Positions 1-64,000 of a stretch of DNA of 64,000 bases are shown here, one piece after another. Location of the stretch: NCBI GenBank assembly GCA_030747175.1, contig JASLLE010000005.1, positions 1 to 64,000 on the forward strand, in the 5' to 3' direction. Position 1 is the first letter of the stretch, and each line of letters begins with the position of its first letter. Origin of the DNA: Dehalococcoidia bacterium. GTDB taxonomy: Bacteria; Chloroflexota; Dehalococcoidia; Lucifugimonadales; Lucifugimonadaceae. The position numbers and the translations under genes were made by a program. A model generated the notes under the pieces. That model was given only the letters and a program-made list of their open reading frames with translations. It was not told the origin of the DNA and searched no databases.

Positions 1-104
1 AGTACGGCGCAGCCAGCGTCGGGCGGGATTCTACGCTCCCGGGGGAATTAAGTGGGGTGAGGGTGTGCGTTGTTGCGGCAGAACGCGCTTCGTTGCGGTA
101 TCGG

Positions 105-123
105 CCCTTCGAGAGCCTCAGGG
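105..123. repeat. Dispersed short repeat, family B, copy 1
   Basis: This is one of five intergenic copies of a ~20 nt element with core CCTTCGAGAACCTCAGG or its complement. The others are at 1421-1442, 27554-27575, 33571-33592 and 58803-58823. This copy reads CCCTTCGAGAGCCTCAGGG. It lies just downstream of the Ldh2 gene's stop codon. The function is unknown. Confidence 0.6.
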
Positions 124-168
124 TGGGTATTCTTGCTATCAGGTGGGTTTCTGAGGGTGCTCGGCTTC

Positions 169-1275
169 TTACGCCGTTGGCAGGTCCAGTTCGAGTTCGA
201 GTTCGTTAGAGATCGAGTGGAACCAGTCGATCACCGACCGGTGGTAGGGAATGCCGTCTCGCATCCTGATCTCGGTCTCCTCGGCTTCCGGCAGGCCCGG
301 GTAAATGACGCGGTCATGACCCGGCGCTGGTTTCGTATTCGCCAGCCCCTCCAGGAAGTCGTCCATGTCTGACTTGAATTTATCGACATCGGTGAAGGCG
401 TCGACTTTGTAGACCTGCACAAAGTGGCCCATAAGCCCGGGAGGCGACTGCGGCATCAGGAAGCCAGCGCCCTGCCCGGAAAGGACGTCGCACAGGATCT
501 CGCAGACGGCGGCGAATCCGTAACCCTTGTGGGAGCCCTGTTCCCGGGTGCCTCCGAACGGCAGCATGTGGAAATCGTCCCGGTTCTCGGGAAGCGGCGT
601 TTCCTCCATGATGGGCGTGCCGTCTTTCTTCGTGATCCAACCCGGGTCCATCGGCGCGCCGACTCTCGCCGCGAGACGGAGCTTGTTGCCGGCGACCTGG
701 GTCGTAGCGAAGTCCATGACGAACGGGGGTTGCTTATTGGCGGGCGCGGCCCATGCCCACGGGTTCGTTGAGAAGCGACGCTCGCCGCCGAAGGTCGGGA
801 CCATCGACATCGGGCTGCCGGCGGTCATGCAGACTCCGATCATGTCGTGTTTGAGCGGGAGCATGGCGTGGTAGGCGAGCATGCCGAGATGGCGGCCGTT
901 GTTCATGACAACGGTAGCCATGCCGTGTCGGTCCGCTTTCTCGATGGCCATCTCCATCGCTCTGGGAGCGACGTGGAGGCCGAGTCCGGTGTCGCAATCA
1001 AGCGTCGCGGTGGTGTCGCTCTCGCGTATCACCCGGACGTTTGGCCGCGGGTTTATGTTTCCCGCTCCGTACTGCTCAACGTAGCTGGCGAGCATGTTGG
1101 AGACGCCGTGGCTCTCGCAGCCGCGCAGGTCGGAAACCATGAGGACATCTGCCGAAAGCGCCGCGTCCTCATCGGTCTGGCCCATCTTTCGGAAGATGGC
1201 CTCGGCGGCGGTTCGCATTTGCTGCTGGTCTACGTATACACGGTCCTCTTCAGGGACGAAGAAGCGTTCCAGCAT
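169..1275 (-). CDS. Ldh2-family (malate/L-lactate dehydrogenase-like) NAD(P)-dependent oxidoreductase
   Basis: This 368-residue protein fits the Ldh2 (YlbC/YiaK/ureidoglycolate dehydrogenase) family, cytosolic enzymes that oxidise 2-hydroxyacids with NAD(P). I see the family's N-terminal S-H-G-V motif with its His at about residue 56, the N-N-G-R-H-L-G segment, the F-S-T-N-P nucleotide-binding region and the G-S-H-K-G-Y-G-F-A motif. The length is typical. The ATG follows GAGG by about 8 nt. The substrate cannot be read from the sequence; malate, lactate, ureidoglycolate and sulfolactate are all used in this family. It is a single-gene unit on the minus strand, separated from the metallophosphoesterase genes by 365 bp of repeat-bearing spacer. 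Confidence 0.9.
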   Translation of the reverse strand: MLERFFVPEEDRVYVDQQQMRTAAEAIFRKMGQTDEDAALSADVLMVSDLRGCESHGVSNMLASYVEQYGAGNINPRPNVRVIRESDTTATLDCDTGLGLHVAPRAMEMAIEKADRHGMATVVMNNGRHLGMLAYHAMLPLKHDMIGVCMTAGSPMSMVPTFGGERRFSTNPWAWAAPANKQPPFVMDFATTQVAGNKLRLAARVGAPMDPGWITKKDGTPIMEETPLPENRDDFHMLPFGGTREQGSHKGYGFAAVCEILCDVLSGQGAGFLMPQSPPGLMGHFVQVYKVDAFTDVDKFKSDMDDFLEGLANTKPAPGHDRVIYPGLPEAEETEIRMRDGIPYHRSVIDWFHSISNELELELDLPTA

Positions 1276-1640
1276 TTCTGAGGCCTCGTTTCGGTGTTTG
1301 TGGGCGCGGCGGGTTATGTTTTCTACGGTTCAGGGCACAGGATGGCCCGAGTGGTGCTCGAACGCAAGGCCGCAGTGCGGCGCGTGTGCAACGCGCGAGT
1401 CGTGCAAGGGCAACGCGAGTGTCCTGAGGTTTTCGAAGGACCGGATCGCGAGGGGAACGCGTCTCTGTTTCGGGACCGTGAGGAACGCGTTCCACGAGAG
1501 TGACCGGCCCCAAATGGAGGATATTCGTTGGAGCGCATTACGGGCCAGTTGGAGGGTTGGCCAGGAGATTCCTCGCGTGCGGGCTTCGGAATGGGCATAT
1601 ATGCCCGGAATGACACAACGGCCGTTGCTGAGGGGCCGGG
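1276..1640. other. Intergenic spacer with two dispersed repeats, no gene seen
   Basis: No open frame here has credible protein features. It contains a copy of repeat family B at 1421-1442 and, at 1586-1615, an element centred on the perfect palindrome GGGCATATATGCCC (1593-1606) followed by GGAATGACA. The same palindrome with the same flanks recurs at 56174-56204. The spacer separates two minus-strand units and so probably also holds the Ldh2 promoter, which I could not place. Confidence 0.55.
1421..1442. repeat. Dispersed short repeat, family B, copy 2
   Basis: The sequence GTCCTGAGGTTTTCGAAGGACC matches the family core in the opposite orientation to copy 1. The outer GTCC/GGAC bases make it weakly palindromic. 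It lies in the spacer upstream of the Ldh2 gene. Confidence 0.6.
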
Positions 1641-2498
1641 CTATAGCTCTACCGATCCGGGCCCGTTTCCGAAGGCGTAGTAGTCGTGTTCGACCCTGTC
1701 CGGGAGGACTTTGACGACCCTGTAGCCGGAGGGATCATCGCCCAGCGGGTAGCCGACCGCTCCCGTCGCAACGACCTGCATATCACCGTACGAGGAATAG
1801 TTGTTGCGATGCCAGTGCCCGGCGAACACGGCCTTCGCATCGGCATTTCTCAGAAGTCGCAGCAACACTTCACGGCGTTCGAGCGGCCAGTTCCAGTAAT
1901 CGGTCGGCTCGTCAGGCGTTTTCAGGAATGCCGGGTGGTGCGAGAAGACGATGATCGGGCCGCCTTGTGATACCGCCGCCGCCAGTTCAGTCTTTACGAA
2001 TTCAAGCTGCGCCTCCCACTCACCCGGCACCGGCGATGGGTTGTCGATCGTGATGCTGTCCAGCACCAGGAACGAAGCGCCGCTGTGCTGGAATGCGAAG
2101 TAATCGGGTCCGAACACTCCTCGGTAGGTCCGCAGGCTTTCCGGCGTGGCACTCACGGTATCGGCCCCGACATCGTGGTTACCGGGAACCCAGTGGATCG
2201 GTATTTCGGAATCAAGCCCGCCCGCTATGCGTAGCACCTCGGCCCGCTCGGTTTCCGAATCTGGGTCGTTCACCATGTCACCGCAGACGACCACAAACGC
2301 CGGCTTCAATCTGTTCGCTTCGGAAATCGCCTCCGTGAATAGCCGGCTCTCATCCTCGAACCCCTGTACGGGTGGCGCTTTCCGGACCTTACTGCCTTTG
2401 AACAGTTGTGCCTCGATCACCTCGTCCGTGACGCCGCCCCATCGGGCGAACATGCCGAATTGTGGGTCTGCGAGCTGGATGAAAAAGAATGGGTCCAT
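1641..2498 (-). CDS. CPPED1-like metallophosphoesterase (tandem copy 1 of 3)
   Basis: This 285-residue calcineurin-like phosphoesterase carries the full set of metal-ligand motifs: L-A-D-P-Q-F-G near residue 10, C-G-D-M-V-N-D, P-G-N-H-D-V-G, F-S-H-H-P-A-F and A-G-H-W-H-R-N. The L-A-D-P-Q start is typical of proteins similar to the eukaryotic phosphatase CPPED1. There is no signal peptide, so it is probably cytosolic. It is the last gene of a minus-strand run of aldolase and three paralogous phosphoesterases. GAGG lies about 9 nt before the ATG. The substrate (phosphoprotein or small phosphoester) is not predictable from sequence. Confidence 0.88.
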   Translation of the reverse strand: MDPFFFIQLADPQFGMFARWGGVTDEVIEAQLFKGSKVRKAPPVQGFEDESRLFTEAISEANRLKPAFVVVCGDMVNDPDSETERAEVLRIAGGLDSEIPIHWVPGNHDVGADTVSATPESLRTYRGVFGPDYFAFQHSGASFLVLDSITIDNPSPVPGEWEAQLEFVKTELAAAVSQGGPIIVFSHHPAFLKTPDEPTDYWNWPLERREVLLRLLRNADAKAVFAGHWHRNNYSSYGDMQVVATGAVGYPLGDDPSGYRVVKVLPDRVEHDYYAFGNGPGSVEL

Positions 2499-2565
2499 TT
2501 AAAGATCCTCGTCTAGCGGTGTACGGCGGTGACCTCGAGTGCAGCGGACACGTGGCCGAGGGTGT

Positions 2566-3450
2566 TCACGGCGTGTTTGTCGACGCGGGCATTTCGTCCA
2601 TCGCATACCAGTCGTGCTTCAGGCCGGATCCCTCCACCTGCACAACGCGGTAGCCCGAAGGGTCGTCCCCGAACGGGTAGCCGACGGAGCCGGAGGCGAT
2701 CATCTCCATGTCTCCACCAAACGCATAGTTGTTCCTGTGCCAGTGGCCAGCGAACACGGCATCGACACCGTACTCGCCAAGTAGTTCCAGGACGGGGCGG
2801 CGACGCTCGATTGGAATGGTCAAGTGCGCCTCTTCGGGCTTGTCTTCGTCCTGGTTTTCAAGGAAGAACGGGTGGTGTGTGAACAGGATGATGTGACTGC
2901 TCTGGCTTAAACGAGCGGCGCGTAGTTCGGCTTCAAGAAAAGCCATCTGGGTTTCCAGCTCGCCCGGCACTTCTTCCGGGTGTTGCGTGATGGCCGTATT
3001 GAGCACGATGAAGCTGGCATCGCCGTGCTGGAACGCGTAGTTGTCCGGCCCGAACCTGGAACGATATCGCGCAAGGCTTTCGTCGGTCGGAACCTCGTGC
3101 CGCGCATCGGCGCCGACATCGTGATTGCCGGGCACCCAGTGGAGGTCGATGCCGTCATCCAGAAGCGCGCCGATTCGCAGAGCCTCCTCGGCCTGGGCGT
3201 CGTCGTCCCACTGGTCGACGATGTCCCCGCACACGACAACGAAGTCCGGGCGGATAGCGTTCGCCGTGCTGATGGCCGCCGAAAACAGTCGGATTTCGTC
3301 CGCCAGTCCGGTGATTTTTGGAGCGGGTTGGGCGTTAAGGCCGCGCGCCCGAAACGCGGCGATCTGCTCCTCAGACAGTCCACTGAGACGGGCGAAAAGT
3401 CCAAATTGTGGGTCGGCGAGCTGGATGAACGACAGGGCGTCTTCAGCCAC
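2566..3450 (-). CDS. CPPED1-like metallophosphoesterase (tandem copy 2 of 3)
   Basis: This 294-residue paralogue of its two neighbours keeps all metal-binding motifs: L-A-D-P-Q-F-G, C-G-D-I-V-D, P-G-N-H-D-V-G, F-T-H-H-P-F-F and A-G-H-W-H-R-N. The start is a GTG whose reading frame overlaps the 3' end of copy 3 by 8 nt, which implies translational coupling. The three copies share the G-Y-P-motif region after the GHWH motif but differ in the loop after the histidine pair, where this copy has an acidic stretch. They look like old duplications rather than recent ones. Confidence 0.88.
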   Translation of the reverse strand: MAEDALSFIQLADPQFGLFARLSGLSEEQIAAFRARGLNAQPAPKITGLADEIRLFSAAISTANAIRPDFVVVCGDIVDQWDDDAQAEEALRIGALLDDGIDLHWVPGNHDVGADARHEVPTDESLARYRSRFGPDNYAFQHGDASFIVLNTAITQHPEEVPGELETQMAFLEAELRAARLSQSSHIILFTHHPFFLENQDEDKPEEAHLTIPIERRRPVLELLGEYGVDAVFAGHWHRNNYAFGGDMEMIASGSVGYPFGDDPSGYRVVQVEGSGLKHDWYAMDEMPASTNTP

Positions 3451-4372
3451 CCGGCGTGTCCATGAACGGTGCCTCGTACGTCAGCCGGGACCAACTGTGA
3501 TCGATGCTGTCAGGCGTCACGTGGACTTCCCGAAAGCCGGAGCCGTCAATGCTTACCGGGTAACCAACCGGTCCGGAGGTGACCATCTGCATCGGTCCAT
3601 CGCTGGCGTAGATGTTGCCGTGCAGGTGTCCTGCGAAAACGGCGTCGGCCCCGTACCGGCGAAGCAGGTCCAGGATTGGCCGGCGGCGTTCGATCGGGAC
3701 CGCTGTCCTGTTAAACAGCGGTGTGTCCTCTTCAGGGTCATGGACGAACAGCGGTATGTGAGTGAACAGAACGATGTGTGCGCTTCCACTGCGTCTCGCT
3801 TCTTCAAGCTCGTGTCCGAGGAACTCGAGCTGAGACTTCCACTCATCCGGCACCTCCTGTGGCGCCTGCATGATTGACGAGTTGAGGACGATGAAACTCG
3901 TATCGCCTTGCTGGAACGCGTAGTTGTCGGGTCCGAACCGGGTCCGGTAGCGCTCCAGCGTATCGGCGGTGGGTATGGTGTGGTTTTCGTCAGCCCCGAC
4001 ATCATGATTTCCGGCGACCCAATGCAGATCAATGCCGTCGTCCAGTAGCCGGCCGATCCGACGCGCCTCATCCGCCTGGGGATCGCTGTCCCAGTGGTAA
4101 ACGATGTCTCCGCACACGACCACAAAAGCGGGGCGTAACTGATTCGCCGTCTGGATGGCTTCAGTAAAAAGGTTGGTTTCCGGCGCAAACCCGGATATCG
4201 GGCGTACCGGCCTTACGCCGACCCTGTCAATTCCATGTATGTCTGCCATCATTTCTCTCATGGCGGCGAACCGTTCAGGGCTGCGTTCGCTGATCTCAGC
4301 AAACATGCCGAGCTGTGGATCGGCGAGTTGCATGAAGGTAATTTCGCCGGGTCCGGTCGTTTTCTCGGTCAT
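3443..4372 (-). CDS. CPPED1-like metallophosphoesterase (tandem copy 3 of 3)
   Basis: I chose the ATG at 4372 because it forms an ATGA overlap with the stop of the upstream aldolase and puts the L-A-D-P-Q-L-G motif close to the N-terminus, giving 309 residues. A longer in-frame start at 4444 would lie inside the aldolase gene. The metal ligands are present: C-G-D-I-V-Y-H, A-G-N-H-D-V-G, F-T-H-I-P-L-F and A-G-H-L-H-G-N. The second member of the usual H-H pair is Ile here, a small departure from copies 1 and 2. It is co-transcribed with the aldolase and the two other phosphoesterases. Confidence 0.87.
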   Translation of the reverse strand: MTEKTTGPGEITFMQLADPQLGMFAEISERSPERFAAMREMMADIHGIDRVGVRPVRPISGFAPETNLFTEAIQTANQLRPAFVVVCGDIVYHWDSDPQADEARRIGRLLDDGIDLHWVAGNHDVGADENHTIPTADTLERYRTRFGPDNYAFQQGDTSFIVLNSSIMQAPQEVPDEWKSQLEFLGHELEEARRSGSAHIVLFTHIPLFVHDPEEDTPLFNRTAVPIERRRPILDLLRRYGADAVFAGHLHGNIYASDGPMQMVTSGPVGYPVSIDGSGFREVHVTPDSIDHSWSRLTYEAPFMDTPGG

Positions 4373-5121
4373 GATCCGCTCATCTTTCCTAAGAACGCCG
4401 TTGCGCCCGCGGCAAGCCAGGGCTGCCAGGCGAGGCCGACGCACTTCACGCCCCGGGCGATGTAGCTCGCCACGGTGTCGTCGTTGACCAGCGTGCCGGC
4501 GGTTCGGCCGGAGTCGATTATGATGCCGAGGCCGTCTTCGACTGCTTGCAGTACTTCCGGGTGTGATATGTCGCCGGTGTGGCCCATGCTCTGTGCGAGG
4601 TCCCCGGGCGCTACGTAGAACACGTCGATCCCGTCAGCCTTGACGATCTCCTTCATGTTGCGGATGGCGATTATGTCCTCAAGAAGGATCGTGACGAGCG
4701 TGTTCTCGTTGGCCTTCCGGTGGTAATCGCTGATCCCGAGCGCCCGGCGTCCGCCGAAAGCGCCGCGATTACCCAGTGGCCCGTAATAGGACGACCGCGC
4801 CACGCTCTCCGCTTCTTCCCGCGTGTTCACGTGCGGCACCATGATCCCGTTTGCGCCGCGGTCCAGCGCGCGCGTGATGAGGGCCGGGTCGTTGCGGTGA
4901 ACGCGGACGACCGAGGCCATGTCCCACAGGTCACACGCGCGTGAGATATCGCCGATTACGTCCCATGAAATCGGCCCGTGCTCGCCTTCGGCGAGGATCG
5001 AGTCGAACCCCAGGTTGCCGAAGATCTCGGCTGTATCGCCGTCGTTCACGCCGTTGACGATAGATATGACGCCCCCGGCCTGAAGCTTCTGTTTAGCTTT
5101 GTTTATTCGGTACTCGGCCAA
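4369..5121 (-). CDS. HpcH/HpaI-type class II aldolase/citrate lyase-family protein
   Basis: This 250-residue cytosolic protein resembles 2-keto-3-deoxy-sugar-acid and 4-hydroxy-2-oxoheptanedioate aldolases, metal-dependent enzymes that split 2-oxoacid aldols to pyruvate and an aldehyde. Supporting segments are G-F-D-S-I-L-A-E-G-E-H-G near residue 45, the V-V-R-V-H-R-N-D strand, G-A-N-G-I-M-V-P-H-V-N-T and the V-A-P-G-D-L-A-Q-S-M-G motif. I chose the TTG start at 5121 because AGGAG sits 8 nt upstream; the frame runs open further upstream but codes nothing family-like. The gene heads the four-gene run with the three phosphoesterases through a 4-nt overlap. Confidence 0.85.
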   Translation of the reverse strand: MAEYRINKAKQKLQAGGVISIVNGVNDGDTAEIFGNLGFDSILAEGEHGPISWDVIGDISRACDLWDMASVVRVHRNDPALITRALDRGANGIMVPHVNTREEAESVARSSYYGPLGNRGAFGGRRALGISDYHRKANENTLVTILLEDIIAIRNMKEIVKADGIDVFYVAPGDLAQSMGHTGDISHPEVLQAVEDGLGIIIDSGRTAGTLVNDDTVASYIARGVKCVGLAWQPWLAAGATAFLGKMSGS

Positions 5122-5551
5122 GGATGACGCTCCTGTTGAAGGGCAGGTGTGACCCTGATCTATCTGGATTCGTGATGGGCTTCGATTGTTAACCCACCGC
5201 CATTTCACTCGGATCGGTTTCGCCGGTCCGCTGCCTCCGGTGGTGCTCCTTCGCCGGTCTGAGGTTTGAGGCCGACCACCTGAGACGGATGCCGGCGAAC
5301 ACGACCGTTGCGACATCAATGGCGGCGAGCATGGTGCTTCTATCGTGAATCGTAGGCAATATAAGCGATGCGGCCGGAAGCGGCACGGGGACGGTCCGCG
5401 CAATGGACTGGTCGGGCGCCCATCCGTTGAGGTTATTCGAGTGGAATTGCTTTCGGTGTCCGGCGTCGGTCTGCAGGGCTTTGATTGCGGCCTGGAGTCC
5501 GCCGATTCTGCGTTGCGGGAAGTTCAGCCCGTGAAGCCGAATCGGCAGTGA
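5122..5551. other. Intergenic spacer, no convincing gene
   Basis: This 430 bp stretch lies between two minus-strand genes. Short open frames exist on both strands (about 60-70 codons) but none shows a ribosome site, composition or motif that I trust. I see no strong hairpin or known repeat copy in it. It presumably includes the promoter for the aldolase operon and the 3' region of the stress-protein gene. Confidence 0.5.
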
Positions 5552-6547
5552 TCAAACAACAGCCTGGCGCCGTTGTTGCATGGCAGACGGAACCACGATA
5601 ACCGGCCGTTTCGATTGTCGGATTATGCGGTCCGTGACACTCCCGAGCCTCCACTTGGTGATGCCCGACTGCCCCTGCGCCGCCATCACGATCAACGAGG
5701 AAGGAAGACTTTCCGACGCGCCGAGGATCTCAGATATTTCATCCTCCCTGCCGATCACGGTGCTGGAGGGCAGGCCGATCCTTTCGGCAACGTCGTCCAT
5801 GTAACGGGTGGCGGCGCCGCGGAAATCGGCATCGATGTCTCGCCCTACGCGTTCAGCGCCTTCGCCCCAGGCCGTTTCTCTGGCGCGACCGCCAATGGCC
5901 CGGAGAAGTAAGAATTGGGCGCCGCTGGCTTCGGCGATCTGACTTCCGGGCTCGAGGGCTGCCTCAGCTGCGCGTGATCCATCGAGTGCGACGATGACGG
6001 TCTGGATTGCGAGGTCGGAGGCACTGAGTGTGGGATCGGCCTGTGGTGGAGCGACCAGCACCGGGATTGGTGACGAGTGCAGCACCCGGTCCGTAACGCT
6101 GCCCAATCCCCTTCCGATGGCATATCGGCTATGAGGGGAGAGCGCTATGAGTCCGAAATGTTTGCGTCGCGCGAGCTCGACGATATCGGTCATCGGGTCG
6201 CCTGCATGGGCCTCGTAGCTGCTCTCGATGCCGCTCGCCTGAAGCGGGGCGGCCAGGGCGGCCAGGTAAGCGCGGGCGCGTTCTACACGCCGCCGCACCT
6301 CGGTTTCGGTGGTCCGGGCGTCTGACGGATTCAGCGGAGCCGTGTCCGGCGGGGCGGTTGTGGGATCGGGCCGATCGTCCACGTTGTCCGAGTAGTAGAG
6401 CGAAGGTATCTCGCGTTTTCGCAGGTCCACGGCCGCGAAAAGATGAACGGCCGCGCGTATCGGGCGGGCGAGAGAAGTCACCGTCGGCAGTACCGACGCC
6501 GCTATTCCCGCGCCATCCAGCGGTACCAGGATCCCTGAAATAGGCAA
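5552..6547 (-). CDS. Tandem-domain universal stress protein (UspA family)
   Basis: This 331-residue protein has two Usp domains, at about residues 1-165 and 180-325. Each starts with a V-P-L-D or V-A-L-D-G strand and ends with the ATP-binding type glycine motif. In the first this is S-P-H-S-R-Y-A-I-G-R-G-L-G-S-V-T-D followed by P-V-L-V; in the second it is A-Q-G-Q-S-G-I-T-K-W-R-L-G-S-V-T-D followed by P-V-I-V-V. Such proteins bind ATP and are linked to stress or energy limitation. The start is a TTG with GGGAG about 8 nt upstream. It is divergent from the phosphotriesterase-like gene. Confidence 0.9.
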   Translation of the reverse strand: MPISGILVPLDGAGIAASVLPTVTSLARPIRAAVHLFAAVDLRKREIPSLYYSDNVDDRPDPTTAPPDTAPLNPSDARTTETEVRRRVERARAYLAALAAPLQASGIESSYEAHAGDPMTDIVELARRKHFGLIALSPHSRYAIGRGLGSVTDRVLHSSPIPVLVAPPQADPTLSASDLAIQTVIVALDGSRAAEAALEPGSQIAEASGAQFLLLRAIGGRARETAWGEGAERVGRDIDADFRGAATRYMDDVAERIGLPSSTVIGREDEISEILGASESLPSSLIVMAAQGQSGITKWRLGSVTDRIIRQSKRPVIVVPSAMQQRRQAVV

Positions 6548-6701
6548 GTCACTGACTCCCGGCTACTGAGTACAGTGTCGCGCCAACGCTGATTACGTAA
6601 CTTCGGGCCGGAGGAACGGAAGAGCGTGATTACCGTTAAGGTAGGCGGCCTTGAAGCAGCCGCGCCCGAATTGGGATAACAGGCATCTCTGGGGGTTATG
6701 A

Positions 6702-7658
6702 ATGACAACGGTCAACTCTGTACTCGGACCGATGGATACGTCAGAAATGGGATTCACCCTCTCCCATGAGCACGTCCTGATCACTTCGGCGGGCATCCAG
6801 ACTACGTTTCCGGAGTTCGTTCCCAGGGACGAGACGATCGAGGAAGGCGTTCAGCTCTTCAAGGATGCTAAAGCGGGCGGCGTCGACACGATATTTGACC
6901 TGACGACTCATGATCTTGGCCGCGACATCAGGGTCGTGGAGGCTGTGTCCCGGGGGAGTGGTGTGAACATGATCGCCGCCACCGGCACCTGGCGAGACAT
7001 ACCGTGCGTGTTCTGGACGGCCGAGGTCGACGAGATAGCGAGCCTGTACGTGCGCGAGCTTGATGAGGGAATCGAGGGGACCGGAATCAGGCCCGGCATT
7101 ATCAAAGTCGCGAACGATGTCGGCGGGGTGACCGATGAGGGCGAGATCGTTCTCCGGGCCGCGGCGCGCGCGCACCAGAAGACGGGTGCGCCGATATACA
7201 CGCACACATGGGCGCCCGAGCGGGTGGGAGATCAGCAGGTCAAGATTTTTGAGGATGAGGGCGTGGACCTGAACCGCGTATGCGTCGGTCACAGCAACGA
7301 CACCACGGACCTCGATTACCTGAAGGGTCTCCTGGACAAAGGTGTATGGATCGGGCTGGACCGTTATCACCCGGTTGCACGTCCGGGCGTTCCGGACTGG
7401 CGCGCCCGCACGGATACGGCGAAGGCGCTCATTGACGCGGGCTATGGCGATCGCCTGATGATGGGGCACGATGCCCAGGTTCGGCTGCGAATAGCGTCGA
7501 AAGAGGCATTTGCCGAGCGCATGAGGCTGAATCCGGACAAGTTCCTGTTCATCTCCCGCAACGCGCTGCCATACCTGAAGGAGAACGGCGGGACGGATGC
7601 CGATGTCCAGAACATCATGGTGAATAACCCTCGCCGATATATCGAGGGCGCGTCCTGA
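6702..7658 (+). CDS. Phosphotriesterase-family (PHP-like) metal-dependent hydrolase
   Basis: This 318-residue amidohydrolase-superfamily protein shows L-S-H-E-H-V (the first metal H-x-H), A-A-T-G-T-W, G-I-I-K-V-A (position of the bridging Lys), T-H-T-W (third His), V-G-H-S-N-D (fourth His) and M-M-G-H-D (metal Asp). Family members hydrolyse lactones, phosphotriesters or unknown esters; this is the phosphotriesterase-homology group, so the true substrate is open. A weak promoter-like pair, TTGAAG at 6651 and GATAAC at 6675, lies upstream, and GGGGG precedes the ATG by about 6 nt. It is a single gene with a hairpin terminator about 150 bp downstream. Confidence 0.9.
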   Translation: MTTVNSVLGPMDTSEMGFTLSHEHVLITSAGIQTTFPEFVPRDETIEEGVQLFKDAKAGGVDTIFDLTTHDLGRDIRVVEAVSRGSGVNMIAATGTWRDIPCVFWTAEVDEIASLYVRELDEGIEGTGIRPGIIKVANDVGGVTDEGEIVLRAAARAHQKTGAPIYTHTWAPERVGDQQVKIFEDEGVDLNRVCVGHSNDTTDLDYLKGLLDKGVWIGLDRYHPVARPGVPDWRARTDTAKALIDAGYGDRLMMGHDAQVRLRIASKEAFAERMRLNPDKFLFISRNALPYLKENGGTDADVQNIMVNNPRRYIEGAS

Positions 7659-7809
7659 ATTAACGGACGGTATCCCGGGCGTTGATTAGCGGTCAAATTA
7701 ACCTTTATCTGGTGAGAACTATTCACGCCATAATCGCTCGCGCATCAAACCTGTAAATAATCCTTCCCTATAACCGCCGTTATTAAAGATTAGTCAGGAA
7801 CAATAAAAG

Positions 7810-7840
7810 GACCCCTCCCCGGAGGCGTTGGGGAGGGGTC
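7810..7840. terminator. Hairpin terminator between convergent genes
   Basis: GACCCCTCCCC (7810-7820) pairs perfectly with GGGGAGGGGTC (7830-7840) across a 9-nt loop. It lies between the convergent phosphotriesterase-like gene and the ParB-like gene and could serve either. On the minus strand the stem is followed by CCTTTTATTG, which gives a T-rich tail in that direction. Confidence 0.65.
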
Positions 7841-7906
7841 AAAGGTCCGGCGTTTCAACGGGGGGTTTGGGGGGCCGAGAAGCGCCGGGCGGTTATGTCT
7901 TATGGG

Positions 7907-8845
7907 CTATCTCCGGGAAGTCGCTCCCACAAGTGCCGGCGGCATGCCTGCGCCCGGGATCTGTGCGGCCGAGAGGTGATGCAGCGCCAGTTGAACGCGG
8001 CTGTCCAGGATGCGGAGAGTGGAGATGAGTTTGAGTCTCCGGTACTCCGGGATGGTCTGCAAAGGAAGACCATCGAGCTGTCCGGCGAGTTGCAGGAGCA
8101 TGCTTTCCAGGTCTTTGCGTTGGTGGATCACAGGTTCTGGAGCTCTCGGTAGAGGCGCGGGTTCTGGTTCCGGGGCCGGCTTGGCGCCGTTAACCACCTC
8201 ATCCAGGAGATCGTCGATGGACTTGGTGGGGAAGTTTTTCGCCCGTCCGACGATGCGCTCGACATATACCGAACTCAACTGACCGGAGACGAACGGTCCG
8301 GCGATCTCGCGCTGTCTGGCGTAGTCGTCTATGTCGGCGATGCTGCGCGCTTCTTTGAACGTCAGTTCGCCGGAGTCGACCTTTTTGCCGAGTTCCGGGT
8401 CCAGGTTTCGGATCAGACTCTCGTAGTGGTGGATAGTCCCCGGGGTGATGGAAGTTCGCCGGGCCAGCTCCTGTTGCGTGACGGAGTGCTCTTCCCTGTA
8501 CTCGAGGAAAGCCCGCCCGAGCTGCATGGCCGGGATCTTTTCGTGGTGGTAGTTCTCGCTGAGTTGGAGTTCCCGGACCTCTTGCTCTTCGACATCGGTG
8601 CGGACCTGCCCGTCGATGTCGGTGAGGCCGGCCCTGCGGGCCGCCATCCACAACCGCTCGCCGACGATGATGACGTACAGGGCGGCGTCCGGGTCGCCTG
8701 CGCGCCCGGGGTTGGGCCGCACGATCAGCGGCTGGCGCAACTCCAGGGTACGCAGGTCGTCCGAGGTGTTCGCGCTGCGCCCCTTCCGGGGGAGTTTGCG
8801 CGCCTGATCGGGGTCTGGAACTATGGAGTGGACCGGTAGGAGCAT
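7907..8845 (-). CDS. Orphan ParB/RepB/Spo0J-like DNA-binding protein
   Basis: This 312-residue protein has a ParB N-terminal domain (about residues 1-105). The nucleotide-contact box G-E-R-L-W-M-A-A-R stands where chromosomal ParBs have G-E-R-R-W-R-A, and an S-E-N-Y-H-H-E-K segment follows. Next comes a helix-turn-helix region (about 115-170) with V-T-Q-Q-E-L-A-R-R-T-S-I-T-P-G-T-I. The C-terminal part contains a proline/alanine linker. No parA gene is adjacent, so this is more likely a ParB-derived regulator or CTP switch than a segregation pair. GGGAGG lies 6 nt before the ATG. It is transcribed away from the DUF5343 gene across a nested palindrome. Confidence 0.85.
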   Translation of the reverse strand: MLLPVHSIVPDPDQARKLPRKGRSANTSDDLRTLELRQPLIVRPNPGRAGDPDAALYVIIVGERLWMAARRAGLTDIDGQVRTDVEEQEVRELQLSENYHHEKIPAMQLGRAFLEYREEHSVTQQELARRTSITPGTIHHYESLIRNLDPELGKKVDSGELTFKEARSIADIDDYARQREIAGPFVSGQLSSVYVERIVGRAKNFPTKSIDDLLDEVVNGAKPAPEPEPAPLPRAPEPVIHQRKDLESMLLQLAGQLDGLPLQTIPEYRRLKLISTLRILDSRVQLALHHLSAAQIPGAGMPPALVGATSRR

Positions 8846-8907
8846 GCCAGCCTCCCGTTTCTGATGTTGGGTCTGCCGGGTGGCTGCCTCGTTCCTGTAC
8901 GGGTAGC

Positions 8908-8994
8908 GTCATTCCGGCCGAACTGTGGAACATTCTGGACGGTCTGAAAAGTAGTTTCCAAAACTGTCCAGAATGAAATTGACTTTGGAATGAC
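8908..8994. promoter_or_regulatory. Nested inverted repeats in the divergent promoter region (candidate operator)
   Basis: Two concentric perfect inverted repeats lie between the divergent ParB-like and DUF5343 genes. The outer pair is GTCATTCC (8908-8915) and GGAATGAC (8987-8994). The inner pair is CATTCTGGAC (8931-8940) and GTCCAGAATG (8966-8975). The symmetric layout, position and AT-rich centre suggest a regulator site, possibly for the adjacent ParB-like protein. It does not resemble the canonical parS palindrome. Confidence 0.6.
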
Positions 8995-9007
8995 ACTGGG
9001 ATAGTTT
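8979..9007 (+). promoter_or_regulatory. Possible promoter for the DUF5343 gene
   Basis: TTGACT (8979-8984) and TAGTTT (9002-9007) are separated by 17 nt. The -35 box lies directly beside the inner repeat and the spacer overlaps the outer repeat, so a protein bound to the palindrome would block it. The -10 box is weak, and I have no other support. Confidence 0.35.
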
Positions 9008-9044
9008 GGTTTCGGTACGATTGCGCCCTTCTCAGTTTCCCATC

Positions 9045-9779
9045 GTGATAAACGTGACATCGCCTACCCCCACGATTCCCCCGTATGTCCCATACCGAAC
9101 ATTCCGAAATTTTTTGGAATTTCTCGGGGAGGGTATGCCGGCGCGGATAGATAGGAGCGTCTGGGGGCAGCGGGCGTCCGGGAGCACGGGCATCCAGTTG
9201 ATGACCGGACTTCGTGCGCTGGAGTTGATCGACGACGATGGCCGTCCGACGCCGGACCTTGAGCACCTCGCACGGCTGGATGGAGACGAGCGCCGGGCCG
9301 CTCTCGTGGCGTTGCTGCGACGACACTACCGGCCGGTGTTTGCGCTGGACCTGCCGCGCGCGACGAGGGCGCAATTCCGGGAGGCGTTTAGGAGTTTCGG
9401 AGCAAAAGCGGGCGTGCTCGCGAAGTGCGAGGCGTTCTTTATACAGGCAGCCCAGGACGCGGGTATCGAGCTTTCGTCCTACGTTCTCGCCGGACGACAC
9501 GTGTCGCGCCGATCCTCAAGTGGCCCCGGCCGGCCACGGCAACAGCCCGCAGAGCAAACAGTAGTTCAGCCGCCGCCCGTGGCCATGGCGCCACCCGGTC
9601 AGCCCGCGAGCCTGTCGATCGCCGAGATGGTTTTACGGAAGTACCCGGACTTCGATCCGGCGTGGGACGCCGAGACCCAGCAGAAATGGTTCGATGGCAT
9701 GACCAAGTTGATGGAATCTCTCGGACAGAGCGGGAGTGACCAGATTGCGGGCGCGTCCAGCGATTCCGGAGCTAGTTAG
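9045..9779 (+). CDS. DUF5343 domain protein
   Basis: The N-terminal half matches the DUF5343 pattern: P-P-Y-V-P-Y-R-T-F-R-N-F-L, then P-A-R-I-D-R-S-V-W, S-G-S-T-G-I-Q-L-M-T-G-L-R and L-I-D-D-D-G-R-P-T. A Gln/Pro/Ala-rich linker and a short acidic helical C-terminus follow. The domain has no established function. An upstream TTG at 9006 would overlap the candidate -10 box, so I placed the start at the GTG at 9045 (244 residues); GTG 9054 is equally possible. The stop overlaps tail-to-tail with the histidine phosphatase gene. Its divergent pairing with a ParB-like gene suggests shared control. Confidence 0.75.
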   Translation: MINVTSPTPTIPPYVPYRTFRNFLEFLGEGMPARIDRSVWGQRASGSTGIQLMTGLRALELIDDDGRPTPDLEHLARLDGDERRAALVALLRRHYRPVFALDLPRATRAQFREAFRSFGAKAGVLAKCEAFFIQAAQDAGIELSSYVLAGRHVSRRSSSGPGRPRQQPAEQTVVQPPPVAMAPPGQPASLSIAEMVLRKYPDFDPAWDAETQQKWFDGMTKLMESLGQSGSDQIAGASSDSGAS

Positions 9780-10372
9780 CTCACGTTTGTGAGATGGGAC
9801 GTGTCTGACCTGTAGACGATCTTCAGGCCGTCCGGCCCGCGCCTTAGCAGGGTTACCGACGCCGTCTCGATGCTCCCGGCGAACGTGCCGGTAAAGCTGC
9901 GGTGCTCAATCCACTGGAGGATCACGTTGATCGGGCCGCCGTGAATGACGGCCGCGACACGCTGTCCATCGTCGAATCGGTCGAGTACATGGCTCTGGAG
10001 GCAGTCGAGCACACGTCGCGCAAATTCCGATGAAGATTCGCCGGCATACTCGGAGAAGTCGGAAATGAAGGGACGCTTGAAGAGTTTTTCCTTGATTACG
10101 GTCAGATCACGGGATCGCAGGTCGCCGATTCCGATCTCGTCGAACCCGGGAACGATAGCTGGCTGGATACCAGAGGACGCGACAAAGGGCGCGGCCGTTT
10201 CATCGGCACGCTCGATGCCGCTGCTGATGAGCGCGTGCGGATTGATCGACTCCAGAACGGGGGTGAGCGCGCGCGCCTGCGCATGGCCCAGCTCGCTCAG
10301 GTGAGCCGGGTCCGGGTAGAGGCCGTCCGCCCCGAGTTCGGTATCGCCGTGGCGTACAAGGTAGAGGTCCAT
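9776..10372 (-). CDS. Histidine phosphatase family protein (phosphoglycerate mutase-like)
   Basis: This 198-residue protein begins with L-V-R-H-G-D-T-E, the catalytic R-H-G motif of the histidine phosphatase superfamily. The second catalytic His lies in V-A-A-V-I-H-G-G-P-I near residue 140, and I-S-S-G-I-E-R-A-D-E-T-A matches the conserved S-x-x-x-R-A-x-x-T segment. It is probably a cytosolic phosphatase on small phosphoesters; a mutase role cannot be excluded. There is no strong Shine-Dalgarno; TACCAT sits 6 nt before the ATG, so the mRNA may be leaderless. It converges with the DUF5343 gene. Confidence 0.88.
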   Translation of the reverse strand: MDLYLVRHGDTELGADGLYPDPAHLSELGHAQARALTPVLESINPHALISSGIERADETAAPFVASSGIQPAIVPGFDEIGIGDLRSRDLTVIKEKLFKRPFISDFSEYAGESSSEFARRVLDCLQSHVLDRFDDGQRVAAVIHGGPINVILQWIEHRSFTGTFAGSIETASVTLLRRGPDGLKIVYRSDTSHLTNVS

Positions 10373-10479
10373 ACAGACATGGTAGAGCCACCGGTCGGCG
10401 ATTATTCTGGTGGCGGCGCTATCGTTCCGGCCGGGTTCCTTTCGGTTGTGAGAAGGATTGGTAGAAGAAAGTCCTCCCG

Positions 10480-11577
10480 ATGAAGAGTTCGTTCAAGCTC
10501 GCGACCGTTGCCGGGATAGATATCAACGTCCACTACACGTGGCTATTCACATTTGCTCTGATCACGTGGACGCTGGCGCAGTCCTGGTTCCCGGCTGACT
10601 ATCCGGACTGGGGCGGACTCACCTACTGGTTAACGGCCGCCATCGCAGCGCTGTTACTTTTCGGGTCCATCCTCGTTCACGAGCTGGCGCACTCCCTTGT
10701 GGCGATTGCACGGGGACATCGGGTCCGGGGCATCACGCTTTTCATTTTCGGAGGCGTCAGCAACATCGGCGGCGAGACCCGTTCCGCGCGAGACGAGTTC
10801 CAGATCGCCATCGTCGGCCCGTTGAGCAGCCTCGCGCTTTCGGTGGGCGGATTCCTGGCGCTACGGGCGGGAGCAGGTGGGGAGGACTCGCCGACCGAAG
10901 GGATCCTCATTTACTTCACGCTCGCGAACTTCCTGGTGGGTATTTTCAACTTGCTGCCGGGGTTCCCCCTGGATGGCGGCCGCGTGCTCCGGTCGATCGT
11001 CTGGGCCAGTACCGGCGACATGTCCAGGGCCACCGGGATCGCGTCATCGGTCGGGATCGGGTTCGGCTGGTTGCTGGTAGGCGCCGGCGCGCTGACCGCG
11101 TTGACCGATGACGTTTTGTCCGGATTGTGGATGGGCTTTATCGGCTGGTATCTGAAGGACTCCGCGCTGGCGGTGCGCCGGAGTAGCCAGCGCCCCGGAA
11201 TCGGTCTGCCGGTCAGCGCGGTCATGTCGGCCCCCGTTCGACCGGTCGGCCCGGAGACGTCGATCACGGTGCTGGTGGACGACTACATGATCCCGTTCCG
11301 GCGTCGCTCGGTGCCGGTCGTTGCGGCCGGCCGTATCGTGGGAATCGTCTCGCTCCAGGACCTGGAGGGTGTGCGACGAGATCTCTGGGGAGAGACGCAG
11401 GTATCGGAGGTCATGACGGGACCACCGCTGTTCGCCGTGCGACCTGAGGAATCGATAACCGTAGCGCTTGAATTAATAGCGAGGCACCGGGTGAACCAGA
11501 TTCTCGTGCTTGATCACGACGAACTTGTGGGGGTATTAACCCGGTTTGATATTGTGCGATTGATGAATGCCAGTTGA
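10480..11577 (+). CDS. Site-2 protease-type M50 metallopeptidase with two CBS domains
   Basis: This 365-residue integral membrane protease has the zinc motif H-E-L-A-H at residues 67-71 within a transmembrane helix, and the second motif N-L-L-P-G-F-P-L-D-G-G-R near residue 160. Two C-terminal CBS domains follow (about 240-300 and 305-365), including V-M-T-G-P-P and a closing G-V-L-T-R-F-D-I-V segment. This architecture belongs to the Rv2869c/SpoIVFB-like group whose CBS pair may sense adenine nucleotides. Members cut transmembrane substrates such as anti-sigma factors; no partner gene is visible here. Confidence 0.92.
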   Translation: MKSSFKLATVAGIDINVHYTWLFTFALITWTLAQSWFPADYPDWGGLTYWLTAAIAALLLFGSILVHELAHSLVAIARGHRVRGITLFIFGGVSNIGGETRSARDEFQIAIVGPLSSLALSVGGFLALRAGAGGEDSPTEGILIYFTLANFLVGIFNLLPGFPLDGGRVLRSIVWASTGDMSRATGIASSVGIGFGWLLVGAGALTALTDDVLSGLWMGFIGWYLKDSALAVRRSSQRPGIGLPVSAVMSAPVRPVGPETSITVLVDDYMIPFRRRSVPVVAAGRIVGIVSLQDLEGVRRDLWGETQVSEVMTGPPLFAVRPEESITVALELIARHRVNQILVLDHDELVGVLTRFDIVRLMNAS

Positions 11578-11784
11578 AACTGAATAAACAGGTAATGAAG
11601 TAGTTTCAGACTGATTAAGTTGAGTCTTTCACGGATCTTAACGGTTAAAAATAGTCTCTACTCAGCAAGAGTACAGACATCAATGAATATACGAAAAATG
11701 GCCTAACTGTGTCTCGCATGAATTGCGAACATACGCGGGTACGAGGGCGAGAGTCCGGCGATGGACGGGTACCGGCGCAGGGAA
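11578..11784. other. AT-rich spacer between convergent genes
   Basis: This 207 bp spacer separates the converging protease and ATPase genes and is clearly more AT-rich than its surroundings. I see no clean terminator hairpin, repeat copy or small gene in it. Confidence 0.5.
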
Positions 11785-14700
11785 TCAGGCGGACAGGCGG
11801 ATCTGACGTCCCTGCAGGCCGAGATCGACGACCCGTGGATCGGCCGAGATAGCGGCGTCCCGGGCGCGGTCCGCGGTGCCGGGGTGGTCGGCGAGCAGGA
11901 TGACCTGGGTATGTTGGGACAACTCTTCCGCAGCGGCAGCGAAGTGTCGTTCGTGTTCGGACCCGAGCATGTTTCCGAGGTCGTGGAGCAGGACAGGAAC
12001 CGGTTCCCCGTTCTCTGCTTGCTCGTGAGCGATCGCCAGTTTCGCGGACAGGAAAAGCTGGCGGAGCAGATCGCCTCCCAGTGTCTCTACCGCCTCGGCA
12101 TGTCCGTTCAAAGACACGACCTCGAACGCGTCGAACATGGCGTCGCCGGATGCTGTCGCCAATCGGATGTCCGTAAGAGTCCCGCCGCTGAGCCTTTTCA
12201 GATACTCACCGGTCAGGCGAAGCCGGTCCTGTTGGCCATTGGAGCCATACTCCGCGGTCGAGTCCGAGATCAGACGGCGGGCCGTGCTGAACTTCTTGAG
12301 CCGCCGGGACAGTTCGGCCAGTTGCTCATCCAGGCGAGACATCTCGACGCGGTGCTCGAGCGTGCGAGGCGGACCCTCGAGTTCTCCAAGGCGCTCATCC
12401 AGTTCCAGGGACCTGGATTCCAGACGGCCCTGGAGTTCTTCCAGGCGGGTGGCCCGTGTCGTCAGGACGTCTCGCTCTGCGGCGAGGGCCTCGGACCCGG
12501 CTTCCTGCAACTCCGCTTCGATCTCGCGACCCGATGGGCCGGTCAGATGACCGGAGTTTCGTCGGATTTCGTCCAGCTCGGTCGAAAGGCGTCTGCGCTC
12601 TTCCTCCCGGGCGGCGATCCCGCGGAACGAGACCTCGTCTTCAGCGCCGACAAGATCGAGCAGTTCCTTCCGTTCACGCGTTATGGTCTCCATCTCCCGT
12701 TCAGCCGTGGCGCGCCGTGTGGCCCAGGTTTCGCCATCCCGGCGCAGTTTGCCGATCTGGTCCTGAGTTCGGGTCGCTTGCTCGCGGTCCTCTTTCAGTT
12801 GGTCCAGTACCGGCGCCGCTTCGTGCGCCGCAAACTCCGGGAGATCAGCGGCCTCGGCCAGTTCGGATAGCCCGGCTTCCACCTGGACGATGACCACGCG
12901 CATGGACGGGACGCGCAGGTTTAGCTCTCCAACCCGGCTTCGGGTTTCCCGCATCTCGGCGACGAGATCGAGGGATTCACGCACGGCATTCAACCCGAGT
13001 TCTGGCTGAAGACCGAGGGACATAAGAATGTCTATCCAGTCATCCTCCATGGCCTGGAGTTGATTAGCCGCCTCTTGCGCCAGTTCGGTTTCGCCCTCGG
13101 CGGCCCAGGAAGCATTGTCGGCGGTATCGCCGGCGGTTTCGGCCGCCGCGGACGCCTCGTCGAAGAGCCGCTGCTGCTCGATGTCACGCGTCAACCGCTC
13201 GCGTTCGACGGCGAGATGTGCCATCGGGAGGTCGTATTCGAGTCCCAGTTCGTCGAGTGACGTGCGCAGGCTCTCCTCGACGTAGGCGAGGTGGGTTCTG
13301 GCTGTTTCGATGTCCTTTTCGAGCTCCTGTGCGGTCTGCGCCGCAAGCTCGTGCAGGACCGAGGACGCTTCGTACTGAGCCCGGGAGTGGCGCCGCTGGA
13401 CTTCCAGGATGGCGATCGACATCAGGACGCCGATCACTCCGGTCGCGCCGACGACTTCTCCGGTGCGCACCAGCGCGCTGTCGCCTGCCGATATCGCCAG
13501 GAACGTGAGGACGATGCCGACGACGGCGAATCCGCCGGACATGCCGAGCTGGACGAGTGGGATGAGGCGTCCGGCGCTTATGGCGCGACGGGGGCGGGCG
13601 TCGATGGTGTTGTCCAGGGCCTCGGCGAGTGTTTCGCGGGCGGTCACCAGTTCCGCCATCTCCCCTTCGGCCCGTGTGATTGTGTCCAGCCGCTCGTTTG
13701 CAGATTCGATCGTGATATCGGGCGCCGGACCAATGGCTTCCAGGTTCTTATTCGCTTTCGCCACCTGTTCCTGTGCCGATTCCAGGGTCTCGTCAGCCTT
13801 TGCCGACCTCATGGCCAGCTCTTCGCTGGAGGCCCGTTGCGTCACGATGTCCGCTTCGAGCTTTTCAAGTCGATCCCGGACGGCGGGTGAGTCTTCCACG
13901 GTATCCAACTTTGCCTCGTCCCAGCCGTGGCCCAACCTGGTGAGTCCCTCTTTGAGGTCTGTCTCAACCTGTTCCAGTTGTTGCGACAGGACGGGAAGTT
14001 CGCGGACCGCTTCGGCGTATTCATCGCTATGCGCCAGCAGCCGGCGGACTTCCTCCGCCGGGAAGTCGTCCGGGAGCGAGGCGGTCAGCTCCTCGACCTC
14101 GGCGGCGCGTGGGGAGTCCTCGGCATCCCCGCTGTCGATCTCTGCCTGTAGTTCACGCTCTCGGTCGCCGAGGGTCTCTAGAAGAAGCGATGGTCCCTGC
14201 GGGAGAAAGGCGAACTTCGGCATGTCCGACATGGAACTCTGGAGGTCATGCATCCGGTTCCATGCGGGACGGCTCTCCTCCAGGGCATCGATGCGGTGGA
14301 ACCGAGCACGCGCCACGGACAGCTCGTTATCCGCGTCCGTGATCTGTCTCTCCAGGTCCGCTCGTTGGCCGTGCAGGGTGGCGTAAGAGTCGAAATCCCC
14401 TGCGGCGAGGCGGAATCGTTCTTCAGCGACCTGCCGGGCGGTACGGGCGGCGGTGATGGCGCGCCTGATCTCTTCTTCCTCGGTATCGAAGAAGGTTGTT
14501 ATCGCCCTGATGTCCGCGCCATCGACCCCCCAGAGAAGGGAGAGCGTGAGCGTGAGAAGCGCGTCGGGATCTCCGTCAAGAACGCTGGACGATATGTCGA
14601 ACTTTTCCAGCCATGAGTGTTGGTCGATGGACGGCAGGCCGCACATGGACTCAGAATTGGGCCGGGATTCGCCCGCCCGGCTGACGCTCACCTGCCCCGC

Positions 14701-14976
14701 ACCCTCGCCCCGTCCTCGTAGATACCGTTCGATGGTTAGCGGTGAGCCGTCGGAGGCCACGACTTCGAGCAGACCGCCGCGCGGCGATGAAGGCGAGTTG
14801 AAGGGTGGAGCCGCGTCAATGTCGAACCCGAATAGCACCTGTCGTATGAAGTCACGAAAGGCCCGTAAATGCTCCTGATCGGGGCCGATGACTACGTTCA
14901 GGCCGGGAGACAGGCCAGTGATGTCACGCGACTGCAACGGGCCGAATGAATCCAGGAATACGCGGTCCAGTCTCAT
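11785..14976 (-). CDS. SbcC/YhaN-like coiled-coil ATPase homologue with degenerate ATP-binding motifs
   Basis: This 1063-residue protein shares the layout of the active paralogue at 16374-19556: N-terminal head lobe, long coiled coils, a central hydrophobic pair of segments (about residues 470-530) and a C-terminal head lobe. The catalytic motifs are lost. At residues 31-38 the Walker A reads G-P-D-Q-E-H-L-R where the paralogue has G-E-N-E-A-G-K-S. The signature L-S-R-G-A-A-E-Q-L is replaced by L-G-G-D-L-L-R-Q-L, and Walker B V-V-L-D-D-L-L-V by V-L-L-H-D-L-G-N. The frame is open throughout, which argues against simple decay. It overlaps the degenerate nuclease gene by 4 nt. Structural or regulatory partner is my inference. 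Confidence 0.85.
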   Translation of the reverse strand: MRLDRVFLDSFGPLQSRDITGLSPGLNVVIGPDQEHLRAFRDFIRQVLFGFDIDAAPPFNSPSSPRGGLLEVVASDGSPLTIERYLRGRGEGAGQVSVSRAGESRPNSESMCGLPSIDQHSWLEKFDISSSVLDGDPDALLTLTLSLLWGVDGADIRAITTFFDTEEEEIRRAITAARTARQVAEERFRLAAGDFDSYATLHGQRADLERQITDADNELSVARARFHRIDALEESRPAWNRMHDLQSSMSDMPKFAFLPQGPSLLLETLGDRERELQAEIDSGDAEDSPRAAEVEELTASLPDDFPAEEVRRLLAHSDEYAEAVRELPVLSQQLEQVETDLKEGLTRLGHGWDEAKLDTVEDSPAVRDRLEKLEADIVTQRASSEELAMRSAKADETLESAQEQVAKANKNLEAIGPAPDITIESANERLDTITRAEGEMAELVTARETLAEALDNTIDARPRRAISAGRLIPLVQLGMSGGFAVVGIVLTFLAISAGDSALVRTGEVVGATGVIGVLMSIAILEVQRRHSRAQYEASSVLHELAAQTAQELEKDIETARTHLAYVEESLRTSLDELGLEYDLPMAHLAVERERLTRDIEQQRLFDEASAAAETAGDTADNASWAAEGETELAQEAANQLQAMEDDWIDILMSLGLQPELGLNAVRESLDLVAEMRETRSRVGELNLRVPSMRVVIVQVEAGLSELAEAADLPEFAAHEAAPVLDQLKEDREQATRTQDQIGKLRRDGETWATRRATAEREMETITRERKELLDLVGAEDEVSFRGIAAREEERRRLSTELDEIRRNSGHLTGPSGREIEAELQEAGSEALAAERDVLTTRATRLEELQGRLESRSLELDERLGELEGPPRTLEHRVEMSRLDEQLAELSRRLKKFSTARRLISDSTAEYGSNGQQDRLRLTGEYLKRLSGGTLTDIRLATASGDAMFDAFEVVSLNGHAEAVETLGGDLLRQLFLSAKLAIAHEQAENGEPVPVLLHDLGNMLGSEHERHFAAAAEELSQHTQVILLADHPGTADRARDAAISADPRVVDLGLQGRQIRLSA

Positions 14977-16199
14977 GACAGGCCGTCTCCCGCCGGTGAG
15001 AGGCGCCGGACAGCCAGGCTGTACGCATCTCGCGTGATGCCCGAAGCGCTTCCCGGGTCTCCGTTGCCGTCGGCGTCGGTGTCATGTGTGTCCGGCGCCG
15101 CTTCGGTTAACTCGCCAATCGCGCCGTTATTAACGATGGATTCGTACCGGGAGTGAAGTGCGGTGAGCAGGGGTGGGGAGACTCGATCCGTGCCGTGGGA
15201 ATCCGCTGCCGAGTTTGTCAGGTCCTCCACCCTGTCGACCCAGACCCGGGGCCGCTCGAAAAGTACCGATTCGCGCAGGTCATCCAACAAGCCGTCATTG
15301 TTCCCGGGCAGGGCCTCGACATCGCCGTTGAGCATCAGGCGGCAGATCAGGTCTCGACCGTCCGACCGGGCCAGGGCGTCCATGACGGCCCCGCGGGCCG
15401 CGGGAGCGACTTCTTCCGGCGTTAGATCGGATATATCGAGCGACACGTTCTCCCAGCGAACGCTATCGAGCGCCACGAAGGCTGGCCTCGCGCGGCCCGC
15501 CTCGTCCGTCTCGATGATGTAGCAACCGAACGCCCCGGTTTCCGTTGGCGAGAGGGCCTGCGCCGGGCCTGCGCTCAGGATCCTCCTCGAAGGATCACTC
15601 AACTTCGTGCCTTCCCGTTCCGGGCCGAATGCCCAGTAGTGGAGTTCCGGGAGAGATTCAAGCGGGTCCGCCCCAGCGTCGTCCGCGGGCGCGAACTGGC
15701 TGACGAGTCCGATGGTGACGGACTCGCTGTCTGTAGCCGCCAGGAAATCGGACGCCGATGGGCCGGGCAATGCGCTGGATTGCTGGCTGGCGCCCTGCAG
15801 TAGGGCGATGGTCTCTCCGTCTTTAACGATCTGATACCAGCTCGGCCGGCCTCCCATGACGTGGACGCCCTCCGGCCATCGGATCGTCGGGAGCCATGCT
15901 GCGGCCGGGTCTTCCGGGCCGTGGACGAGGTAGACGGGCACGCCGGCGTCGGCGATGGCGGCAAGTCCGTCCCGGAAAGCGAGCTGGGAGCGGATGCTGC
16001 GATCCGCCAGGTTGAACACGCCGCCGGCGATCAGGAGGAAGTCTGGCGCTTCAGACTCACAGAGCGACTGCAGATTTCGAAACGCCTCGAACGGGGCGGC
16101 GCGGAGGCGTTCGTCGACGACCGCGCTCGGATTGCGTAGCCCGGAGTACGGGCTATCGAGCCGGAAGCCTGCCGCATGGATGAATCGGGTGCGCCGCAT
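14973..16199 (-). CDS. SbcD/YhaO-like nuclease homologue lacking every metal ligand (pseudo-nuclease)
   Basis: This 408-residue protein aligns almost without gaps over its first 100 residues with the active paralogue at 19558-20817, but all metallophosphoesterase ligands are changed. D11 becomes G, H13 becomes R, D60 becomes G, N95 becomes P, the catalytic H96 becomes E, H166 becomes S (residue 167 here), and the G-H-V-H motif becomes G-P-E-R. Fold-supporting residues between them are kept (H-A-A, L-D-S-P, A-D-R-S, F-R-D-G-L). CGGAG lies about 7 nt before the ATG. The C-terminus has an Asp/Gly-rich low-complexity stretch. It is coupled to the degenerate ATPase by an ATGA overlap, copying the usual nuclease-ATPase order. 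Confidence 0.85.
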   Translation of the reverse strand: MRRTRFIHAAGFRLDSPYSGLRNPSAVVDERLRAAPFEAFRNLQSLCESEAPDFLLIAGGVFNLADRSIRSQLAFRDGLAAIADAGVPVYLVHGPEDPAAAWLPTIRWPEGVHVMGGRPSWYQIVKDGETIALLQGASQQSSALPGPSASDFLAATDSESVTIGLVSQFAPADDAGADPLESLPELHYWAFGPEREGTKLSDPSRRILSAGPAQALSPTETGAFGCYIIETDEAGRARPAFVALDSVRWENVSLDISDLTPEEVAPAARGAVMDALARSDGRDLICRLMLNGDVEALPGNNDGLLDDLRESVLFERPRVWVDRVEDLTNSAADSHGTDRVSPPLLTALHSRYESIVNNGAIGELTEAAPDTHDTDADGNGDPGSASGITRDAYSLAVRRLSPAGDGLS

Positions 16200-16373
16200 C
16201 TATCTCCGGGAGCCGGCATGAGCCGCGTGATTACGAGCGATTCATAGCTGAACGCGTCGGACGCGAAATAGCGCCCGCGCTCAGGGTACGGACTGAACGT
16301 GTGTCCCGATAACGGGGAGGATACCGATGGCGCTGCGGGTTAACGCCCAGACTCATTTGCGTAGGAGGGCGGC

Positions 16374-19300
16374 TTAAAGCAGCGGCTGCATCCGGGGAGG
16401 GGGTGTTTCCGAGGGCTCGACAACCGTGGCCGCGGCAGGCGTCCCGGCGGCGGGGACGACGTCAGGTTCCTCGCGGCCGGAACGGATCTCGACATCACCC
16501 GCCTGGCTCAGCTCGATCAGTGACATAGCGGTACCCGGATTGTCACCGATCGCCTCTTGCAGCATCGTTACGGTCGATGGTTGACAGGTGAGGAAGATGA
16601 CCTGTTGCCGTTGGGCCAGAGCAGATATGGCGGAACACGCCGCACGAGCGCGTTGCGGGTCGAAATTAACGAGCAGATCGTCGAGCACTACCGGCAGCGG
16701 TGATTTCGCCGCGTACTCATCAACAAGCGCGAAACGTATGGATAGCCAGAGTTGCTCGGCGGCCCCGCGACTCAGGTGTTCTGGAGGTACGATCCGTCCG
16801 TCTGAAGAAATGGCCTCGAACCGTTCCTCGCCTATTACCGCCCTCACGCCGGAGTATCCACCCAGCGTCATCTTGCTGAAATAGCCGGATGCCGCATGCA
16901 ACAGGGACGGCTGTCGCTGTTCCTGGAACTCCTCCCGTGTCTGGTCCAGGAGTGATCTGGCGACCGTGAGCACGCTCCACTCCCGCGCCTCTTCACGGAG
17001 CTGCTCTGTCAGCTCGTCGATACGGGCGTGAAGGCGCGCAACCTCGGCCTCCGTCTCAAGTCGCTTCAGTGCGGCCCTGACTTCGCCGGCCTGGATCATG
17101 GCGGCGTCGCGCTTTTCGCCGGTTTGCGCGAGTTGCTCCTTCAGAGAGACGAGATCCGCCCGGAGCTGCTCAGGCTCTGAACGGTCCAGGGATTCGTGTA
17201 TCTCTATGGAACGACTCCCGAACAGGTCCGGAGCACTGGTTTTCAGGGCTTCGAGATCGGCATCGAGTCGCCACCTGATCTCAGCCTGCGCGGCGAGTTC
17301 TCGGAACTGTTCGTGGGATTCGCATCCCGCTCTATTCAACAGCTCTTCGATGTCCTTTTTAACGGAGCCAAGTGACTCCTGAAGGCCTATTCGTTCGTCA
17401 CCCCAATCGTCCGACTCTCGCTTCAGGATTTGCCGCCGACCGACCGCCTCTACGTGATCTTCCCAGCGGCGTTCAAGCTCACGGAGGGCCGATAAACCGG
17501 CTCCCGTTGCTGGCAGTTCCAGCCCTGCGTCGGTAAAGATAGAACCCAGCAGTTTGTCCGTGTCGGCGTTCTGAGCCTGCATCGCGGCCACGCGTTGTCG
17601 TTTTCCCGCCGCTTCCTGCGTGCGTGCTGCGAGGCCTCCGAGTTTGTTGATGGCTCCAAGAGCATCGTCACGATCAAAGTGAGCTTGCAGGTCGAGTTGT
17701 TTGAGCAGCCGGTCCCAGGCGTCGTCGGCTTCGGCCATCTCTCGTTCGGACAGTTTGAGTTTCTCGGTCAGCTGGATGCGTCGTGTTTCGACGTTTTCTG
17801 AACTCCGTCGTGCGTCGTTCACAGCGTCTGATAGTGCCGCGGCCTCGCGTTTCCGGTCGATCTCCCGGCCGACGGAGTTCCGGATTTCTACCACCGCCCG
17901 AGCCGATACAGGCATCTGGAGGTTCAGTTCGGTCGCGATGGATGTGATTTCATCCTGAACATCCCTCCGGGGCTGTGCCGGGTTTGCAACGGCCTGTGGC
18001 CTGTTGCGAGCCGTTACGAAAAGCGCGACGCCTGCCACGATCGCCACGATCCCGGCGATGGCGCTGGCGATTTCGCCGAAAATGACGGCGATGGCGATCC
18101 CCAGCAGTCCTGCGGCGGCCAGGAGGAACCCGGGCAGAGATCCGCCGAACAGTGACACGGACGCGTTAACGGTGACGGCATGAGACCGGTGCGTCTCTAA
18201 CTCCGCAAGAGCACCTTCGAGCGTCGCCAATCGGTCACGTTTGCGCTCTAGCGCTTCCATGGACTCGACGGGGGCTGGAGAGGCGTTAGTGAGTCGTTCC
18301 TCTTCCGCCCGCAGCCTGTCTTCGCTTTCTGCGGCGTCTTTGTCGGCGCCGTCCAGGTCCTCTCGGGCTCGGATCGCCCTCCTGCCGACTTCGGCGCGGG
18401 CGTCGGCGCCGGACTGGACAAATTCGATGGCCCGGGTTGAATCGCTGAAAGTGGAGATTCGTTCCGGCGTCCAGTTCGGCCCGATCGAAGCAGATTCGCG
18501 CAGCACACCGGCTTCGATCTCGGAGGCTTCTGCTTCACGTTTTGGAATGTCCTGCACCGCCTCCTGGTAGTAACCGATCTGCGACGTGGCTTCACGTACA
18601 TCGCTCTCTCGACTCATGAAGGTTTCCACGACCGGGAGACCGGCGTCGCGTCGCCCTCTCTCACGGTCACGCCTGTCGCCGTCCGCCAATCGGGACTCAA
18701 TGCCCTCGGCATGACGCAGATAACCGTCCAGCCGTTCGACCCCTTTCAGGGGTATGGCATTCGTCTCAGGCAACTCGGAGATCTCGCGCCGGAGCCGTTG
18801 AAGATTCAGCCACGGGTCTCGCAGTTCGAGAATTCGTTCTATCCGTGTCGCGCTGGTGCGTAGACCGGTCAGTTGCTCATCCAGTTCTTCTGCGGAATCC
18901 TCAAGGGACTGCAACTCGGCAGAGAGCCTGTCGTAGCCAGATAGCTCGATCCTGCGTTCGTTCAACTCCTCTCTTGTCTCGCGAAGAGATTTTTCCAGGT
19001 CATAAAGCGACCCTGACCGCACCCGCCGGTACTTCGAAATGCGGTCATCGAGGTTTCGCGTGACATCTCCCAGGCTGACGTTGCCCATGCCAAGTCCGGC
19101 TGAGTAGATCCGCTCGGTTATTTCGCCCCGGCCGAGTGCCTCGAACGACTGCAACTGCGTGAGGCTGATGCTGAATACGTTCTGGTAGAACGCGTCGTCT
19201 ACGCCCCCGACTAACTCCCGTAGCAGGTCATCCCCGCCGTCACGGGCGCCGGATATCGTCACCGGCCCACCGCGGACTCCTTCAACCCGGTTGATGGAGA

Positions 19301-19556
19301 AAGGATCACCGTTCGAATCGGCGATATGCACACTTCCGCCCGCCCCGCCCGGAAGCGCTGGCTCATAGAAATACTCAGCCCGTTCAACGGACCGGGCCCG
19401 CGGAAAGCCGAACAGGATTACCCGCATGAAGCCACGAAGAGCCGACTTTCCGGCCTCGTTCTCGCCATGCACGATCGTCAGACCGGATGAGAAGCCGTCC
19501 ACTTGCCGGCCGTTGAACGGCCCGAAGTTGTCCATGTCCAGCCGAGTGATGCGCAT
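16374..19556 (-). CDS. SbcC/YhaN-like AAA ATPase, coiled-coil, with central membrane-like segments
   Basis: This 1060-residue Rad50/SMC-like ATPase has an intact Walker A, G-E-N-E-A-G-K-S at residues 31-38, the signature L-S-R-G-A-A-E-Q-L-W-L and Walker B P-V-V-L-D-D-L-L-V-N-F-D near the C-terminus. Long coiled coils are interrupted at about residues 475-525 by two very hydrophobic stretches separated by a short turn, as in the YhaN branch rather than classical SbcC, so the protein may be membrane-tethered. It is expected to work with the nuclease encoded 1 nt upstream on DNA ends. The C-terminus ends in a Pro/Ala/Glu-rich tail. Confidence 0.9.
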   Translation of the reverse strand: MRITRLDMDNFGPFNGRQVDGFSSGLTIVHGENEAGKSALRGFMRVILFGFPRARSVERAEYFYEPALPGGAGGSVHIADSNGDPFSINRVEGVRGGPVTISGARDGGDDLLRELVGGVDDAFYQNVFSISLTQLQSFEALGRGEITERIYSAGLGMGNVSLGDVTRNLDDRISKYRRVRSGSLYDLEKSLRETREELNERRIELSGYDRLSAELQSLEDSAEELDEQLTGLRTSATRIERILELRDPWLNLQRLRREISELPETNAIPLKGVERLDGYLRHAEGIESRLADGDRRDRERGRRDAGLPVVETFMSRESDVREATSQIGYYQEAVQDIPKREAEASEIEAGVLRESASIGPNWTPERISTFSDSTRAIEFVQSGADARAEVGRRAIRAREDLDGADKDAAESEDRLRAEEERLTNASPAPVESMEALERKRDRLATLEGALAELETHRSHAVTVNASVSLFGGSLPGFLLAAAGLLGIAIAVIFGEIASAIAGIVAIVAGVALFVTARNRPQAVANPAQPRRDVQDEITSIATELNLQMPVSARAVVEIRNSVGREIDRKREAAALSDAVNDARRSSENVETRRIQLTEKLKLSEREMAEADDAWDRLLKQLDLQAHFDRDDALGAINKLGGLAARTQEAAGKRQRVAAMQAQNADTDKLLGSIFTDAGLELPATGAGLSALRELERRWEDHVEAVGRRQILKRESDDWGDERIGLQESLGSVKKDIEELLNRAGCESHEQFRELAAQAEIRWRLDADLEALKTSAPDLFGSRSIEIHESLDRSEPEQLRADLVSLKEQLAQTGEKRDAAMIQAGEVRAALKRLETEAEVARLHARIDELTEQLREEAREWSVLTVARSLLDQTREEFQEQRQPSLLHAASGYFSKMTLGGYSGVRAVIGEERFEAISSDGRIVPPEHLSRGAAEQLWLSIRFALVDEYAAKSPLPVVLDDLLVNFDPQRARAACSAISALAQRQQVIFLTCQPSTVTMLQEAIGDNPGTAMSLIELSQAGDVEIRSGREEPDVVPAAGTPAAATVVEPSETPPPRMQPLL

Positions 19557-19557
19557 A

Positions 19558-20817
19558 TCAGTCCTCGCGCTCGAACAACTCGGCCAGCTTCCAGCGAGCG
19601 GCTTCGATTATCTCCGTCAACTGATAATCGTCGGGCATTTCGAGGACGCCGGAGAATCTGCGCTGGCCCAGGACACCAGATAGCGAATCGCGTAGCGTGG
19701 CCGCAGAATCGGCCCGGTCCGGGGCGGCGATGCTCCGTTTCATGACCTCGCCGACGAAGTCATCACGCGCTGTGAGGGCATCAAGATCCAGTTGTGGTCC
19801 CGTCTGGTCAGAAATTCGCTCGACCCAGATAAAGGGAGTGGAGGATGAGTAGCCGGCGCGAAGCTCGCCGGCGAGGTCTTCCAACGCGTTCTCTATCGCC
19901 AGGTCGTGGTGCAGAGTGCCTCGCCCGGTGAACGAGATTCGGCACACCAGGTCCCGGCCGTCGGCCCGTATGCGTTCGGCCTCGATTGCGGCATGCGTTG
20001 CTTCGAGCAAGGCGTCCAGGTCTGAGAGATCGTCGATCGCAACCGACAGGAACTCCCAGCGCACGACGTCTAGCGGCGCAAACCGGGATGAGACGCGCCC
20101 GGCTTCGTCGACATCGACGACCAGCGCACCTCTGGGGCCTGATTCGTTCGGATGTCGGCCCTGCAGGTTGCCCGGGTAGGCGATTACCGGGTCCGCCTGC
20201 CGCATTGCCTGGCGGGTGTGGACATGACCGAGCGCCCAGTAGTCGATCCCTGTTGCGGTCAGATCATCGACCGTGCAGGGTGCGTAATTGTCATGTTCAA
20301 CTATGCCGCCCACGTTGCAGTGGAGGAGACCGATCGAGAATAGATTCTGCGATGGTGGAGTGAAGCGTAGGGCGAGGTTGTCGTGAACCTCGCGGGTCGG
20401 GTAACTGACACCCTGGATCTGTGCGACCGCGGTGCCATCCACTTTCGCCATCGCCCACGCCGGATCCGGTCCGAAGACATGGGCAGAATCAGGCATGGGA
20501 ATACGTGAAAGCCTGCCGTCCAGCGGATCGTGGTTGCCGTGAACGACGAAGGCACCGATCCCGTGCTCCTGAAGGCGCTTTAGCCCGTCCCGGAAGCGCA
20601 TCTGGGCCTGCACGCTGCGGTCAGCTCCGTCGTAAACATCCCCTGCGATGACCACGAAAGCAGCGTCCTGCGAGATACAGAGGTCTATCAGCCCGGTGTA
20701 GGCCTCATATGTGGCGTCTTTCAATCGCTGTGCGATCCGCGGCTCGTACTTGAGCAGACCCTTGAACGGGCTGTCGATGTGCAGGTCTGCTGCGTGCACG
20801 AATCTGAACGGCTGCAT
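19558..20817 (-). CDS. SbcD/YhaO-like DNA repair exonuclease
   Basis: This 419-residue metallophosphoesterase of the Mre11/SbcD type has the complete two-metal site: D11 and H13 in A-A-D-L-H, D60 in A-G-D-V-Y-D, N95 and H96 in G-N-H-D, H166 in L-L-H-C, H198 and H200 in G-H-V-H. It is expected to be a Mn-dependent nuclease processing DNA ends with the ATPase encoded directly downstream. The A-A-D-L-H-I-D-S-P-F-K-G-L start is typical of YhaO. TACAAT lies 7 nt before the ATG with no Shine-Dalgarno, suggesting a leaderless mRNA. It heads the four-gene run, in which the second pair is a degenerate copy. Confidence 0.92.
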   Translation of the reverse strand: MQPFRFVHAADLHIDSPFKGLLKYEPRIAQRLKDATYEAYTGLIDLCISQDAAFVVIAGDVYDGADRSVQAQMRFRDGLKRLQEHGIGAFVVHGNHDPLDGRLSRIPMPDSAHVFGPDPAWAMAKVDGTAVAQIQGVSYPTREVHDNLALRFTPPSQNLFSIGLLHCNVGGIVEHDNYAPCTVDDLTATGIDYWALGHVHTRQAMRQADPVIAYPGNLQGRHPNESGPRGALVVDVDEAGRVSSRFAPLDVVRWEFLSVAIDDLSDLDALLEATHAAIEAERIRADGRDLVCRISFTGRGTLHHDLAIENALEDLAGELRAGYSSSTPFIWVERISDQTGPQLDLDALTARDDFVGEVMKRSIAAPDRADSAATLRDSLSGVLGQRRFSGVLEMPDDYQLTEIIEAARWKLAELFERED

Positions 20818-20824
20818 GGCGCAG

Positions 20825-20830
20825 ATTGTA
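20825..20830 (-). promoter_or_regulatory. Candidate extended -10 box of the nuclease/ATPase run
   Basis: On the minus strand the sequence reads TTGC-TACAAT, an extended -10 (TGn before the hexamer), ending 7 nt before the ATG at 20817. That spacing puts the transcription start at or next to the start codon. No good -35 box is seen at the expected distance. Confidence 0.4.
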
Positions 20831-20897
20831 GCAACGGTCAGGGGGAGTTCCGGTCCGTCCTGTCACAAAGAGCGATAGCGCCCCGGCTTCGAGCGCG

Positions 20898-20931
20898 AAA
20901 AGGGGCCAGGCCTGAAGGCCCGGCCCCTTTT
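20898..20931. terminator. Terminator downstream of groEL
   Basis: AAAAGGGGCC (20898-20907) pairs with GGCCCCTTTT (20922-20931), and AGGCC/GGCC pair inside, giving a long GC-rich stem flanked by A and T runs. It directly follows the groEL stop and would end groESL transcription before the nuclease gene. Confidence 0.85.
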
Positions 20932-20950
20932 CTGAAACCTCTGAACGAAC

Positions 20951-22944
<1,994 letters not shown>

Positions 22945-23075
22945 TCTTGGATTCCTCCTGATTCTCTCGAGTCTTTCTTTCGGCGAACTGCCGGGCGCCC
23001 GGCGTCCTTGTGGACGCCTGTGGGCAGACACGCGCGAATCCGCTTTCCATTAACCCGTTGTGTTTCCCACCGGAA

Positions 23076-23102
23076 TTAGCACTCATGTGTTCCAAGTGCT
23101 AA
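23076..23102. promoter_or_regulatory. CIRCE operator (HrcA-binding inverted repeat)
   Basis: TTAGCACTC (23076-23084), 9 nt, then AAGTGCTAA (23094-23102) match the CIRCE consensus TTAGCACTC-N9-GAGTGCTAA with one mismatch. It sits immediately downstream of the groESL -10 box. By established knowledge HrcA binds it and represses groESL until heat stress. No hrcA gene is in this window. Confidence 0.95.
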
Positions 23103-23110
23103 GCGAGTGG

Positions 23111-23139
23111 ATTTTAGAAGCGTCGCTACGAAGTGTCAA
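23111..23139 (-). promoter_or_regulatory. groESL sigma-70-type promoter
   Basis: On the minus strand TTGACA (23139-23134), a 17-nt spacer and TAAAAT (23116-23111) form a near-consensus housekeeping promoter. The CIRCE palindrome begins 8 nt beyond the -10 box, over the expected transcription start. Confidence 0.85.
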
Positions 23140-23440
23140 CGATTGGGCGGCACTTTCAGCCGGTGGGGCCGAAGTGGTGAAGCTACGGGGTTCGATCGGT
23201 CTGCTTCTGAGGGCCGTCTCGCCGTGCTCCCGGGGGCATGCCGACGGGCGACCCGACGGTTCACTACTACGCCCGCAGTGGGTATTTCTCCATGACCGGT
23301 TCGCGGGATCGTGCACCCGCCGCCCGTGATCCCACGGTGATGATGGAGTGACACCCCGAGGTGACACCGGCCTGCGCACGCGCGGGCCGGTGGTCACAAC
23401 TGCGTGTATTCGCTTAACGACTGATGCTCCACGGACCCGT

Positions 23441-26400
23441 ATGGCCAATCTTGTTCTCGGGCTGATAACTATCGCCACGCTGATGACGGGGGCGCTGACC
23501 TTCACCGTCACGGCGATCGACGGCGCCGGGTCGAACGCCGACGCGTTCGAGGCGGCCGCCGACTCCCGGAGCCAGATCGTCCGATCATCGCTGCGCCACG
23601 TTCCCGGTTGCGTGATCGCTCTCGGGACCACCCTCACCGCCACGATCGAGAACAATGGCCAGTCGACCCTCCGTGATTTCGGCGATTGGGACGTACTTGC
23701 CCATTACGAATCCACCTCGTCCTTACGCGCTGAGTGGCTGAGTTATGAGTCGATTGCTCCGGCAGGTTCAGGTGAGTGGACGCTTGCCGATATCCGCCTG
23801 CTGAACGGGCGTTCTGAGGCGTTTGGCGCTGGTGAGCTGGACCCCGGTGAGCGAGCTACGGTAACCGTTGAGTTGCCGATGAGCGCGATAGCTTCCGGCC
23901 TGAATCGCCTGACGATCGGCACGAGCGAAGGCGCAGTCGTCGAGATCCCTTTCGATGGAACCACGACCTGCGGATATTACCTGCACAACGACCCCAGTCC
24001 GCCGTCTGGTGACACGACCTCACAGGCTGACCTGACCGCCGACGTGAGCTACCCGAGCGCCAGCACGCTGTACAACTACGACACGGATCTTGACGCCTTC
24101 GCGGGCCGTGTCGTGTTGAAGGGCGGGGCCGGTGCGAGCGAGTCCGATCTCACGAAATACCAGAACTGGCAGACGGCGGCTCTCACGCAGCCGCTGGAGC
24201 TCTCGGGGACGGTCCGGGTGGAGTTCTGGGCCGCCGTCAAGAGCTTCTCCACGAGCGTTCGCGGGGACGTGACGGTGTATCTGCGCGACTACGACGGTGC
24301 GGTGTACACCGAGATCGGCAACGTCACCGTGACGTCAGATCCGTGGGACGCTGCGGCGAGCGGGACGTGGGTCCAGGCCACGGCTGCCATCACGGGGCTG
24401 GACTACACACTGCCGACCGGCAACCAGCTTGAGATCAAGATTATCGTGCCGCCGGCATCCGGCGACGATATGTGGCTGGCGTACGACACGATCAGCTACC
24501 CGGCGTCTGTTACTTACGCCGATTCGCTGGATCTCATCTTCCATACCGATGAACAGAGAACCGGCGACTTACTGAGCTTCCTGGCCGAGACGGGACCACA
24601 CGATGACGGCTACTACCTCCACAACAACCCGACTCCACCGACCCTGGACACCACATCACAGGCAGATTTGACCGCTACGACCAGCTATCCGTCAGACGGG
24701 ACCCTGGTGAACTACGACACTGACCGGGACGCATCGGCCGGACTGGTCCTGCTCCAGGGCGGTACGGGCGCAGACGAGGCTGACCTGACGAAATACCAGA
24801 ACTGGCGGACCCCGGTGTTGACGGAGCCGCTCGAGATATCCGGCCCGGTCTCGATCAATATCTGGTCAGCGGTGAAAGATTTCAGCACCTCGCTCACCGG
24901 AGAGTTGAAGTTCTTCCTGCGTGACTACGATGGATCCACGTACACGGAGATCGGTGACGGAACGCTTAGTGCAGGCCCGTGGGACGCGGGTGCGACCGGG
25001 ACCTGGGTCAACCGTCTTCTTGAGATTTCGTCGATCGACTACACGTTGGCCGCGGGACACCAGATCGAACTCAAAGTGATTGTTGGCGCCGGATCGGCTG
25101 ACGACATGTGGCTGGCGTACGACACGTCGTCGTACGATTCCGTGCTGCGTTTGCCAGGGCAACGGGATGATGACGCTGCCGGGCGGCCGCTCACGGCTCT
25201 TGCAGACGCCGGGGGATCGACGGGACGTTTCAGCGTGGATCCAAACGGTGGGCGGTTCCTGTACCCGCTTGCGGGCTATACGCGGATCACGGACTCGCCG
25301 TGGACCGTCAACTATCGCGTCAAGCGTGATGGATACGGCTTCGTGTGGTTGGACAACGGAGTCGACATAACACCGGGAACAATCGATAGCTGGCAGGTCG
25401 TTGACCTCTCGGCGTCCGTGCCGGTGGGGACGACCGGGGCGGTTGTGGAGATCATCAATACGCATCCATCGAACGCCGTTAGCGGTGTGGCGCGTGGCGG
25501 TGATGACACAACCGAATACATGCCGGACGGCAATGCACAAAAGCTCGCCGGCCACACTCATCGCTGGCAGGTGGTGGAGGTGAACAGTAGCCGTGAAATA
25601 CAGGGCTACGTTGAGTCGACGTCGAACGTGCTGATGCGGCTCGTTGGATACACCGCCGGTACGGATCCGGTGTACTTGAGTACCCCGGTGGACGTGTCTC
25701 CGGCCACCACCGGATCGTGGACGACCGTGGACGTCTCGGCGAACGTGGACGCGGATGCAACGGGCGTCATTTTGTTCCTGGATGCTACCGCCAACGACAC
25801 AACCTATGGCATTCGCGAGGTGGGCAGCTCCTTTTCAGACATCACTCATCGACTGGAGGGTGAGTCCAACGGGATGTATTTCGTTGGAATCGACACGAAT
25901 GACCAGTTCGACATTTATCTGGAAGATGCGTCGATAGTTGTGTACCTGATCGCTTACACCGAACAATCGGTCGTCTACTACACGGACGATGTCGCGGTGG
26001 CCGATCCGGCGATCAACGGCTGGAGGGACATCGACGCTGACACATACTCGATATCTGAGGCTGCGAACGGGCTGATCCTGTACGCGCAGAACAACAGGAA
26101 TAGCAAGGTCGATTTTGGGATCCGGAAAAATGGATCGACTGACGATTTCGACCGGGAGCTGCCGGCGCAGGCACATCTCCAAGGTGGAGTAGGGATCGAC
26201 ACCGATAACATCTGGGAAGAGTTCATTGACCGCACGGACACTGATATCTCAATCGCCGCGTACACGGTCGCCAGGAACATCGGGAATTCTGTGTTGCACG
26301 CGGACGCCGATGTCCTGATACGAAGAGCCAACGGCGATCTTCGGACCACCCTTGCGACGGATGTCGCCAATTCGGGAGACATTTCGGTGACGGATGGTTG

Positions 26401-26593
26401 GGTCACCGTCACCGGCACCTGGACTCCGAGCGAGTACGCCATCGTGGATCAGACCGATTATCTTGAGTTGAAGATCTACGCCGACGTGACGTCAAACAAC
26501 AACGTAGCCACCGGGCAGTTCCGGATCGACGACAACACAGTCGAGGTCGCCGATCAGACGGGCGTTAGCAATCTCGGTCTGTATCGAGAGTAG
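23441..26593 (+). CDS. Large repetitive surface/secreted protein with N-terminal membrane helix
   Basis: This ~1050-residue protein is of no family I can name firmly. From the ATG at 23441 it opens with a hydrophobic helix (M-A-N-L-V-L-G-L-I-T-I-A-T-L) like a pilin or archaellum FlaF/FlaG anchor. The next ~150 residues have an N-N-G-Q-S-T-L beta-domain feel that also recalls FlaF. Then come two ~170-residue repeats beginning Y-Y-L-H-N-D/N-P (about residues 176 and 388) and sharing T-K-Y-Q-N-W, three ~95-residue repeats ending in V-G-Y-T, I-A-Y-T or A-A-Y-T, and a C-terminal beta domain. A GTG at 23348 would extend the start by 31 residues. The 300 bp before it show only short GC hairpins. Surface location is inferred. 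Confidence 0.75.
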   Translation: MANLVLGLITIATLMTGALTFTVTAIDGAGSNADAFEAAADSRSQIVRSSLRHVPGCVIALGTTLTATIENNGQSTLRDFGDWDVLAHYESTSSLRAEWLSYESIAPAGSGEWTLADIRLLNGRSEAFGAGELDPGERATVTVELPMSAIASGLNRLTIGTSEGAVVEIPFDGTTTCGYYLHNDPSPPSGDTTSQADLTADVSYPSASTLYNYDTDLDAFAGRVVLKGGAGASESDLTKYQNWQTAALTQPLELSGTVRVEFWAAVKSFSTSVRGDVTVYLRDYDGAVYTEIGNVTVTSDPWDAAASGTWVQATAAITGLDYTLPTGNQLEIKIIVPPASGDDMWLAYDTISYPASVTYADSLDLIFHTDEQRTGDLLSFLAETGPHDDGYYLHNNPTPPTLDTTSQADLTATTSYPSDGTLVNYDTDRDASAGLVLLQGGTGADEADLTKYQNWRTPVLTEPLEISGPVSINIWSAVKDFSTSLTGELKFFLRDYDGSTYTEIGDGTLSAGPWDAGATGTWVNRLLEISSIDYTLAAGHQIELKVIVGAGSADDMWLAYDTSSYDSVLRLPGQRDDDAAGRPLTALADAGGSTGRFSVDPNGGRFLYPLAGYTRITDSPWTVNYRVKRDGYGFVWLDNGVDITPGTIDSWQVVDLSASVPVGTTGAVVEIINTHPSNAVSGVARGGDDTTEYMPDGNAQKLAGHTHRWQVVEVNSSREIQGYVESTSNVLMRLVGYTAGTDPVYLSTPVDVSPATTGSWTTVDVSANVDADATGVILFLDATANDTTYGIREVGSSFSDITHRLEGESNGMYFVGIDTNDQFDIYLEDASIVVYLIAYTEQSVVYYTDDVAVADPAINGWRDIDADTYSISEAANGLILYAQNNRNSKVDFGIRKNGSTDDFDRELPAQAHLQGGVGIDTDNIWEEFIDRTDTDISIAAYTVARNIGNSVLHADADVLIRRANGDLRTTLATDVANSGDISVTDGWVTVTGTWTPSEYAIVDQTDYLELKIYADVTSNNNVATGQFRIDDNTVEVADQTGVSNLGLYRE

Positions 26594-26687
26594 CGACCAT
26601 CCGGCCTGGCGCTTTCTCGCTTTTCGCCTGATCGGGTAGCATGCGCTGCGCGCATTTATCTGAATCAGTCTGCCATTGGGGGCGACA

Positions 26688-27413
26688 GTGGTCTCTAACG
26701 TGAATCCGTCCGCGGTCGATATCGACCAGCTTCGTGACAACGTGAAGTCCAAGTACCACGACGTAGCGACCAACCCTGAAGAGGGGTTCCACTTTCACAC
26801 GGGCCGACCGCTGGCGGCGATGCTGTCTTACACGGCGGGTGATATCGAAGGCCTTCCGGAGTCCGCCATCGAGTCGTTCGCCGGAACCGGGAATCCGTTT
26901 AGCCAGGGCCGTCTGAACTCCGGCGAGTCCGTCGTGGATGTGGGAAGTGGAGCAGGATTCGACTCGTTGCAAGCCGCACGGCAGGTTGGACCCGGGGGAT
27001 CCGTGATCGGCATCGACATGACGCAGGCGATGCTGGACAAGGCGACCGCCGGCGCCCGGGAGATGGGACTGACCAACACCGAGTTCAGGCTCGGTTACGC
27101 CGAGTCACTTCCCGTCGACGATGCCAGCGCCGATGTCGTTATCAGCAACGGCGTGATCAATCTGACCCCGGACAAGATGGCCCCGATGAAGGAGATATTC
27201 CGGGTTCTCAAGCCGGGCGGCCGGATCCAGATCGGTGACATCGTGGTGCATGTCGAGGTGCCGCAAGAGGCCAAAGACGATATCGACCTGTGGTCTGGCT
27301 GAATCGCCGGTGCTCTGCTGGAAGCAGAGTGGAAATGGGTCCTGGCCGAGGCCGGATTCGTGGACGTTCGGCTTGGCGAACAGATCGATGTGTTCTCAGG
27401 ATCGAAGCACTAA
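26688..27413 (+). CDS. ArsM-like SAM-dependent methyltransferase with in-frame TGA (candidate selenocysteine) and second stop
   Basis: The reading frame encodes an ArsM-type class I methyltransferase: F-H-F-H-T-G-R-P-L, SAM motif V-V-D-V-G-S-G-A-G-F, I-S-N-G-V-I-N-L-T-P-D-K and R-V-L-K-P-G-G-R. At 27300-27302 a TGA follows D-L-W-S-G, exactly where ArsM proteins have the conserved metalloid-binding Cys of W-x-G-C-I-A-G-A; in frame after it comes I-A-G-A-L-L-E. A perfect 7-bp hairpin with a GGA loop follows. The frame then meets TAA at 27411-27413, yet family-like sequence (Y-G-L-T-I-F-G-R-K-P) continues in frame to a TAG at 27471. So it is either a selenoprotein with a shortened C-terminus or a pseudogene with two nonsense changes. 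I placed the start at GTG 26688, after a GGGGG site; TTG 26676 is possible. Confidence 0.7.
27311..27331 (+). promoter_or_regulatory. bSECIS-like hairpin after the in-frame TGA
   Basis: CTCTGCT (27313-27319), loop GGA (27320-27322) and AGCAGAG (27323-27329) form a perfect 7-bp stem, extendable by two G-T pairs. The loop starts 17 nt after the last base of the TGA and has G in its first two positions. This matches the known bacterial SECIS rules: a short apical loop with an early G, 16-37 nt beyond the UGA. The same bases encode A-L-L-E-A-E, so chance pairing is possible. Confidence 0.6.
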
Positions 27414-27553
27414 TCGTCCGCCGCCAACTTTGAAACCTACGGACTGACGATATTCGGACGTAAGCCGGGATAGTTAGAGTCGGCCTTGCGCAGGCGAGAG
27501 CAATCAGCAATCCCGTGACCGTACGCGTCAACCGTATCCTGAGGTACTCGCCT

Positions 27554-27575
27554 GTCCTGAGGTTCTCGAAGGACC
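27554..27575. repeat. Dispersed short repeat, family B, copy 3
   Basis: GTCCTGAGGTTCTCGAAGGACC is the most complete palindromic form of the family. A partial second copy (ATCCTGAGGTACTCG, 27537-27551) precedes it. It lies between the methyltransferase and the convergent molybdopterin subunit gene. Confidence 0.65.
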
Positions 27576-27601
27576 GGCGGCAAGGGTGAGTGCGCGTGCA
27601 C

Positions 27602-27645
27602 GGGGCCGATCACCATCGGCCCCGGGGCGGACAGTCAGCCGCCCC
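27602..27645. terminator. Two adjacent GC-rich hairpins between convergent genes
   Basis: GGGGCCGAT (27602-27610) pairs with ATCGGCCCC (27615-27623), and GGGGCGG (27624-27630) pairs with CCGCCCC (27639-27645). They lie just past the stop of the molybdopterin subunit gene. There is no T tract, so factor-independent termination is only possible, not shown. Confidence 0.5.
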
Positions 27646-27658
27646 ATACAACCAGGCC

Positions 27659-29953
27659 TTAGTCCCCGGCTGCCTCTGAACCACCGTTCGTGGTGTCCTG
27701 CATCGCCCAGAACACGCGTTCCGGGCTCAACGGTAGCTGCGTCATACGGGCGCCGATGGCGTCGCTGATGGCGTTCGAGATCGCTCCTGCGGGCGGCACG
27801 ATCGGCGGTTCGCCGACACCCCGGACCCCGTAGGGGCCCTCGTCTGCCGGGATTTCGATGAGCACGCAGTCGATACGCGGCAGGTCGAGCGCCGTCGGCA
27901 TCCGGTAGTCGAGCAGGCTGGCGTTCTGGAGCACACCCGCGTCGTCGTACACGTACTCCTCGTTCATCGCCCAGCCGATACCCTGGACGGCGCCGCCCTG
28001 GATCTGGCCCTCGACGGCGTCAGGGTTGACCGCCTTTCCGACGTCCTGGAACGCCGTGAAGCGTGTCAGAGTTGCCTTGCCGGTGTCAGGGTCCACGTCG
28101 ACATCTGCGATGTCCAGCGCGTATCCATTGGCGGCCCGCATGTTGGGGTTGTTTGATGCGGAAGCAACGATGTCATTTCCGCTTGAGACGGCTTCTTTTG
28201 CCGCTTCACGGAACGACATCGGGTTGTCCTGCACATCGCGGGCGGCGAACTGGCCGTTCGAGAAATCGACGAACTCGGGGGTGACGCCGAGCTTTGAGGC
28301 GATTCGTTCCTTGATCTGCCCCACGATGTCCTGCGAGGCGTCGTAAATGGCGGAGGCCATCGATCGCGTTACCCGGCTCCCTCCAGCGGTGCCGGAGTAC
28401 GGAATGCTGCTGGTGTCGCCGGTCGTGATGTGGACCTCTGACGGGTCAAGCCCCAGCGTTTCCGCCGCGAGCTGCACGAACCCGGTGCGTGTGGATGAAA
28501 GGTCCATCGTTCCGACGATGAGTGCAATGGTCCCGTCCGGGTTGACGATCATGCGGCAGCTTGATACGCCGACGCCGTTGGGCCACCAGCCGATGCCGAT
28601 ACCGCGCCCGGCGTTTTCGCCCTTGAGCGGCGCCGTGTATGCGGGGTGGGCTTTCGCCGCCAGCAGCATCTCCTCGATGCCGATGGTGGTGAACTCCGTG
28701 TCGTTCATATTCTGGTCGCCCGTTTTTGAGATGTTGGCGAGCCGGAAGTCGATCGGGTCCATCCCGAGCTTCTTCGCCATCTCGTCCACGGCGGACTCAG
28801 CGGCGTAGGAGCCCACGGTCGCGCCCGGAGCGCGGTACGCGGCCACGCGCGGCGTGTTCGTGACCACGTCGTATCCATCGATGCGGGCGGCTTCCGGCTG
28901 GTAAGGGGCGAAAGCGCAGAGGCAGCCAATCCCGACGGGCGCGCCCGGGAAGGCTCCTGCGCCGAATACGAACCGGGCCTGGACCGCCTTCATCTTCCCG
29001 TCGTTCGTTGCGCCCATCTTGACGGTGACCGTTGCGGCCGCGCCCGGGCCTGTGGCCGTCAGCACCTCGGTCCTGTTCAGCACGATCTGGACCGGTTTGC
29101 CGGATTTTTTGGAGAGGATGATGCAGAGCGGTGAGATCCGCGTCTGCGCCTTGGCGCCGAATGCTCCGCCGACCTCGGTTCCTCGTACAAGTACGTTGCC
29201 CTGCTCCAGCTCAAGCAGGCTGCAAAGCTGGTTTCGGTGGTCGAAGATGCCCTGGGTGTCGGCCCAGACCTCGATGGTGTCATCGGGGTGATACCAGGCG
29301 GTCTCGGCCTCCGGCTCTATGTAGCCCTGGTGGACGATGGACGTCTTGTATGTGCGTTCGACGATGTGGTCTGAAGCAGCGAACCCGGCCTCGACGTCGC
29401 CACGGCCAAGTTCCACATGGAGAGCGACGTTGGATGGGGTGTCTGCCTCGCCGCCGATCGAGCTCGTGATCATGTCGTCGTGCAGCAACGGCGCTCCCGG
29501 GGCCATTGCCTCTACCGGGTCCTGTACAGGGGCGAGGATTTCATAATCGACCTTGATGAGTTTTGTCGCCTCTTCTGCGATCTCGGCCGTTCGGGCCGCG
29601 ACCGCTGCGACGGGGTGTCCCTGGAACAGGGCTTTGCCGCGTGCGATCACCAGTTCGGAGAGGTAGCGGAGCGAGATGTCCACTTCGCCCGTGCCGGCGG
29701 AGCCGCCCGCATCGATAGTCGGGAAGTCGCTTCCCGTGACTACCGCTTCCACGCCGGGGTGCGCTTCTGCGGCGGATGTGTCTATGGACTTGATGTTGGC
29801 GTGGGCGTGCGGGCTACGAAGGATTCGGCCCTGCAGCAGGCCGGGCAGGTTTATATCCGCGCCGAACTCGGCGGTGCCGGTGACCTTGGGAAGGGCGTCC
29901 ACCTTGGGAAGCCGATCTCCAGATAGGTTGATCTGTTCTGCGGTCCCGACCAT
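27659..29953 (-). CDS. Xanthine dehydrogenase-family molybdopterin-binding large subunit
   Basis: This 764-residue protein is the Mo-cofactor subunit of a xanthine oxidase-family hydroxylase (CoxL/XdhA/aldehyde oxidase group). The N-terminal domain has K-V-D-A-L-P-K-V-T-G-T-A-E-F and R-I-L-R-S-P-H-A-H-A. The Mo domains contain G-G-A-F-G-A-K, A-Y-R-A-P-G-A and the catalytic Glu in G-V-R-G-V-G-E-P-P near the C-terminus. It lacks the A-Y-R-C-S-F-R loop of true CO dehydrogenase, so CO oxidation is unlikely. The usual FAD and [2Fe-2S] subunits are not adjacent, so they must come from elsewhere or the gene is an orphan. The substrate is unknown. Confidence 0.92.
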   Translation of the reverse strand: MVGTAEQINLSGDRLPKVDALPKVTGTAEFGADINLPGLLQGRILRSPHAHANIKSIDTSAAEAHPGVEAVVTGSDFPTIDAGGSAGTGEVDISLRYLSELVIARGKALFQGHPVAAVAARTAEIAEEATKLIKVDYEILAPVQDPVEAMAPGAPLLHDDMITSSIGGEADTPSNVALHVELGRGDVEAGFAASDHIVERTYKTSIVHQGYIEPEAETAWYHPDDTIEVWADTQGIFDHRNQLCSLLELEQGNVLVRGTEVGGAFGAKAQTRISPLCIILSKKSGKPVQIVLNRTEVLTATGPGAAATVTVKMGATNDGKMKAVQARFVFGAGAFPGAPVGIGCLCAFAPYQPEAARIDGYDVVTNTPRVAAYRAPGATVGSYAAESAVDEMAKKLGMDPIDFRLANISKTGDQNMNDTEFTTIGIEEMLLAAKAHPAYTAPLKGENAGRGIGIGWWPNGVGVSSCRMIVNPDGTIALIVGTMDLSSTRTGFVQLAAETLGLDPSEVHITTGDTSSIPYSGTAGGSRVTRSMASAIYDASQDIVGQIKERIASKLGVTPEFVDFSNGQFAARDVQDNPMSFREAAKEAVSSGNDIVASASNNPNMRAANGYALDIADVDVDPDTGKATLTRFTAFQDVGKAVNPDAVEGQIQGGAVQGIGWAMNEEYVYDDAGVLQNASLLDYRMPTALDLPRIDCVLIEIPADEGPYGVRGVGEPPIVPPAGAISNAISDAIGARMTQLPLSPERVFWAMQDTTNGGSEAAGD

Positions 29954-30415
29954 GTATCGACCTCGAAATGTGTGATTTAGGTGTGCTTTTCTGGCTCCGC
30001 GATCGGCGTGACGGCCGCGCGCAGATGAGGGATGGTAGCAGAGGGCGCTACGTATGGGTGAGCGGGCGCGGACAGGCCCCGATTTCGGTTCCGGCGTGAT
30101 TTGGTGTGCATAATCGTATGTGGCGAACGGTTTATACGTACGTCCGCAGGGACGTAAGTGGTATCATTCGGCAAAGCCGAGAGCACATCTGGAGATGAGG
30201 TCATCTTCCGGTGCGGTGTGCTGCTCTGCGTCGGCGAAAAACGACGGAGTGGCGTAAGCCAGTAGTTTTCCGGTGCCCTCCGCCTCCAGTTCCGGCGTCA
30301 AATCAGTGCGCACCCCGGCGGTCCCGGCAATGGCGGAGATCCGACGCCGACTCCGGGCCCAGAGCCGACTCCGACTCCTGCTCCGATCAACCCTACGTCC
30401 CGCTTTGATCGCCCG
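29954..30415. other. Spacer with a palindrome and the untranslated upstream part of the protease frame
   Basis: TACGTCC (30139-30145) and GGACGTA (30150-30156) form a 7-bp inverted repeat near the middle. From 30266 onward the protease frame is open and encodes a Pro/Thr linker (P-T-P-T-P-G-P-E-P-T-P-T-P) typical of the region before such protease domains. No ATG, GTG or TTG occurs in frame before 30416, and a TAG lies at 30263-30265. I see no other gene. Confidence 0.6.
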
Positions 30416-31060
30416 GTGCCGATCGGCGTGTCCACGGGGCATCCCGCGATTACGGCCGGAACGTTCGGCGCCCGCGTGACCGACGGGACAAACGTTTACG
30501 CCCTGTCGAACAACCACGTATACGCAGATGAAAACAACGCCACGATCGGCGATGCCGTAATACAGCCGGGCTCGCTTGACGGCGGTGTCAGCCCCGCCGA
30601 CGACATCGGCACGCTGAGCGCATATGTCCCGATAGCGTTTGACGGCTCGGATAACGTGGTGGACGCGGCCATTGCGTTGTCGTCAATCGCGCAACTGGGC
30701 AACTCGACGCAGTCTGATGGCTACGGCACGCCGGGTAGCGCTACCGTGACCGCATCGTCCGGGATGAAGGTCCAGAAGTACGGTCGAACAACCGGCCTCA
30801 CCAATGGCAGGATCTGGGCCACCAACGCAATTGTGAACGTGGGCTACGATTCGGGGGTCGCTCGGTTCGTTAACCAGATCGTGATCCGCGGTGGTGGTTT
30901 CAGCGCCGGTGGCGACTCGGGATCACTCGTCGTGGTTAAGGGTGGCCAGGATGACCTCAAGCCGGTCGGTCTGCTTTTCGCGGGCAGTGGAAACGCCACG
31001 ATCTTGAACCCGATCGACGCTGTGCTCAACGGCTTTGGTGTAACCGTCGACGGGAACTAG
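30416..31060 (+). CDS. Trypsin-fold serine protease domain protein, apparently 5'-truncated
   Basis: This 214-residue frame starting at GTG has a chymotrypsin-like triad: His34 in L-S-N-N-H-V-Y-A, Asp in N-V-V-D-A-A-I-A and Ser in G-G-D-S-G-S-L-V-V. The beginning, P-V-P-I-G-V-S-T-G-H-P, is the start of a recognisable protease domain that normally follows a proline-rich linker. That linker is present upstream in frame but has no start codon, so the N-terminal domain is missing, and the gene may be translated as a bare domain or be a decayed remnant. There is no signal peptide. A strong terminator follows. The stand-alone ORF at 31161 looks like the kind of N-terminal domain that is absent here. 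Confidence 0.65.
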   Translation: MPIGVSTGHPAITAGTFGARVTDGTNVYALSNNHVYADENNATIGDAVIQPGSLDGGVSPADDIGTLSAYVPIAFDGSDNVVDAAIALSSIAQLGNSTQSDGYGTPGSATVTASSGMKVQKYGRTTGLTNGRIWATNAIVNVGYDSGVARFVNQIVIRGGGFSAGGDSGSLVVVKGGQDDLKPVGLLFAGSGNATILNPIDAVLNGFGVTVDGN

Positions 31061-31091
31061 GACCCGAACGACCACCGAGTGGGATACGTAA

Positions 31092-31128
31092 AGAGAGGCG
31101 GGCGCGCAAGCTTCCGCCTCTCTTTTTT
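31092..31128 (+). terminator. Intrinsic terminator after the protease gene
   Basis: AGAGAGGCGG (31092-31101) pairs with CCGCCTCTCT (31114-31123) across a 12-nt loop and is followed by a run of Ts ending at 31128. This is a classic rho-independent terminator. Confidence 0.92.
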
Positions 31129-31160
31129 CACCGGCCCGACCGCGAACGTGAAGATGGCTG

Positions 31161-31388
31161 ATGCCTGAGTTACCTATCACCGAGGTGTTTGCTGCCAACC
31201 AGGCATCGCTCATGGAACTGCGCGGCGTCGTCGGCGTCGGGATCGGTGAACTGGACGGGCGGGCCTGCATACGCGTGATGGTTGAGAACGCGACCCCGGC
31301 CGTTGTGTCCGGGATTCCGGATCGACTTGGCGGCTATCCCGTCATTGCCGACGAAATTGGCGAGATCAGGGCTCTCGATGCCGAGTAA
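31161..31388 (+). CDS. Small stand-alone domain protein, relative of protease N-terminal domains
   Basis: This 75-residue protein contains E-L-R-G-V-V-G-V-G-I-G and I-R-V-M-V-E-N, then I-P-D-R-L-G-G-Y-P-V and E-I-G-E-I-R-A-L. This compact alpha/beta pattern looks to me like the domain that precedes the Pro-rich linker and trypsin-like domain in related bacterial proteins, although I cannot search to confirm. It ends at the A-L where the linker would begin. It follows the truncated protease gene by 100 bp but is separated from it by a terminator, so it is probably transcribed on its own. Function unknown. Confidence 0.65.
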   Translation: MPELPITEVFAANQASLMELRGVVGVGIGELDGRACIRVMVENATPAVVSGIPDRLGGYPVIADEIGEIRALDAE

Positions 31389-31421
31389 TCCGGGAAACTG
31401 GTTCGGCATCGGTGATTTCGC

Positions 31422-32501
31422 CTAATTCAACGCTTCCAGCTTTTCGCTGGCGGCCGTCGCCGTCTCCAGCCCGGCGGGTGTCCCGGCGGAACGGCCAAGA
31501 TTGAGGGCCTCCTGGAGCGAATCCCTGGCCTGATCGGGATTTCCGGACGCTACCTCGAGATCGGATCGGCTCAAGGCCGCCTGAGCGGCGAGGACGATGC
31601 CGTTCGCCGTGCGGGAGCGTTGGCCCATCTCTACGGACTCGTCCCAAGCAGCTGCGGCCTCCGTGTGGCGTTCCTCGTCGACCAGCAAGACGCCGAGGTT
31701 GTAAGAGCAGACTGCGGCGATCACAAGGGAGTCAGGCGATGCCGCTTCCTTTCCGAGTGTGGCTGCGTCCCGGTAAGCGGCTTCCAGCCCGGGATCCCCC
31801 TGGTCGGCGAGGCTGGTCGCCAGCCCGTACGCAGCAACGGCGGCCCGTTCAAGCGCGCGCGGTGACCCAGACGCCGCCCCGAACGCCATCGCCTCTCGCC
31901 ATGCTTCGCCGGCCTCCGTGTGACGATCACGCCTGACCAGATGGACGCCGAGCGCCTGCGCTGCACGCGCCGCTGTTTCCAATCCCCTGTCGCCGGCGGC
32001 ACGACCGAGATCCACGGCGTCACGCCAGGCGGTTTCAGCGTCTTCCGGGCTTCCCACCTCGACCAGCAACGCCGCCAGGTTGTGGGACGCACGGGCCGCC
32101 CAGACGACTCCCCTCTCGGTTTCTGAGGATCGTCCAAGCTCGATGGATTGCCGCCACGACTTTTCCGATTCTGCGTTTCGTCCGCCATCGGCGTGGAGCA
32201 CGCCGAGGTTGTGGGCGGCACGGGCCGCCCACGCGAGACCCTCGCCGGGGCCGGACTTCTCTCCGAGAGCGATGGCGTCTCGACATGCCGCTGCGGCCTC
32301 GCCAAATCTGCCTGTGTAGCGGAGTACCACTCCCAGGCCGGACGCTGCTGCCGCCGCCCACGCGAGGGATTCTGTTTCTTCTACAGCCCGGCCAAGCTCG
32401 ACCGCTTCCCGGAACGCTTTTTCCGCTTGAGAGTCGTTGCCGCGGCGGCGCAGATCTTCCGCTCTCCTGTACTCACGGCGAACCGCTTCGGCGTCCGTCA
32501 T
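31422..32501 (-). CDS. TPR-repeat protein
   Basis: This 359-residue, all-helical protein is built from about seven repeats of ~48 residues. Each contains a TPR-like W-R-E/D-A-V-x-L-G-x-x-x segment followed by A-A-x-A-A-x-x-L-G-V-L-L. The period is longer than the canonical 34 residues because each unit carries an extra Ala-rich helix. It has no catalytic residues, signal peptide or membrane segment; a cytosolic scaffold role is inferred from the repeat type. The ATG at 32501 has no clear Shine-Dalgarno. The gene lies downstream of a membrane-protein gene on the same strand, 46 bp away. Confidence 0.82.
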   Translation of the reverse strand: MTDAEAVRREYRRAEDLRRRGNDSQAEKAFREAVELGRAVEETESLAWAAAAASGLGVVLRYTGRFGEAAAACRDAIALGEKSGPGEGLAWAARAAHNLGVLHADGGRNAESEKSWRQSIELGRSSETERGVVWAARASHNLAALLVEVGSPEDAETAWRDAVDLGRAAGDRGLETAARAAQALGVHLVRRDRHTEAGEAWREAMAFGAASGSPRALERAAVAAYGLATSLADQGDPGLEAAYRDAATLGKEAASPDSLVIAAVCSYNLGVLLVDEERHTEAAAAWDESVEMGQRSRTANGIVLAAQAALSRSDLEVASGNPDQARDSLQEALNLGRSAGTPAGLETATAASEKLEALN

Positions 32502-32547
32502 CGGTCCCGGCCCGGGTATGCGGGCGAGGAAAGGTTACTCAGTGCAC

Positions 32548-33096
32548 TCATATCCATCCGGTGAGGAAATTCCACCAGTCAGCGACCACCTCGGTCGCCA
32601 CGTAATTGTCGAGCCACTGCGCTCCGTGGAGCGAGTACTCCTGGAACATTTTCAGGGCCAGCAGCACAAGCAGCCAGCCCGTGAGCCGGTATCGGGTGAG
32701 GTCGTAGTCCGGCCACCAGTGTTGCAGGGCCGCGACGAACACGAACCAGAACTCGAACAGGTTCGGAAAGGCTATCAGGACGCTACGGGAGGATGTGATC
32801 TCGAACGCCACCATGCCGATTATTCGAAACGCGAATAGCCCGACGGCCACGTTCCGTTTCACCCCGACCCACCGGAGCGCCACGTACAGGAAGGCGACCA
32901 TGTAGACGAGGTCAGCCCACTTGTCGAACTCCTGGTATTCGCCAACCCCGCCCAGGTGAATCAGGTTCTTCTGGAACAGGTCCGAGAAGTCCACCAGGAT
33001 GGCGATCAACGCCCCGGCGAACGCCCAGCGCAGTACGGGCAGCGAGCCTGCCACCCGTACCAGGAAGATGATCAGCGCCTCAAGTGTGAACGCCAT
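32548..33096 (-). CDS. Multi-pass membrane protein of unknown function
   Basis: This 182-residue protein has about five hydrophobic segments (near residues 5-35, 62-80, 84-100, 108-125 and 138-155) separated by short loops, one of them aromatic and acidic (L-Q-H-W-W-P-D-Y-D-L). I recognise no motif or family. It is probably co-transcribed with the TPR gene 46 bp downstream. A block of three tandem repeats lies directly upstream. Confidence 0.7.
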   Translation of the reverse strand: MAFTLEALIIFLVRVAGSLPVLRWAFAGALIAILVDFSDLFQKNLIHLGGVGEYQEFDKWADLVYMVAFLYVALRWVGVKRNVAVGLFAFRIIGMVAFEITSSRSVLIAFPNLFEFWFVFVAALQHWWPDYDLTRYRLTGWLLVLLALKMFQEYSLHGAQWLDNYVATEVVADWWNFLTGWI

Positions 33097-33149
33097 GCGG
33101 AACCCCGCCAGGGTGTCTATTTTTGGGTTGGAGGGTGAGTCGCTTATCT

Positions 33150-33265
33150 GTCATCCCGAGTGTAGCCGAGGGACCTTCACCGGGACATCGATTGGGCGGA
33201 GCATACCGATTGAGCGGGAGCGGTCTTCTCCCTCACCCTGACCCTCTCCCGCCGGGAGAGGGGAC
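33150..33265. repeat. REP-like element, family A, tandem copy 1
   Basis: The ~116 bp unit starts with GTCATCCCGAG, includes CCTTCACCGGGACATCGATT and ends with CCCTGACCCTCTCCCG joined to its inverted arm CGGGAGAGGG. Two further copies follow at once, and a complete inverted copy lies at 59361-59488. It is non-coding. Confidence 0.85.
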
Positions 33266-33291
33266 AGATGTCAACCATTTTCGCGGTTTTC

Positions 33292-33420
33292 GTCATCCCG
33301 ATCCTTCCGGTCCCGAAAGGACGAGGAACCTTCACCGGGACATAGATTGGCCGAAGCATACTGATTGAGCGGGAGCGGTCTTCTCCCTCACCCTGACCCT
33401 CTCCCGCCGGGAGAGGGGAC
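33292..33420. repeat. REP-like element, family A, tandem copy 2
   Basis: This is the same unit as copy 1, with the left part replaced by the variant CGATCCTTCCGGTCCCGAAA. The middle and right parts (from CTTCACCGGGACATAGATTG to GGGAGAGGGGAC) are nearly identical to copy 1. The left variant is the one found inverted at 59443-59488. Confidence 0.85.
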
Positions 33421-33432
33421 TATGCGACGAAC

Positions 33433-33542
33433 GTCATCCCGAGTGCAGTCGAGGGGCCTTCACCGGGACATCGATTGGGCGAAGCATACTGATACAGCAG
33501 GAGCAGTCTTCTCCCTCACCCTGACCCTCTCCCGCTGGGAGC
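33433..33542. repeat. REP-like element, family A, tandem copy 3
   Basis: This copy is slightly diverged (GATACAGCAGGAGCAGTCTT in the centre), and its right inverted arm is degraded (CTCTCCCGCTGGGAGCC). Together the three copies fill most of the 33097-33620 spacer between two minus-strand genes. I see no gene there. Confidence 0.8.
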
Positions 33543-33570
33543 CGAAAACCCTCAGAAGGCTGACGTCAGT

Positions 33571-33592
33571 GCCCTGAGGCTCTCGAAGGGCC
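33571..33592. repeat. Dispersed short repeat, family B, copy 4
   Basis: GCCCTGAGGCTCTCGAAGGGCC is a family B variant in which compensating changes in both arms (GCCC/GGGC in place of GTCC/GGAC) keep the pairing. That hints that the palindrome is selected as a structure. It sits next to the family A block. Confidence 0.65.
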
Positions 33593-33620
33593 GGGTTCTC
33601 CAGTTATACGAGACTCCGGG

Positions 33621-35237
33621 CTAGGCCCGCCTTTTCCTCCATCGCCACCAGCCGAAGCCGAATACGACGACGATGGGAATCCAGACCGGGCTCAACGCCG
33701 CCGTCCATATCAATCCCCGGACGCCGTAGACGCCGACCGCCGAGAGGGCCTGTACGCTGTCCTTGAAAGTGTCTCCGATGTCCCAGTCCGCGATCACCCA
33801 GCCCTCGGCCTCCTCGACCCGGACACCCACCGAGCTGCGGCCTTCGACCTCGCCCACGTCAGCGGTTCCGGAGATCACGAGCGTCGCCGTGTAGGGAACT
33901 GGCCGGTTGTTGACGTATGTGTGAGTGGCCTCGGCTACGGTTACGCCCGGTTCGAGCGTGCCTTCGGCCGTAGGTGAGCCATCGCCGAACTCCCACCGGT
34001 ACGTGAGGTCATCCAACCCCTCTGGCCGGGTGAAGGTGCCGGCGAAACCCACGCGCTTTCCTGCATCTACGGTGACGAACTCTCCGGCGAAGACGTCAAG
34101 TACCGGGATCTCGCTGACCGTGGCCACCAGGGTGTCTTCGCCTTCCGCCGCGCCGGCGTCGCCGAAGCCTTTGATCTCTACCGTCACGACAAATGGCGAG
34201 TTCTTCTCGGACTCGTAGAAATGGGTTACCGCTGATGTGATGCGCTGGCCTTCGATCAGTGTGGCTGCTGTTCGGTAGACGTTGGCCTGCCCGTAACCGT
34301 CCCCGAAATCCCACTCGATCTCGAAATCTTCGATCCCCTCCGGCGGGTTGAGCGTCGCCGTGAACGTCACCGGCTGGCCCACGGCCACCGCCCGGTCGCT
34401 TCCTGCGTTGACAGGCATCTCGATCGGTTCTGCATTGAGTGAAACGTTGACCAGTGAGAACGCTGAGGTCTGGGCGAGCAGATTCAGGCGCCCTTCCATG
34501 CTCTCGATGTCTTCCCGTACAACCGCGAGCGCCGTCTGGACCTCGAGCGTGTTGCTGACCGTCCGGGCCTTGCCCAGCAGTTCGACCAGGGCGTCCTCGC
34601 TGGCCTTCTGGCTGCGGATCCGCGCTTCGAGGTCGGTAAACTCGTCCGTCACGTCCTCCGCCGTAGAGTTCTCTGATTCCACTTCCACGGTCAGTTCGCG
34701 CACTTCGTCGAGCGCCGCCTCAAGTCCTTCGGCGGGGACTCTGAACGAGATGAATGCCGTGTGCCGGCCGTCGCGTCTCGACGAGACGACCCAGCCTCCC
34801 GAGGTTGTGGCGAGTTCCGCGATGTCGTCCACAGCAGTATTGACATCCTGAACGATGAGCGTCATGTCGACGGTGCGGACTATGATCCGATCAAGAGCCG
34901 CAATCGCCTGCACCTGTCCATCCAGGCTGTTGGCGACAGTGCCCGCTGCATCCTGATCAAAATCAGCATCAAACGAGTCGCCCCGGCTTGCCGAGCCCGA
35001 TGCGGGCCCGGCGCTCGGGAAATCCGGGGTTGGCGCTGAATCGAGTGCGCCCGCGTCCGCCGGGGACTCGGGCCAGAACGCGTCGTCGCTCTTATCAAAA
35101 TCCCGGGAACTCCCGGCATCCCCGCCGCTGGCAGAGGTAAATGAGCTTTCGCCTGATGAATCGCCGCCGCATCCCACGATTACCGCCGCGAGCAGCATCA
35201 AAAAGAGTACGAGAGTAAATGCGCGCACTCGTGCCAT
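33621..35237 (-). CDS. DUF4349/PKD-domain lipoprotein with C-terminal membrane anchor
   Basis: This 538-residue protein starts at the ATG at 35237, with GAGGTGA just upstream. It has a signal peptide ending in a lipobox (V-I-V-G-C), a Ser/Asp-rich linker and a DUF4349 domain at about residues 110-250 (R-T-V-D-M-T-L-I-V-Q-D, F-R-V-P-A-E-G, V-T-D-E-F-T-D-L-E-A-R-I). Two PKD-like beta domains follow, each with W-D-F-G-D-G or W-E-F-G-D-G. It ends with a transmembrane helix and the basic tail W-R-W-R-K-R-R. It probably sits on the outer face of the membrane; its partner is unknown. DUF4349 proteins usually carry the same C-terminal helix, but the PKD insertions are less usual. Confidence 0.85.
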   Translation of the reverse strand: MARVRAFTLVLFLMLLAAVIVGCGGDSSGESSFTSASGGDAGSSRDFDKSDDAFWPESPADAGALDSAPTPDFPSAGPASGSASRGDSFDADFDQDAAGTVANSLDGQVQAIAALDRIIVRTVDMTLIVQDVNTAVDDIAELATTSGGWVVSSRRDGRHTAFISFRVPAEGLEAALDEVRELTVEVESENSTAEDVTDEFTDLEARIRSQKASEDALVELLGKARTVSNTLEVQTALAVVREDIESMEGRLNLLAQTSAFSLVNVSLNAEPIEMPVNAGSDRAVAVGQPVTFTATLNPPEGIEDFEIEWDFGDGYGQANVYRTAATLIEGQRITSAVTHFYESEKNSPFVVTVEIKGFGDAGAAEGEDTLVATVSEIPVLDVFAGEFVTVDAGKRVGFAGTFTRPEGLDDLTYRWEFGDGSPTAEGTLEPGVTVAEATHTYVNNRPVPYTATLVISGTADVGEVEGRSSVGVRVEEAEGWVIADWDIGDTFKDSVQALSAVGVYGVRGLIWTAALSPVWIPIVVVFGFGWWRWRKRRA

Positions 35238-35477
35238 GATCGTCACCTCGTCATTGTCGTGTGGTGGATGTTCGGGACTGTCTGGTGCGGACAACGAGAT
35301 GCGGGTGATTCTAGCCAACCCCCGTCCGTCGCCCCTGCAGGTATAGACGCCGTTTCGCGTGAGAATGTTCCCGCCGCGTCGGGAAGCGGCGTTACAATCC
35401 GGCAGCGCGGCCTCCCGCTGGGACAGGATTGGCCGGGCGCTAGATAGAGAACATCCGAATCGGAGATCACTGCGCGT

Positions 35478-36470
35478 ATGAAGTACCGACGTCTTGGCAG
35501 CTCCGGGCTGCTCGTGTCCACCATCGGCCTTGGAACCAACAACTTCGGCGAGATGCTTGGCCGAATGGACTATGAGTCTTCGAAGGCGGCGCTCGACGCC
35601 TGTCGCGATAACGGGATCAACTTCATCGACACCTCGGACTCGTACTCCGGCGGCATCTCCGAGGATTTCATCGGCCGGGCGGTGAAGGACTACCGCAAGG
35701 ACGTCATCATCGGCACCAAAGCCGGGATGCCGTGGGCCGGCGGCCCGAACCGGGACGGACTGTCTGCCGCCCACATTAAATATTCGGTTGACGAGAGCCT
35801 GAAACGGCTCCAGACCGATTACATCGACCTGTACCAGATGCATATCGTTGACCCGCTAACCCCGATCGAGGAGACGCTGCGCGCGCTCGACGACATCGTG
35901 GCGGCAGGCAAAGTGCGGTACATCGGTTGCTCGAACTTCATGGCGTGGGAGATGGTGGAGGCCATACAGGTGTCGCGACGGTACGGCTGGGCGGAGTTCG
36001 TCAGCAATCAGCCTCAATACTCCATGCTGGTGAGGGATGTCGAGACGGAGTTGATCCACTCGAGCGCCAAGTACTCGACCGGCATCCTGCCCTACTTCCC
36101 GCTCGCTTCAGGGTTCCTGACCGGAAAGTACAAGCGTGGCGTAGATCTGCCCGAGGGCACGCGGCTCGCCAAGGCGCCGCCGATGGCGAATGCACAGCTC
36201 ACAGACGCCAACTTTGATGTACTCGAGGCGCTTGAGTCGTTTGCCGGAGAGCACGGTCACACGATGGTGGAGCTTGCGTTTGCTTGGCTGCTCGGGCATC
36301 CGGAGGTTTCCTCCGTGATCGCCGGTGCGACGCGGGTCGAGCAGATCGAGCAGAACGCGGCGGCGAGCGAGTGGGAACTGACTTCAGAGGAGATGGCGGA
36401 ACTGGATGCCATCCTCCCGGGTACGCCCGGACCGGGCGTCGGCAACCTGCCGCGGAGGCGCGGTCTTTAG
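35478..36470 (+). CDS. Aldo/keto reductase
   Basis: This 330-residue (beta/alpha)8 oxidoreductase begins M-K-Y-R-R-L-G-S-S-G-L-L-V-S. It has the catalytic Asp/Tyr pair in F-I-D-T-S-D-S-Y, Lys in I-G-T-K-A-G, the Y-I-G-C-S-N-F segment and the NADP-site S-S-V-I-A-G-A-T-R near the C-terminus. It is probably a cytosolic NADPH-dependent reductase of sugars or carbonyls, of the YghZ/AKR11-13 type. GGAG lies 12 nt before the ATG. It lies 65 bp upstream of the glycerol kinase on the same strand, which may indicate linked three-carbon metabolism. Confidence 0.93.
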   Translation: MKYRRLGSSGLLVSTIGLGTNNFGEMLGRMDYESSKAALDACRDNGINFIDTSDSYSGGISEDFIGRAVKDYRKDVIIGTKAGMPWAGGPNRDGLSAAHIKYSVDESLKRLQTDYIDLYQMHIVDPLTPIEETLRALDDIVAAGKVRYIGCSNFMAWEMVEAIQVSRRYGWAEFVSNQPQYSMLVRDVETELIHSSAKYSTGILPYFPLASGFLTGKYKRGVDLPEGTRLAKAPPMANAQLTDANFDVLEALESFAGEHGHTMVELAFAWLLGHPEVSSVIAGATRVEQIEQNAAASEWELTSEEMAELDAILPGTPGPGVGNLPRRRGL

Positions 36471-36535
36471 GTCAGGGGTTTCCGTCCTGCAATATTCGGC
36501 GGGCAAGCCGTATCCAGGCGTAATCGGGAGCTAAA

Positions 36536-38032
36536 GTGCCTGAAGCCCGGCACATTCTTGCCATCGACCAGGGCACGACAAGCTCGCGGGCTATCGTGTT
36601 CGACGACGAGGCGCGTCCTGTTGCATCGGCGCAGGCAGAGCTCGGGCAACACTTCCCGCAACCGGGGTGGGTGGAGCATGACGCCTCCGAGATCTATCAC
36701 GGCTCCCTGACTGTGGCCCGGGACGCGGTCGAAAAATCGGGCGTCGGCATGGACGGCATCGCGGCGATCGGCATTACCAACCAGCGGGAGACGGTGGTCG
36801 TGTGGGACCGGGCGACCGGCGAGCCGGTATCGAACGCCATCGTGTGGCAGTGCCGCCGAACCGCGGAGGCGTGTGCCGAACTTATCCGGGGCGGTCATTC
36901 CGCCGAGATACGTGATCGCACGGGCCTCGTGGTCGATCCCTACTTCTCTGCCACAAAGCTTCGCTGGTTGCTTGACCGAATCCCGGACGGTCAGCGCCGG
37001 GCGGAGGCCGGGGAGTTGTGCTTTGGCACGGTCGATTCCTGGCTGATGTATCGCCTCAGCGGCGGAAAACGCCACGTCACGGACGTGACCAACGCGTCGA
37101 GAACGATGCTGCTGAACATCCACGATCTCGAGTGGGATCCGGCGATGCTGGAGCTTTTCAACGCGCCGGAGGCGATGCTCCCCGAGGTGCTGCCCTCGGC
37201 CGGGGATTTCGCGGTTACGGAAGCCGCCGAACTTGGCGGCGAGATTCCCATTACGGGGGCTGCCGGAGACCAGCACGCGGCGCTTTTCGGTCAGGCGTGT
37301 TTCAAGAGCGGGATGACCAAGTGCACGTACGGGACGGGTGCCTTTGTGCTCACGAACGCAGGGGGGCGTGCGCCTTCACCAGAGGCCGGAATCCTAGCGA
37401 CCCTGGGCTGGCAGGTCGGCTCAAAACGGACCTATGCCAGCGAGGGTGGAGTGTTTGTCACGGGGGCGGCCGTGCAGTGGCTCCGGGATGGGCTCGGGAT
37501 TATCGCGTCGGCATCGGATACGGACGATATGGCGGAGATGCTTGGCGATAACGATGGCGTGTACATGGTTCCCGCGTTTGCCGGGCTCGGCGCGCCGCGC
37601 TGGGACCCGGAAGCGCGGGGCACGATCACGGGCCTGACGCGCGGCTCGTCCCGCGAGCACCTGGCGCGTGCTGCCCTGGAGGCGACGGCCTACCAGGTCA
37701 GGGATGTCATGATGGCGATGTCCGGTTCGGGACGGATATCCTCGGCGCCGCTGCGGGCCGACGGCGGACAAACGGCGAGCCGATTTCTGATGCAGTTTCA
37801 GGCGGATATCCTGGATCGGCCGGTGGAGGTTTCGGAGATAGCGGAGACCACGGCGCTGGGGGCGGCGTTTCTGGCCGGCCGCGGTGTTGGCCTTTGGCGT
37901 AGCGACGCGGAGATCACTCGGCTGTGGCGGGCAGGGGCTCGTTACGATCCGGCGATGGCAGAGGGACAGCGAGCGCGCCTTATCACGGGCTGGTATGACG
38001 CCGTGGAGCGCGCTGCGAGCGTGACCGGGTAG
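36536..38032 (+). CDS. glpK: Glycerol kinase
   Basis: This 498-residue FGGY kinase shows A-I-D-Q-G-T-T-S-S-R-A-I-V-F-D at the N-terminus, G-I-T-N-Q-R-E-T-V-V-V-W, D-S-W-L-M-Y-R-L-S-G-G, the C-T-Y-G-T-G-A-F loop and the F-A-G-L-G-A-P-R-W-D segment diagnostic of glycerol kinase. It phosphorylates glycerol to sn-glycerol 3-phosphate with ATP. The start is GTG with CGGGAG upstream. No glpF or glpD is adjacent. It converges with the kinase-kelch gene, only 28 bp from its stop. Confidence 0.96.
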   Translation: MPEARHILAIDQGTTSSRAIVFDDEARPVASAQAELGQHFPQPGWVEHDASEIYHGSLTVARDAVEKSGVGMDGIAAIGITNQRETVVVWDRATGEPVSNAIVWQCRRTAEACAELIRGGHSAEIRDRTGLVVDPYFSATKLRWLLDRIPDGQRRAEAGELCFGTVDSWLMYRLSGGKRHVTDVTNASRTMLLNIHDLEWDPAMLELFNAPEAMLPEVLPSAGDFAVTEAAELGGEIPITGAAGDQHAALFGQACFKSGMTKCTYGTGAFVLTNAGGRAPSPEAGILATLGWQVGSKRTYASEGGVFVTGAAVQWLRDGLGIIASASDTDDMAEMLGDNDGVYMVPAFAGLGAPRWDPEARGTITGLTRGSSREHLARAALEATAYQVRDVMMAMSGSGRISSAPLRADGGQTASRFLMQFQADILDRPVEVSEIAETTALGAAFLAGRGVGLWRSDAEITRLWRAGARYDPAMAEGQRARLITGWYDAVERAASVTG

Positions 38033-38060
38033 GGAGCCGGGACTGGAACCGGGTGCGAGG

Positions 38061-41000
38061 CTAAGCGGCTGCGCCTTCCCGTGGCTTGCTTGAATCCTCT
38101 CCCGTGTCTTGTTCTTCGCCGATTTCGCCTTCGCCGGATGGAACCCCGCCGGATTCCGGGGCTGCATCAGCTGTGGCGTCTTCTGGCGCCAACTCTTCTT
38201 CAACGCCCGATGTTTCTTCCGGGGCAGCTTTGGCGTCGATGTTGCCCGTGGCGATGTCGAACTCGCTCAGATCAAACAGCTCGGCGCTTTCCATGAAGCG
38301 GCCCGAGCCGAGGATCTCCGTCCATCCGCCGGCGACAAGTACGTTGCCGTCCGGGAGAAGCGAAGCGGTGTGCCAGAGACGTGCCGATGCCATGCGGCCG
38401 GCGGCGACCCACGGGCTTTTCGTGCCCTTTACCGGGTCCCAGATATCGGCCGTTGAGAGGGACATGAACCTGCCGGCTCTCCCCCCGATTACGAGTACCC
38501 GCCCGTCTTTCAAAAGCAGGGAGCTGTGGACATAACGGGCCTCACCCATTTTGCCGATCTTCGTCCACTTCCGGGTGCCGGGCTTATGAATTTCAGCGGT
38601 ATTGGCGACGCGCTCGCCGCTCCAACCCCCGGTCATGAGTATCCGGCCATCGGTCAGTACCGTGGCGGTGTGCAGATAGCGGGGTGAGTTCATTTTGCCG
38701 GCCGAGCCCCAGGCGTCGGTTTCCGCGTCGTATGCTTCCGCCGCTACAAGCTGATCATCCCCGGACCACCCTCCGGCTGCGAGGACGCGACCGTCCGCCA
38801 TGGCAACCAGGGTGTGGCCGCGTCGTGCCTCGTGCATCCGGGTAACCTCGCTCCACTGGCCGGACTTCGGGTCCCAGATCTCGGAAGACGGGAAGATTCC
38901 TTTGCCGTCCCAGCCTCCTGTGACGAGAACTCGACCGTCCTTGAGTAGAGCTATCGCATGTTCAGAACGGGCCGTAGCCATCTCCCCTGTCTGGACCGAT
39001 GTTCCGGAGCCGGGGTCGTAAATCTCCACTTCGGCGAGCACCTTTTGGCCCGCCCGGCCGCCGACGACGAGGATCTTCCCGTTTTCGAGCATTACCGATC
39101 TGTGATCGAAGCGCGCGGTTAGCAGGGCCCCGGACTGTCCCCATGACTTTCGCGCGTGGTCGTAGATTTCGACCGGTCCGACGGGTTCTTTGCCGTTCCA
39201 TCCCCCGACGATGGCTATTCGCCCGTCTTTGAGGGTGGTTGCGGTGTGTACGTAGCGGGCCTCTGACATCCGGCCGGCCTGGGACCACTCGTCACTCGCC
39301 GGGTCAAACTCCTGCGTAGTTTTCGTGACATTGTCGTCCACGTAACCGCCCGCCAGCAGGATTCGCCCATCGGCGAGAAGGCTGGAGGTGTGCCAGAGCG
39401 GAGCGGCCTCCGGGCTGGCGGCGAGGGACCACGTTCTTGAAAGCGGGTCGTAGATCTCGGTCGAAAGCAGCTCGACTTCGTCATCCATGCCGCCGGTTAC
39501 GACGACGCGGCCGTCCGGCAGGACGGTTGCCGAGTGTTGTGAGCGCGGGTCGGTAAGTGCGCCGGCGTCGGCCCATTCCCCGCGGAAGGGATCGTAAAGG
39601 GCAGCAAACGCGACCGGATCGCCGTCTTCATCTTCACCACCAACCACGAGCAGGCGGCCGTTGTGAAGCACAGAGACGGTGTGACGGCTGCGGCCGGTCT
39701 TCATCGGCAGCCCGGGTGACCATGTGTTCTTCTTCGGGTTGAAAATCTCTACCGTGGCTTCGCGGCCGTCTTCGCCAAGTCCGCCGAAGATCACGGCGTT
39801 GCCGGAGGGAAGCCCGATAGCCACGGCCTCCGCGCGCTGTTTGGCCATCCGGGCGGCCTTTGCCCATGTGTTGGTCTTCGGGTCAAACAGTTCGGCGGTA
39901 TTCTCGATCCCGTCTGTGCCATACCCGCCCGCCACAAGCACCTTTCCGTCGCGCATCAATGTGGCGGTGTGGCCGGCGCGGACGGATATCAGGTCACCGG
40001 CGCCGGACCAACTATTTGACTCCGGGTCATAGATCTCGCACGCGGAGCAGGGCTCAAGGTTCTTGTATCCGCCCGTGACCAGCACCCGGCCATCGGCCAG
40101 GACCGTCGCCGTGTGACGTGTTCGGGGGTATGTCATGGAACCTGCGTCGCTCCAGCGGTTTTCGAAGGCGTCGAAAATCTCGGCCGCTCCGCTGTCACGC
40201 TGCCCGCCGGAAATAAGGACCCTGCCGTCCTTCAACGTCGTGGCGGTGTGTTCAGCGCGCGCCCCGATCAGGGGCTGGCCGGACTGCCACTCCCCGGCCG
40301 GCATGACGTATCCGATGCCACCCTTTTGCCTCGGCTTTGGACCCTCGGGGTCCGCCGCGTCACGCCGTTTCTTTTTCTTCTTTCCGCCCTCGGGTTCGTT
40401 CATGGCGATGAGGGCGCCGTCCATCGCGACGGCCATGTCCGACATCGACTGGAAGCGCTGCGCCGGGTCCTTGGACAGCCCGACCATGATCAGGTCAGAA
40501 ATCCTCTCAGGGAGATCTGCTCTGACTTCGGTCGGCCGCGACGGATCGTCACCGATCTGGGCCCGCACAACCGGACCCGGTTCGAGCCCATCGAATGGCG
40601 CCTTGCCGGTGAACAGGTGATAAAGGAGGCATGACACGCCGTATATATCGGTACGTGCATCGATCTCGTAATCCCTTGCCTGTTCCGGCGAGATGTACTG
40701 GAGCATCTCCGCCTGGTCCCCCCCGCGGTCGAGCGCGGTGGAGATGTCCGCCGTTCTCACCATCCCAAAATCGCCCAGCTTGGCCTGCCCGTCCGTGCCG
40801 AGGAGAACGTTGGAGGGTTTCAGATTGCAATGGAGGACGCCGACGGAGTGTGCGGCGGCCAGTCCAGCCAGGATCTGTTTGGACAGATCGATCGCACGTT
40901 CAAGACTCAAGGGTTCGGCGAGGCCGACGATGGACCCCAGGTCGTCGGAGAGGAATTCCTGGCCGATGTACGGCGCGCCTTCATGCTTGCCGACGGCGAA

Positions 41001-41231
41001 TATCCGGACCAGGTTTGGATGATCGACCCCGGCAACAGCTTCTGCACCGGCCTCAAATGCCTGGGCGAAGCTGAAGTCGCCGGCGAGCTCTTCGCCGAGC
41101 ACTTTGAGCGCGACCATCTGGGAGGAAGATGGGTCAAACGTCCGGTACACCCGGGTATGACCGGAACCAGCGAGTTCTTCCAGGATGGTGTATTTGCCGA
41201 TTCGGCGTGCTGTATCTGTGTTTTCCACCAT
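38061..41231 (-). CDS. Kinase-like domain fused to 14 kelch repeats (probable pseudokinase), copy 1
   Basis: This 1056-residue protein has three parts. Residues 12-275 form a bacterial Ser/Thr-kinase fold with V-A-L-K (Lys43) and D-F-G (154-156) intact, but the catalytic loop reads H-C-N-L-K-P-S-N, placing Asn136 where H-R-D has its Asp. Residues ~315-990 hold 14 kelch-type units, each with an R-x-x-H-T-A-T-x-L-x-D-G-R-V-L-V-x-G-G pattern, enough for two seven-bladed propellers. The last 65 residues are acidic. No membrane helix is present, unlike PknB-type kinases. The Asn suggests a dead or very weak kinase, perhaps ATP-binding. A paralogue follows on the same strand. Confidence 0.88.
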   Translation of the reverse strand: MVENTDTARRIGKYTILEELAGSGHTRVYRTFDPSSSQMVALKVLGEELAGDFSFAQAFEAGAEAVAGVDHPNLVRIFAVGKHEGAPYIGQEFLSDDLGSIVGLAEPLSLERAIDLSKQILAGLAAAHSVGVLHCNLKPSNVLLGTDGQAKLGDFGMVRTADISTALDRGGDQAEMLQYISPEQARDYEIDARTDIYGVSCLLYHLFTGKAPFDGLEPGPVVRAQIGDDPSRPTEVRADLPERISDLIMVGLSKDPAQRFQSMSDMAVAMDGALIAMNEPEGGKKKKKRRDAADPEGPKPRQKGGIGYVMPAGEWQSGQPLIGARAEHTATTLKDGRVLISGGQRDSGAAEIFDAFENRWSDAGSMTYPRTRHTATVLADGRVLVTGGYKNLEPCSACEIYDPESNSWSGAGDLISVRAGHTATLMRDGKVLVAGGYGTDGIENTAELFDPKTNTWAKAARMAKQRAEAVAIGLPSGNAVIFGGLGEDGREATVEIFNPKKNTWSPGLPMKTGRSRHTVSVLHNGRLLVVGGEDEDGDPVAFAALYDPFRGEWADAGALTDPRSQHSATVLPDGRVVVTGGMDDEVELLSTEIYDPLSRTWSLAASPEAAPLWHTSSLLADGRILLAGGYVDDNVTKTTQEFDPASDEWSQAGRMSEARYVHTATTLKDGRIAIVGGWNGKEPVGPVEIYDHARKSWGQSGALLTARFDHRSVMLENGKILVVGGRAGQKVLAEVEIYDPGSGTSVQTGEMATARSEHAIALLKDGRVLVTGGWDGKGIFPSSEIWDPKSGQWSEVTRMHEARRGHTLVAMADGRVLAAGGWSGDDQLVAAEAYDAETDAWGSAGKMNSPRYLHTATVLTDGRILMTGGWSGERVANTAEIHKPGTRKWTKIGKMGEARYVHSSLLLKDGRVLVIGGRAGRFMSLSTADIWDPVKGTKSPWVAAGRMASARLWHTASLLPDGNVLVAGGWTEILGSGRFMESAELFDLSEFDIATGNIDAKAAPEETSGVEEELAPEDATADAAPESGGVPSGEGEIGEEQDTGEDSSKPREGAAA

Positions 41232-41470
41232 CAGTGGACGCGGGGCTCCCTCTGTGCGACGCGCCGGATCAGCGCTGAGAGTTCAACCGACCGGGAATGG
41301 AACGGGTCACGCCTCGCCATTTCCCTGACTCTCGATCTGATTACCGGGCCGATTGGATCCATCGTGCCATCGCGCGCTGGATATAGCGTCCGCACGAACA
41401 CCCACCTTGGCGCGTACTAACCGACGGAGCAGGTTGCGTTACGCGTCTACGGGCAGGGCCAATCAGCGGG

Positions 41471-44446
41471 TCAGGCAGCTGCGTCCAGGATCTCCACGGA
41501 GTCCAGGAATTGCCCGCCACCGAGTAGTTCCGAGTAACCGCCGGCGGCGAGAACCCTGCCGTCCTTGAGCAGCGAAACGGTGTGCCATGTCCGGGCCTGC
41601 GCCATGCGACCGGCTTGCGTCCAGCCGCGCGTAGCCGGATCGAACACCTCCGCCGTCGCGACGCATGTCGAGTCGTCTGCCCGCCCTCCTGCGACCACTA
41701 CCGTGCCGTCGTCGCGGATGACGGCGGAGTGCAGATATCGGGCACGAGCCATGTCGCCAACGGCCGCCCATGTTCCGACGAGGGGGCTGAACACCTCACA
41801 TCCGGCGATAGCGCCATCCTCTGTGATGCCCCCGGCGATCAAGATACGACCGTCCTTCAGGCCCACGGAAACATGGTTGAAGCGCGCCACGGACATCGGT
41901 TCGATCTTGTTCCAGCGGTTCTTGGACGGGTCATAAACCTCGCCCGTGTCCAGGTATCCTGAACCGTCCCATCCCCCGGTGACGAGCACTCGGCCATCGT
42001 TTAGCGCGATGGCGCTGTGGCCGCGTCTCTTACGCAGCATGGGCTCTACCGGCCGCCATTTTCCTTCGACCGGATCGAACAGATACGCGGCGTTGGAGAT
42101 CTTTTCATCGTTCCAGCCTCCCGCAACTAGAACGCCTCCATCCCTCAGCCGGGTTGCGGAGTGTTCCGTTGTCGGATTTTTCAGTTCGCCGGTCGGCTGC
42201 CATGCGTCACGGGAGGGGCTGTATATCTCGGCAGACGCGAGGACACTGCTGCCCGCGCGTCCGCCAACGATCAGGGTTCGGCCGTCTTCAAGTTCCACGG
42301 AGCGATGATCGAACCGGCCTTCGTTTAATGCGCCCGACTCTTCCCATCGGCCCTCAGAGGTCCGGAACACAGCGCTCGAGGAGAGCGCGCCTCCTTCGTT
42401 GTATCCGCCCGCAACCAGGAGATCTCCGTCGGGCATGGTGGATACGCTGTGGGAGTATCTGTGGACTTTCAGTTTTGGCGCCGCCACCCAGCCACCGCCC
42501 GAGGGGTCATATAACTCGCACGAGGAACGGGTTTCGCCGTCCGCGTATCCGCCAGCGACGAGGACGCGGCCATCTGGCAAGAGATGGGAGACGTGCCACA
42601 TACGAGCGTTCTTACAGAATCCCGATGATTCCCAGGTGGATGAAAACGGATCAAATATCTCGGTGCTGGATAGGGCTTTTGTGCCGCCGTAGCCGCCGGT
42701 GACTATGATCCGGCCATCACCCATCAGTACGGCGGAGTGGTCGTAACGCTCGCCTTCCATGGGTTCGACAGGTTCCCATGACTCGGCGCCGGTTCGGTAG
42801 ACCTCTGCCGTGCGCATCTTGCCCCCGGCGTCATCCTCACCACCGGCCACGAGCACGTCGCCGTTGAGCAACATGGTTGCTGTGTGCCGCCAGCGCGGGG
42901 CCTCCATCCTGGCCGTGTCGATCCACGTCCCGGATTTCGGGTCGTACAGCTCCACCGACGCCTGGTTACCTTCTTCTGAGAATCCGCCGACGACGAGAAC
43001 CCTCCCGTCCTTCAGTTTTGTGGCGGTGTGACGGACCCGGTCAGAGTTCATCGGCTCGCTCTTGGTCCAGGCGCCAGCTTCCGGGTCGTACAGTTCGGTA
43101 GATTTCTCGACACCGTTTGCGCCCAGTCCGCCGGAGACCAGCACCTTGCCATCTTCCAGCAAGATCGCTGCGTGTTCGGCTCGCGCCTCGGACAGTGAGC
43201 CGGTTTCGGACCATGTCCGTTTACTGGTGTTGAACAGGACCGCGGTTGCGAGTGGCTCTGAACCGGCGTACCCGCCTACGATCAAGACATTTCCGTCTCC
43301 AAGGAGGGTCGCCGTCGGCCACGCCCGTGCTTCGGGCGCCGAAGCCGCCGGGAGCCACATCTCCATGTCGGGATCGTACAGTTCGTAGGTGCTGACGCCG
43401 TCGCGCCCTCCGAACATCAGTACCTGTCCTGTGGGCAGTACGACGGAGGCGCCCTCGGCTCTCGGTTCGCTGATCTCGCCCGCTTCCAGCCAGGTGCCGG
43501 GCGTCGGCGCCGTCTGGGGGTCCGGCGGCGGACCGTCCGGTGAGGACGCGTCAGCGGCGGCGGCCTTCTTGCGTACCATCGGCGCGGCTTCGCCAGAGGC
43601 GATGGCTTTGCGGACGGCGCTGCCCTCCGCCTTCTCTGCAATGGCGTCCAGTTCTCCGGCAAGTTCGCGCATAGATGTCGGCCGGTTCTTGGGGAGTTTT
43701 TCCAGGCAGGACATGACGAGCTTGGCGAACTTGACCTTCAGATCAGCACGCAGGTTCCGTATCGACTCGGGCTCGGTCTGCGCGTGGGCCTCCAGTAGCT
43801 CCCGGGGATCCGGGATGTTGAAAGGAGGTTGACCGGCGAGCATGTGATAGAGGAGCGCGCCGAGCGCATAAATGTCGCTTGACTGCATCGCTGGATTGCC
43901 GGTGGCCTGCTCCGGCGAAAAGTATGGGAGCCGCCCTGCCGGACGCGACACGGCGGCGGCGCCAAAGTCGCAGATCTTCGCCACCCCGTCAGTCCCGACG
44001 AGGACGTTGTGCGGCGAAAGCCCGGAATGCAGGATCCCCTTGTCGTGTGCGGCCGCAACTCCGTGGGCTATCTCCGATGCAAGTCGCGACGCCTGGCCCA
44101 ATGCCATCTGGCCGCTGAACTCCAGGTTGATGTCGAGGCTCTGCGGCAGAAGTTCCGTTGCGATGTAAAAGCGACCGCCCTCTCCGCCGATGTCAAAGAC
44201 GCGGAGGATGTTCTCGTGTTGTACCGCTGCGATCTGGTTCGATGATTCCAGCAGTCCGCGCAGGCGATCCGGATTTCCTAGCAATGCTGCATTGGACACG
44301 CGTAGTGCGACGGAACGGCCGTCGGATGTATCGATGGCCTTGTAGACGGACGTCATCGGCGTCTCGGCTACCGGCTCAACGATCGTGTAGACGCCAAACT
44401 TTTCGGCGTCTTCAGGGGCCTGTTCGGCTGACCGCTCGGTGGACAT
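41471..44446 (-). CDS. Kinase-like domain fused to 14 kelch repeats (pseudokinase), copy 2
   Basis: This 991-residue paralogue of the neighbouring protein is more degraded catalytically. The Gly-rich loop has no glycines (V-E-P-V-A-E-T-P), V-A-L-K has become V-A-L-R (Arg49), and the catalytic loop reads H-S-G-L-S-P-H-N, losing both the Asp (Gly142) and the Lys (Ser144). D-F-G (160-162) survives. A Pro/Ala linker leads into 14 kelch units, the same number as in copy 1. It lies upstream of copy 1 with 238 bp between. The conserved repeat number and the independent loss of catalytic residues suggest a non-catalytic scaffold. Confidence 0.88.
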   Translation of the reverse strand: MSTERSAEQAPEDAEKFGVYTIVEPVAETPMTSVYKAIDTSDGRSVALRVSNAALLGNPDRLRGLLESSNQIAAVQHENILRVFDIGGEGGRFYIATELLPQSLDINLEFSGQMALGQASRLASEIAHGVAAAHDKGILHSGLSPHNVLVGTDGVAKICDFGAAAVSRPAGRLPYFSPEQATGNPAMQSSDIYALGALLYHMLAGQPPFNIPDPRELLEAHAQTEPESIRNLRADLKVKFAKLVMSCLEKLPKNRPTSMRELAGELDAIAEKAEGSAVRKAIASGEAAPMVRKKAAAADASSPDGPPPDPQTAPTPGTWLEAGEISEPRAEGASVVLPTGQVLMFGGRDGVSTYELYDPDMEMWLPAASAPEARAWPTATLLGDGNVLIVGGYAGSEPLATAVLFNTSKRTWSETGSLSEARAEHAAILLEDGKVLVSGGLGANGVEKSTELYDPEAGAWTKSEPMNSDRVRHTATKLKDGRVLVVGGFSEEGNQASVELYDPKSGTWIDTARMEAPRWRHTATMLLNGDVLVAGGEDDAGGKMRTAEVYRTGAESWEPVEPMEGERYDHSAVLMGDGRIIVTGGYGGTKALSSTEIFDPFSSTWESSGFCKNARMWHVSHLLPDGRVLVAGGYADGETRSSCELYDPSGGGWVAAPKLKVHRYSHSVSTMPDGDLLVAGGYNEGGALSSSAVFRTSEGRWEESGALNEGRFDHRSVELEDGRTLIVGGRAGSSVLASAEIYSPSRDAWQPTGELKNPTTEHSATRLRDGGVLVAGGWNDEKISNAAYLFDPVEGKWRPVEPMLRKRRGHSAIALNDGRVLVTGGWDGSGYLDTGEVYDPSKNRWNKIEPMSVARFNHVSVGLKDGRILIAGGITEDGAIAGCEVFSPLVGTWAAVGDMARARYLHSAVIRDDGTVVVAGGRADDSTCVATAEVFDPATRGWTQAGRMAQARTWHTVSLLKDGRVLAAGGYSELLGGGQFLDSVEILDAAA

Positions 44447-44800
44447 GGACCCTTACTGTCGCTCCGCATGATCTGGTGCGTATAAAGGCGTCCGCCGTTG
44501 TGGCGCTCGATGGACACGGCCCGCAACGCGGGGACGCCTTTCCCAATATCAGAGAGAATGAAGGCCGTGACGAGTGGTTCTGCCGGGAAACGGGAATGCG
44601 GTAATCACAGCCCGTATCCCCGAGATAGCCGCAGGTAGATGTGCTGCGGCGGCTGTTCAAACTCGCACCCGTGGCGTCGCCCGGGCGACGTTGTGGTGTT
44701 TGCTGCCCCTAACCGGCGAGGCCGTTGTGTAGTATGGCCGCCAGTTTGATCGAACGCGGTCCGGGTGGGCCGTCATACCAAGCGCGAATTGGACCGGTGT
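44447..44800. promoter_or_regulatory. Divergent intergenic region with long hairpin and 16-bp palindrome
   Basis: This lies between the kinase-kelch copy 2 and the C69 peptidase gene. AAAGGCGTCC (44484-44493) and GGACGCCTTT (44532-44541) are perfect inverted arms, with GTTG/CAAC pairing inside, so a leader transcript of the kinase gene would fold into a long hairpin. At 44675-44690 lies the perfect palindrome CGTCGCCCGGGCGACG, a possible operator for the C69 operon. I see no gene. Confidence 0.5.
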
Positions 44801-46156
44801 ATGAACGACTCTGGGGTTGCCCCCGATCCCGATCACGAGGACGTGTCGGACCTGTACTCAGGGTGCGACACGATGGTCTCCACCGGTGCGTCCTCCAGCG
44901 ACGGAGCGACCCTGTTCGCGAAGAACAGTGACCGGCCGGCGGACGACGCACAGCCTCTTGAGTCGCACGCGGCGACGCAGGCCGCCGTCCCCGGCACGCA
45001 GTTTGTGAAGATCGGTGGCGCGGCCCCGGCCTACCGGCATGTCGGTTCACGCCCCGACTGGTGCTGGGGTTACGAGCACGGGTTCAACGAGCACCAGGTC
45101 GTGATCGGAAACGAGGCTCTGCCGTCCCTGTTGCCGGAGTCCGATGAGCCCAGGCTGGTCGGCATGGAGGTTCTGCGGCTGGCCCTTGAACGCGGGGCGA
45201 CGGCTGAGGAGGCCGTTAACGTGATTACGGGCCTGGTAGCCGAGTACGGCCAGGGCAAGTTTTCCAACGACGCCGGGGTGCGGACCTACGACAACATTTA
45301 TATGGTGGCCGATCCGGGCGAAGCCTACGTGGTCGAGACGGTCGGCCACGAGTGGGCCGTCCGGCCGGTATCCGGCGTTCACAGCATCAGTAATGTGAGC
45401 GGGATGGACGAGGCGGCACAGCTGTCGCCCGGCGCGGAAGCGCAGGCGATCAGGCACGGGCTGTTCGACCCGGCCAACGGGCGCGCATTCGCCTGGTCCG
45501 ACGTTTACTCCGCCGTGGCCGACGCGAGGTCAGGCGCACGCCGCCAGTCCAGGTCGTCTTCGATACTTACCCACCATGAGGGGGAGATCGATTTCGGCAA
45601 GTTGATGCTCACGTTGTCCGACCACGGTTCGCCGGGTGGAGACCCCTCCCGGTTCGAGCCGGTTCCGGGCGATCTCCGGGGCATTTGTACCCACCCGCAA
45701 CATGAGGGCGGAGCAACGGCCGCGAGCCTTGTGGCAGACCTGTGTGCGGATGGATCAAGGCTGCCCGTCTACTGGTGTGCTATGTACGCGCCGTGTATGG
45801 CCCTGTTTTTTCCGGTGTTCATCGAAGGGGAACTGCCGGAGGCGCTGTCGATCGGCGGCGGGGTTTATTCCGACGATAGTCCATGGTGGATGTTTCACGC
45901 GCTCGGGCAGGAGGGCTTTGCCGGCGGCTATGGACGCATGAAGGAGATCCACGAGGGCTGGTGGGACCTTCAAAAAAACATGTTCAGCTCGGCGTACGAT
46001 ATAGCGGTTCGTGGACGAGCCATGATCGACGCCGGAGATTCCGGAGCGGCGAGCGAGATGCTGACCCGATACATGAGGGACAACGCCGAAAGTATGTTGA
46101 ACGTCGGGCGTGAAATGCTGAACGCTGGTACGTTCCGGGCAGTCCGGGCGCGTTGA
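44801..46156 (+). CDS. Peptidase family C69 (secernin/dipeptidase-like) protein
   Basis: This 451-residue Ntn-hydrolase-type protein has the pattern C-D-T-M-V-x-x-G-A-S-S-S-D-G and F-A-K-N-S-D-R-P, as in secernins and dipeptidase A. The Cys, about 21 residues from the ATG at 44801, would become the N-terminal nucleophile after removal of a propeptide. Further family-like segments are W-G-Y-E-H-G-F-N-E-H-Q-V-V-I-G-N-E-A and the C-T-H segment late in the protein. An upstream start at 44765 is possible. It is the first gene of a four-gene overlapping operon. Peptide or acyl-amino-acid hydrolysis is the family role; the substrate is unknown. Confidence 0.85.
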   Translation: MNDSGVAPDPDHEDVSDLYSGCDTMVSTGASSSDGATLFAKNSDRPADDAQPLESHAATQAAVPGTQFVKIGGAAPAYRHVGSRPDWCWGYEHGFNEHQVVIGNEALPSLLPESDEPRLVGMEVLRLALERGATAEEAVNVITGLVAEYGQGKFSNDAGVRTYDNIYMVADPGEAYVVETVGHEWAVRPVSGVHSISNVSGMDEAAQLSPGAEAQAIRHGLFDPANGRAFAWSDVYSAVADARSGARRQSRSSSILTHHEGEIDFGKLMLTLSDHGSPGGDPSRFEPVPGDLRGICTHPQHEGGATAASLVADLCADGSRLPVYWCAMYAPCMALFFPVFIEGELPEALSIGGGVYSDDSPWWMFHALGQEGFAGGYGRMKEIHEGWWDLQKNMFSSAYDIAVRGRAMIDAGDSGAASEMLTRYMRDNAESMLNVGREMLNAGTFRAVRAR

Positions 46157-46959
46157 CGGAGTTCAATCGCAGGGACGCCCTGCTGGCGGCCGTAACGGCG
46201 TGCGGAGCTGCGGCGGAGGTATTACTGGCGCGTTTTCGGGACGCCGGCGATACCACGCTGGAGCGTAGCTTCAAGGCAGATGGCGGGCTTGTAACAGACG
46301 CCGACATGGCCTCGGACGGGGCGATAGCGGAAACACTGAACACGTTTGATGTGACCGACCGAATCGAGTCCGAGGAAAGCACTTCGGGCGTCGATGATTC
46401 AGAACTTCGCTGGGTAGTAGATCCGTTGTGCGGCACCGCTCCATACGCGGCCGGGCTCGGCCACTGGGGAGTCAACGTGGCCTTGATGGACCGTTGTGCG
46501 CCGTTACTGGGCGCGATCACGATCCCCACGATGCGAGAGACCCTCACATCTGTGTCCGGCCGAGGGGCGTCCAGAAACGGCGAGTCCTGGCCCGCGAAAC
46601 CCCCGGCCGGCGAGCTGTCCGAGCAACTTGTCGACCTTGAGATCGCCGGGTCCGAGCGCGCGGCCCGGATGATGAGCGAAGGGGGCCTCAACTGGGTGCG
46701 TGGCGTGGATCACGTTGTCACGTACGCGTCGATGGCTTATCCGTTCAGCCAGCTATGCCTTGGAAGGCTTGCCGGCGTGGTCGCGTACGGCGTCGGCACG
46801 GTGCACCTCGCCGCTGGACTGGCTATTGCCGGAGAACTGGGGGTCATATTCACGGACGCGAATGGTGATGGCCTCGACTGGAATGCTGAGGATCCGTGGC
46901 CGGTGATGATCGCCGCCTGGCCCCATGCACATGCCGGATTACTGGAGTTGATGCGATGA
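46153..46959 (+). CDS. Inositol monophosphatase-fold protein with altered metal site
   Basis: This 268-residue protein is IMPase-like overall: S-F-K-A-D-G-G-L-V-T-D-A-D, I-E-S-E-E-S, then V-V-D-P-L-C-G-T at residues 88-95. In IMPases that motif is D-P-L/I-D-G-T, so the second Asp ligand is Cys93 here. The C-terminal W-D-x-A-A-G motif reads V-H-L-A-A-G, losing a third metal Asp. So two of the usual Mg ligands are gone, and phosphatase activity is doubtful or uses other chemistry. The start is a TTG overlapping the previous stop by 4 nt. The next gene starts inside its stop (ATGA). Confidence 0.78.
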   Translation: MTEFNRRDALLAAVTACGAAAEVLLARFRDAGDTTLERSFKADGGLVTDADMASDGAIAETLNTFDVTDRIESEESTSGVDDSELRWVVDPLCGTAPYAAGLGHWGVNVALMDRCAPLLGAITIPTMRETLTSVSGRGASRNGESWPAKPPAGELSEQLVDLEIAGSERAARMMSEGGLNWVRGVDHVVTYASMAYPFSQLCLGRLAGVVAYGVGTVHLAAGLAIAGELGVIFTDANGDGLDWNAEDPWPVMIAAWPHAHAGLLELMR

Positions 46960-48536
46960 CATCTGGTCCCGGCGAAACGGGCGACGGCAGCGTCCCCGCC
47001 ACTCCTGCTCCCGGTGGTTCCCCCGAGGCGCGCCAGTTGCGATACGCGGTCACGCCCTGGTCGGTGCAACGCCTCTACCGGCCCTTTATCTGGACATCGC
47101 TCCTCGTGGCGCTCATCTACGGATTTGGCACCGGCGCCGGGATGATGTTTGCGCCCGCGATTGGCATAGATCGCGGGTTGTGGTGGATCGTTCACGGACA
47201 GGCGCACGGCGTGGCGCAGATCTTTGGCTGGGCCGGGTTGTTCCTCATGGGCGTCTCGTTCCATGTCGTCCCACGGTTCCGGAACGGGCCGATGGACTTC
47301 CCGTGGCCGCAACGAGCGGTCCTGGTGCTGATCGTGCTCGGCGTAACGCTCAGGTTCTTCGGCCAGTCGCTGCATCGCCGTCCGTTCAGCCCGGACCTGC
47401 TGGACGCGTCCGGAGTCGTGTTGCTCGCCGGCATGCTGATCTATGCGGGTGTGATCGGCCGGGCGTTGTACCGGGGCCAGAACTCCCGCTTGCAGTCGGA
47501 GGTGTGGGTGTTGTCGGCGATCATCTGGGGCGTGATCGCGGCGGCGCTCCACGCTCGGATAGTTTTCCGGATGGCGGATACGGACGCCATTGCCGCGCCG
47601 GGGCCGTGGAACATCGCCATGATCGATGCCGGTCTGGTCGGGTTCCTGATCATCTTCATGCTTGGTGTGACGACGCGGGCGGTGGTCGGTTTCCTTGCCC
47701 TCAAACCGACCCGGCGCTGGCTCACGTGGATTGCGCTGGTTCTGCTGAATCTCGGGACTGCCTGGCATGTGGTTGCACGATACAGCGAAGAGTCGGATGA
47801 GACGGCGGCGGTGGGACTACTCATGCAGGCCGCCGGGTTCGTGGTGTTTATCGTTGCGCTGCGCGTGTTTGAACCTCCGGCCCGGAAGAACACCTATATC
47901 GAGGGCACGTACGTGCGCTACGAGTGGATCATCCGTGCCGCGTTCGGCTGGTTGCTCGTGGCCGCGGGACTGATTGTCCTGGACGCCATCGGCATGCTTA
48001 ACGATGACGCGATCCTTTCAGCGCCCTTGTCCGCTCCGATAACCCACGTCTTCACTCTCGGTTTCGTAACGATGATCATTTTTGGCGTTGGCTTGCGAAT
48101 GCTGACGCTGTTTGAGGGTACTGAGGCGCCGATGCACTGGCTGATGGATGTGGCGTTTGTGGCGCTGAACGCGGGGGTGGCGCTGCGCCTGGTATTCGGA
48201 TTCGGGTCGCTCCCGGGCGCAGACCAGTTCCAGGGGCTTTCCGGCGCGCTTGGACTCCTGGCGCTCGTGGCGTTCGGGATTGTGCTGCGGCGTTCCTTTT
48301 CGGCGAAACAGCGGGCCAGTTACGCGCGCCGGGCCGCGGCCGCCGGCATGGAACGGTTTGCCCAGGTGCGGGTTGGACGGGCCGGGCGGGGACCTGCGGG
48401 GAACGCCGCCTTTGGAACCGTATCGAGCGCTCCGGCCGAAACTGCGCCCGGAAACAGGTCCGGGGACGACGATACGCCCGAGTCGCCGGGCAACGGCCCG
48501 TCCGACGAATCGACAGATGAGGGAGGCCAGACATGA
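46956..48536 (+). CDS. NnrS-like multi-pass membrane protein
   Basis: This 526-residue protein has about twelve hydrophobic helices between residues ~40 and 425. The early G-Q-A-H-G-V-A-Q-I-F-G-W helix and later H-V-V-P-R-F, H-A-R and H-V-F-T-L-G segments supply scattered His residues. This is the pattern of NnrS, a haem/copper membrane protein linked to nitric oxide and nitrosative stress. The soluble C-terminus is Gly/Ser/Asp-rich and disordered. I chose the ATG at 46956 (ATGA overlap) over an upstream in-frame start at 46896. No denitrification genes are nearby, so the role here is open. Confidence 0.75.
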   Translation: MTSGPGETGDGSVPATPAPGGSPEARQLRYAVTPWSVQRLYRPFIWTSLLVALIYGFGTGAGMMFAPAIGIDRGLWWIVHGQAHGVAQIFGWAGLFLMGVSFHVVPRFRNGPMDFPWPQRAVLVLIVLGVTLRFFGQSLHRRPFSPDLLDASGVVLLAGMLIYAGVIGRALYRGQNSRLQSEVWVLSAIIWGVIAAALHARIVFRMADTDAIAAPGPWNIAMIDAGLVGFLIIFMLGVTTRAVVGFLALKPTRRWLTWIALVLLNLGTAWHVVARYSEESDETAAVGLLMQAAGFVVFIVALRVFEPPARKNTYIEGTYVRYEWIIRAAFGWLLVAAGLIVLDAIGMLNDDAILSAPLSAPITHVFTLGFVTMIIFGVGLRMLTLFEGTEAPMHWLMDVAFVALNAGVALRLVFGFGSLPGADQFQGLSGALGLLALVAFGIVLRRSFSAKQRASYARRAAAAGMERFAQVRVGRAGRGPAGNAAFGTVSSAPAETAPGNRSGDDDTPESPGNGPSDESTDEGGQT

Positions 48537-49267
48537 GCGCCGAGAATCCGCCGAAACTTCTTCCGCTGGATGAGGACTGGGACCGCGCGGTCGCGGTGGC
48601 GGCGCATCCAGACGATCTCGAATACGGCGCAGCGTCGGCGATCGCACGATGGACGGAGCAGGGCAAGGAGATCACCTATCTGTTGCTCACGCGCGGGGAG
48701 GCGGGCATAGACGGGATGCACCCGCGTGACGCCGGCCCGTTGCGCGAAGCAGAAGAGGTGGCCGGGGCGGCGAAGGTCGGCGTTACGACGGTCGATTTCC
48801 TGGACTACACGGACGGCGTTATCGAGTACGGAATGGACCTGCGACGGGACATCACCCGTGCGTTCCGTAAGTACAGACCGGAAATCGTGATCAGCGGGAA
48901 CCACCGGTTGCTGTTCCCGAGTGGCAAGCTCAACATGGCGGACCACCGCTGGGCCGGCCTCGCAGTGCTGGACGCCGCCCGTGGCGCCGGCAACCGCTGG
49001 ATCTTCCCGGAGCTTCTGGAGGAAGGGTACGAGCCCTGGGACGGAGTCCGCTCGGTGCTCACAGGAGGGTCCGGCAGTCCTACTCACGGTGTCGATGTCA
49101 CGGACACGCTGGATCGCGGAATCGCCTCGCTCAAGGAACACAGAAGGTACATCGAGGGGCTGTCGTTCGATTTCGATCCCGAAGAGTTTCTGACATGGGG
49201 CGCGGCGGCGGCGGGAGAGAGGCTCGGCGTGGATTACGGCGTCATGTTCGAGGTGATCGGGATTTAG
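48533..49267 (+). CDS. PIG-L/LmbE-family N-acetyl-sugar deacetylase-like protein
   Basis: This 244-residue zinc hydrolase has the hallmark A-A-H-P-D-D-L-E-Y-G near residue 20, R-G-E-A-G-I-D-G, R-E-A-E-E-V-A and D-H-R-W-A-G, the second zinc-ligand region. Family members remove acetyl or amide groups from GlcNAc-type sugars (MshB, BshB, PIG-L). It overlaps the NnrS-like gene by 4 nt and ends the four-gene operon. A mycothiol- or bacillithiol-type role is conceivable, but no other thiol-pathway gene is here. Confidence 0.9.
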   Translation: MSAENPPKLLPLDEDWDRAVAVAAHPDDLEYGAASAIARWTEQGKEITYLLLTRGEAGIDGMHPRDAGPLREAEEVAGAAKVGVTTVDFLDYTDGVIEYGMDLRRDITRAFRKYRPEIVISGNHRLLFPSGKLNMADHRWAGLAVLDAARGAGNRWIFPELLEEGYEPWDGVRSVLTGGSGSPTHGVDVTDTLDRGIASLKEHRRYIEGLSFDFDPEEFLTWGAAAAGERLGVDYGVMFEVIGI

Positions 49268-49313
49268 TTGGCGCGCGACGCGGTATTTGCGCGCACGCTA
49301 ATAACGAAAGCTC

Positions 49314-49345
49314 TTATTCCGCTGAATGGCTATTCAGTGGAATAA
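49314..49345. terminator. Hairpin after the C69-IMPase-NnrS-PIG-L operon
   Basis: TTATTCCGCTGAAT (49314-49327) pairs with ATTCAGTGGAATAA (49332-49345) across the loop GGCT, giving a 14-bp stem with one G-T pair. No T tract follows. The position, 46 bp after the stop, fits an operon end. Confidence 0.6.
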
Positions 49346-49476
49346 CGGACAAATCCACTCGTAATTAAATGTCGGAGCCGCTGGCTCCTTGACCGGCCCA
49401 TGTGCGGGGCATAATCTCGTGCGGCGATTCATAACACCCGAAAACCGTGGCAGCTACGAACTGCCAGAGGAATTCC

Positions 49477-49875
49477 ATGGGACACATCGTTAACCACGTC
49501 CACCTGAAGTCAGAAGACCCCGGAAAGACAGCCGACTGGTTCGTCGAGGCGTTTGGCGTCGAGATCCGCGGCGACACCGTTCGCGAGGCCGGCGGCGACC
49601 GATTTATCAACTGTTTTGATGGAAACGGCTTCAACATCAACATCTCCGGACAGCGCGTAAACCTGGGCGAGCAGATGGAGCCTGCGAGCGCAGAGACGCG
49701 CTTCGGGCTGGAGCATTTCGGCTTTGACGTCGATGATATGGACTCTGAACTCGAGCGCCTGAAAGGTCTCGGAGCAGAGTTGAAGGAAGGCCCGATTGAA
49801 GCCGCCGGCGGTCTCAAGATCGCGTTCATCTCCGCTCCCGGACCGATCCGTATCGAGCTTATTCAGCGGCCCTAG
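49477..49875 (+). CDS. VOC-family (glyoxalase/bleomycin resistance-like) protein, copy 1
   Basis: This 132-residue protein starts N-H-V-H-L-K-S-E-D-P, a first metal His of the vicinal-oxygen-chelate fold. G-L-E-H-F-G-F-D-V-D-D near residue 80 gives the second half-site, and I-R-I-E-L-I near the end supplies the Glu. I chose the ATG at 49477, with AGAGGAA 5 nt upstream. VOC enzymes include dioxygenases, epimerases and lyases; as the first gene of the catabolic cluster it likely acts on one of its intermediates. Confidence 0.85.
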   Translation: MGHIVNHVHLKSEDPGKTADWFVEAFGVEIRGDTVREAGGDRFINCFDGNGFNINISGQRVNLGEQMEPASAETRFGLEHFGFDVDDMDSELERLKGLGAELKEGPIEAAGGLKIAFISAPGPIRIELIQRP

Positions 49876-49960
49876 CAGGCGGCGGATTTGATTCAGAACG
49901 TCCGGGCCATCGTGTCCGGGCGTTTTTGCTTCCGGCGGGAACGCGTATGGAGACGACTCT

Positions 49961-50350
49961 GTGGCGTTTGAAATAAACCACATCCACCTGAAAGCTCCCG
50001 ATCCGCGTCGCACCGCCGAGTGGTACGTAAAGGCATTCACGTTCGAGATCATCAGCGACACGGTCCGTTCCTTCGGCGATCGTCGTCTCAACTGCAAGTC
50101 CCCGGGCGGGCTGGTCGTGAACATATCGAGTGCCCGCGATGGGGAGACGATGGCGGACGGCGATGCCGGGTCACACTGGGGACTGGAGCACTTCGGCGTA
50201 GATTCGGACGATCTGCTTGCCGATATCGAGCGCCTCGGCGCGCTCGGCGCTCCGCTTCTTGAAGGGCCGATCGACATCCCCGGCGGCAACCTCGTGGCGT
50301 TCGTACAGGGCCCGGACGACGTCAGGATCGAAGTGGTACAGCAGAGGTAA
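49961..50350 (+). CDS. VOC-family protein, copy 2
   Basis: This 129-residue paralogue of the preceding gene has N-H-I-H-L-K-A-P-D-P at the start, W-G-L-E-H-F-G-V-D-S-D-D in the middle and V-R-I-E-V-V-Q at the end. The start is GTG. The 85 bp before it contain a direct repeat of GTCCGGG but no clear terminator. Tandem VOC copies could form a heterodimer, as the fold pairs across subunits. The substrate is unknown. Confidence 0.85.
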   Translation: MAFEINHIHLKAPDPRRTAEWYVKAFTFEIISDTVRSFGDRRLNCKSPGGLVVNISSARDGETMADGDAGSHWGLEHFGVDSDDLLADIERLGALGAPLLEGPIDIPGGNLVAFVQGPDDVRIEVVQQR

Positions 50351-50401
50351 CAACCCGGACCGATTCACCAGGATTTCCGACAGGCTGCCAGGGGAGTTCC
50401 C

Positions 50402-51565
50402 ATGACCGAGGACAGGCTCAACATAGCTCTCGTCGGAGCGGCCGGGCTGGTCGCAGCTCCGGCGCACCTGAATTCGATACCGCTTATCGAGCGGATGAAC
50501 TTCGCGGCGGTGTGTGACGTGGATGCCGATGCCGTTCAGTTGCTGGCCCGAGAGCGCGGGGTCGACAAAGCCTATTCCAGCTATGAAGAGTTGCTCGCTG
50601 ATCCGGATATCGACGCCGTGGACCTGGTTACTCCGCCGTTCATGCACGCCGAGATGGCCATCGCAGCGGCACGCGCCGGGAAGCATGTGTACGTCGAGAA
50701 ACCGATGGCCCGCAGTCTTGGCGAAGGGCGTGCGATGGTACAGGCGGCGGCCGATGCCGGTGTCCGGCTCCAGGTGGGCGAGAGTTACATATTCCACGGG
50801 CCGCACGTCATAGCGCGAGACCTGATCGACGCCGGCGAGATCGGCGAAGTATTGCAGGTTCGTGAGACCAGGGATCCGTGGGTTTTCAATGAGACGGAAA
50901 ACGCGCGCCTTGACGGGCGGGGCCACCACATCGCATGGCGTTACGATCCGGAGCTATCAGGTGGCGGCGACTTCCCGTGGATGATGGACCACGCGCCGCA
51001 TTTTTTTGCCACAGCACGTTTGTTCAACGGCATGACCGCGATCGAGCGCGTCAACGCGATGGCGCGGCCGCATGGTGAAGGTCGGGAGGCGCACCTGCGC
51101 GGCGTCACCGCGGTCACGTGGATGTACGAGGGCGGAGAGGCCGACGGGTTGTGGATGCAGGCCGATATGGGGGCGGAGGCGGCCCGGTACATCGGGTTTC
51201 GCACGGAGGTGATCGGAACCAGAGGCACGCTTCTCGTTTTTGGAGAGGGTGGCGGCTCGGCGCCGGGTTTCCCGCAGGTCGCCCCGGTCACTCTTATCGC
51301 CAACGGGACCGAGAAGTATTTCGACCCAGAAGAGGGGGAGGACCGGTCCTGGGCGTCGAACAATTCTTACTACGACCGCGCCCACGGCAACACGCTGCGC
51401 CATTTTGCGGACACGGTGCTGGACGGCATACCGTCGCTGTATACGCCTAAAGACGGGATCGCAGACCTGACCGCCACGCTCGCCACGATCAAGAGCGCGA
51501 TGGACGGAAGGCCGATAGCGCTGTCCGATGTGCCGGACGACTGGACGGCGTACGGGGCGGGATGA
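50402..51565 (+). CDS. Gfo/Idh/MocA-family NAD(P)-dependent oxidoreductase
   Basis: This 387-residue protein begins with a Rossmann strand A-L-V-G-A-A-G-L-V and A-A-V-C-D-V-D. The family motif H-V-Y-V-E-K-P-M-A holds the catalytic Lys near residue 100, and G-G-D-F-P-W-M-M-D-H-A-P-H lies in the C-terminal sheet. The glycine pattern is G-A-A-G-L rather than G-x-G-x-x-G. Members oxidise sugars, inositols or sugar acids. GGGGAG precedes the ATG. It is the oxidoreductase step of the co-directional catabolic cluster. Confidence 0.92.
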   Translation: MTEDRLNIALVGAAGLVAAPAHLNSIPLIERMNFAAVCDVDADAVQLLARERGVDKAYSSYEELLADPDIDAVDLVTPPFMHAEMAIAAARAGKHVYVEKPMARSLGEGRAMVQAAADAGVRLQVGESYIFHGPHVIARDLIDAGEIGEVLQVRETRDPWVFNETENARLDGRGHHIAWRYDPELSGGGDFPWMMDHAPHFFATARLFNGMTAIERVNAMARPHGEGREAHLRGVTAVTWMYEGGEADGLWMQADMGAEAARYIGFRTEVIGTRGTLLVFGEGGGSAPGFPQVAPVTLIANGTEKYFDPEEGEDRSWASNNSYYDRAHGNTLRHFADTVLDGIPSLYTPKDGIADLTATLATIKSAMDGRPIALSDVPDDWTAYGAG

Positions 51566-51587
51566 TTCTAGATAAGAGGAGAGTCCT

Positions 51588-52757
51588 TTGAAGATCACTG
51601 ACGTAGAGGTCATATCGTTCCGGTTGCCTACTAATAGTCGTGGCACCAAGTGGGGCTACGGCGAGGTCGCAGAAAAGCATGACGGAGTTCAGTCGATAAC
51701 CCGCATCTCTACCGATAGCGGCGCGACTGGTTATGCAACCGGCGGCGTCCACTCCTACTTCTACGGCACTAACGCTGCGGAGGTGGAGTCGGTCATCAAG
51801 CCCATGCTCATCGGGCAGGACCCGTGGGATCGGGAGCTGCTCTGGAACTGGATGGCGCAGCACCGCGGCATTTCCGAGGGTTTGCTCGGCAACATCGACT
51901 CGGCGTTGTGGGACCTGGCGGGGCGTGCGTCCGGGGTTTCCGTGGCGAAGCTGCTGGGTCGTGCGCGCACTAAAGTGAAGGCTTACGGCAGTACCGCGCC
52001 AAACCTCGGACGCCCGGACGTTTACGCCGATCTTGCACGAGCGTGCAAGGAACGCGGTTACCAGGCGTTCAAGGTCCACGCCTATATCTTTATGGATCCG
52101 AATACGATGACCCCGACGCCCGGCAAGCCTGCTTCACCGCGCGAGGACGTCGAGGTGTGCGAGGCCGTCCGTGACGCCGTTGGCCCGGACATGACGCTGA
52201 TGCATGATCCGTGGGGCGTCTATTCGTACCAGGAGGCGGTTTACGTGGGGCGGGAGCTGGAGCGGCTTGGCTTCTATTTCTTGGAGCACCCTATGGACGA
52301 GCGACGCACGGAGCCTTATCGCCGTCTCTGCGCCGAGCTGGACATCCCGGTGTGCTCTCCCGAACTGACGGCCGGGATGCACTACAGCCGGGCGGAATGG
52401 CTGCTCCAGAAGGCTTCAGATATCGGCCGAATCGACGTTAATTTCGGCGGCATCACGGCGTGCAAGAAGGCCGTCGATATGTACGAGTCGTTTGGCGTGC
52501 CGTGCGAGATGCACGTCGGCGGACACGGGAACGCCGCCATTCTCGGGGCGACGACCGAGGAGACATGCGAGTTCTTCGAGCGGGGATTGCTGTCCCCGGA
52601 CGTGGACTACGATCAGCCGCCGCTGTACCTGAACACGCCGTGCGACCCGATGGACGAAGAGGGTTTCGTGCACCTCCCGGACGGACCCGGGCTGGGTTAC
52701 GACTTCAACTGGGACTACATCAACGACAACCAGATCGGCGGGACCAACCGGCCTTGA
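51588..52757 (+). CDS. Enolase-superfamily (mandelate racemase/muconate lactonising-like) enzyme
   Basis: This 389-residue protein has the capping domain followed by the barrel with F-K-V-H-A (K-x-H catalytic position, near residue 163), metal ligands in M-H-D-P, F-L-E-H-P and C-S-P-E, and a catalytic His in M-H-V-G-G-H-G-N. This set fits an acid-sugar dehydratase or racemase that abstracts the proton alpha to a carboxylate. The TTG start has AGAGGAGAG just upstream. It lies 22 bp after the Gfo/Idh gene. Expansion of this superfamily is described for SAR202 bacteria. Confidence 0.92.
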   Translation: MKITDVEVISFRLPTNSRGTKWGYGEVAEKHDGVQSITRISTDSGATGYATGGVHSYFYGTNAAEVESVIKPMLIGQDPWDRELLWNWMAQHRGISEGLLGNIDSALWDLAGRASGVSVAKLLGRARTKVKAYGSTAPNLGRPDVYADLARACKERGYQAFKVHAYIFMDPNTMTPTPGKPASPREDVEVCEAVRDAVGPDMTLMHDPWGVYSYQEAVYVGRELERLGFYFLEHPMDERRTEPYRRLCAELDIPVCSPELTAGMHYSRAEWLLQKASDIGRIDVNFGGITACKKAVDMYESFGVPCEMHVGGHGNAAILGATTEETCEFFERGLLSPDVDYDQPPLYLNTPCDPMDEEGFVHLPDGPGLGYDFNWDYINDNQIGGTNRP

Positions 52758-52805
52758 ATCTGACGATGGCGCCCGGGCACGATAGATACTTCCGTAGGAC
52801 ACCTC

Positions 52806-53711
52806 ATGAAAATCATCGACACGCATCACCACCTCTGGGACCTCGAGAACAACCGCTACCCGTGGCTTCAAACGCCGATCGACCACTTTGCGGGCGACTA
52901 CTCGAAGATCCGCCGGACGTACCTGATTTCTGACCTGATAGCGGACGCATCTGAGGGTCCGTACGAGCTCGTGAAGTCGGTCCACGTCCAGGCCGAATGG
53001 GATCACGAGGGCGACCCGGCCGGCGAGACGGCGTGGCTCCAGGGAGTGGCCGATTCACCAGAAGCAAACGGCCTGGTGTCGGCCATCGTTGGGAATGCCG
53101 ATTTTTTCTCGCCGGACGTTGAGGGCGTGCTGGAACGGCATGCGGCGCACGCAAACTTTCGCGGTATTCGCCAGATGTTGAACCACTCTCAGGACAATCC
53201 CGGTCTGAACTTCATCGATCGCGGCGATGCGATGGACGATCCGGCGTGGCGGGACGGTTACCGCCTGCTGGCGAAGTTCGGGGCGTCGTTCGATCTCCAG
53301 ATATGGCCGTGGCAGCTTGAGATGGCGGCCCGGCTCGCGAGCGACATCCCGGAAGTTCCGATCATCCTGAATCACACCGGAATGCCGTACGCGTCCGTTG
53401 CCGCCGCACGCCGCCAGTGGGACGCCGGGATGCGGGCGCTTGCGTCGACGCGAAACGTGTCCGTCAAGATATCGGCGCTCGGGATGACCGATCCAGACTG
53501 GACCGCCGACGACATCCGGCCGTGGGTCGAGGGAACGATCGAGATCTTCGGGGTCGACCGCTGCATGTTCGCCTCCAACTTCCCGGTGGACAGCATGACG
53601 AGCGACTACACGACGATCTGGGCTGCGTACGACGAGATCACGAGCGGGCTACCCGACGCGGATCGCCAGAAGCTGTTCCACGACAACGCCGTGAGGTACT
53701 ACCGGCTGTAG
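52806..53711 (+). CDS. Amidohydrolase (2-pyrone-4,6-dicarboxylate lactonase-like)
   Basis: This 301-residue barrel hydrolase opens I-D-T-H-H-H-L-W-D, typical of the amidohydrolase-2/LigI-type lactonases. N-F-R-G-I-R-Q-M-L, I-L-N-H-T-G-M-P and the C-terminal F-A-S-N-F-P-V-D complete the pattern. Such enzymes hydrolyse lactones or decarboxylate acids; following an enolase-superfamily enzyme and a dehydrogenase, a sugar-lactone step (as in fuconolactone hydrolysis) is a sensible inference. AGGA precedes the ATG by about 7 nt. Confidence 0.9.
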   Translation: MKIIDTHHHLWDLENNRYPWLQTPIDHFAGDYSKIRRTYLISDLIADASEGPYELVKSVHVQAEWDHEGDPAGETAWLQGVADSPEANGLVSAIVGNADFFSPDVEGVLERHAAHANFRGIRQMLNHSQDNPGLNFIDRGDAMDDPAWRDGYRLLAKFGASFDLQIWPWQLEMAARLASDIPEVPIILNHTGMPYASVAAARRQWDAGMRALASTRNVSVKISALGMTDPDWTADDIRPWVEGTIEIFGVDRCMFASNFPVDSMTSDYTTIWAAYDEITSGLPDADRQKLFHDNAVRYYRL

Positions 53712-53870
53712 TTGTGGGAGGGGAGCGGAGCCGGGCCGAGGTCCTGTCTGGCCGATAAACGACAGAGCGGGGCGTTGGCCGCGGTTGCCACCGTGTCCCA
53801 TCCCGGCGCCGCGGGTAAACTTCCTCCAATTGCATCCTTCACCATTCCCGATACCTTCCCGGAGAGTTGA

Positions 53871-55364
53871 ATGTCGCCCGTCAAAGACAAGTACGATGTC
53901 GTCGTGGTCGGCGCAGGCAACGCTGCCTTGAGCGCCGCCATCGCCGCGCATCTTGGTGGCGCAAGCGTACTGGTGCTTGAGAAAGCGCCCGAGGCGGCGC
54001 GGGGCGGCAACTCATACTTCACGGGCGGAGCAGTTCGATTTCCGTACGATGATCTGGATGACCTGATCCCGCTGCTCGGCGAGATATCGGACAGCGAGCG
54101 GGAGCAGATCGACGTCGGGTCATACCCTCGCAGCGCCTTCTACGATGACCTGATGCGCGTCACCGGCGGCAAGTCCGACCCGGAGCTGGCGGAAGTTCTC
54201 GTGAACAACGCCCACGACACGGCCGTCTGGCTCCGGGAGCAGGGCGTCCGCTGGGGTCTCATGTACAGCCGCCAGTCGTTCAAAGTGGACGGCGTCTACA
54301 AGTTCTGGGGTGGGCTCGCCTGCGAGACCGTCGGCGCCGGCAAAGGCCTGGTTGATTCGCTTTTCGACCGCACTGTGGACCTGGGCATCGATATCGCGTA
54401 CGGGACCATGGGCGACCACCTCCTGATCGACCAGCAGGGCGGAATACGGGGCATTGCGCTGCGTGGCCCGGACGGCCTCACGAAGGTCGCTGCCTCATCG
54501 GTGGTGCTCGCCTCCGGTGGCTTCGAGGCCAACGCCGAGATGCGCACCCGGTACCTGGGTCCGGGCTGGGACATGGCCAAGGTCCGTGGCACCCGGTACA
54601 ACACCGGGGACGGCATCCGCATGGCCCTGGAGATCGGTGCTCGCTCGCACGGGCATTACAGCGGCTGTCACGCCGTTGCGTGGGACGCGGGAGCGCCGGA
54701 CGAAGGCGGGGACCGAAACATCGCCGACCTGTTCCAGAAGCACTCGTACCCGCTTGGCCTGATCGTCAACGTGAACGGCGAGCGTTTCGTGGACGAGGGC
54801 GCGGACTTCCGCAACTACACCTACGCCAAGTACGGCAAGGAGATCCTGAACCAGCCGAACCGGCTGGCATTCCAGGTGTTCGATTCACAGGTCACGGACA
54901 TGCTGCGGGACGAATATCACATCCGTGAGACGACCAAGTTCGAGGCGAACACAATCCGGGACCTGGCCATCGGGCTGGACATCGACGCTGATGCACTGGA
55001 ACGCACCGTTTCCGACTACAACGCCGCCGTGCAGGACACGCATTACAACCCGGCGGTTCTGGACGGTAAGACGACCGTCGGGATCACGCCGGAGAAGACC
55101 AACTGGGCCCTCCGCCTGGATAAACCCCCATACACCGGATACGCCGTTACCTGTGGCATTACGTTTACATTCGGCGGACTCAAGATCGACACCACGGGTC
55201 GTGTCATCGACACACAGGATCAACCGATTCCCGGGCTGTACGCGGCGGGCGAGCTGGTCGGTGGGATCTTCTACGAGAACTACCCGGGCGGCTCCGGCAT
55301 CACGAACGGTTTCGTTTTCGGCAAGATCGCCGGTACGGGCGCCGCAGAGCACGCCACGGCATGA
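53871..55364 (+). CDS. FAD-dependent tricarballylate dehydrogenase-like (TcuA/fumarate reductase family) flavoprotein
   Basis: This 497-residue flavoprotein has the dinucleotide fold V-V-V-G-A-G-N-A-A-L-S-A-A, R-G-G-N-S-Y-F-T-G-G-A, an A-S-G-G-F-E-A-N strand and C-terminal F-G-G-L-K-I-D, G-L-Y-A-A-G-E and G-S-G-I-T-N-G-F-V-F-G. The closest named type I recognise is TcuA, which oxidises tricarballylate to aconitate; ketosteroid dehydrogenases and urocanate reductases share the fold. There is no signal peptide, so it is cytosolic. GGAGAG precedes the ATG. It overlaps the PAP2 gene by 4 nt. Confidence 0.88.
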   Translation: MSPVKDKYDVVVVGAGNAALSAAIAAHLGGASVLVLEKAPEAARGGNSYFTGGAVRFPYDDLDDLIPLLGEISDSEREQIDVGSYPRSAFYDDLMRVTGGKSDPELAEVLVNNAHDTAVWLREQGVRWGLMYSRQSFKVDGVYKFWGGLACETVGAGKGLVDSLFDRTVDLGIDIAYGTMGDHLLIDQQGGIRGIALRGPDGLTKVAASSVVLASGGFEANAEMRTRYLGPGWDMAKVRGTRYNTGDGIRMALEIGARSHGHYSGCHAVAWDAGAPDEGGDRNIADLFQKHSYPLGLIVNVNGERFVDEGADFRNYTYAKYGKEILNQPNRLAFQVFDSQVTDMLRDEYHIRETTKFEANTIRDLAIGLDIDADALERTVSDYNAAVQDTHYNPAVLDGKTTVGITPEKTNWALRLDKPPYTGYAVTCGITFTFGGLKIDTTGRVIDTQDQPIPGLYAAGELVGGIFYENYPGGSGITNGFVFGKIAGTGAAEHATA

Positions 55365-56068
55365 GCCAGGGGCCGGATGAGGCTGCTCCAGTTCGTGCTG
55401 GTTTGCTGCGCTGGCTTCCCGCTATCGCGATAACGGCGGCGATGGCGATCGCGGTCACGCTCGTCATCCGCAGCAATGAGTTGTTGGACGGCGAGAGGAC
55501 GCTGACGCGCTGGTTCAGCGACCTTGACGTGATCGGGATTCGGTCCCTCGTGGACGTTCTCGACTTTATCTCCAGAGATGAAATCGCTCCGGTAGTGTTC
55601 GTTGTGATCTTCCCGATCGCGTGGCGGACATGGGGCCGTTACGCGGCGCTCACTTACATCGCTACCGGCGGCATCACGGCGCTGACCCGGATCACGGACC
55701 TGGCGTCACGGCCGCGGCCGACCGAAGACCTCCAGTGGACCGAGGCGGTGTTCGGCGCCGGCGGCTACCCGAGCGGCCACGTCATATACGCGGTGCTGGT
55801 ATTCGGCATACTCGCCTATCTTGCGGGCAGATACATGACCCCGGGCCGGCCCCGCACGGCGCTGCGAGTCCTCCTCGTGATGCTCGTGGTCACGATGGGT
55901 CCGGCAAGAGTGATAAACCTGGACCACTGGGCGGGAGATGTTATCGGTTCATACCTGCTCGCCCTGCCGTTCCTACTAACCGCCATCTGGCTGCACCCCC
56001 GGCTCCCGGGATGGCTGTCTGGCCTGCCGAGGATCAGAAAATTGATCGGGGCTGACCGGGAGGTGTGA
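55361..56068 (+). CDS. PAP2-family membrane phosphatase
   Basis: This 235-residue protein has about six hydrophobic helices and the phosphatase signature: S-R-P-R-P-T-E-D (motif 1), G-Y-P-S-G-H-V (motif 2) and A-R-V-I-N-L-D-H-W-A-G-D (motif 3, with Ala in place of the usual Ser before Arg). Such enzymes dephosphorylate undecaprenyl pyrophosphate or phosphatidic acid at the membrane. The ATGA overlap couples it to the flavoprotein gene although their functions seem unrelated. Repeat-rich DNA follows. Confidence 0.9.
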   Translation: MSQGPDEAAPVRAGLLRWLPAIAITAAMAIAVTLVIRSNELLDGERTLTRWFSDLDVIGIRSLVDVLDFISRDEIAPVVFVVIFPIAWRTWGRYAALTYIATGGITALTRITDLASRPRPTEDLQWTEAVFGAGGYPSGHVIYAVLVFGILAYLAGRYMTPGRPRTALRVLLVMLVVTMGPARVINLDHWAGDVIGSYLLALPFLLTAIWLHPRLPGWLSGLPRIRKLIGADREV

Positions 56069-56485
56069 ACCCTTCTCTCGGCGGGAGAACGCTGGGATGA
56101 GGGAGAAGGTACGTAACGACAAGTACAGACGCCCGGAACGGAGGCTCGCTCTATAAAGACCCCTCCGCTTCGGTCGGGATGGGCATATATGCCCGGGATG
56201 ACATTTCGGACGGTTGATTGTTAGTCAGAGCGAGCGAGTGGTCTACGATTCCCCCTCTCCCGGTGGGAGAGGGTTGGAGTGAGGGAGGTTAAAGGTCCAT
56301 CCTGGCACTGCTCATGGCCCGGAACGATTAACCACTCCCGTACCCCCCTCCAGATCCAGGGGGGTAGATAAGAACCCCTTCAAGACAGCAGCAACGGCGA
56401 CTCCTCGCCAGCTACCAAAACCACCTAAACTCTCTTACCTGCACCGCTTTAACGCAGCTCGCCACATTCAACATAAGGACCGCAC
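56069..56485. repeat. Repeat-rich spacer (REP-like fragments, palindrome, hairpin)
   Basis: I see no gene. The spacer contains a diverged family A arm pair (CTCTCGGCGGGAGA near 56075), the palindrome GGGCATATATGCCC at 56181-56194 followed by GGGATGACA (shared with 1593-1606), and a second family A end with CCCTCTCCCGGTGGGAGAGG at 56251-56270. A hairpin of TACCCCCCT (56341-56349) and AGGGGGGTA (56358-56366) follows. The latter may end transcription of the flavoprotein/PAP2 unit. Confidence 0.75.
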
Positions 56486-58105
56486 GTGACAGACCGCCGG
56501 AGTTACTGGGCATGGGGCATGGAGTCCCAGGAGCCGACGCCCGCAAAACGTGAAGCCGCGGCGAAGGCGATGTCGGAGCGATTCGGCGTTCCTCTCAACA
56601 CCGTGCAGCCGCGCTCCGTGGATCAACTTGACCTGCGTCCGTCCCGTATTACACCTCCGGCGACGCTGTCGGAGATAACAACCACCGACACGTACGAACG
56701 CGCCTTCCACACCTACGGGCACAGTTTCCGGGACCGCGTGCGCAAGTTCGCCGCCGACTTCACGAATCCGCCTGATGTTGTTGCGTACCCTCGGAATGAA
56801 GCCGATGTCGCAGCGCTGCTGGACTGGTGCGGCAGCGCGGGATACGCGACCACGCCCTTCGGCGGCGGATCGTCGGTGGTTGGCGGCGTCGAAGCGCCCG
56901 AGGGCTACGACGGCATCGTGACGATAGACATGACGCGCATGGATCGGGTACTTGAGGTCGACGATGTTTCAAGGGCTGTGCACGTGCAGGCCGGCGCGCT
57001 CGGCCCGGTGCTTGAGGCGCAGCTAAAGCCTCACGGATTCACGATGCGACACTTCCCGCAGAGCTTTGAATATTCAACCGTCGGCGGCTGGATCGTCACA
57101 CGCTCCGGCGGCCACTACGCCACCAACGAAACCCGGATCGACGAGTTTGTCGAATCGATCCGCATGATGACCCCGGCCGGCCCGTGGGAATCGTTCCGTC
57201 TTCCCGGGAGCGGCGCGGGGCCGAGCCCGGACCGGCTTGCGCTCGGAAGTGAGGGCATCCTCGGGGTCGTCACGGAGGCCTGGATGCGCATACAGGGCCG
57301 GCCACGCTTCCGGGCGTCCACGGGGATCTCGTTCCCGTCGCTGGAGTCGGTGTCCGAGGCCGCTCGCGGCATAGCGCAGGCCAAGCTCTGGCCCGCCAAC
57401 CTGCGCGTGCTGGACCCCGGAGAAGGAGCGGCGATGGCGGGACTGGACGGCAAGACCGCCATCCTGATCGTCGGGTTTGAATCGGCCGACGTTCCGCAGG
57501 ACGCGTTCATACGCGAGGCGGTGTCCATAGCCCGAGACGCGGGAGGAGAGGTGGACGACGACGAGATAGTGATTTCACCGGCTCCCTACGGAGCAATAAC
57601 GAGCAGTGATGCCGCCGGACGGCAGGGGGCGGTTGGCGCATGGCGTGAGGCCTTCATAAGCCTGCCCTACGACTGGAACGACATCACCGGCCTCGGCATC
57701 ATCGCGGACACGTTTGAAACGTCCATCACGTGGGACCGGTGGCCGGAGTTCGACCGCGCTGTTCGCGGCGCCATGCAGGACGCCATGGATCGCGTCTGTG
57801 GTGGCGGAACCGTGACGGCCCGCTTCACGCACATCTATCCGGACGGCCCCGCCCCTTACTACTCGTTCACGGTGCTCGGAAAGCCCGGCTCGGAATTGTC
57901 CCAGTGGGCGGAGATCAAGACGGCCGCGTCGGACGCGGTGATCGCCGCCGGGGGTACCATCACCCACCACCACGCCGTCGGGCGCGATCATCGGCCCTGG
58001 TACGACAGGCAGCGGCCTGAGCCGTTTGCGGCCGCGCTCAAGGCGGCGAAGAAAGCCGTCGATCCATCAAGTATCCTCAACCCCGGCGTCTTGATAGACC
58101 CGTAA
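56486..58105 (+). CDS. FAD-binding oxidase, alkyldihydroxyacetonephosphate synthase-like
   Basis: This 539-residue PCMH/VAO-family flavoprotein starts with W-A-W-G and A-M-S-E-R-F-G, as in AGPS homologues. R-H-S-F/H-S-F-R-D region, P-P-D-V-V-A-Y-P-R, the FAD loop P-F-G-G-G-S-S-V-V-G-G-V and G-S-E-G-I-L-G-V-V-T-E-A follow. The C-terminus has the H-H-H-A-V-G-R-D-H segment that in AGPS lies in the active site. True AGPS makes ether lipid precursors; many bacterial relatives are D-2-hydroxyacid or lactate-type dehydrogenases, so the role is open. The start is GTG with AAGGA upstream. Confidence 0.88.
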   Translation: MTDRRSYWAWGMESQEPTPAKREAAAKAMSERFGVPLNTVQPRSVDQLDLRPSRITPPATLSEITTTDTYERAFHTYGHSFRDRVRKFAADFTNPPDVVAYPRNEADVAALLDWCGSAGYATTPFGGGSSVVGGVEAPEGYDGIVTIDMTRMDRVLEVDDVSRAVHVQAGALGPVLEAQLKPHGFTMRHFPQSFEYSTVGGWIVTRSGGHYATNETRIDEFVESIRMMTPAGPWESFRLPGSGAGPSPDRLALGSEGILGVVTEAWMRIQGRPRFRASTGISFPSLESVSEAARGIAQAKLWPANLRVLDPGEGAAMAGLDGKTAILIVGFESADVPQDAFIREAVSIARDAGGEVDDDEIVISPAPYGAITSSDAAGRQGAVGAWREAFISLPYDWNDITGLGIIADTFETSITWDRWPEFDRAVRGAMQDAMDRVCGGGTVTARFTHIYPDGPAPYYSFTVLGKPGSELSQWAEIKTAASDAVIAAGGTITHHHAVGRDHRPWYDRQRPEPFAAALKAAKKAVDPSSILNPGVLIDP

Positions 58106-58140
58106 GCCAGCTAACAACAGAGAGCCAAAGGGACCCACAA

Positions 58141-58428
58141 ATGGCCGTCTACTCCGTTTCAGACATCACCGTCAAAGACCCCGAGGCGTACAGGGAATAC
58201 ATGGCGCTGGCGGCGCCGCTCGTCGAGAAGTTCGGCGGCCGTTACCTCGTGCGAGGCGGCCAGGTGACTCCGGGCGAAGGCGGATGGGTGCCCAACCGCG
58301 TGGTCATCCTTGAGTTCCCGGACGACGAGTCGATGGTGGCCTTCAGAACCTCACCGGAGTATGCGCCGGTCGGCGAGATTCGTCACAGGGCCGCCGACAC
58401 GAAATCATTCAAAGTTGAAGGCGTGTAG
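58141..58428 (+). CDS. DUF1330 protein, copy 1
   Basis: This 95-residue dimeric alpha/beta-barrel (ferredoxin-like) family protein is recognised by D-P-E-A-Y-R-E-Y, K-F-G-G-R-Y-L-V-R-G-G, V-I-L-E-F-P-D and S-P-E-Y-A-P-V-G-E-I-R. No biochemical function is established for the family, which often accompanies catabolic genes. AGGGA precedes the ATG. It lies 35 bp after the FAD oxidase and is followed by a paralogue. Confidence 0.92.
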   Translation: MAVYSVSDITVKDPEAYREYMALAAPLVEKFGGRYLVRGGQVTPGEGGWVPNRVVILEFPDDESMVAFRTSPEYAPVGEIRHRAADTKSFKVEGV

Positions 58429-58473
58429 CCAGACTCGGTTCGTGACTTCTGATCAGTCAGGGAAGTGTACTAA

Positions 58474-58761
58474 TTGTCCGTTTACATAATTGCCGACATA
58501 GAGATTAAAGACGAAGCGGCGTACAGGGAGTACCAGGCACTGGTTCCGGCCACGATCGAAATGTACGGGGGCAAGTACCTGGTCCGCGGCGGGGAGGCGA
58601 CGGTCGTCGAGGGCGATTGGGCCACGAACCGGGTTGTTGTGCTGGAGTTTCCGGATGCCGAGACGGCGCAGCGATGGGCCACGTCCCCGGAGTACGCGCC
58701 GGTAGCGGAGATCAGGCATCGCGCAGCTAACTCAAAGGCGATCATCGTGGAGGGGGTCTAG
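58474..58761 (+). CDS. DUF1330 protein, copy 2
   Basis: This 95-residue paralogue of the preceding gene has the same length and layout: D-E-A-A-Y-R-E-Y, G-G-K-Y-L-V-R-G-G, V-V-L-E-F-P-D and S-P-E-Y-A-P-V-A-E-I-R. The start is TTG with AGGGA upstream. The two copies differ mainly in the helix after the first strand. They are the last genes of the catabolic cluster. Confidence 0.9.
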   Translation: MSVYIIADIEIKDEAAYREYQALVPATIEMYGGKYLVRGGEATVVEGDWATNRVVVLEFPDAETAQRWATSPEYAPVAEIRHRAANSKAIIVEGV

Positions 58762-58802
58762 GCGAATCACCGTACGGGCGGATTGGTATCCGCCCGACGC
58801 CC

Positions 58803-58823
58803 GTCCTTCGAGAACCTCAGGAG
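58803..58823. repeat. Dispersed short repeat, family B, copy 5
   Basis: GTCCTTCGAGAACCTCAGGAG lies just upstream of the GNAT start codon and may overlap its ribosome-binding region. It is the only copy this close to a start. Confidence 0.6.
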
Positions 58824-58829
58824 ACGGGC

Positions 58830-59357
58830 GTGACTCCGATCAACATCTCGTTCAGGCCACTGGCCGTTTCCGATCTCGATAACGTCGTGGTCTGGGCGCG
58901 GGAAGAAGAGGTCGCCTTCTGGTGGCACGAAACCGACTCGACGGAGGACGTGCTTCGCGCTAAATGGGAAGCGCGTGCCCGGAGCGAAGATGAGAAGACG
59001 CGTATCTTCATCATCAGCGTAGATACCGCCGACATCGGCGTGATACAGACATACCGGCTCGCCGACTACCCGGATCATGCCGCCGAAGTCCAGCTTCCCG
59101 ATTCCTCGGGTATTGACGTCTTCATTGGGATTCCCGAATGGCGAGATCGCGGAGTCGGGACCGCTATCGTTCGTCAGTTCGTGGCAGAAGTGGTGTTCGC
59201 TGATCAGTCAGTGCAACGCTGCGCGATCGATCCTGAGCCAGAAAATCGGCGCGCCATCCGCGCCTATGAAAAGGCGGGGTTCCAGCACGTCCGGTCTTAT
59301 CGGTCACAAGCCAACGACGTGGATGTTTACCTGATGGCCACGGAGCGCGCTGATTAG
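58830..59357 (+). CDS. GNAT-family N-acetyltransferase
   Basis: This 175-residue acetyltransferase begins I-S-F-R-P-L and has the acetyl-CoA motif region I-P-E-W-R-D-R-G-V-G-T-A-I-V-R, then R-C-A-I-D-P-E-P-E-N-R-R-A-I-R-A-Y-E-K-A-G-F. The pattern resembles the AAC(6')/RimJ-type branch that acts on amines of small molecules or proteins. The start is GTG. It is the last plus-strand gene before a family A repeat and the minus-strand block. Confidence 0.9.
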   Translation: MTPINISFRPLAVSDLDNVVVWAREEEVAFWWHETDSTEDVLRAKWEARARSEDEKTRIFIISVDTADIGVIQTYRLADYPDHAAEVQLPDSSGIDVFIGIPEWRDRGVGTAIVRQFVAEVVFADQSVQRCAIDPEPENRRAIRAYEKAGFQHVRSYRSQANDVDVYLMATERAD

Positions 59358-59360
59358 TTG

Positions 59361-59488
59361 CCCCCCTCCCGGTGGGAGAGGGTTGGGGTGAGGGAGGTTA
59401 GAGGTCTGGGACCGAACGTTTTTTATTTGATGGACGGTCTATCGGTGAAGGTCCCTCGTCCTTCCGGGTCCGGAAGGATCGGGATGAC
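59361..59488. repeat. REP-like element, family A, inverted full copy
   Basis: Reading on the plus strand it starts CCCCCTCCCGGTGGGAGAGG and GTTGGGGTGAGGGAGG, and ends with TCGGTGAAGGTCCCTCGTCC and GGAAGGATCGGGATGAC. This is the reverse complement order of the tandem unit at 33292-33420. The central part has diverged. Confidence 0.75.
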
Positions 59489-59521
59489 ATGGTGGGCCAG
59501 GCGTGGGACCCATCGGCACTT

Positions 59522-59719
59522 TCACTCCCGGTCAAAATCCACGCTGCGTAGATCGCGCGTCGGGCGGGTCAGGTGCCCTTCGATCACAGGCCCTCCGGAC
59601 CGTTTCTCCGCCCGCTGATGGTAGTAACGTCGGCCTATGTACGCGATGAAACGCGGCAATCCCCACCGTATTAACGGGAACAAAATGATCGGGACGAGGA
59701 TTCGTAGAAAAACGCCCAT
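59522..59719 (-). CDS. Small membrane protein, unknown
   Basis: This 65-residue protein starts at the ATG at 59719. One N-terminal hydrophobic helix (V-F-L-R-I-L-V-P-I-I-L-F-P-L-I-R-W) is followed by a basic, polar tail with Y-Y-H-Q-R-A-E-K-R. The frame extends upstream, but only this part has protein-like composition, and it starts 11 bp after the HEPN stop. Short single-helix proteins like this are common but unassigned. Confidence 0.55.
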   Translation of the reverse strand: MGVFLRILVPIILFPLIRWGLPRFIAYIGRRYYHQRAEKRSGGPVIEGHLTRPTRDLRSVDFDRE

Positions 59720-59730
59720 TGGTGGTCCGC

Positions 59731-60150
59731 TCAGCCCGGGAGCTGGTCGATCCGTTCTCGTGAGAACTGGTTGATGTCCCGTGCGATCTCCAGTGCACGC
59801 TCTGAATCGTACGCCTCGTAGACCTCCGCTGGCACGCCTCCCGGCAGCCCGCCCGGGTAGCGTGCGCCGGAGTAATGTTTGTCTAACAGGGGACCGATCG
59901 ATTTCATGAAATCGAACGACGGCTCTACGGCCATGGCGTCCTCGCACAGATCTGCCAGCGAATGGCCCCAGACCATCTCCGCCCCCCGGGCGAGTAGATA
60001 GCCGGTCACCGCCTTCTCGGCGGACTGGTGACACAGGAAGCACGCCAGAGCGTGCCTGCCGGAAGCCGCGACAAATTCCGCATCCGCTAGATCAGTGGCC
60101 GACTGCGTCATCCATCTTTCGGCGTTCTTGAGCGCTGCCGGATCAGCCAA
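59731..60150 (-). CDS. HEPN-domain protein
   Basis: This 139-residue helical protein starts A-E-R-W-M-T-Q-S-A-T-D-L-A-D-A, followed by F-L-C-H-Q-S-A-E-K-A-V-T-G-Y-L, the HEPN signature, and K-H-Y-S-G-A-R-Y-P-G-G. HEPN proteins paired with MNT nucleotidyltransferases form toxin-antitoxin modules in which the nucleotidyltransferase modifies the HEPN RNase. The R-x4-6-H RNase motif is not obvious here. The TTG start, with GGAGAGG upstream, overlaps the end of the nucleotidyltransferase gene by 8 nt. Confidence 0.88.
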   Translation of the reverse strand: MADPAALKNAERWMTQSATDLADAEFVAASGRHALACFLCHQSAEKAVTGYLLARGAEMVWGHSLADLCEDAMAVEPSFDFMKSIGPLLDKHYSGARYPGGLPGGVPAEVYEAYDSERALEIARDINQFSRERIDQLPG

Positions 60151-60481
60151 TGATCACCTCTCCGTCACGTTCAACGGCCACGAGCAGGGGATCGGTCTCG
60201 ACCAGCTCCTCGTACTCTTCGGGCGTGTAGACGAAAAAACTCGTATCCAGCCGCGGCCGGAGATGCGTCACCCAGAAATCAGACCTCCGGTGGAACTTCT
60301 CGTCCGTCACCTGGACAACCACCAGTTCCAGCGCCGTCTCCGGCGTCACGCGCCCAACCGCCAGGTCACCGGTGAGCGCGACGCGCATCGCTCCCAGCGG
60401 CGGCATTTCGATTCGGAGCCGTTCGAGCTCCGACTCCAGCATCTGCTTCCGCTGCCCTGCGAAGCCGTACATCATCGGCAA
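60143..60481 (-). CDS. MNT-type nucleotidyltransferase-fold protein, catalytic motif degenerate
   Basis: This 112-residue protein shows the small nucleotidyltransferase layout. The usual G-S-x-A-R-G is G-D-L-A-V-G-R, and the S-D-x-D-L-x-V catalytic box is T-A-L-E-L-V-V-V, so both metal Asp residues are missing. The C-terminus has F-F-V-Y-T-P-E-E-Y-E-E-L, typical of the family. With no Asp pair, AMP transfer to the HEPN partner is unlikely; it may act by binding only. The TTG start is 8 nt after GGAGG. It is translationally coupled to the HEPN gene. Confidence 0.75.
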   Translation of the reverse strand: MPMMYGFAGQRKQMLESELERLRIEMPPLGAMRVALTGDLAVGRVTPETALELVVVQVTDEKFHRRSDFWVTHLRPRLDTSFFVYTPEEYEELVETDPLLVAVERDGEVIIG

Positions 60482-60526
60482 GCCGCGTACCTCCAGGTTT
60501 CTGGGGCGTCTGGGCCTGATAAATCG

Positions 60527-60559
60527 AGAGGCGTCCCGAAATGTCCGGGGCGCCTCTCA
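60527..60559 (-). terminator. Terminator after the NHL-DUF1501-DUF1800 cluster
   Basis: GAGAGGCGTCCC (60527-60538) pairs with GGGGCGCCTCTC (60548-60559), 12 bp with one wobble, loop of 9 nt. In the minus-strand direction it follows the NHL gene's stop and is followed by GATTTATC, a T-containing tail. Confidence 0.75.
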
Positions 60560-60581
60560 TACAACGTCCTGTTTTCGGCGC

Positions 60582-61619
60582 CTAAACCGTGTACAGCGTC
60601 GGGTGGTTCGGGACCGGGGCGATCTCCTCCGGCGTCAACTCGTAGGCCAGCTTGTTGTAGACCTGGATCCTGTGGCTTCCGAAGTCCGGGATGTACATGC
60701 GTCCTCGGTCGTCGAAACGCACCGAGGCTGGTCCGCGCAGCCGCTTTTGCTGCTCCGTGTTCGCCATCTCCCGGTTACGCAGCACGGCGGGATTGGCCCT
60801 GACGTATATCTCGCCGCTCTTCGAGAGGGTGGCGTCGCCGATGAACTTATCGACGTACTTGCCGGCCGGGTTGAACAACTGAACCCGGTTATTGCCGCGA
60901 TCCGCTACATAGATGTCCCCGTGGTGATCGACCTCGACGCCGGCCGGCCGGTGAAACTCGCCATCGCCGGAGCCGGATGAGCCGAACTCCATGATGAACT
61001 CGCCGCCCGCCGTAAACCGCTGCACACGGTCGTTGTGCCAGTCCGCCACGAGGATGTCGCCCTCGCCCGTCACCGTGATGCCCCAGGGCATGTCGAACTC
61101 GCCCGGGCCACTCCCCTTCGAACCAAAGCTCGACAGGAACCTGCCGTCCTTGGTGAACCTCTGAACGCGGTGATTGAGGGTATCGACCACAAGCAGGTTC
61201 TCGTCGGCGTCAAAAGCGATGCCAGAAGGGCGATTCAACTGGCCCTTACCGGAACCCTCCTCGCCCCATTCACCAAGGTCCGTGCCGTCCTGTCTGAACT
61301 TGATGATCTTGTGGCTGCCCTCGTCGGAAACGTAGAGCGTGCCTTCGGCGTCCCGGATCATCTGGACCGGCCAGAGCAACTTGCCGCCGCCCAGCGTGTC
61401 CAGGTCGTCATCGTCCCAGTTCGTCCGGCGGATGTTGCTTCCGCCCAGTCCCGGGCTATCCGCGCGGCACAGGACGTAAAGCTCATCGTTGTCGCCGATC
61501 ACGATGTCCATGCAGTACGTCGTCACGCGGCGCATGCCGAGCGTCGTCAGGAACGGGTAACCGGCGCGCAGGAGCGCATAGGGCGGGCTGCCGGGTTTCG
61601 TGGCCGATTTCAAAGTCAT
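60582..61619 (-). CDS. NHL-repeat beta-propeller protein
   Basis: This 345-residue protein contains about six NHL units of ~45 residues, marked by G-x-x-x-x-P-x-G-I and N-H-R-V-Q-R-F, D-R-V-Q-R-F, N-R-V-Q-L-F and H-R-I-Q-V-Y. It has no signal peptide or catalytic domain. NHL propellers bind proteins, RNA or small molecules; several secreted peptidylglycine lyases use the same fold, but the zinc ligands are not evident. GGAGAG precedes the ATG. It lies 67 bp downstream of the DUF1501 gene on the same strand and probably shares its transcript. Confidence 0.88.
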   Translation of the reverse strand: MTLKSATKPGSPPYALLRAGYPFLTTLGMRRVTTYCMDIVIGDNDELYVLCRADSPGLGGSNIRRTNWDDDDLDTLGGGKLLWPVQMIRDAEGTLYVSDEGSHKIIKFRQDGTDLGEWGEEGSGKGQLNRPSGIAFDADENLLVVDTLNHRVQRFTKDGRFLSSFGSKGSGPGEFDMPWGITVTGEGDILVADWHNDRVQRFTAGGEFIMEFGSSGSGDGEFHRPAGVEVDHHGDIYVADRGNNRVQLFNPAGKYVDKFIGDATLSKSGEIYVRANPAVLRNREMANTEQQKRLRGPASVRFDDRGRMYIPDFGSHRIQVYNKLAYELTPEEIAPVPNHPTLYTV

Positions 61620-61686
61620 GGTCGCTCTCCGAAATTCAGGGAAGTCTGGGTGCGGCTGGCGAAACTGAGGGAGTTTGTTCCCTGGT

Positions 61687-62853
61687 TTACGCCGACGCTG
61701 TCTTTTTGTAGGGGTGGAGCTGCTCGAAAACCCCGCCGACGATCGGCTCCGGGTCGACGTTCAAATGCTGCTGAAGCATCGTGCCGTATACGCCCCGGAA
61801 GTCAAACGTGTGGGCCAGATCTTCGTCCCGCTCCCAGTCCGCTCTTTCCAGCGACGGGTACTCGGCATACAGCCCGCCTTCTACGTTGTCGCCGATGATG
61901 AACGCGCCGCCGCCGGAGCCGTGGTCGGTCCCGGAACCGTTGTCCTTGATGCGACGGCCGAACTCGGTGAACACGAGCATGGAAACATTGTCCGCTGCAT
62001 CGTGCTCACGCAGATCCTGCCAGAAGTCGCTTATCGCCCCGGTCAGCTCTGCGAGCAGCCGAGCGTGTGTCGGCACTTCCTGTGCGTGGTGGTCGTAACC
62101 GCCGTGCTGCGTGTAGAAGATCCGCGTGCCAAGGTCCGCCGTGTGGACCCGGGCGACGTCACGAAGCGATCTGGCGATCGGGTTATCCCCGTACTCAATC
62201 GTGGAGGTGTATTTCTGCGGAGCCACCTTGATCATGTCGGCGCCGGAGAGAACGCTCTGGCCGGTGTCGCCAAAGTAGTCCATGACAAGCCCGGAGCCGA
62301 CGGCCGGCGTGTACATGCGCTTGAAGATAGCGAGGTCCTCGGCGCGTCGCTGGTCGGCCTCGACGCTGGTCATCAGGCCGTAGTTGTCCAGGTCGTCGAC
62401 CGAGGTTGCGACGACGCCCGGAGCGGCCAGCGCGCGTGGCAGGCCGCGCCCGAAACTTACGGCGGTGAGAGGGTTCTCCGAGTTCGGATCGAACTGCTTG
62501 ATCACCTTGGCCAGCCAGCCCTCGGTTGCGATTATCTCCGGCTCACACGTGTGCCAGATGTCCATCGAACGGAAGTGTGATCGCGAGGCGTTCGGGTAGC
62601 CGATGCCCTGCACGACCGCAACTTTTCCGTCCTCGAACATGCCCTTCAAGGGAGCGGCGTCCGGGTGGAAGGCCAGCGTGTCATTAATCGGGAGTGACTT
62701 GTCCTCCGGTATCCCGACAAGCGGCCGGTTGTCGTAGTACATACCGGCCGTGTACGGGATGAGCGTGTTCATGAAGTCGTTGCCGCCCGAGAGCTGCACG
62801 ACAACCAGTACGGGATCTTTCTTCCCGCTAGCGCCGTTTCCATTCGTCGTCAT
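61687..62853 (-). CDS. DUF1501 domain protein
   Basis: This 388-residue protein begins P-V-L-V-V-V-Q-L-S-G-G-N-D-F-M-N-T-L-I-P-Y and has R-S-H-F-R-S-M-D-I-W-H-T, D-L-G-T-R-I-F-Y, G-G-Y-D-H-H and V-F-T-E-F-G-R-R. It belongs to the sulfatase/alkaline phosphatase-like DUF1501 family. A twin-arginine signal, common in the family, is absent from this start. DUF1501 genes almost always pair with DUF1800, as here (117 bp upstream). The reaction is unknown. Confidence 0.93.
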   Translation of the reverse strand: MTTNGNGASGKKDPVLVVVQLSGGNDFMNTLIPYTAGMYYDNRPLVGIPEDKSLPINDTLAFHPDAAPLKGMFEDGKVAVVQGIGYPNASRSHFRSMDIWHTCEPEIIATEGWLAKVIKQFDPNSENPLTAVSFGRGLPRALAAPGVVATSVDDLDNYGLMTSVEADQRRAEDLAIFKRMYTPAVGSGLVMDYFGDTGQSVLSGADMIKVAPQKYTSTIEYGDNPIARSLRDVARVHTADLGTRIFYTQHGGYDHHAQEVPTHARLLAELTGAISDFWQDLREHDAADNVSMLVFTEFGRRIKDNGSGTDHGSGGGAFIIGDNVEGGLYAEYPSLERADWERDEDLAHTFDFRGVYGTMLQQHLNVDPEPIVGGVFEQLHPYKKTASA

Positions 62854-62969
62854 GTCTGAGGATCCTCCCCTGGATTGCGGTGGCCCCGTTCGTCTGGTCC
62901 CGGGCCGTTACTGTTGCGACAGAACTGGATGGCCGGCTCGTTCAAAGAGCGGCCAGTGAATCAAGAAAA

Positions 62970-64000
62970 TCAGGCGAACTGGTACTCCCGTGATGCGACC
63001 GCAAGCGCCAGCATCCGGGCGATCCGGTCCTCGCTTTTGGTGCGATCTGAAGCACTGCCGAAGCCGAGGTCGCCGTCAAGCTCGGCGAGCTGCAACAGCG
63101 CTGCGCGCGTCTCGTTGCCGACCTCAATCGGTCCGGCTAGGTCCAGTACGCCGTCCACTAGCTCGGCCGGGGTGATCGGGTCACCTGAACCGGACAGGCG
63201 TTCGATGATCGCCTTCGTGCCGGGCGTTTCCGGGTTTCCGACGCGGGCCGTGGCGAAGTTGATGCGCTCGGTGAGCGTCCCCCCATCGATCCACTCCTTG
63301 CCCGTGTGCCAGCCCTCCACCGTCGGCGGGTCCATCAGTTTCTGACCCATAACGATGCTCGCCGCGTCCAGTGTCGGAAGGCCGGGCTCGATCTCCCGAA
63401 ACTCGCCCGAGAGTTTGATGGTGCCGGCGATGAACTCGGCCGGGCACTTGACCCGTTTCGAGCGTGCCCCCTTGAAGAAGTCGGAAAGGAACAGTGTCTT
63501 CATCACGGTCCGGATGTCCGCATCCGAGTCCATGTACGCCTTCACCAGGATGTCGATGGCCTCCTGATCCTGTGGGGGGTCCACACTCCAGGCCGGGACC
63601 TGTGGCTCGTCGGCGACGAAGAAGTTGTAGATGTGGCGGCAGATGAAACGGGCGTTGGCTTCCTGCTTGACGATGATGTCGATTATGTCGGCGCCGTCCA
63701 GGTTGCCGGTGACGCCGAGGAAAGTCTTGTCCGAGTTGTCGTGATCTTCGGGCCGGAACTCGAATTTCGCGTTGTAGTGGCCGAAGGGGTACAGCGGAAG
63801 CGGCTGTTCAAACGTCCATCCGGTGAAGGCGCGTGCTGCGTCTTTCACATCCGGCTCGTCGTAGGTCCCAATGCCCATCGAGAAAAGTTCCAGCAGTTCC
63901 CTGCCGTAGTTCTCGTTAGGCGCTTCGCCGTGATTCTCCGAGTTGTCCAGCCAGTAGCTCATGGCCGGGTCCTTTGAGAGATCGAGTAGCAGTGTGCGGA
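62970..64000 (-). CDS. DUF1800 domain protein (5' end beyond the window)
   Basis: At least 343 residues are visible, and the frame stays open to the window edge, reading L-L-L-D-L-S-K-D-P-A-M-S-Y-W-L-D in front of the family segment N-E-N-Y-G-R-E-L-L-E-L-F-S-M-G. So the start lies outside and the internal ATG at 63962 is not the start. Later segments are D-A-A-R-A-F-T-G-W-T-F, K-T-F-L-G and L-F-L-S-D-F-F. DUF1800 proteins have no firmly known function and pair with DUF1501. Confidence 0.92.
   Translation of the reverse strand, partial: RTLLLDLSKDPAMSYWLDNSENHGEAPNENYGRELLELFSMGIGTYDEPDVKDAARAFTGWTFEQPLPLYPFGHYNAKFEFRPEDHDNSDKTFLGVTGNLDGADIIDIIVKQEANARFICRHIYNFFVADEPQVPAWSVDPPQDQEAIDILVKAYMDSDADIRTVMKTLFLSDFFKGARSKRVKCPAEFIAGTIKLSGEFREIEPGLPTLDAASIVMGQKLMDPPTVEGWHTGKEWIDGGTLTERINFATARVGNPETPGTKAIIERLSGSGDPITPAELVDGVLDLAGPIEVGNETRAALLQLAELDGDLGFGSASDRTKSEDRIARMLALAVASREYQFA

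Follow-up and report, generated by a model that had tools for sequence, protein, structure and literature searches.

The closest described counterparts of the genes considered here are SbcEF, the same system as YhaO-YhaN, and SbcCD/Mre11-Rad50, in which the apex of Rad50 is a zinc hook and the C-terminus of Mre11 is the usual site of its grip on the ATPase. SbcEF has been implicated in double-strand break repair, in a role called poorly characterised (PMC6452273), and is classed as SMC-like (PMC12748557). Pseudonuclease partners have been described for Integrator and CPSF, where INTS9 and CPSF100 are catalytically dead paralogues kept beside an active nuclease (PMC7980224). A search of open-access papers for dead Mre11/Rad50 paralogues returned nothing relevant and, provisionally, the retention of a whole Mre11-Rad50-like pair in a dead state beside an active one has no described case in that literature.

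We found such a locus in the window, a 64,000-nucleotide stretch of a Dehalococcoidia genome (G000, a 3.19-Mb assembly of 154 contigs). On the minus strand, from 20817 to 11785, an active nuclease and an active ATPase are followed by a dead nuclease and a dead ATPase (Table 1). The active pair belongs to the SbcEF/YhaO-YhaN type, an Mre11-type nuclease with an AAA_27 Rad50-like ATPase that carries membrane-helix-like segments at its coiled-coil apex. A sequence-only reading of the window had reported a second pair beside an intact one in the same gene order, and its coordinates, lengths (408 and 1063 codons) and open frames are all exact. It had also ascribed a 4-nt coupling to both pairs, which is wrong for the active one: the active genes are 1 nt apart (position 19557), a 4-nt overlap exists only between the dead genes, and the two pairs lie 174 nt apart. 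Rfam, promoter and terminator searches of this intergenic stretch (16200-16373) returned no match to a regulatory RNA, promoter or terminator. A partly conserved core of the stretch, GCGTTAACCCG..CGGTATCC.CCCCGTTATC, is common to the relatives G005, G001, G004 and G007 and also to G003, which has no dead pair. Elsewhere in the window, three adjoining metallophosphoesterase-like paralogues with a QLADPQ-type start in common occupy 1641-4444 of the minus strand (1641-2498, 2566-3450 and 3443-4444), and G002 and G004 have at least two of them in the corresponding neighbourhood. A further SbcD-like match, under the family cut-off, lies at C11:23850-24086 (L205) of the window genome.

Table 1. Positions in the window of the four genes, the sites of the lost motifs and the neighbouring features.
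Feature	Position	Strand	Remarks
Dead nuclease homologue, Mre11/SbcD/YhaO-type fold without metal ligands	14973..16199	-	408 aa
Dead ATPase homologue, Rad50/SMC/YhaN-type	11785..14976	-	1063 aa; 4-nt overlap with dead nuclease
Active ATPase, AAA_27/YhaN type	16374..19556	-	1060 aa; Walker A, signature and Walker B intact
Active nuclease, Metallophos/SbcD-YhaO type	19558..20817	-	419 aa; full octad
GGAG, Shine-Dalgarno-like, ahead of dead-nuclease ATG	16204..16207	-	
Intergenic stretch between active ATPase and dead nuclease, 174 nt	16200..16373	-	Core partly conserved in relatives
Lost nuclease motif I, D11-x-H13 to G11-x-R13	16161..16169	-	G11 in 4/4 orthologues
Lost nuclease motif II ligand, D60 to G60	16020..16022	-	G in 4/4 orthologues and in the G007 relict
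Lost nuclease motif III, N95-H96 to P95-E96	15912..15917	-	From alignment
Lost Walker A, GENEAGKS to GPDQEHLR	14863..14886	-	K then S/T in 0/4 orthologues
Apex hairpin, two membrane-helix-like segments, residues 471-526	13399..13566	-	Most conserved region of dead ATPase
Lost ABC signature, LSRGAAEQ to LGGDLLRQ	12058..12081	-	From alignment
Lost Walker B, VVLDD to VLLHD	11980..11994	-	From alignment

We conclude from BLASTP alignments that the two pairs are diverged paralogues with homology far beyond chance, the dead and active nucleases sharing 33% identity over 396 columns (1e-53) and the ATPases 24% over 1079 columns (2e-45). Pfam recognises the active nuclease as Metallophos and the active ATPase as AAA_27. 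It assigns the dead ATPase to no family, and its match to the dead nuclease falls under the cut-off. In the aligned columns the active octad DHDNHHHH reads GRGPE-PR in the dead nuclease. All eight ligands (D11, H13, D60, N95, H96, H166, H198 and H200) had been called replaced, and this stood for every position but H166, which faces an alignment gap and not S. In the dead ATPase the aligned Walker A and ABC signature are replaced (Table 1) and the Walker B/D-loop VVLDDLLVNFD reads VLLHDLGNMLG. The earlier statement that all three ATPase motifs are broken needs one amendment, as the second acidic residue of Walker B (D999) survives, together with the H of the switch motif. The dead pair has the common descent and predicted fold of the active complex and lacks its octad, Walker A, signature and Walker B. 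The octad is intact in all 53 other aligned nucleases that have every column (P0004 included), a set biased by scan patterns that held catalytic motifs, and in 16 of 16 order-level nucleases that cover all columns and were found without such bias.

Both the four-gene order and the ligand losses recur in three congeners. Orthologues of the dead pair are complete on one contig in G005, and lie on contigs C74 and C188 in G004 and on C133 and C200 in G001. All four species, that of the window included, have G at nuclease positions 11 and 60, and the signature of the four dead ATPases reads LGGDLLRQ, LGGDIIRQ, LGRDLLRQ or LGSDLLRQ. In each of these genomes the dead pair lies directly downstream of an active pair on the same contig, and the order active nuclease, active ATPase, dead nuclease, dead ATPase is kept in G005 and G004, and also in G001, where an inserted element interrupts it. 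Within a class sample of 393 genomes, two nuclease matches were found only in G000 and G005.

Family genomes of several genera share a block that runs GroEL, nuclease, ATPase, slot and ParB neighbourhood, and the slot is usually without anything dead. A second genus (g4, the genus of the window being g1) has in this slot, after an active pair, a 1380-1480-aa ATPase homologue whose arm contains a large acidic insert (L053:9779-13984, L082:5388-9830, L089:7469-11608). Its Walker A, signature and, where covered, Walker B are all gone, and it has no dead nuclease beside it. Fusion of a dead nuclease into this long protein was rejected, the extra length being the acidic arm insert with no nuclease sequence match. 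A dead-ATPase profile run over 250 genomes of the order scored the dead genes of g1 and g4 far above all others. Motif inspection of 20 order-level loci gave no further dead copies, and 80 contig loci held at most one pair each in a scan biased towards catalytic motifs.

In both trees the g1 dead sequences form a single clade that lies outside the active family members from their own genus, and recent duplication inside the window genome was rejected, the dead clade not being nested in the active clade of its genus. When either dead group (g1 or g4) was removed, the other still fell outside the actives. The shared slot and closer BLAST scores support one origin for the dead ATPases of g1 and g4 but do not prove it, since the tree joins two long branches here. 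An old duplication before the g1/g4 split is the simplest reading of these sequences, with which independent origins would also be compatible. In G004 the active pair beside the dead pair is of g4 type, with 46% and 32.5% identity to the active pair of the window, and the dead pair is 63-67% identical to that of the window. This genome has two alternative active nucleases after GroEL (L072/L074; C74, C221), a g4-type one beside the dead pair and a g1-type one on another contig. Its overlapping contig ends differ slightly, and a strain mixture or an allele swap is possible.

Pairwise codon models (dS <15) gave omega values far below 1 (dead ATPase 0.02-0.13, dead nuclease 0.04-0.19), and omega = 1 was rejected in every comparison (LRT 71-796). 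dS was saturated for most pairs, and estimates in which it ran away were set aside. G004-G001, the least saturated pair, gave 0.13 for the ATPase and 0.19 for the nuclease. In g4, a less saturated pair of dead ATPases (dS 0.71) had an omega of 0.26 versus 0.14 for its active ATPase. Between G000 and G005, dN was lower in the dead than in the active ATPase (0.20 against 0.32) and higher in the dead than in the active nuclease (0.30 against 0.11). All four dead ATPases are exactly 1063 aa long with zero gap columns, whereas aligning the active ATPases of G000, G005 and G001 opens 17 such columns. In these last three genomes the invariant fraction of the dead ATPase is 0.46/0.51 in the heads, 0.46/0.55 in the arms and 0.70 in the apex, and that of the active ATPase is 0.72/0.80, 0.38/0.37 and 0.24, respectively. 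We conclude from the aligned sequences that constraint on the dead ATPase has moved from the heads to the coiled-coil arms and apex. The catalytic residues are lost, the loss is inherited and selection is purifying, as in a pseudoenzyme. With inherited dead motifs, omega far below 1 and a recurring four-gene order, the proposal that this is a retained non-catalytic pair and not the outcome of random decay is upheld.

The dead pair has been lost in several lineages. All that is left in G007 is the beginning of the dead nuclease, with a frameshift, after which ~4 kb are deleted; the pair is absent from its near twin G002 and from G003 and G006. The G001 dead nuclease is interrupted near residue 229, where the ends of contigs C133 and C200 carry inverted, 75%-similar sequence flanked by repeated ATCTAGT (L071 1-99, L034 1-70). 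One of these ends occurs at six places in G001, this break included and mostly at contig ends, which is the pattern expected of an inserted mobile element, and the interruption is probably one. In G020, of g4, the dead ATPase is cut down to ~209 residues. From the relict, absences, insertion and truncation we conclude that the dead pair, although selected for a long time, is accessory and dispensable. The sequence-only reading had named dN/dS near 1, absence from all close relatives and frameshifted copies as signs of decay; a frameshifted copy was found (G007) and three congeners lack the pair, but omega is far from 1. The relict and absences show dispensability, not decay of the window copy.

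An AlphaFold model of the dead nuclease (56 sequences; mean pLDDT 84.5, best over residues 1-333) had its closest matches in SbcD of E. coli and Mre11 of M. jannaschii, with Z 22.8 and an rmsd of 4.2-4.4 A across 284-294 residues. After residue 334 pLDDT was mostly <60 and, since this C-terminus is poorly predicted, its contact with the dead ATPase is one that we infer. The model of the dead ATPase (40 sequences; pLDDT 79.7) retains a head in two parts, long arms and helices at the apex, and its matches are SMC/Rad50 proteins, the arm arrangement being unreliable at a pTM of 0.43. The predicted folds are still Mre11-like and SMC/Rad50-like, in part imposed by alignments made up mostly of active homologues. 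The dead ATPase has coiled-coil arms and a membrane-like apex segment, as judged by hydropathy and by predicted helices at 475-496 and 507-576, and of the 63 family ATPases that reach 800 aa, 60 have a membrane-like segment in mid-protein. PADLOC gave a partial LmuB match confined to residues 168-527 of the dead ATPase, in the coiled-coil arm, and no defence-family match for the nucleases.

The dead pair resembles SbcEF (YhaO-YhaN) of AAA_27 type in nuclease-ATPase order, size, fold and mid-protein membrane-like segment, and differs in lacking catalytic motifs and in carrying its constraint in the arms and apex instead of the heads. With SbcCD/Mre11-Rad50 it shares the predicted nuclease core and capping domain and a Rad50/SMC-like head with coiled coils; however, metal ligands, P-loop and signature are gone and a membrane-like apex segment takes the place of the zinc hook. 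INTS9 and CPSF100 are likewise catalytically dead copies kept beside an active nuclease, but they are eukaryotic, have a metallo-beta-lactamase fold and heterodimerise with the active copy, whereas here a nuclease and its ATPase are both dead and a heteromer with the active pair is hypothetical.

Arm length, apex and nuclease core are what selection has kept, which favours a scaffold or tether. We put at roughly 45% the reading that dead nuclease and dead ATPase form a catalytically dead pseudo-Mre11/Rad50 complex, probably membrane-anchored, that serves as a constitutive tether or scaffold. An SbcEF (YhaO-YhaN)-type operon would have been duplicated, and the downstream copy would have lost both catalytic activities before the g1 species diverged and then been retained as a pair of pseudoenzymes that are probably co-expressed with the active genes. 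The dead nuclease would sit on the base of the dead ATPase, with the apex hairpin in the membrane, and the complex would work constitutively, needing no ATP switch, as a tether or scaffold linked to the membrane that holds DNA or partner proteins, DNA binding being presumed. The steps from conserved arms to a membrane tether are ones we infer. We regard as doubtful the version in which the arms and membrane apex of the whole complex are the selected part and make it an ATP-independent, membrane-anchored tether that descends from a machine for processing DNA ends and is kept beside the active one.

Second in rank, and unlikely, is that the dead pair is a regulatory partner of the active one, which caps or inhibits it in mixed nuclease dimers or ATPase heads as INTS9 or CPSF100 might suggest. 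In its favour, such pseudonuclease partners are known from other systems (PMC7980224), the modelled dead nuclease retains an Mre11 core fold, and the dead genes adjoin the active pair downstream in four g1 genomes and, for the ATPase, in g4. With Walker A and signature both lost, however, a mixed head dimer would be left with two broken composite ATP sites, making an ATP-driven mixed complex unlikely. The mixed head dimers that had been suggested earlier are further disfavoured by the constraint lying in arms and apex: in genomes with the dead pair the active apex is unconserved and the dead apex conserved. Additionally, the dead pair of G004 is conserved beside an active pair of another lineage, in an assembly that seems strain-mixed, and g4 has no dead nuclease at all.

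Rather improbable, and third, is neofunctionalisation away from DNA ends, for example as a membrane structural or binding protein, which would leave the adjacency as a relic of duplication. The shift of constraint to apex and arms fits this, as does the acidic insert gained by a g4 dead ATPase that has no dead nuclease beside it; against it, intact copies stay 4-nt-coupled and adjoin the active pair, and the nuclease fold is kept though catalysis is impossible. Slow decay of pseudogenes whose frames are open by chance, to which the losses in G007, G002, G003, G006, G001 and G020 could be credited, is very improbable and for the window copy largely refuted by omega far below 1, by the absence of any indel across 1063 codons in four species and by a dN lower in the dead than in the active ATPase of the same species pair.

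If a whole dead pair is indeed retained beside the active one, the locus would be a natural separation-of-function experiment on the use that a cell has for coiled-coil arms, apex and Mre11 fold when neither cutting nor hydrolysis takes place. The shift of constraint from head to arm makes this idea testable.
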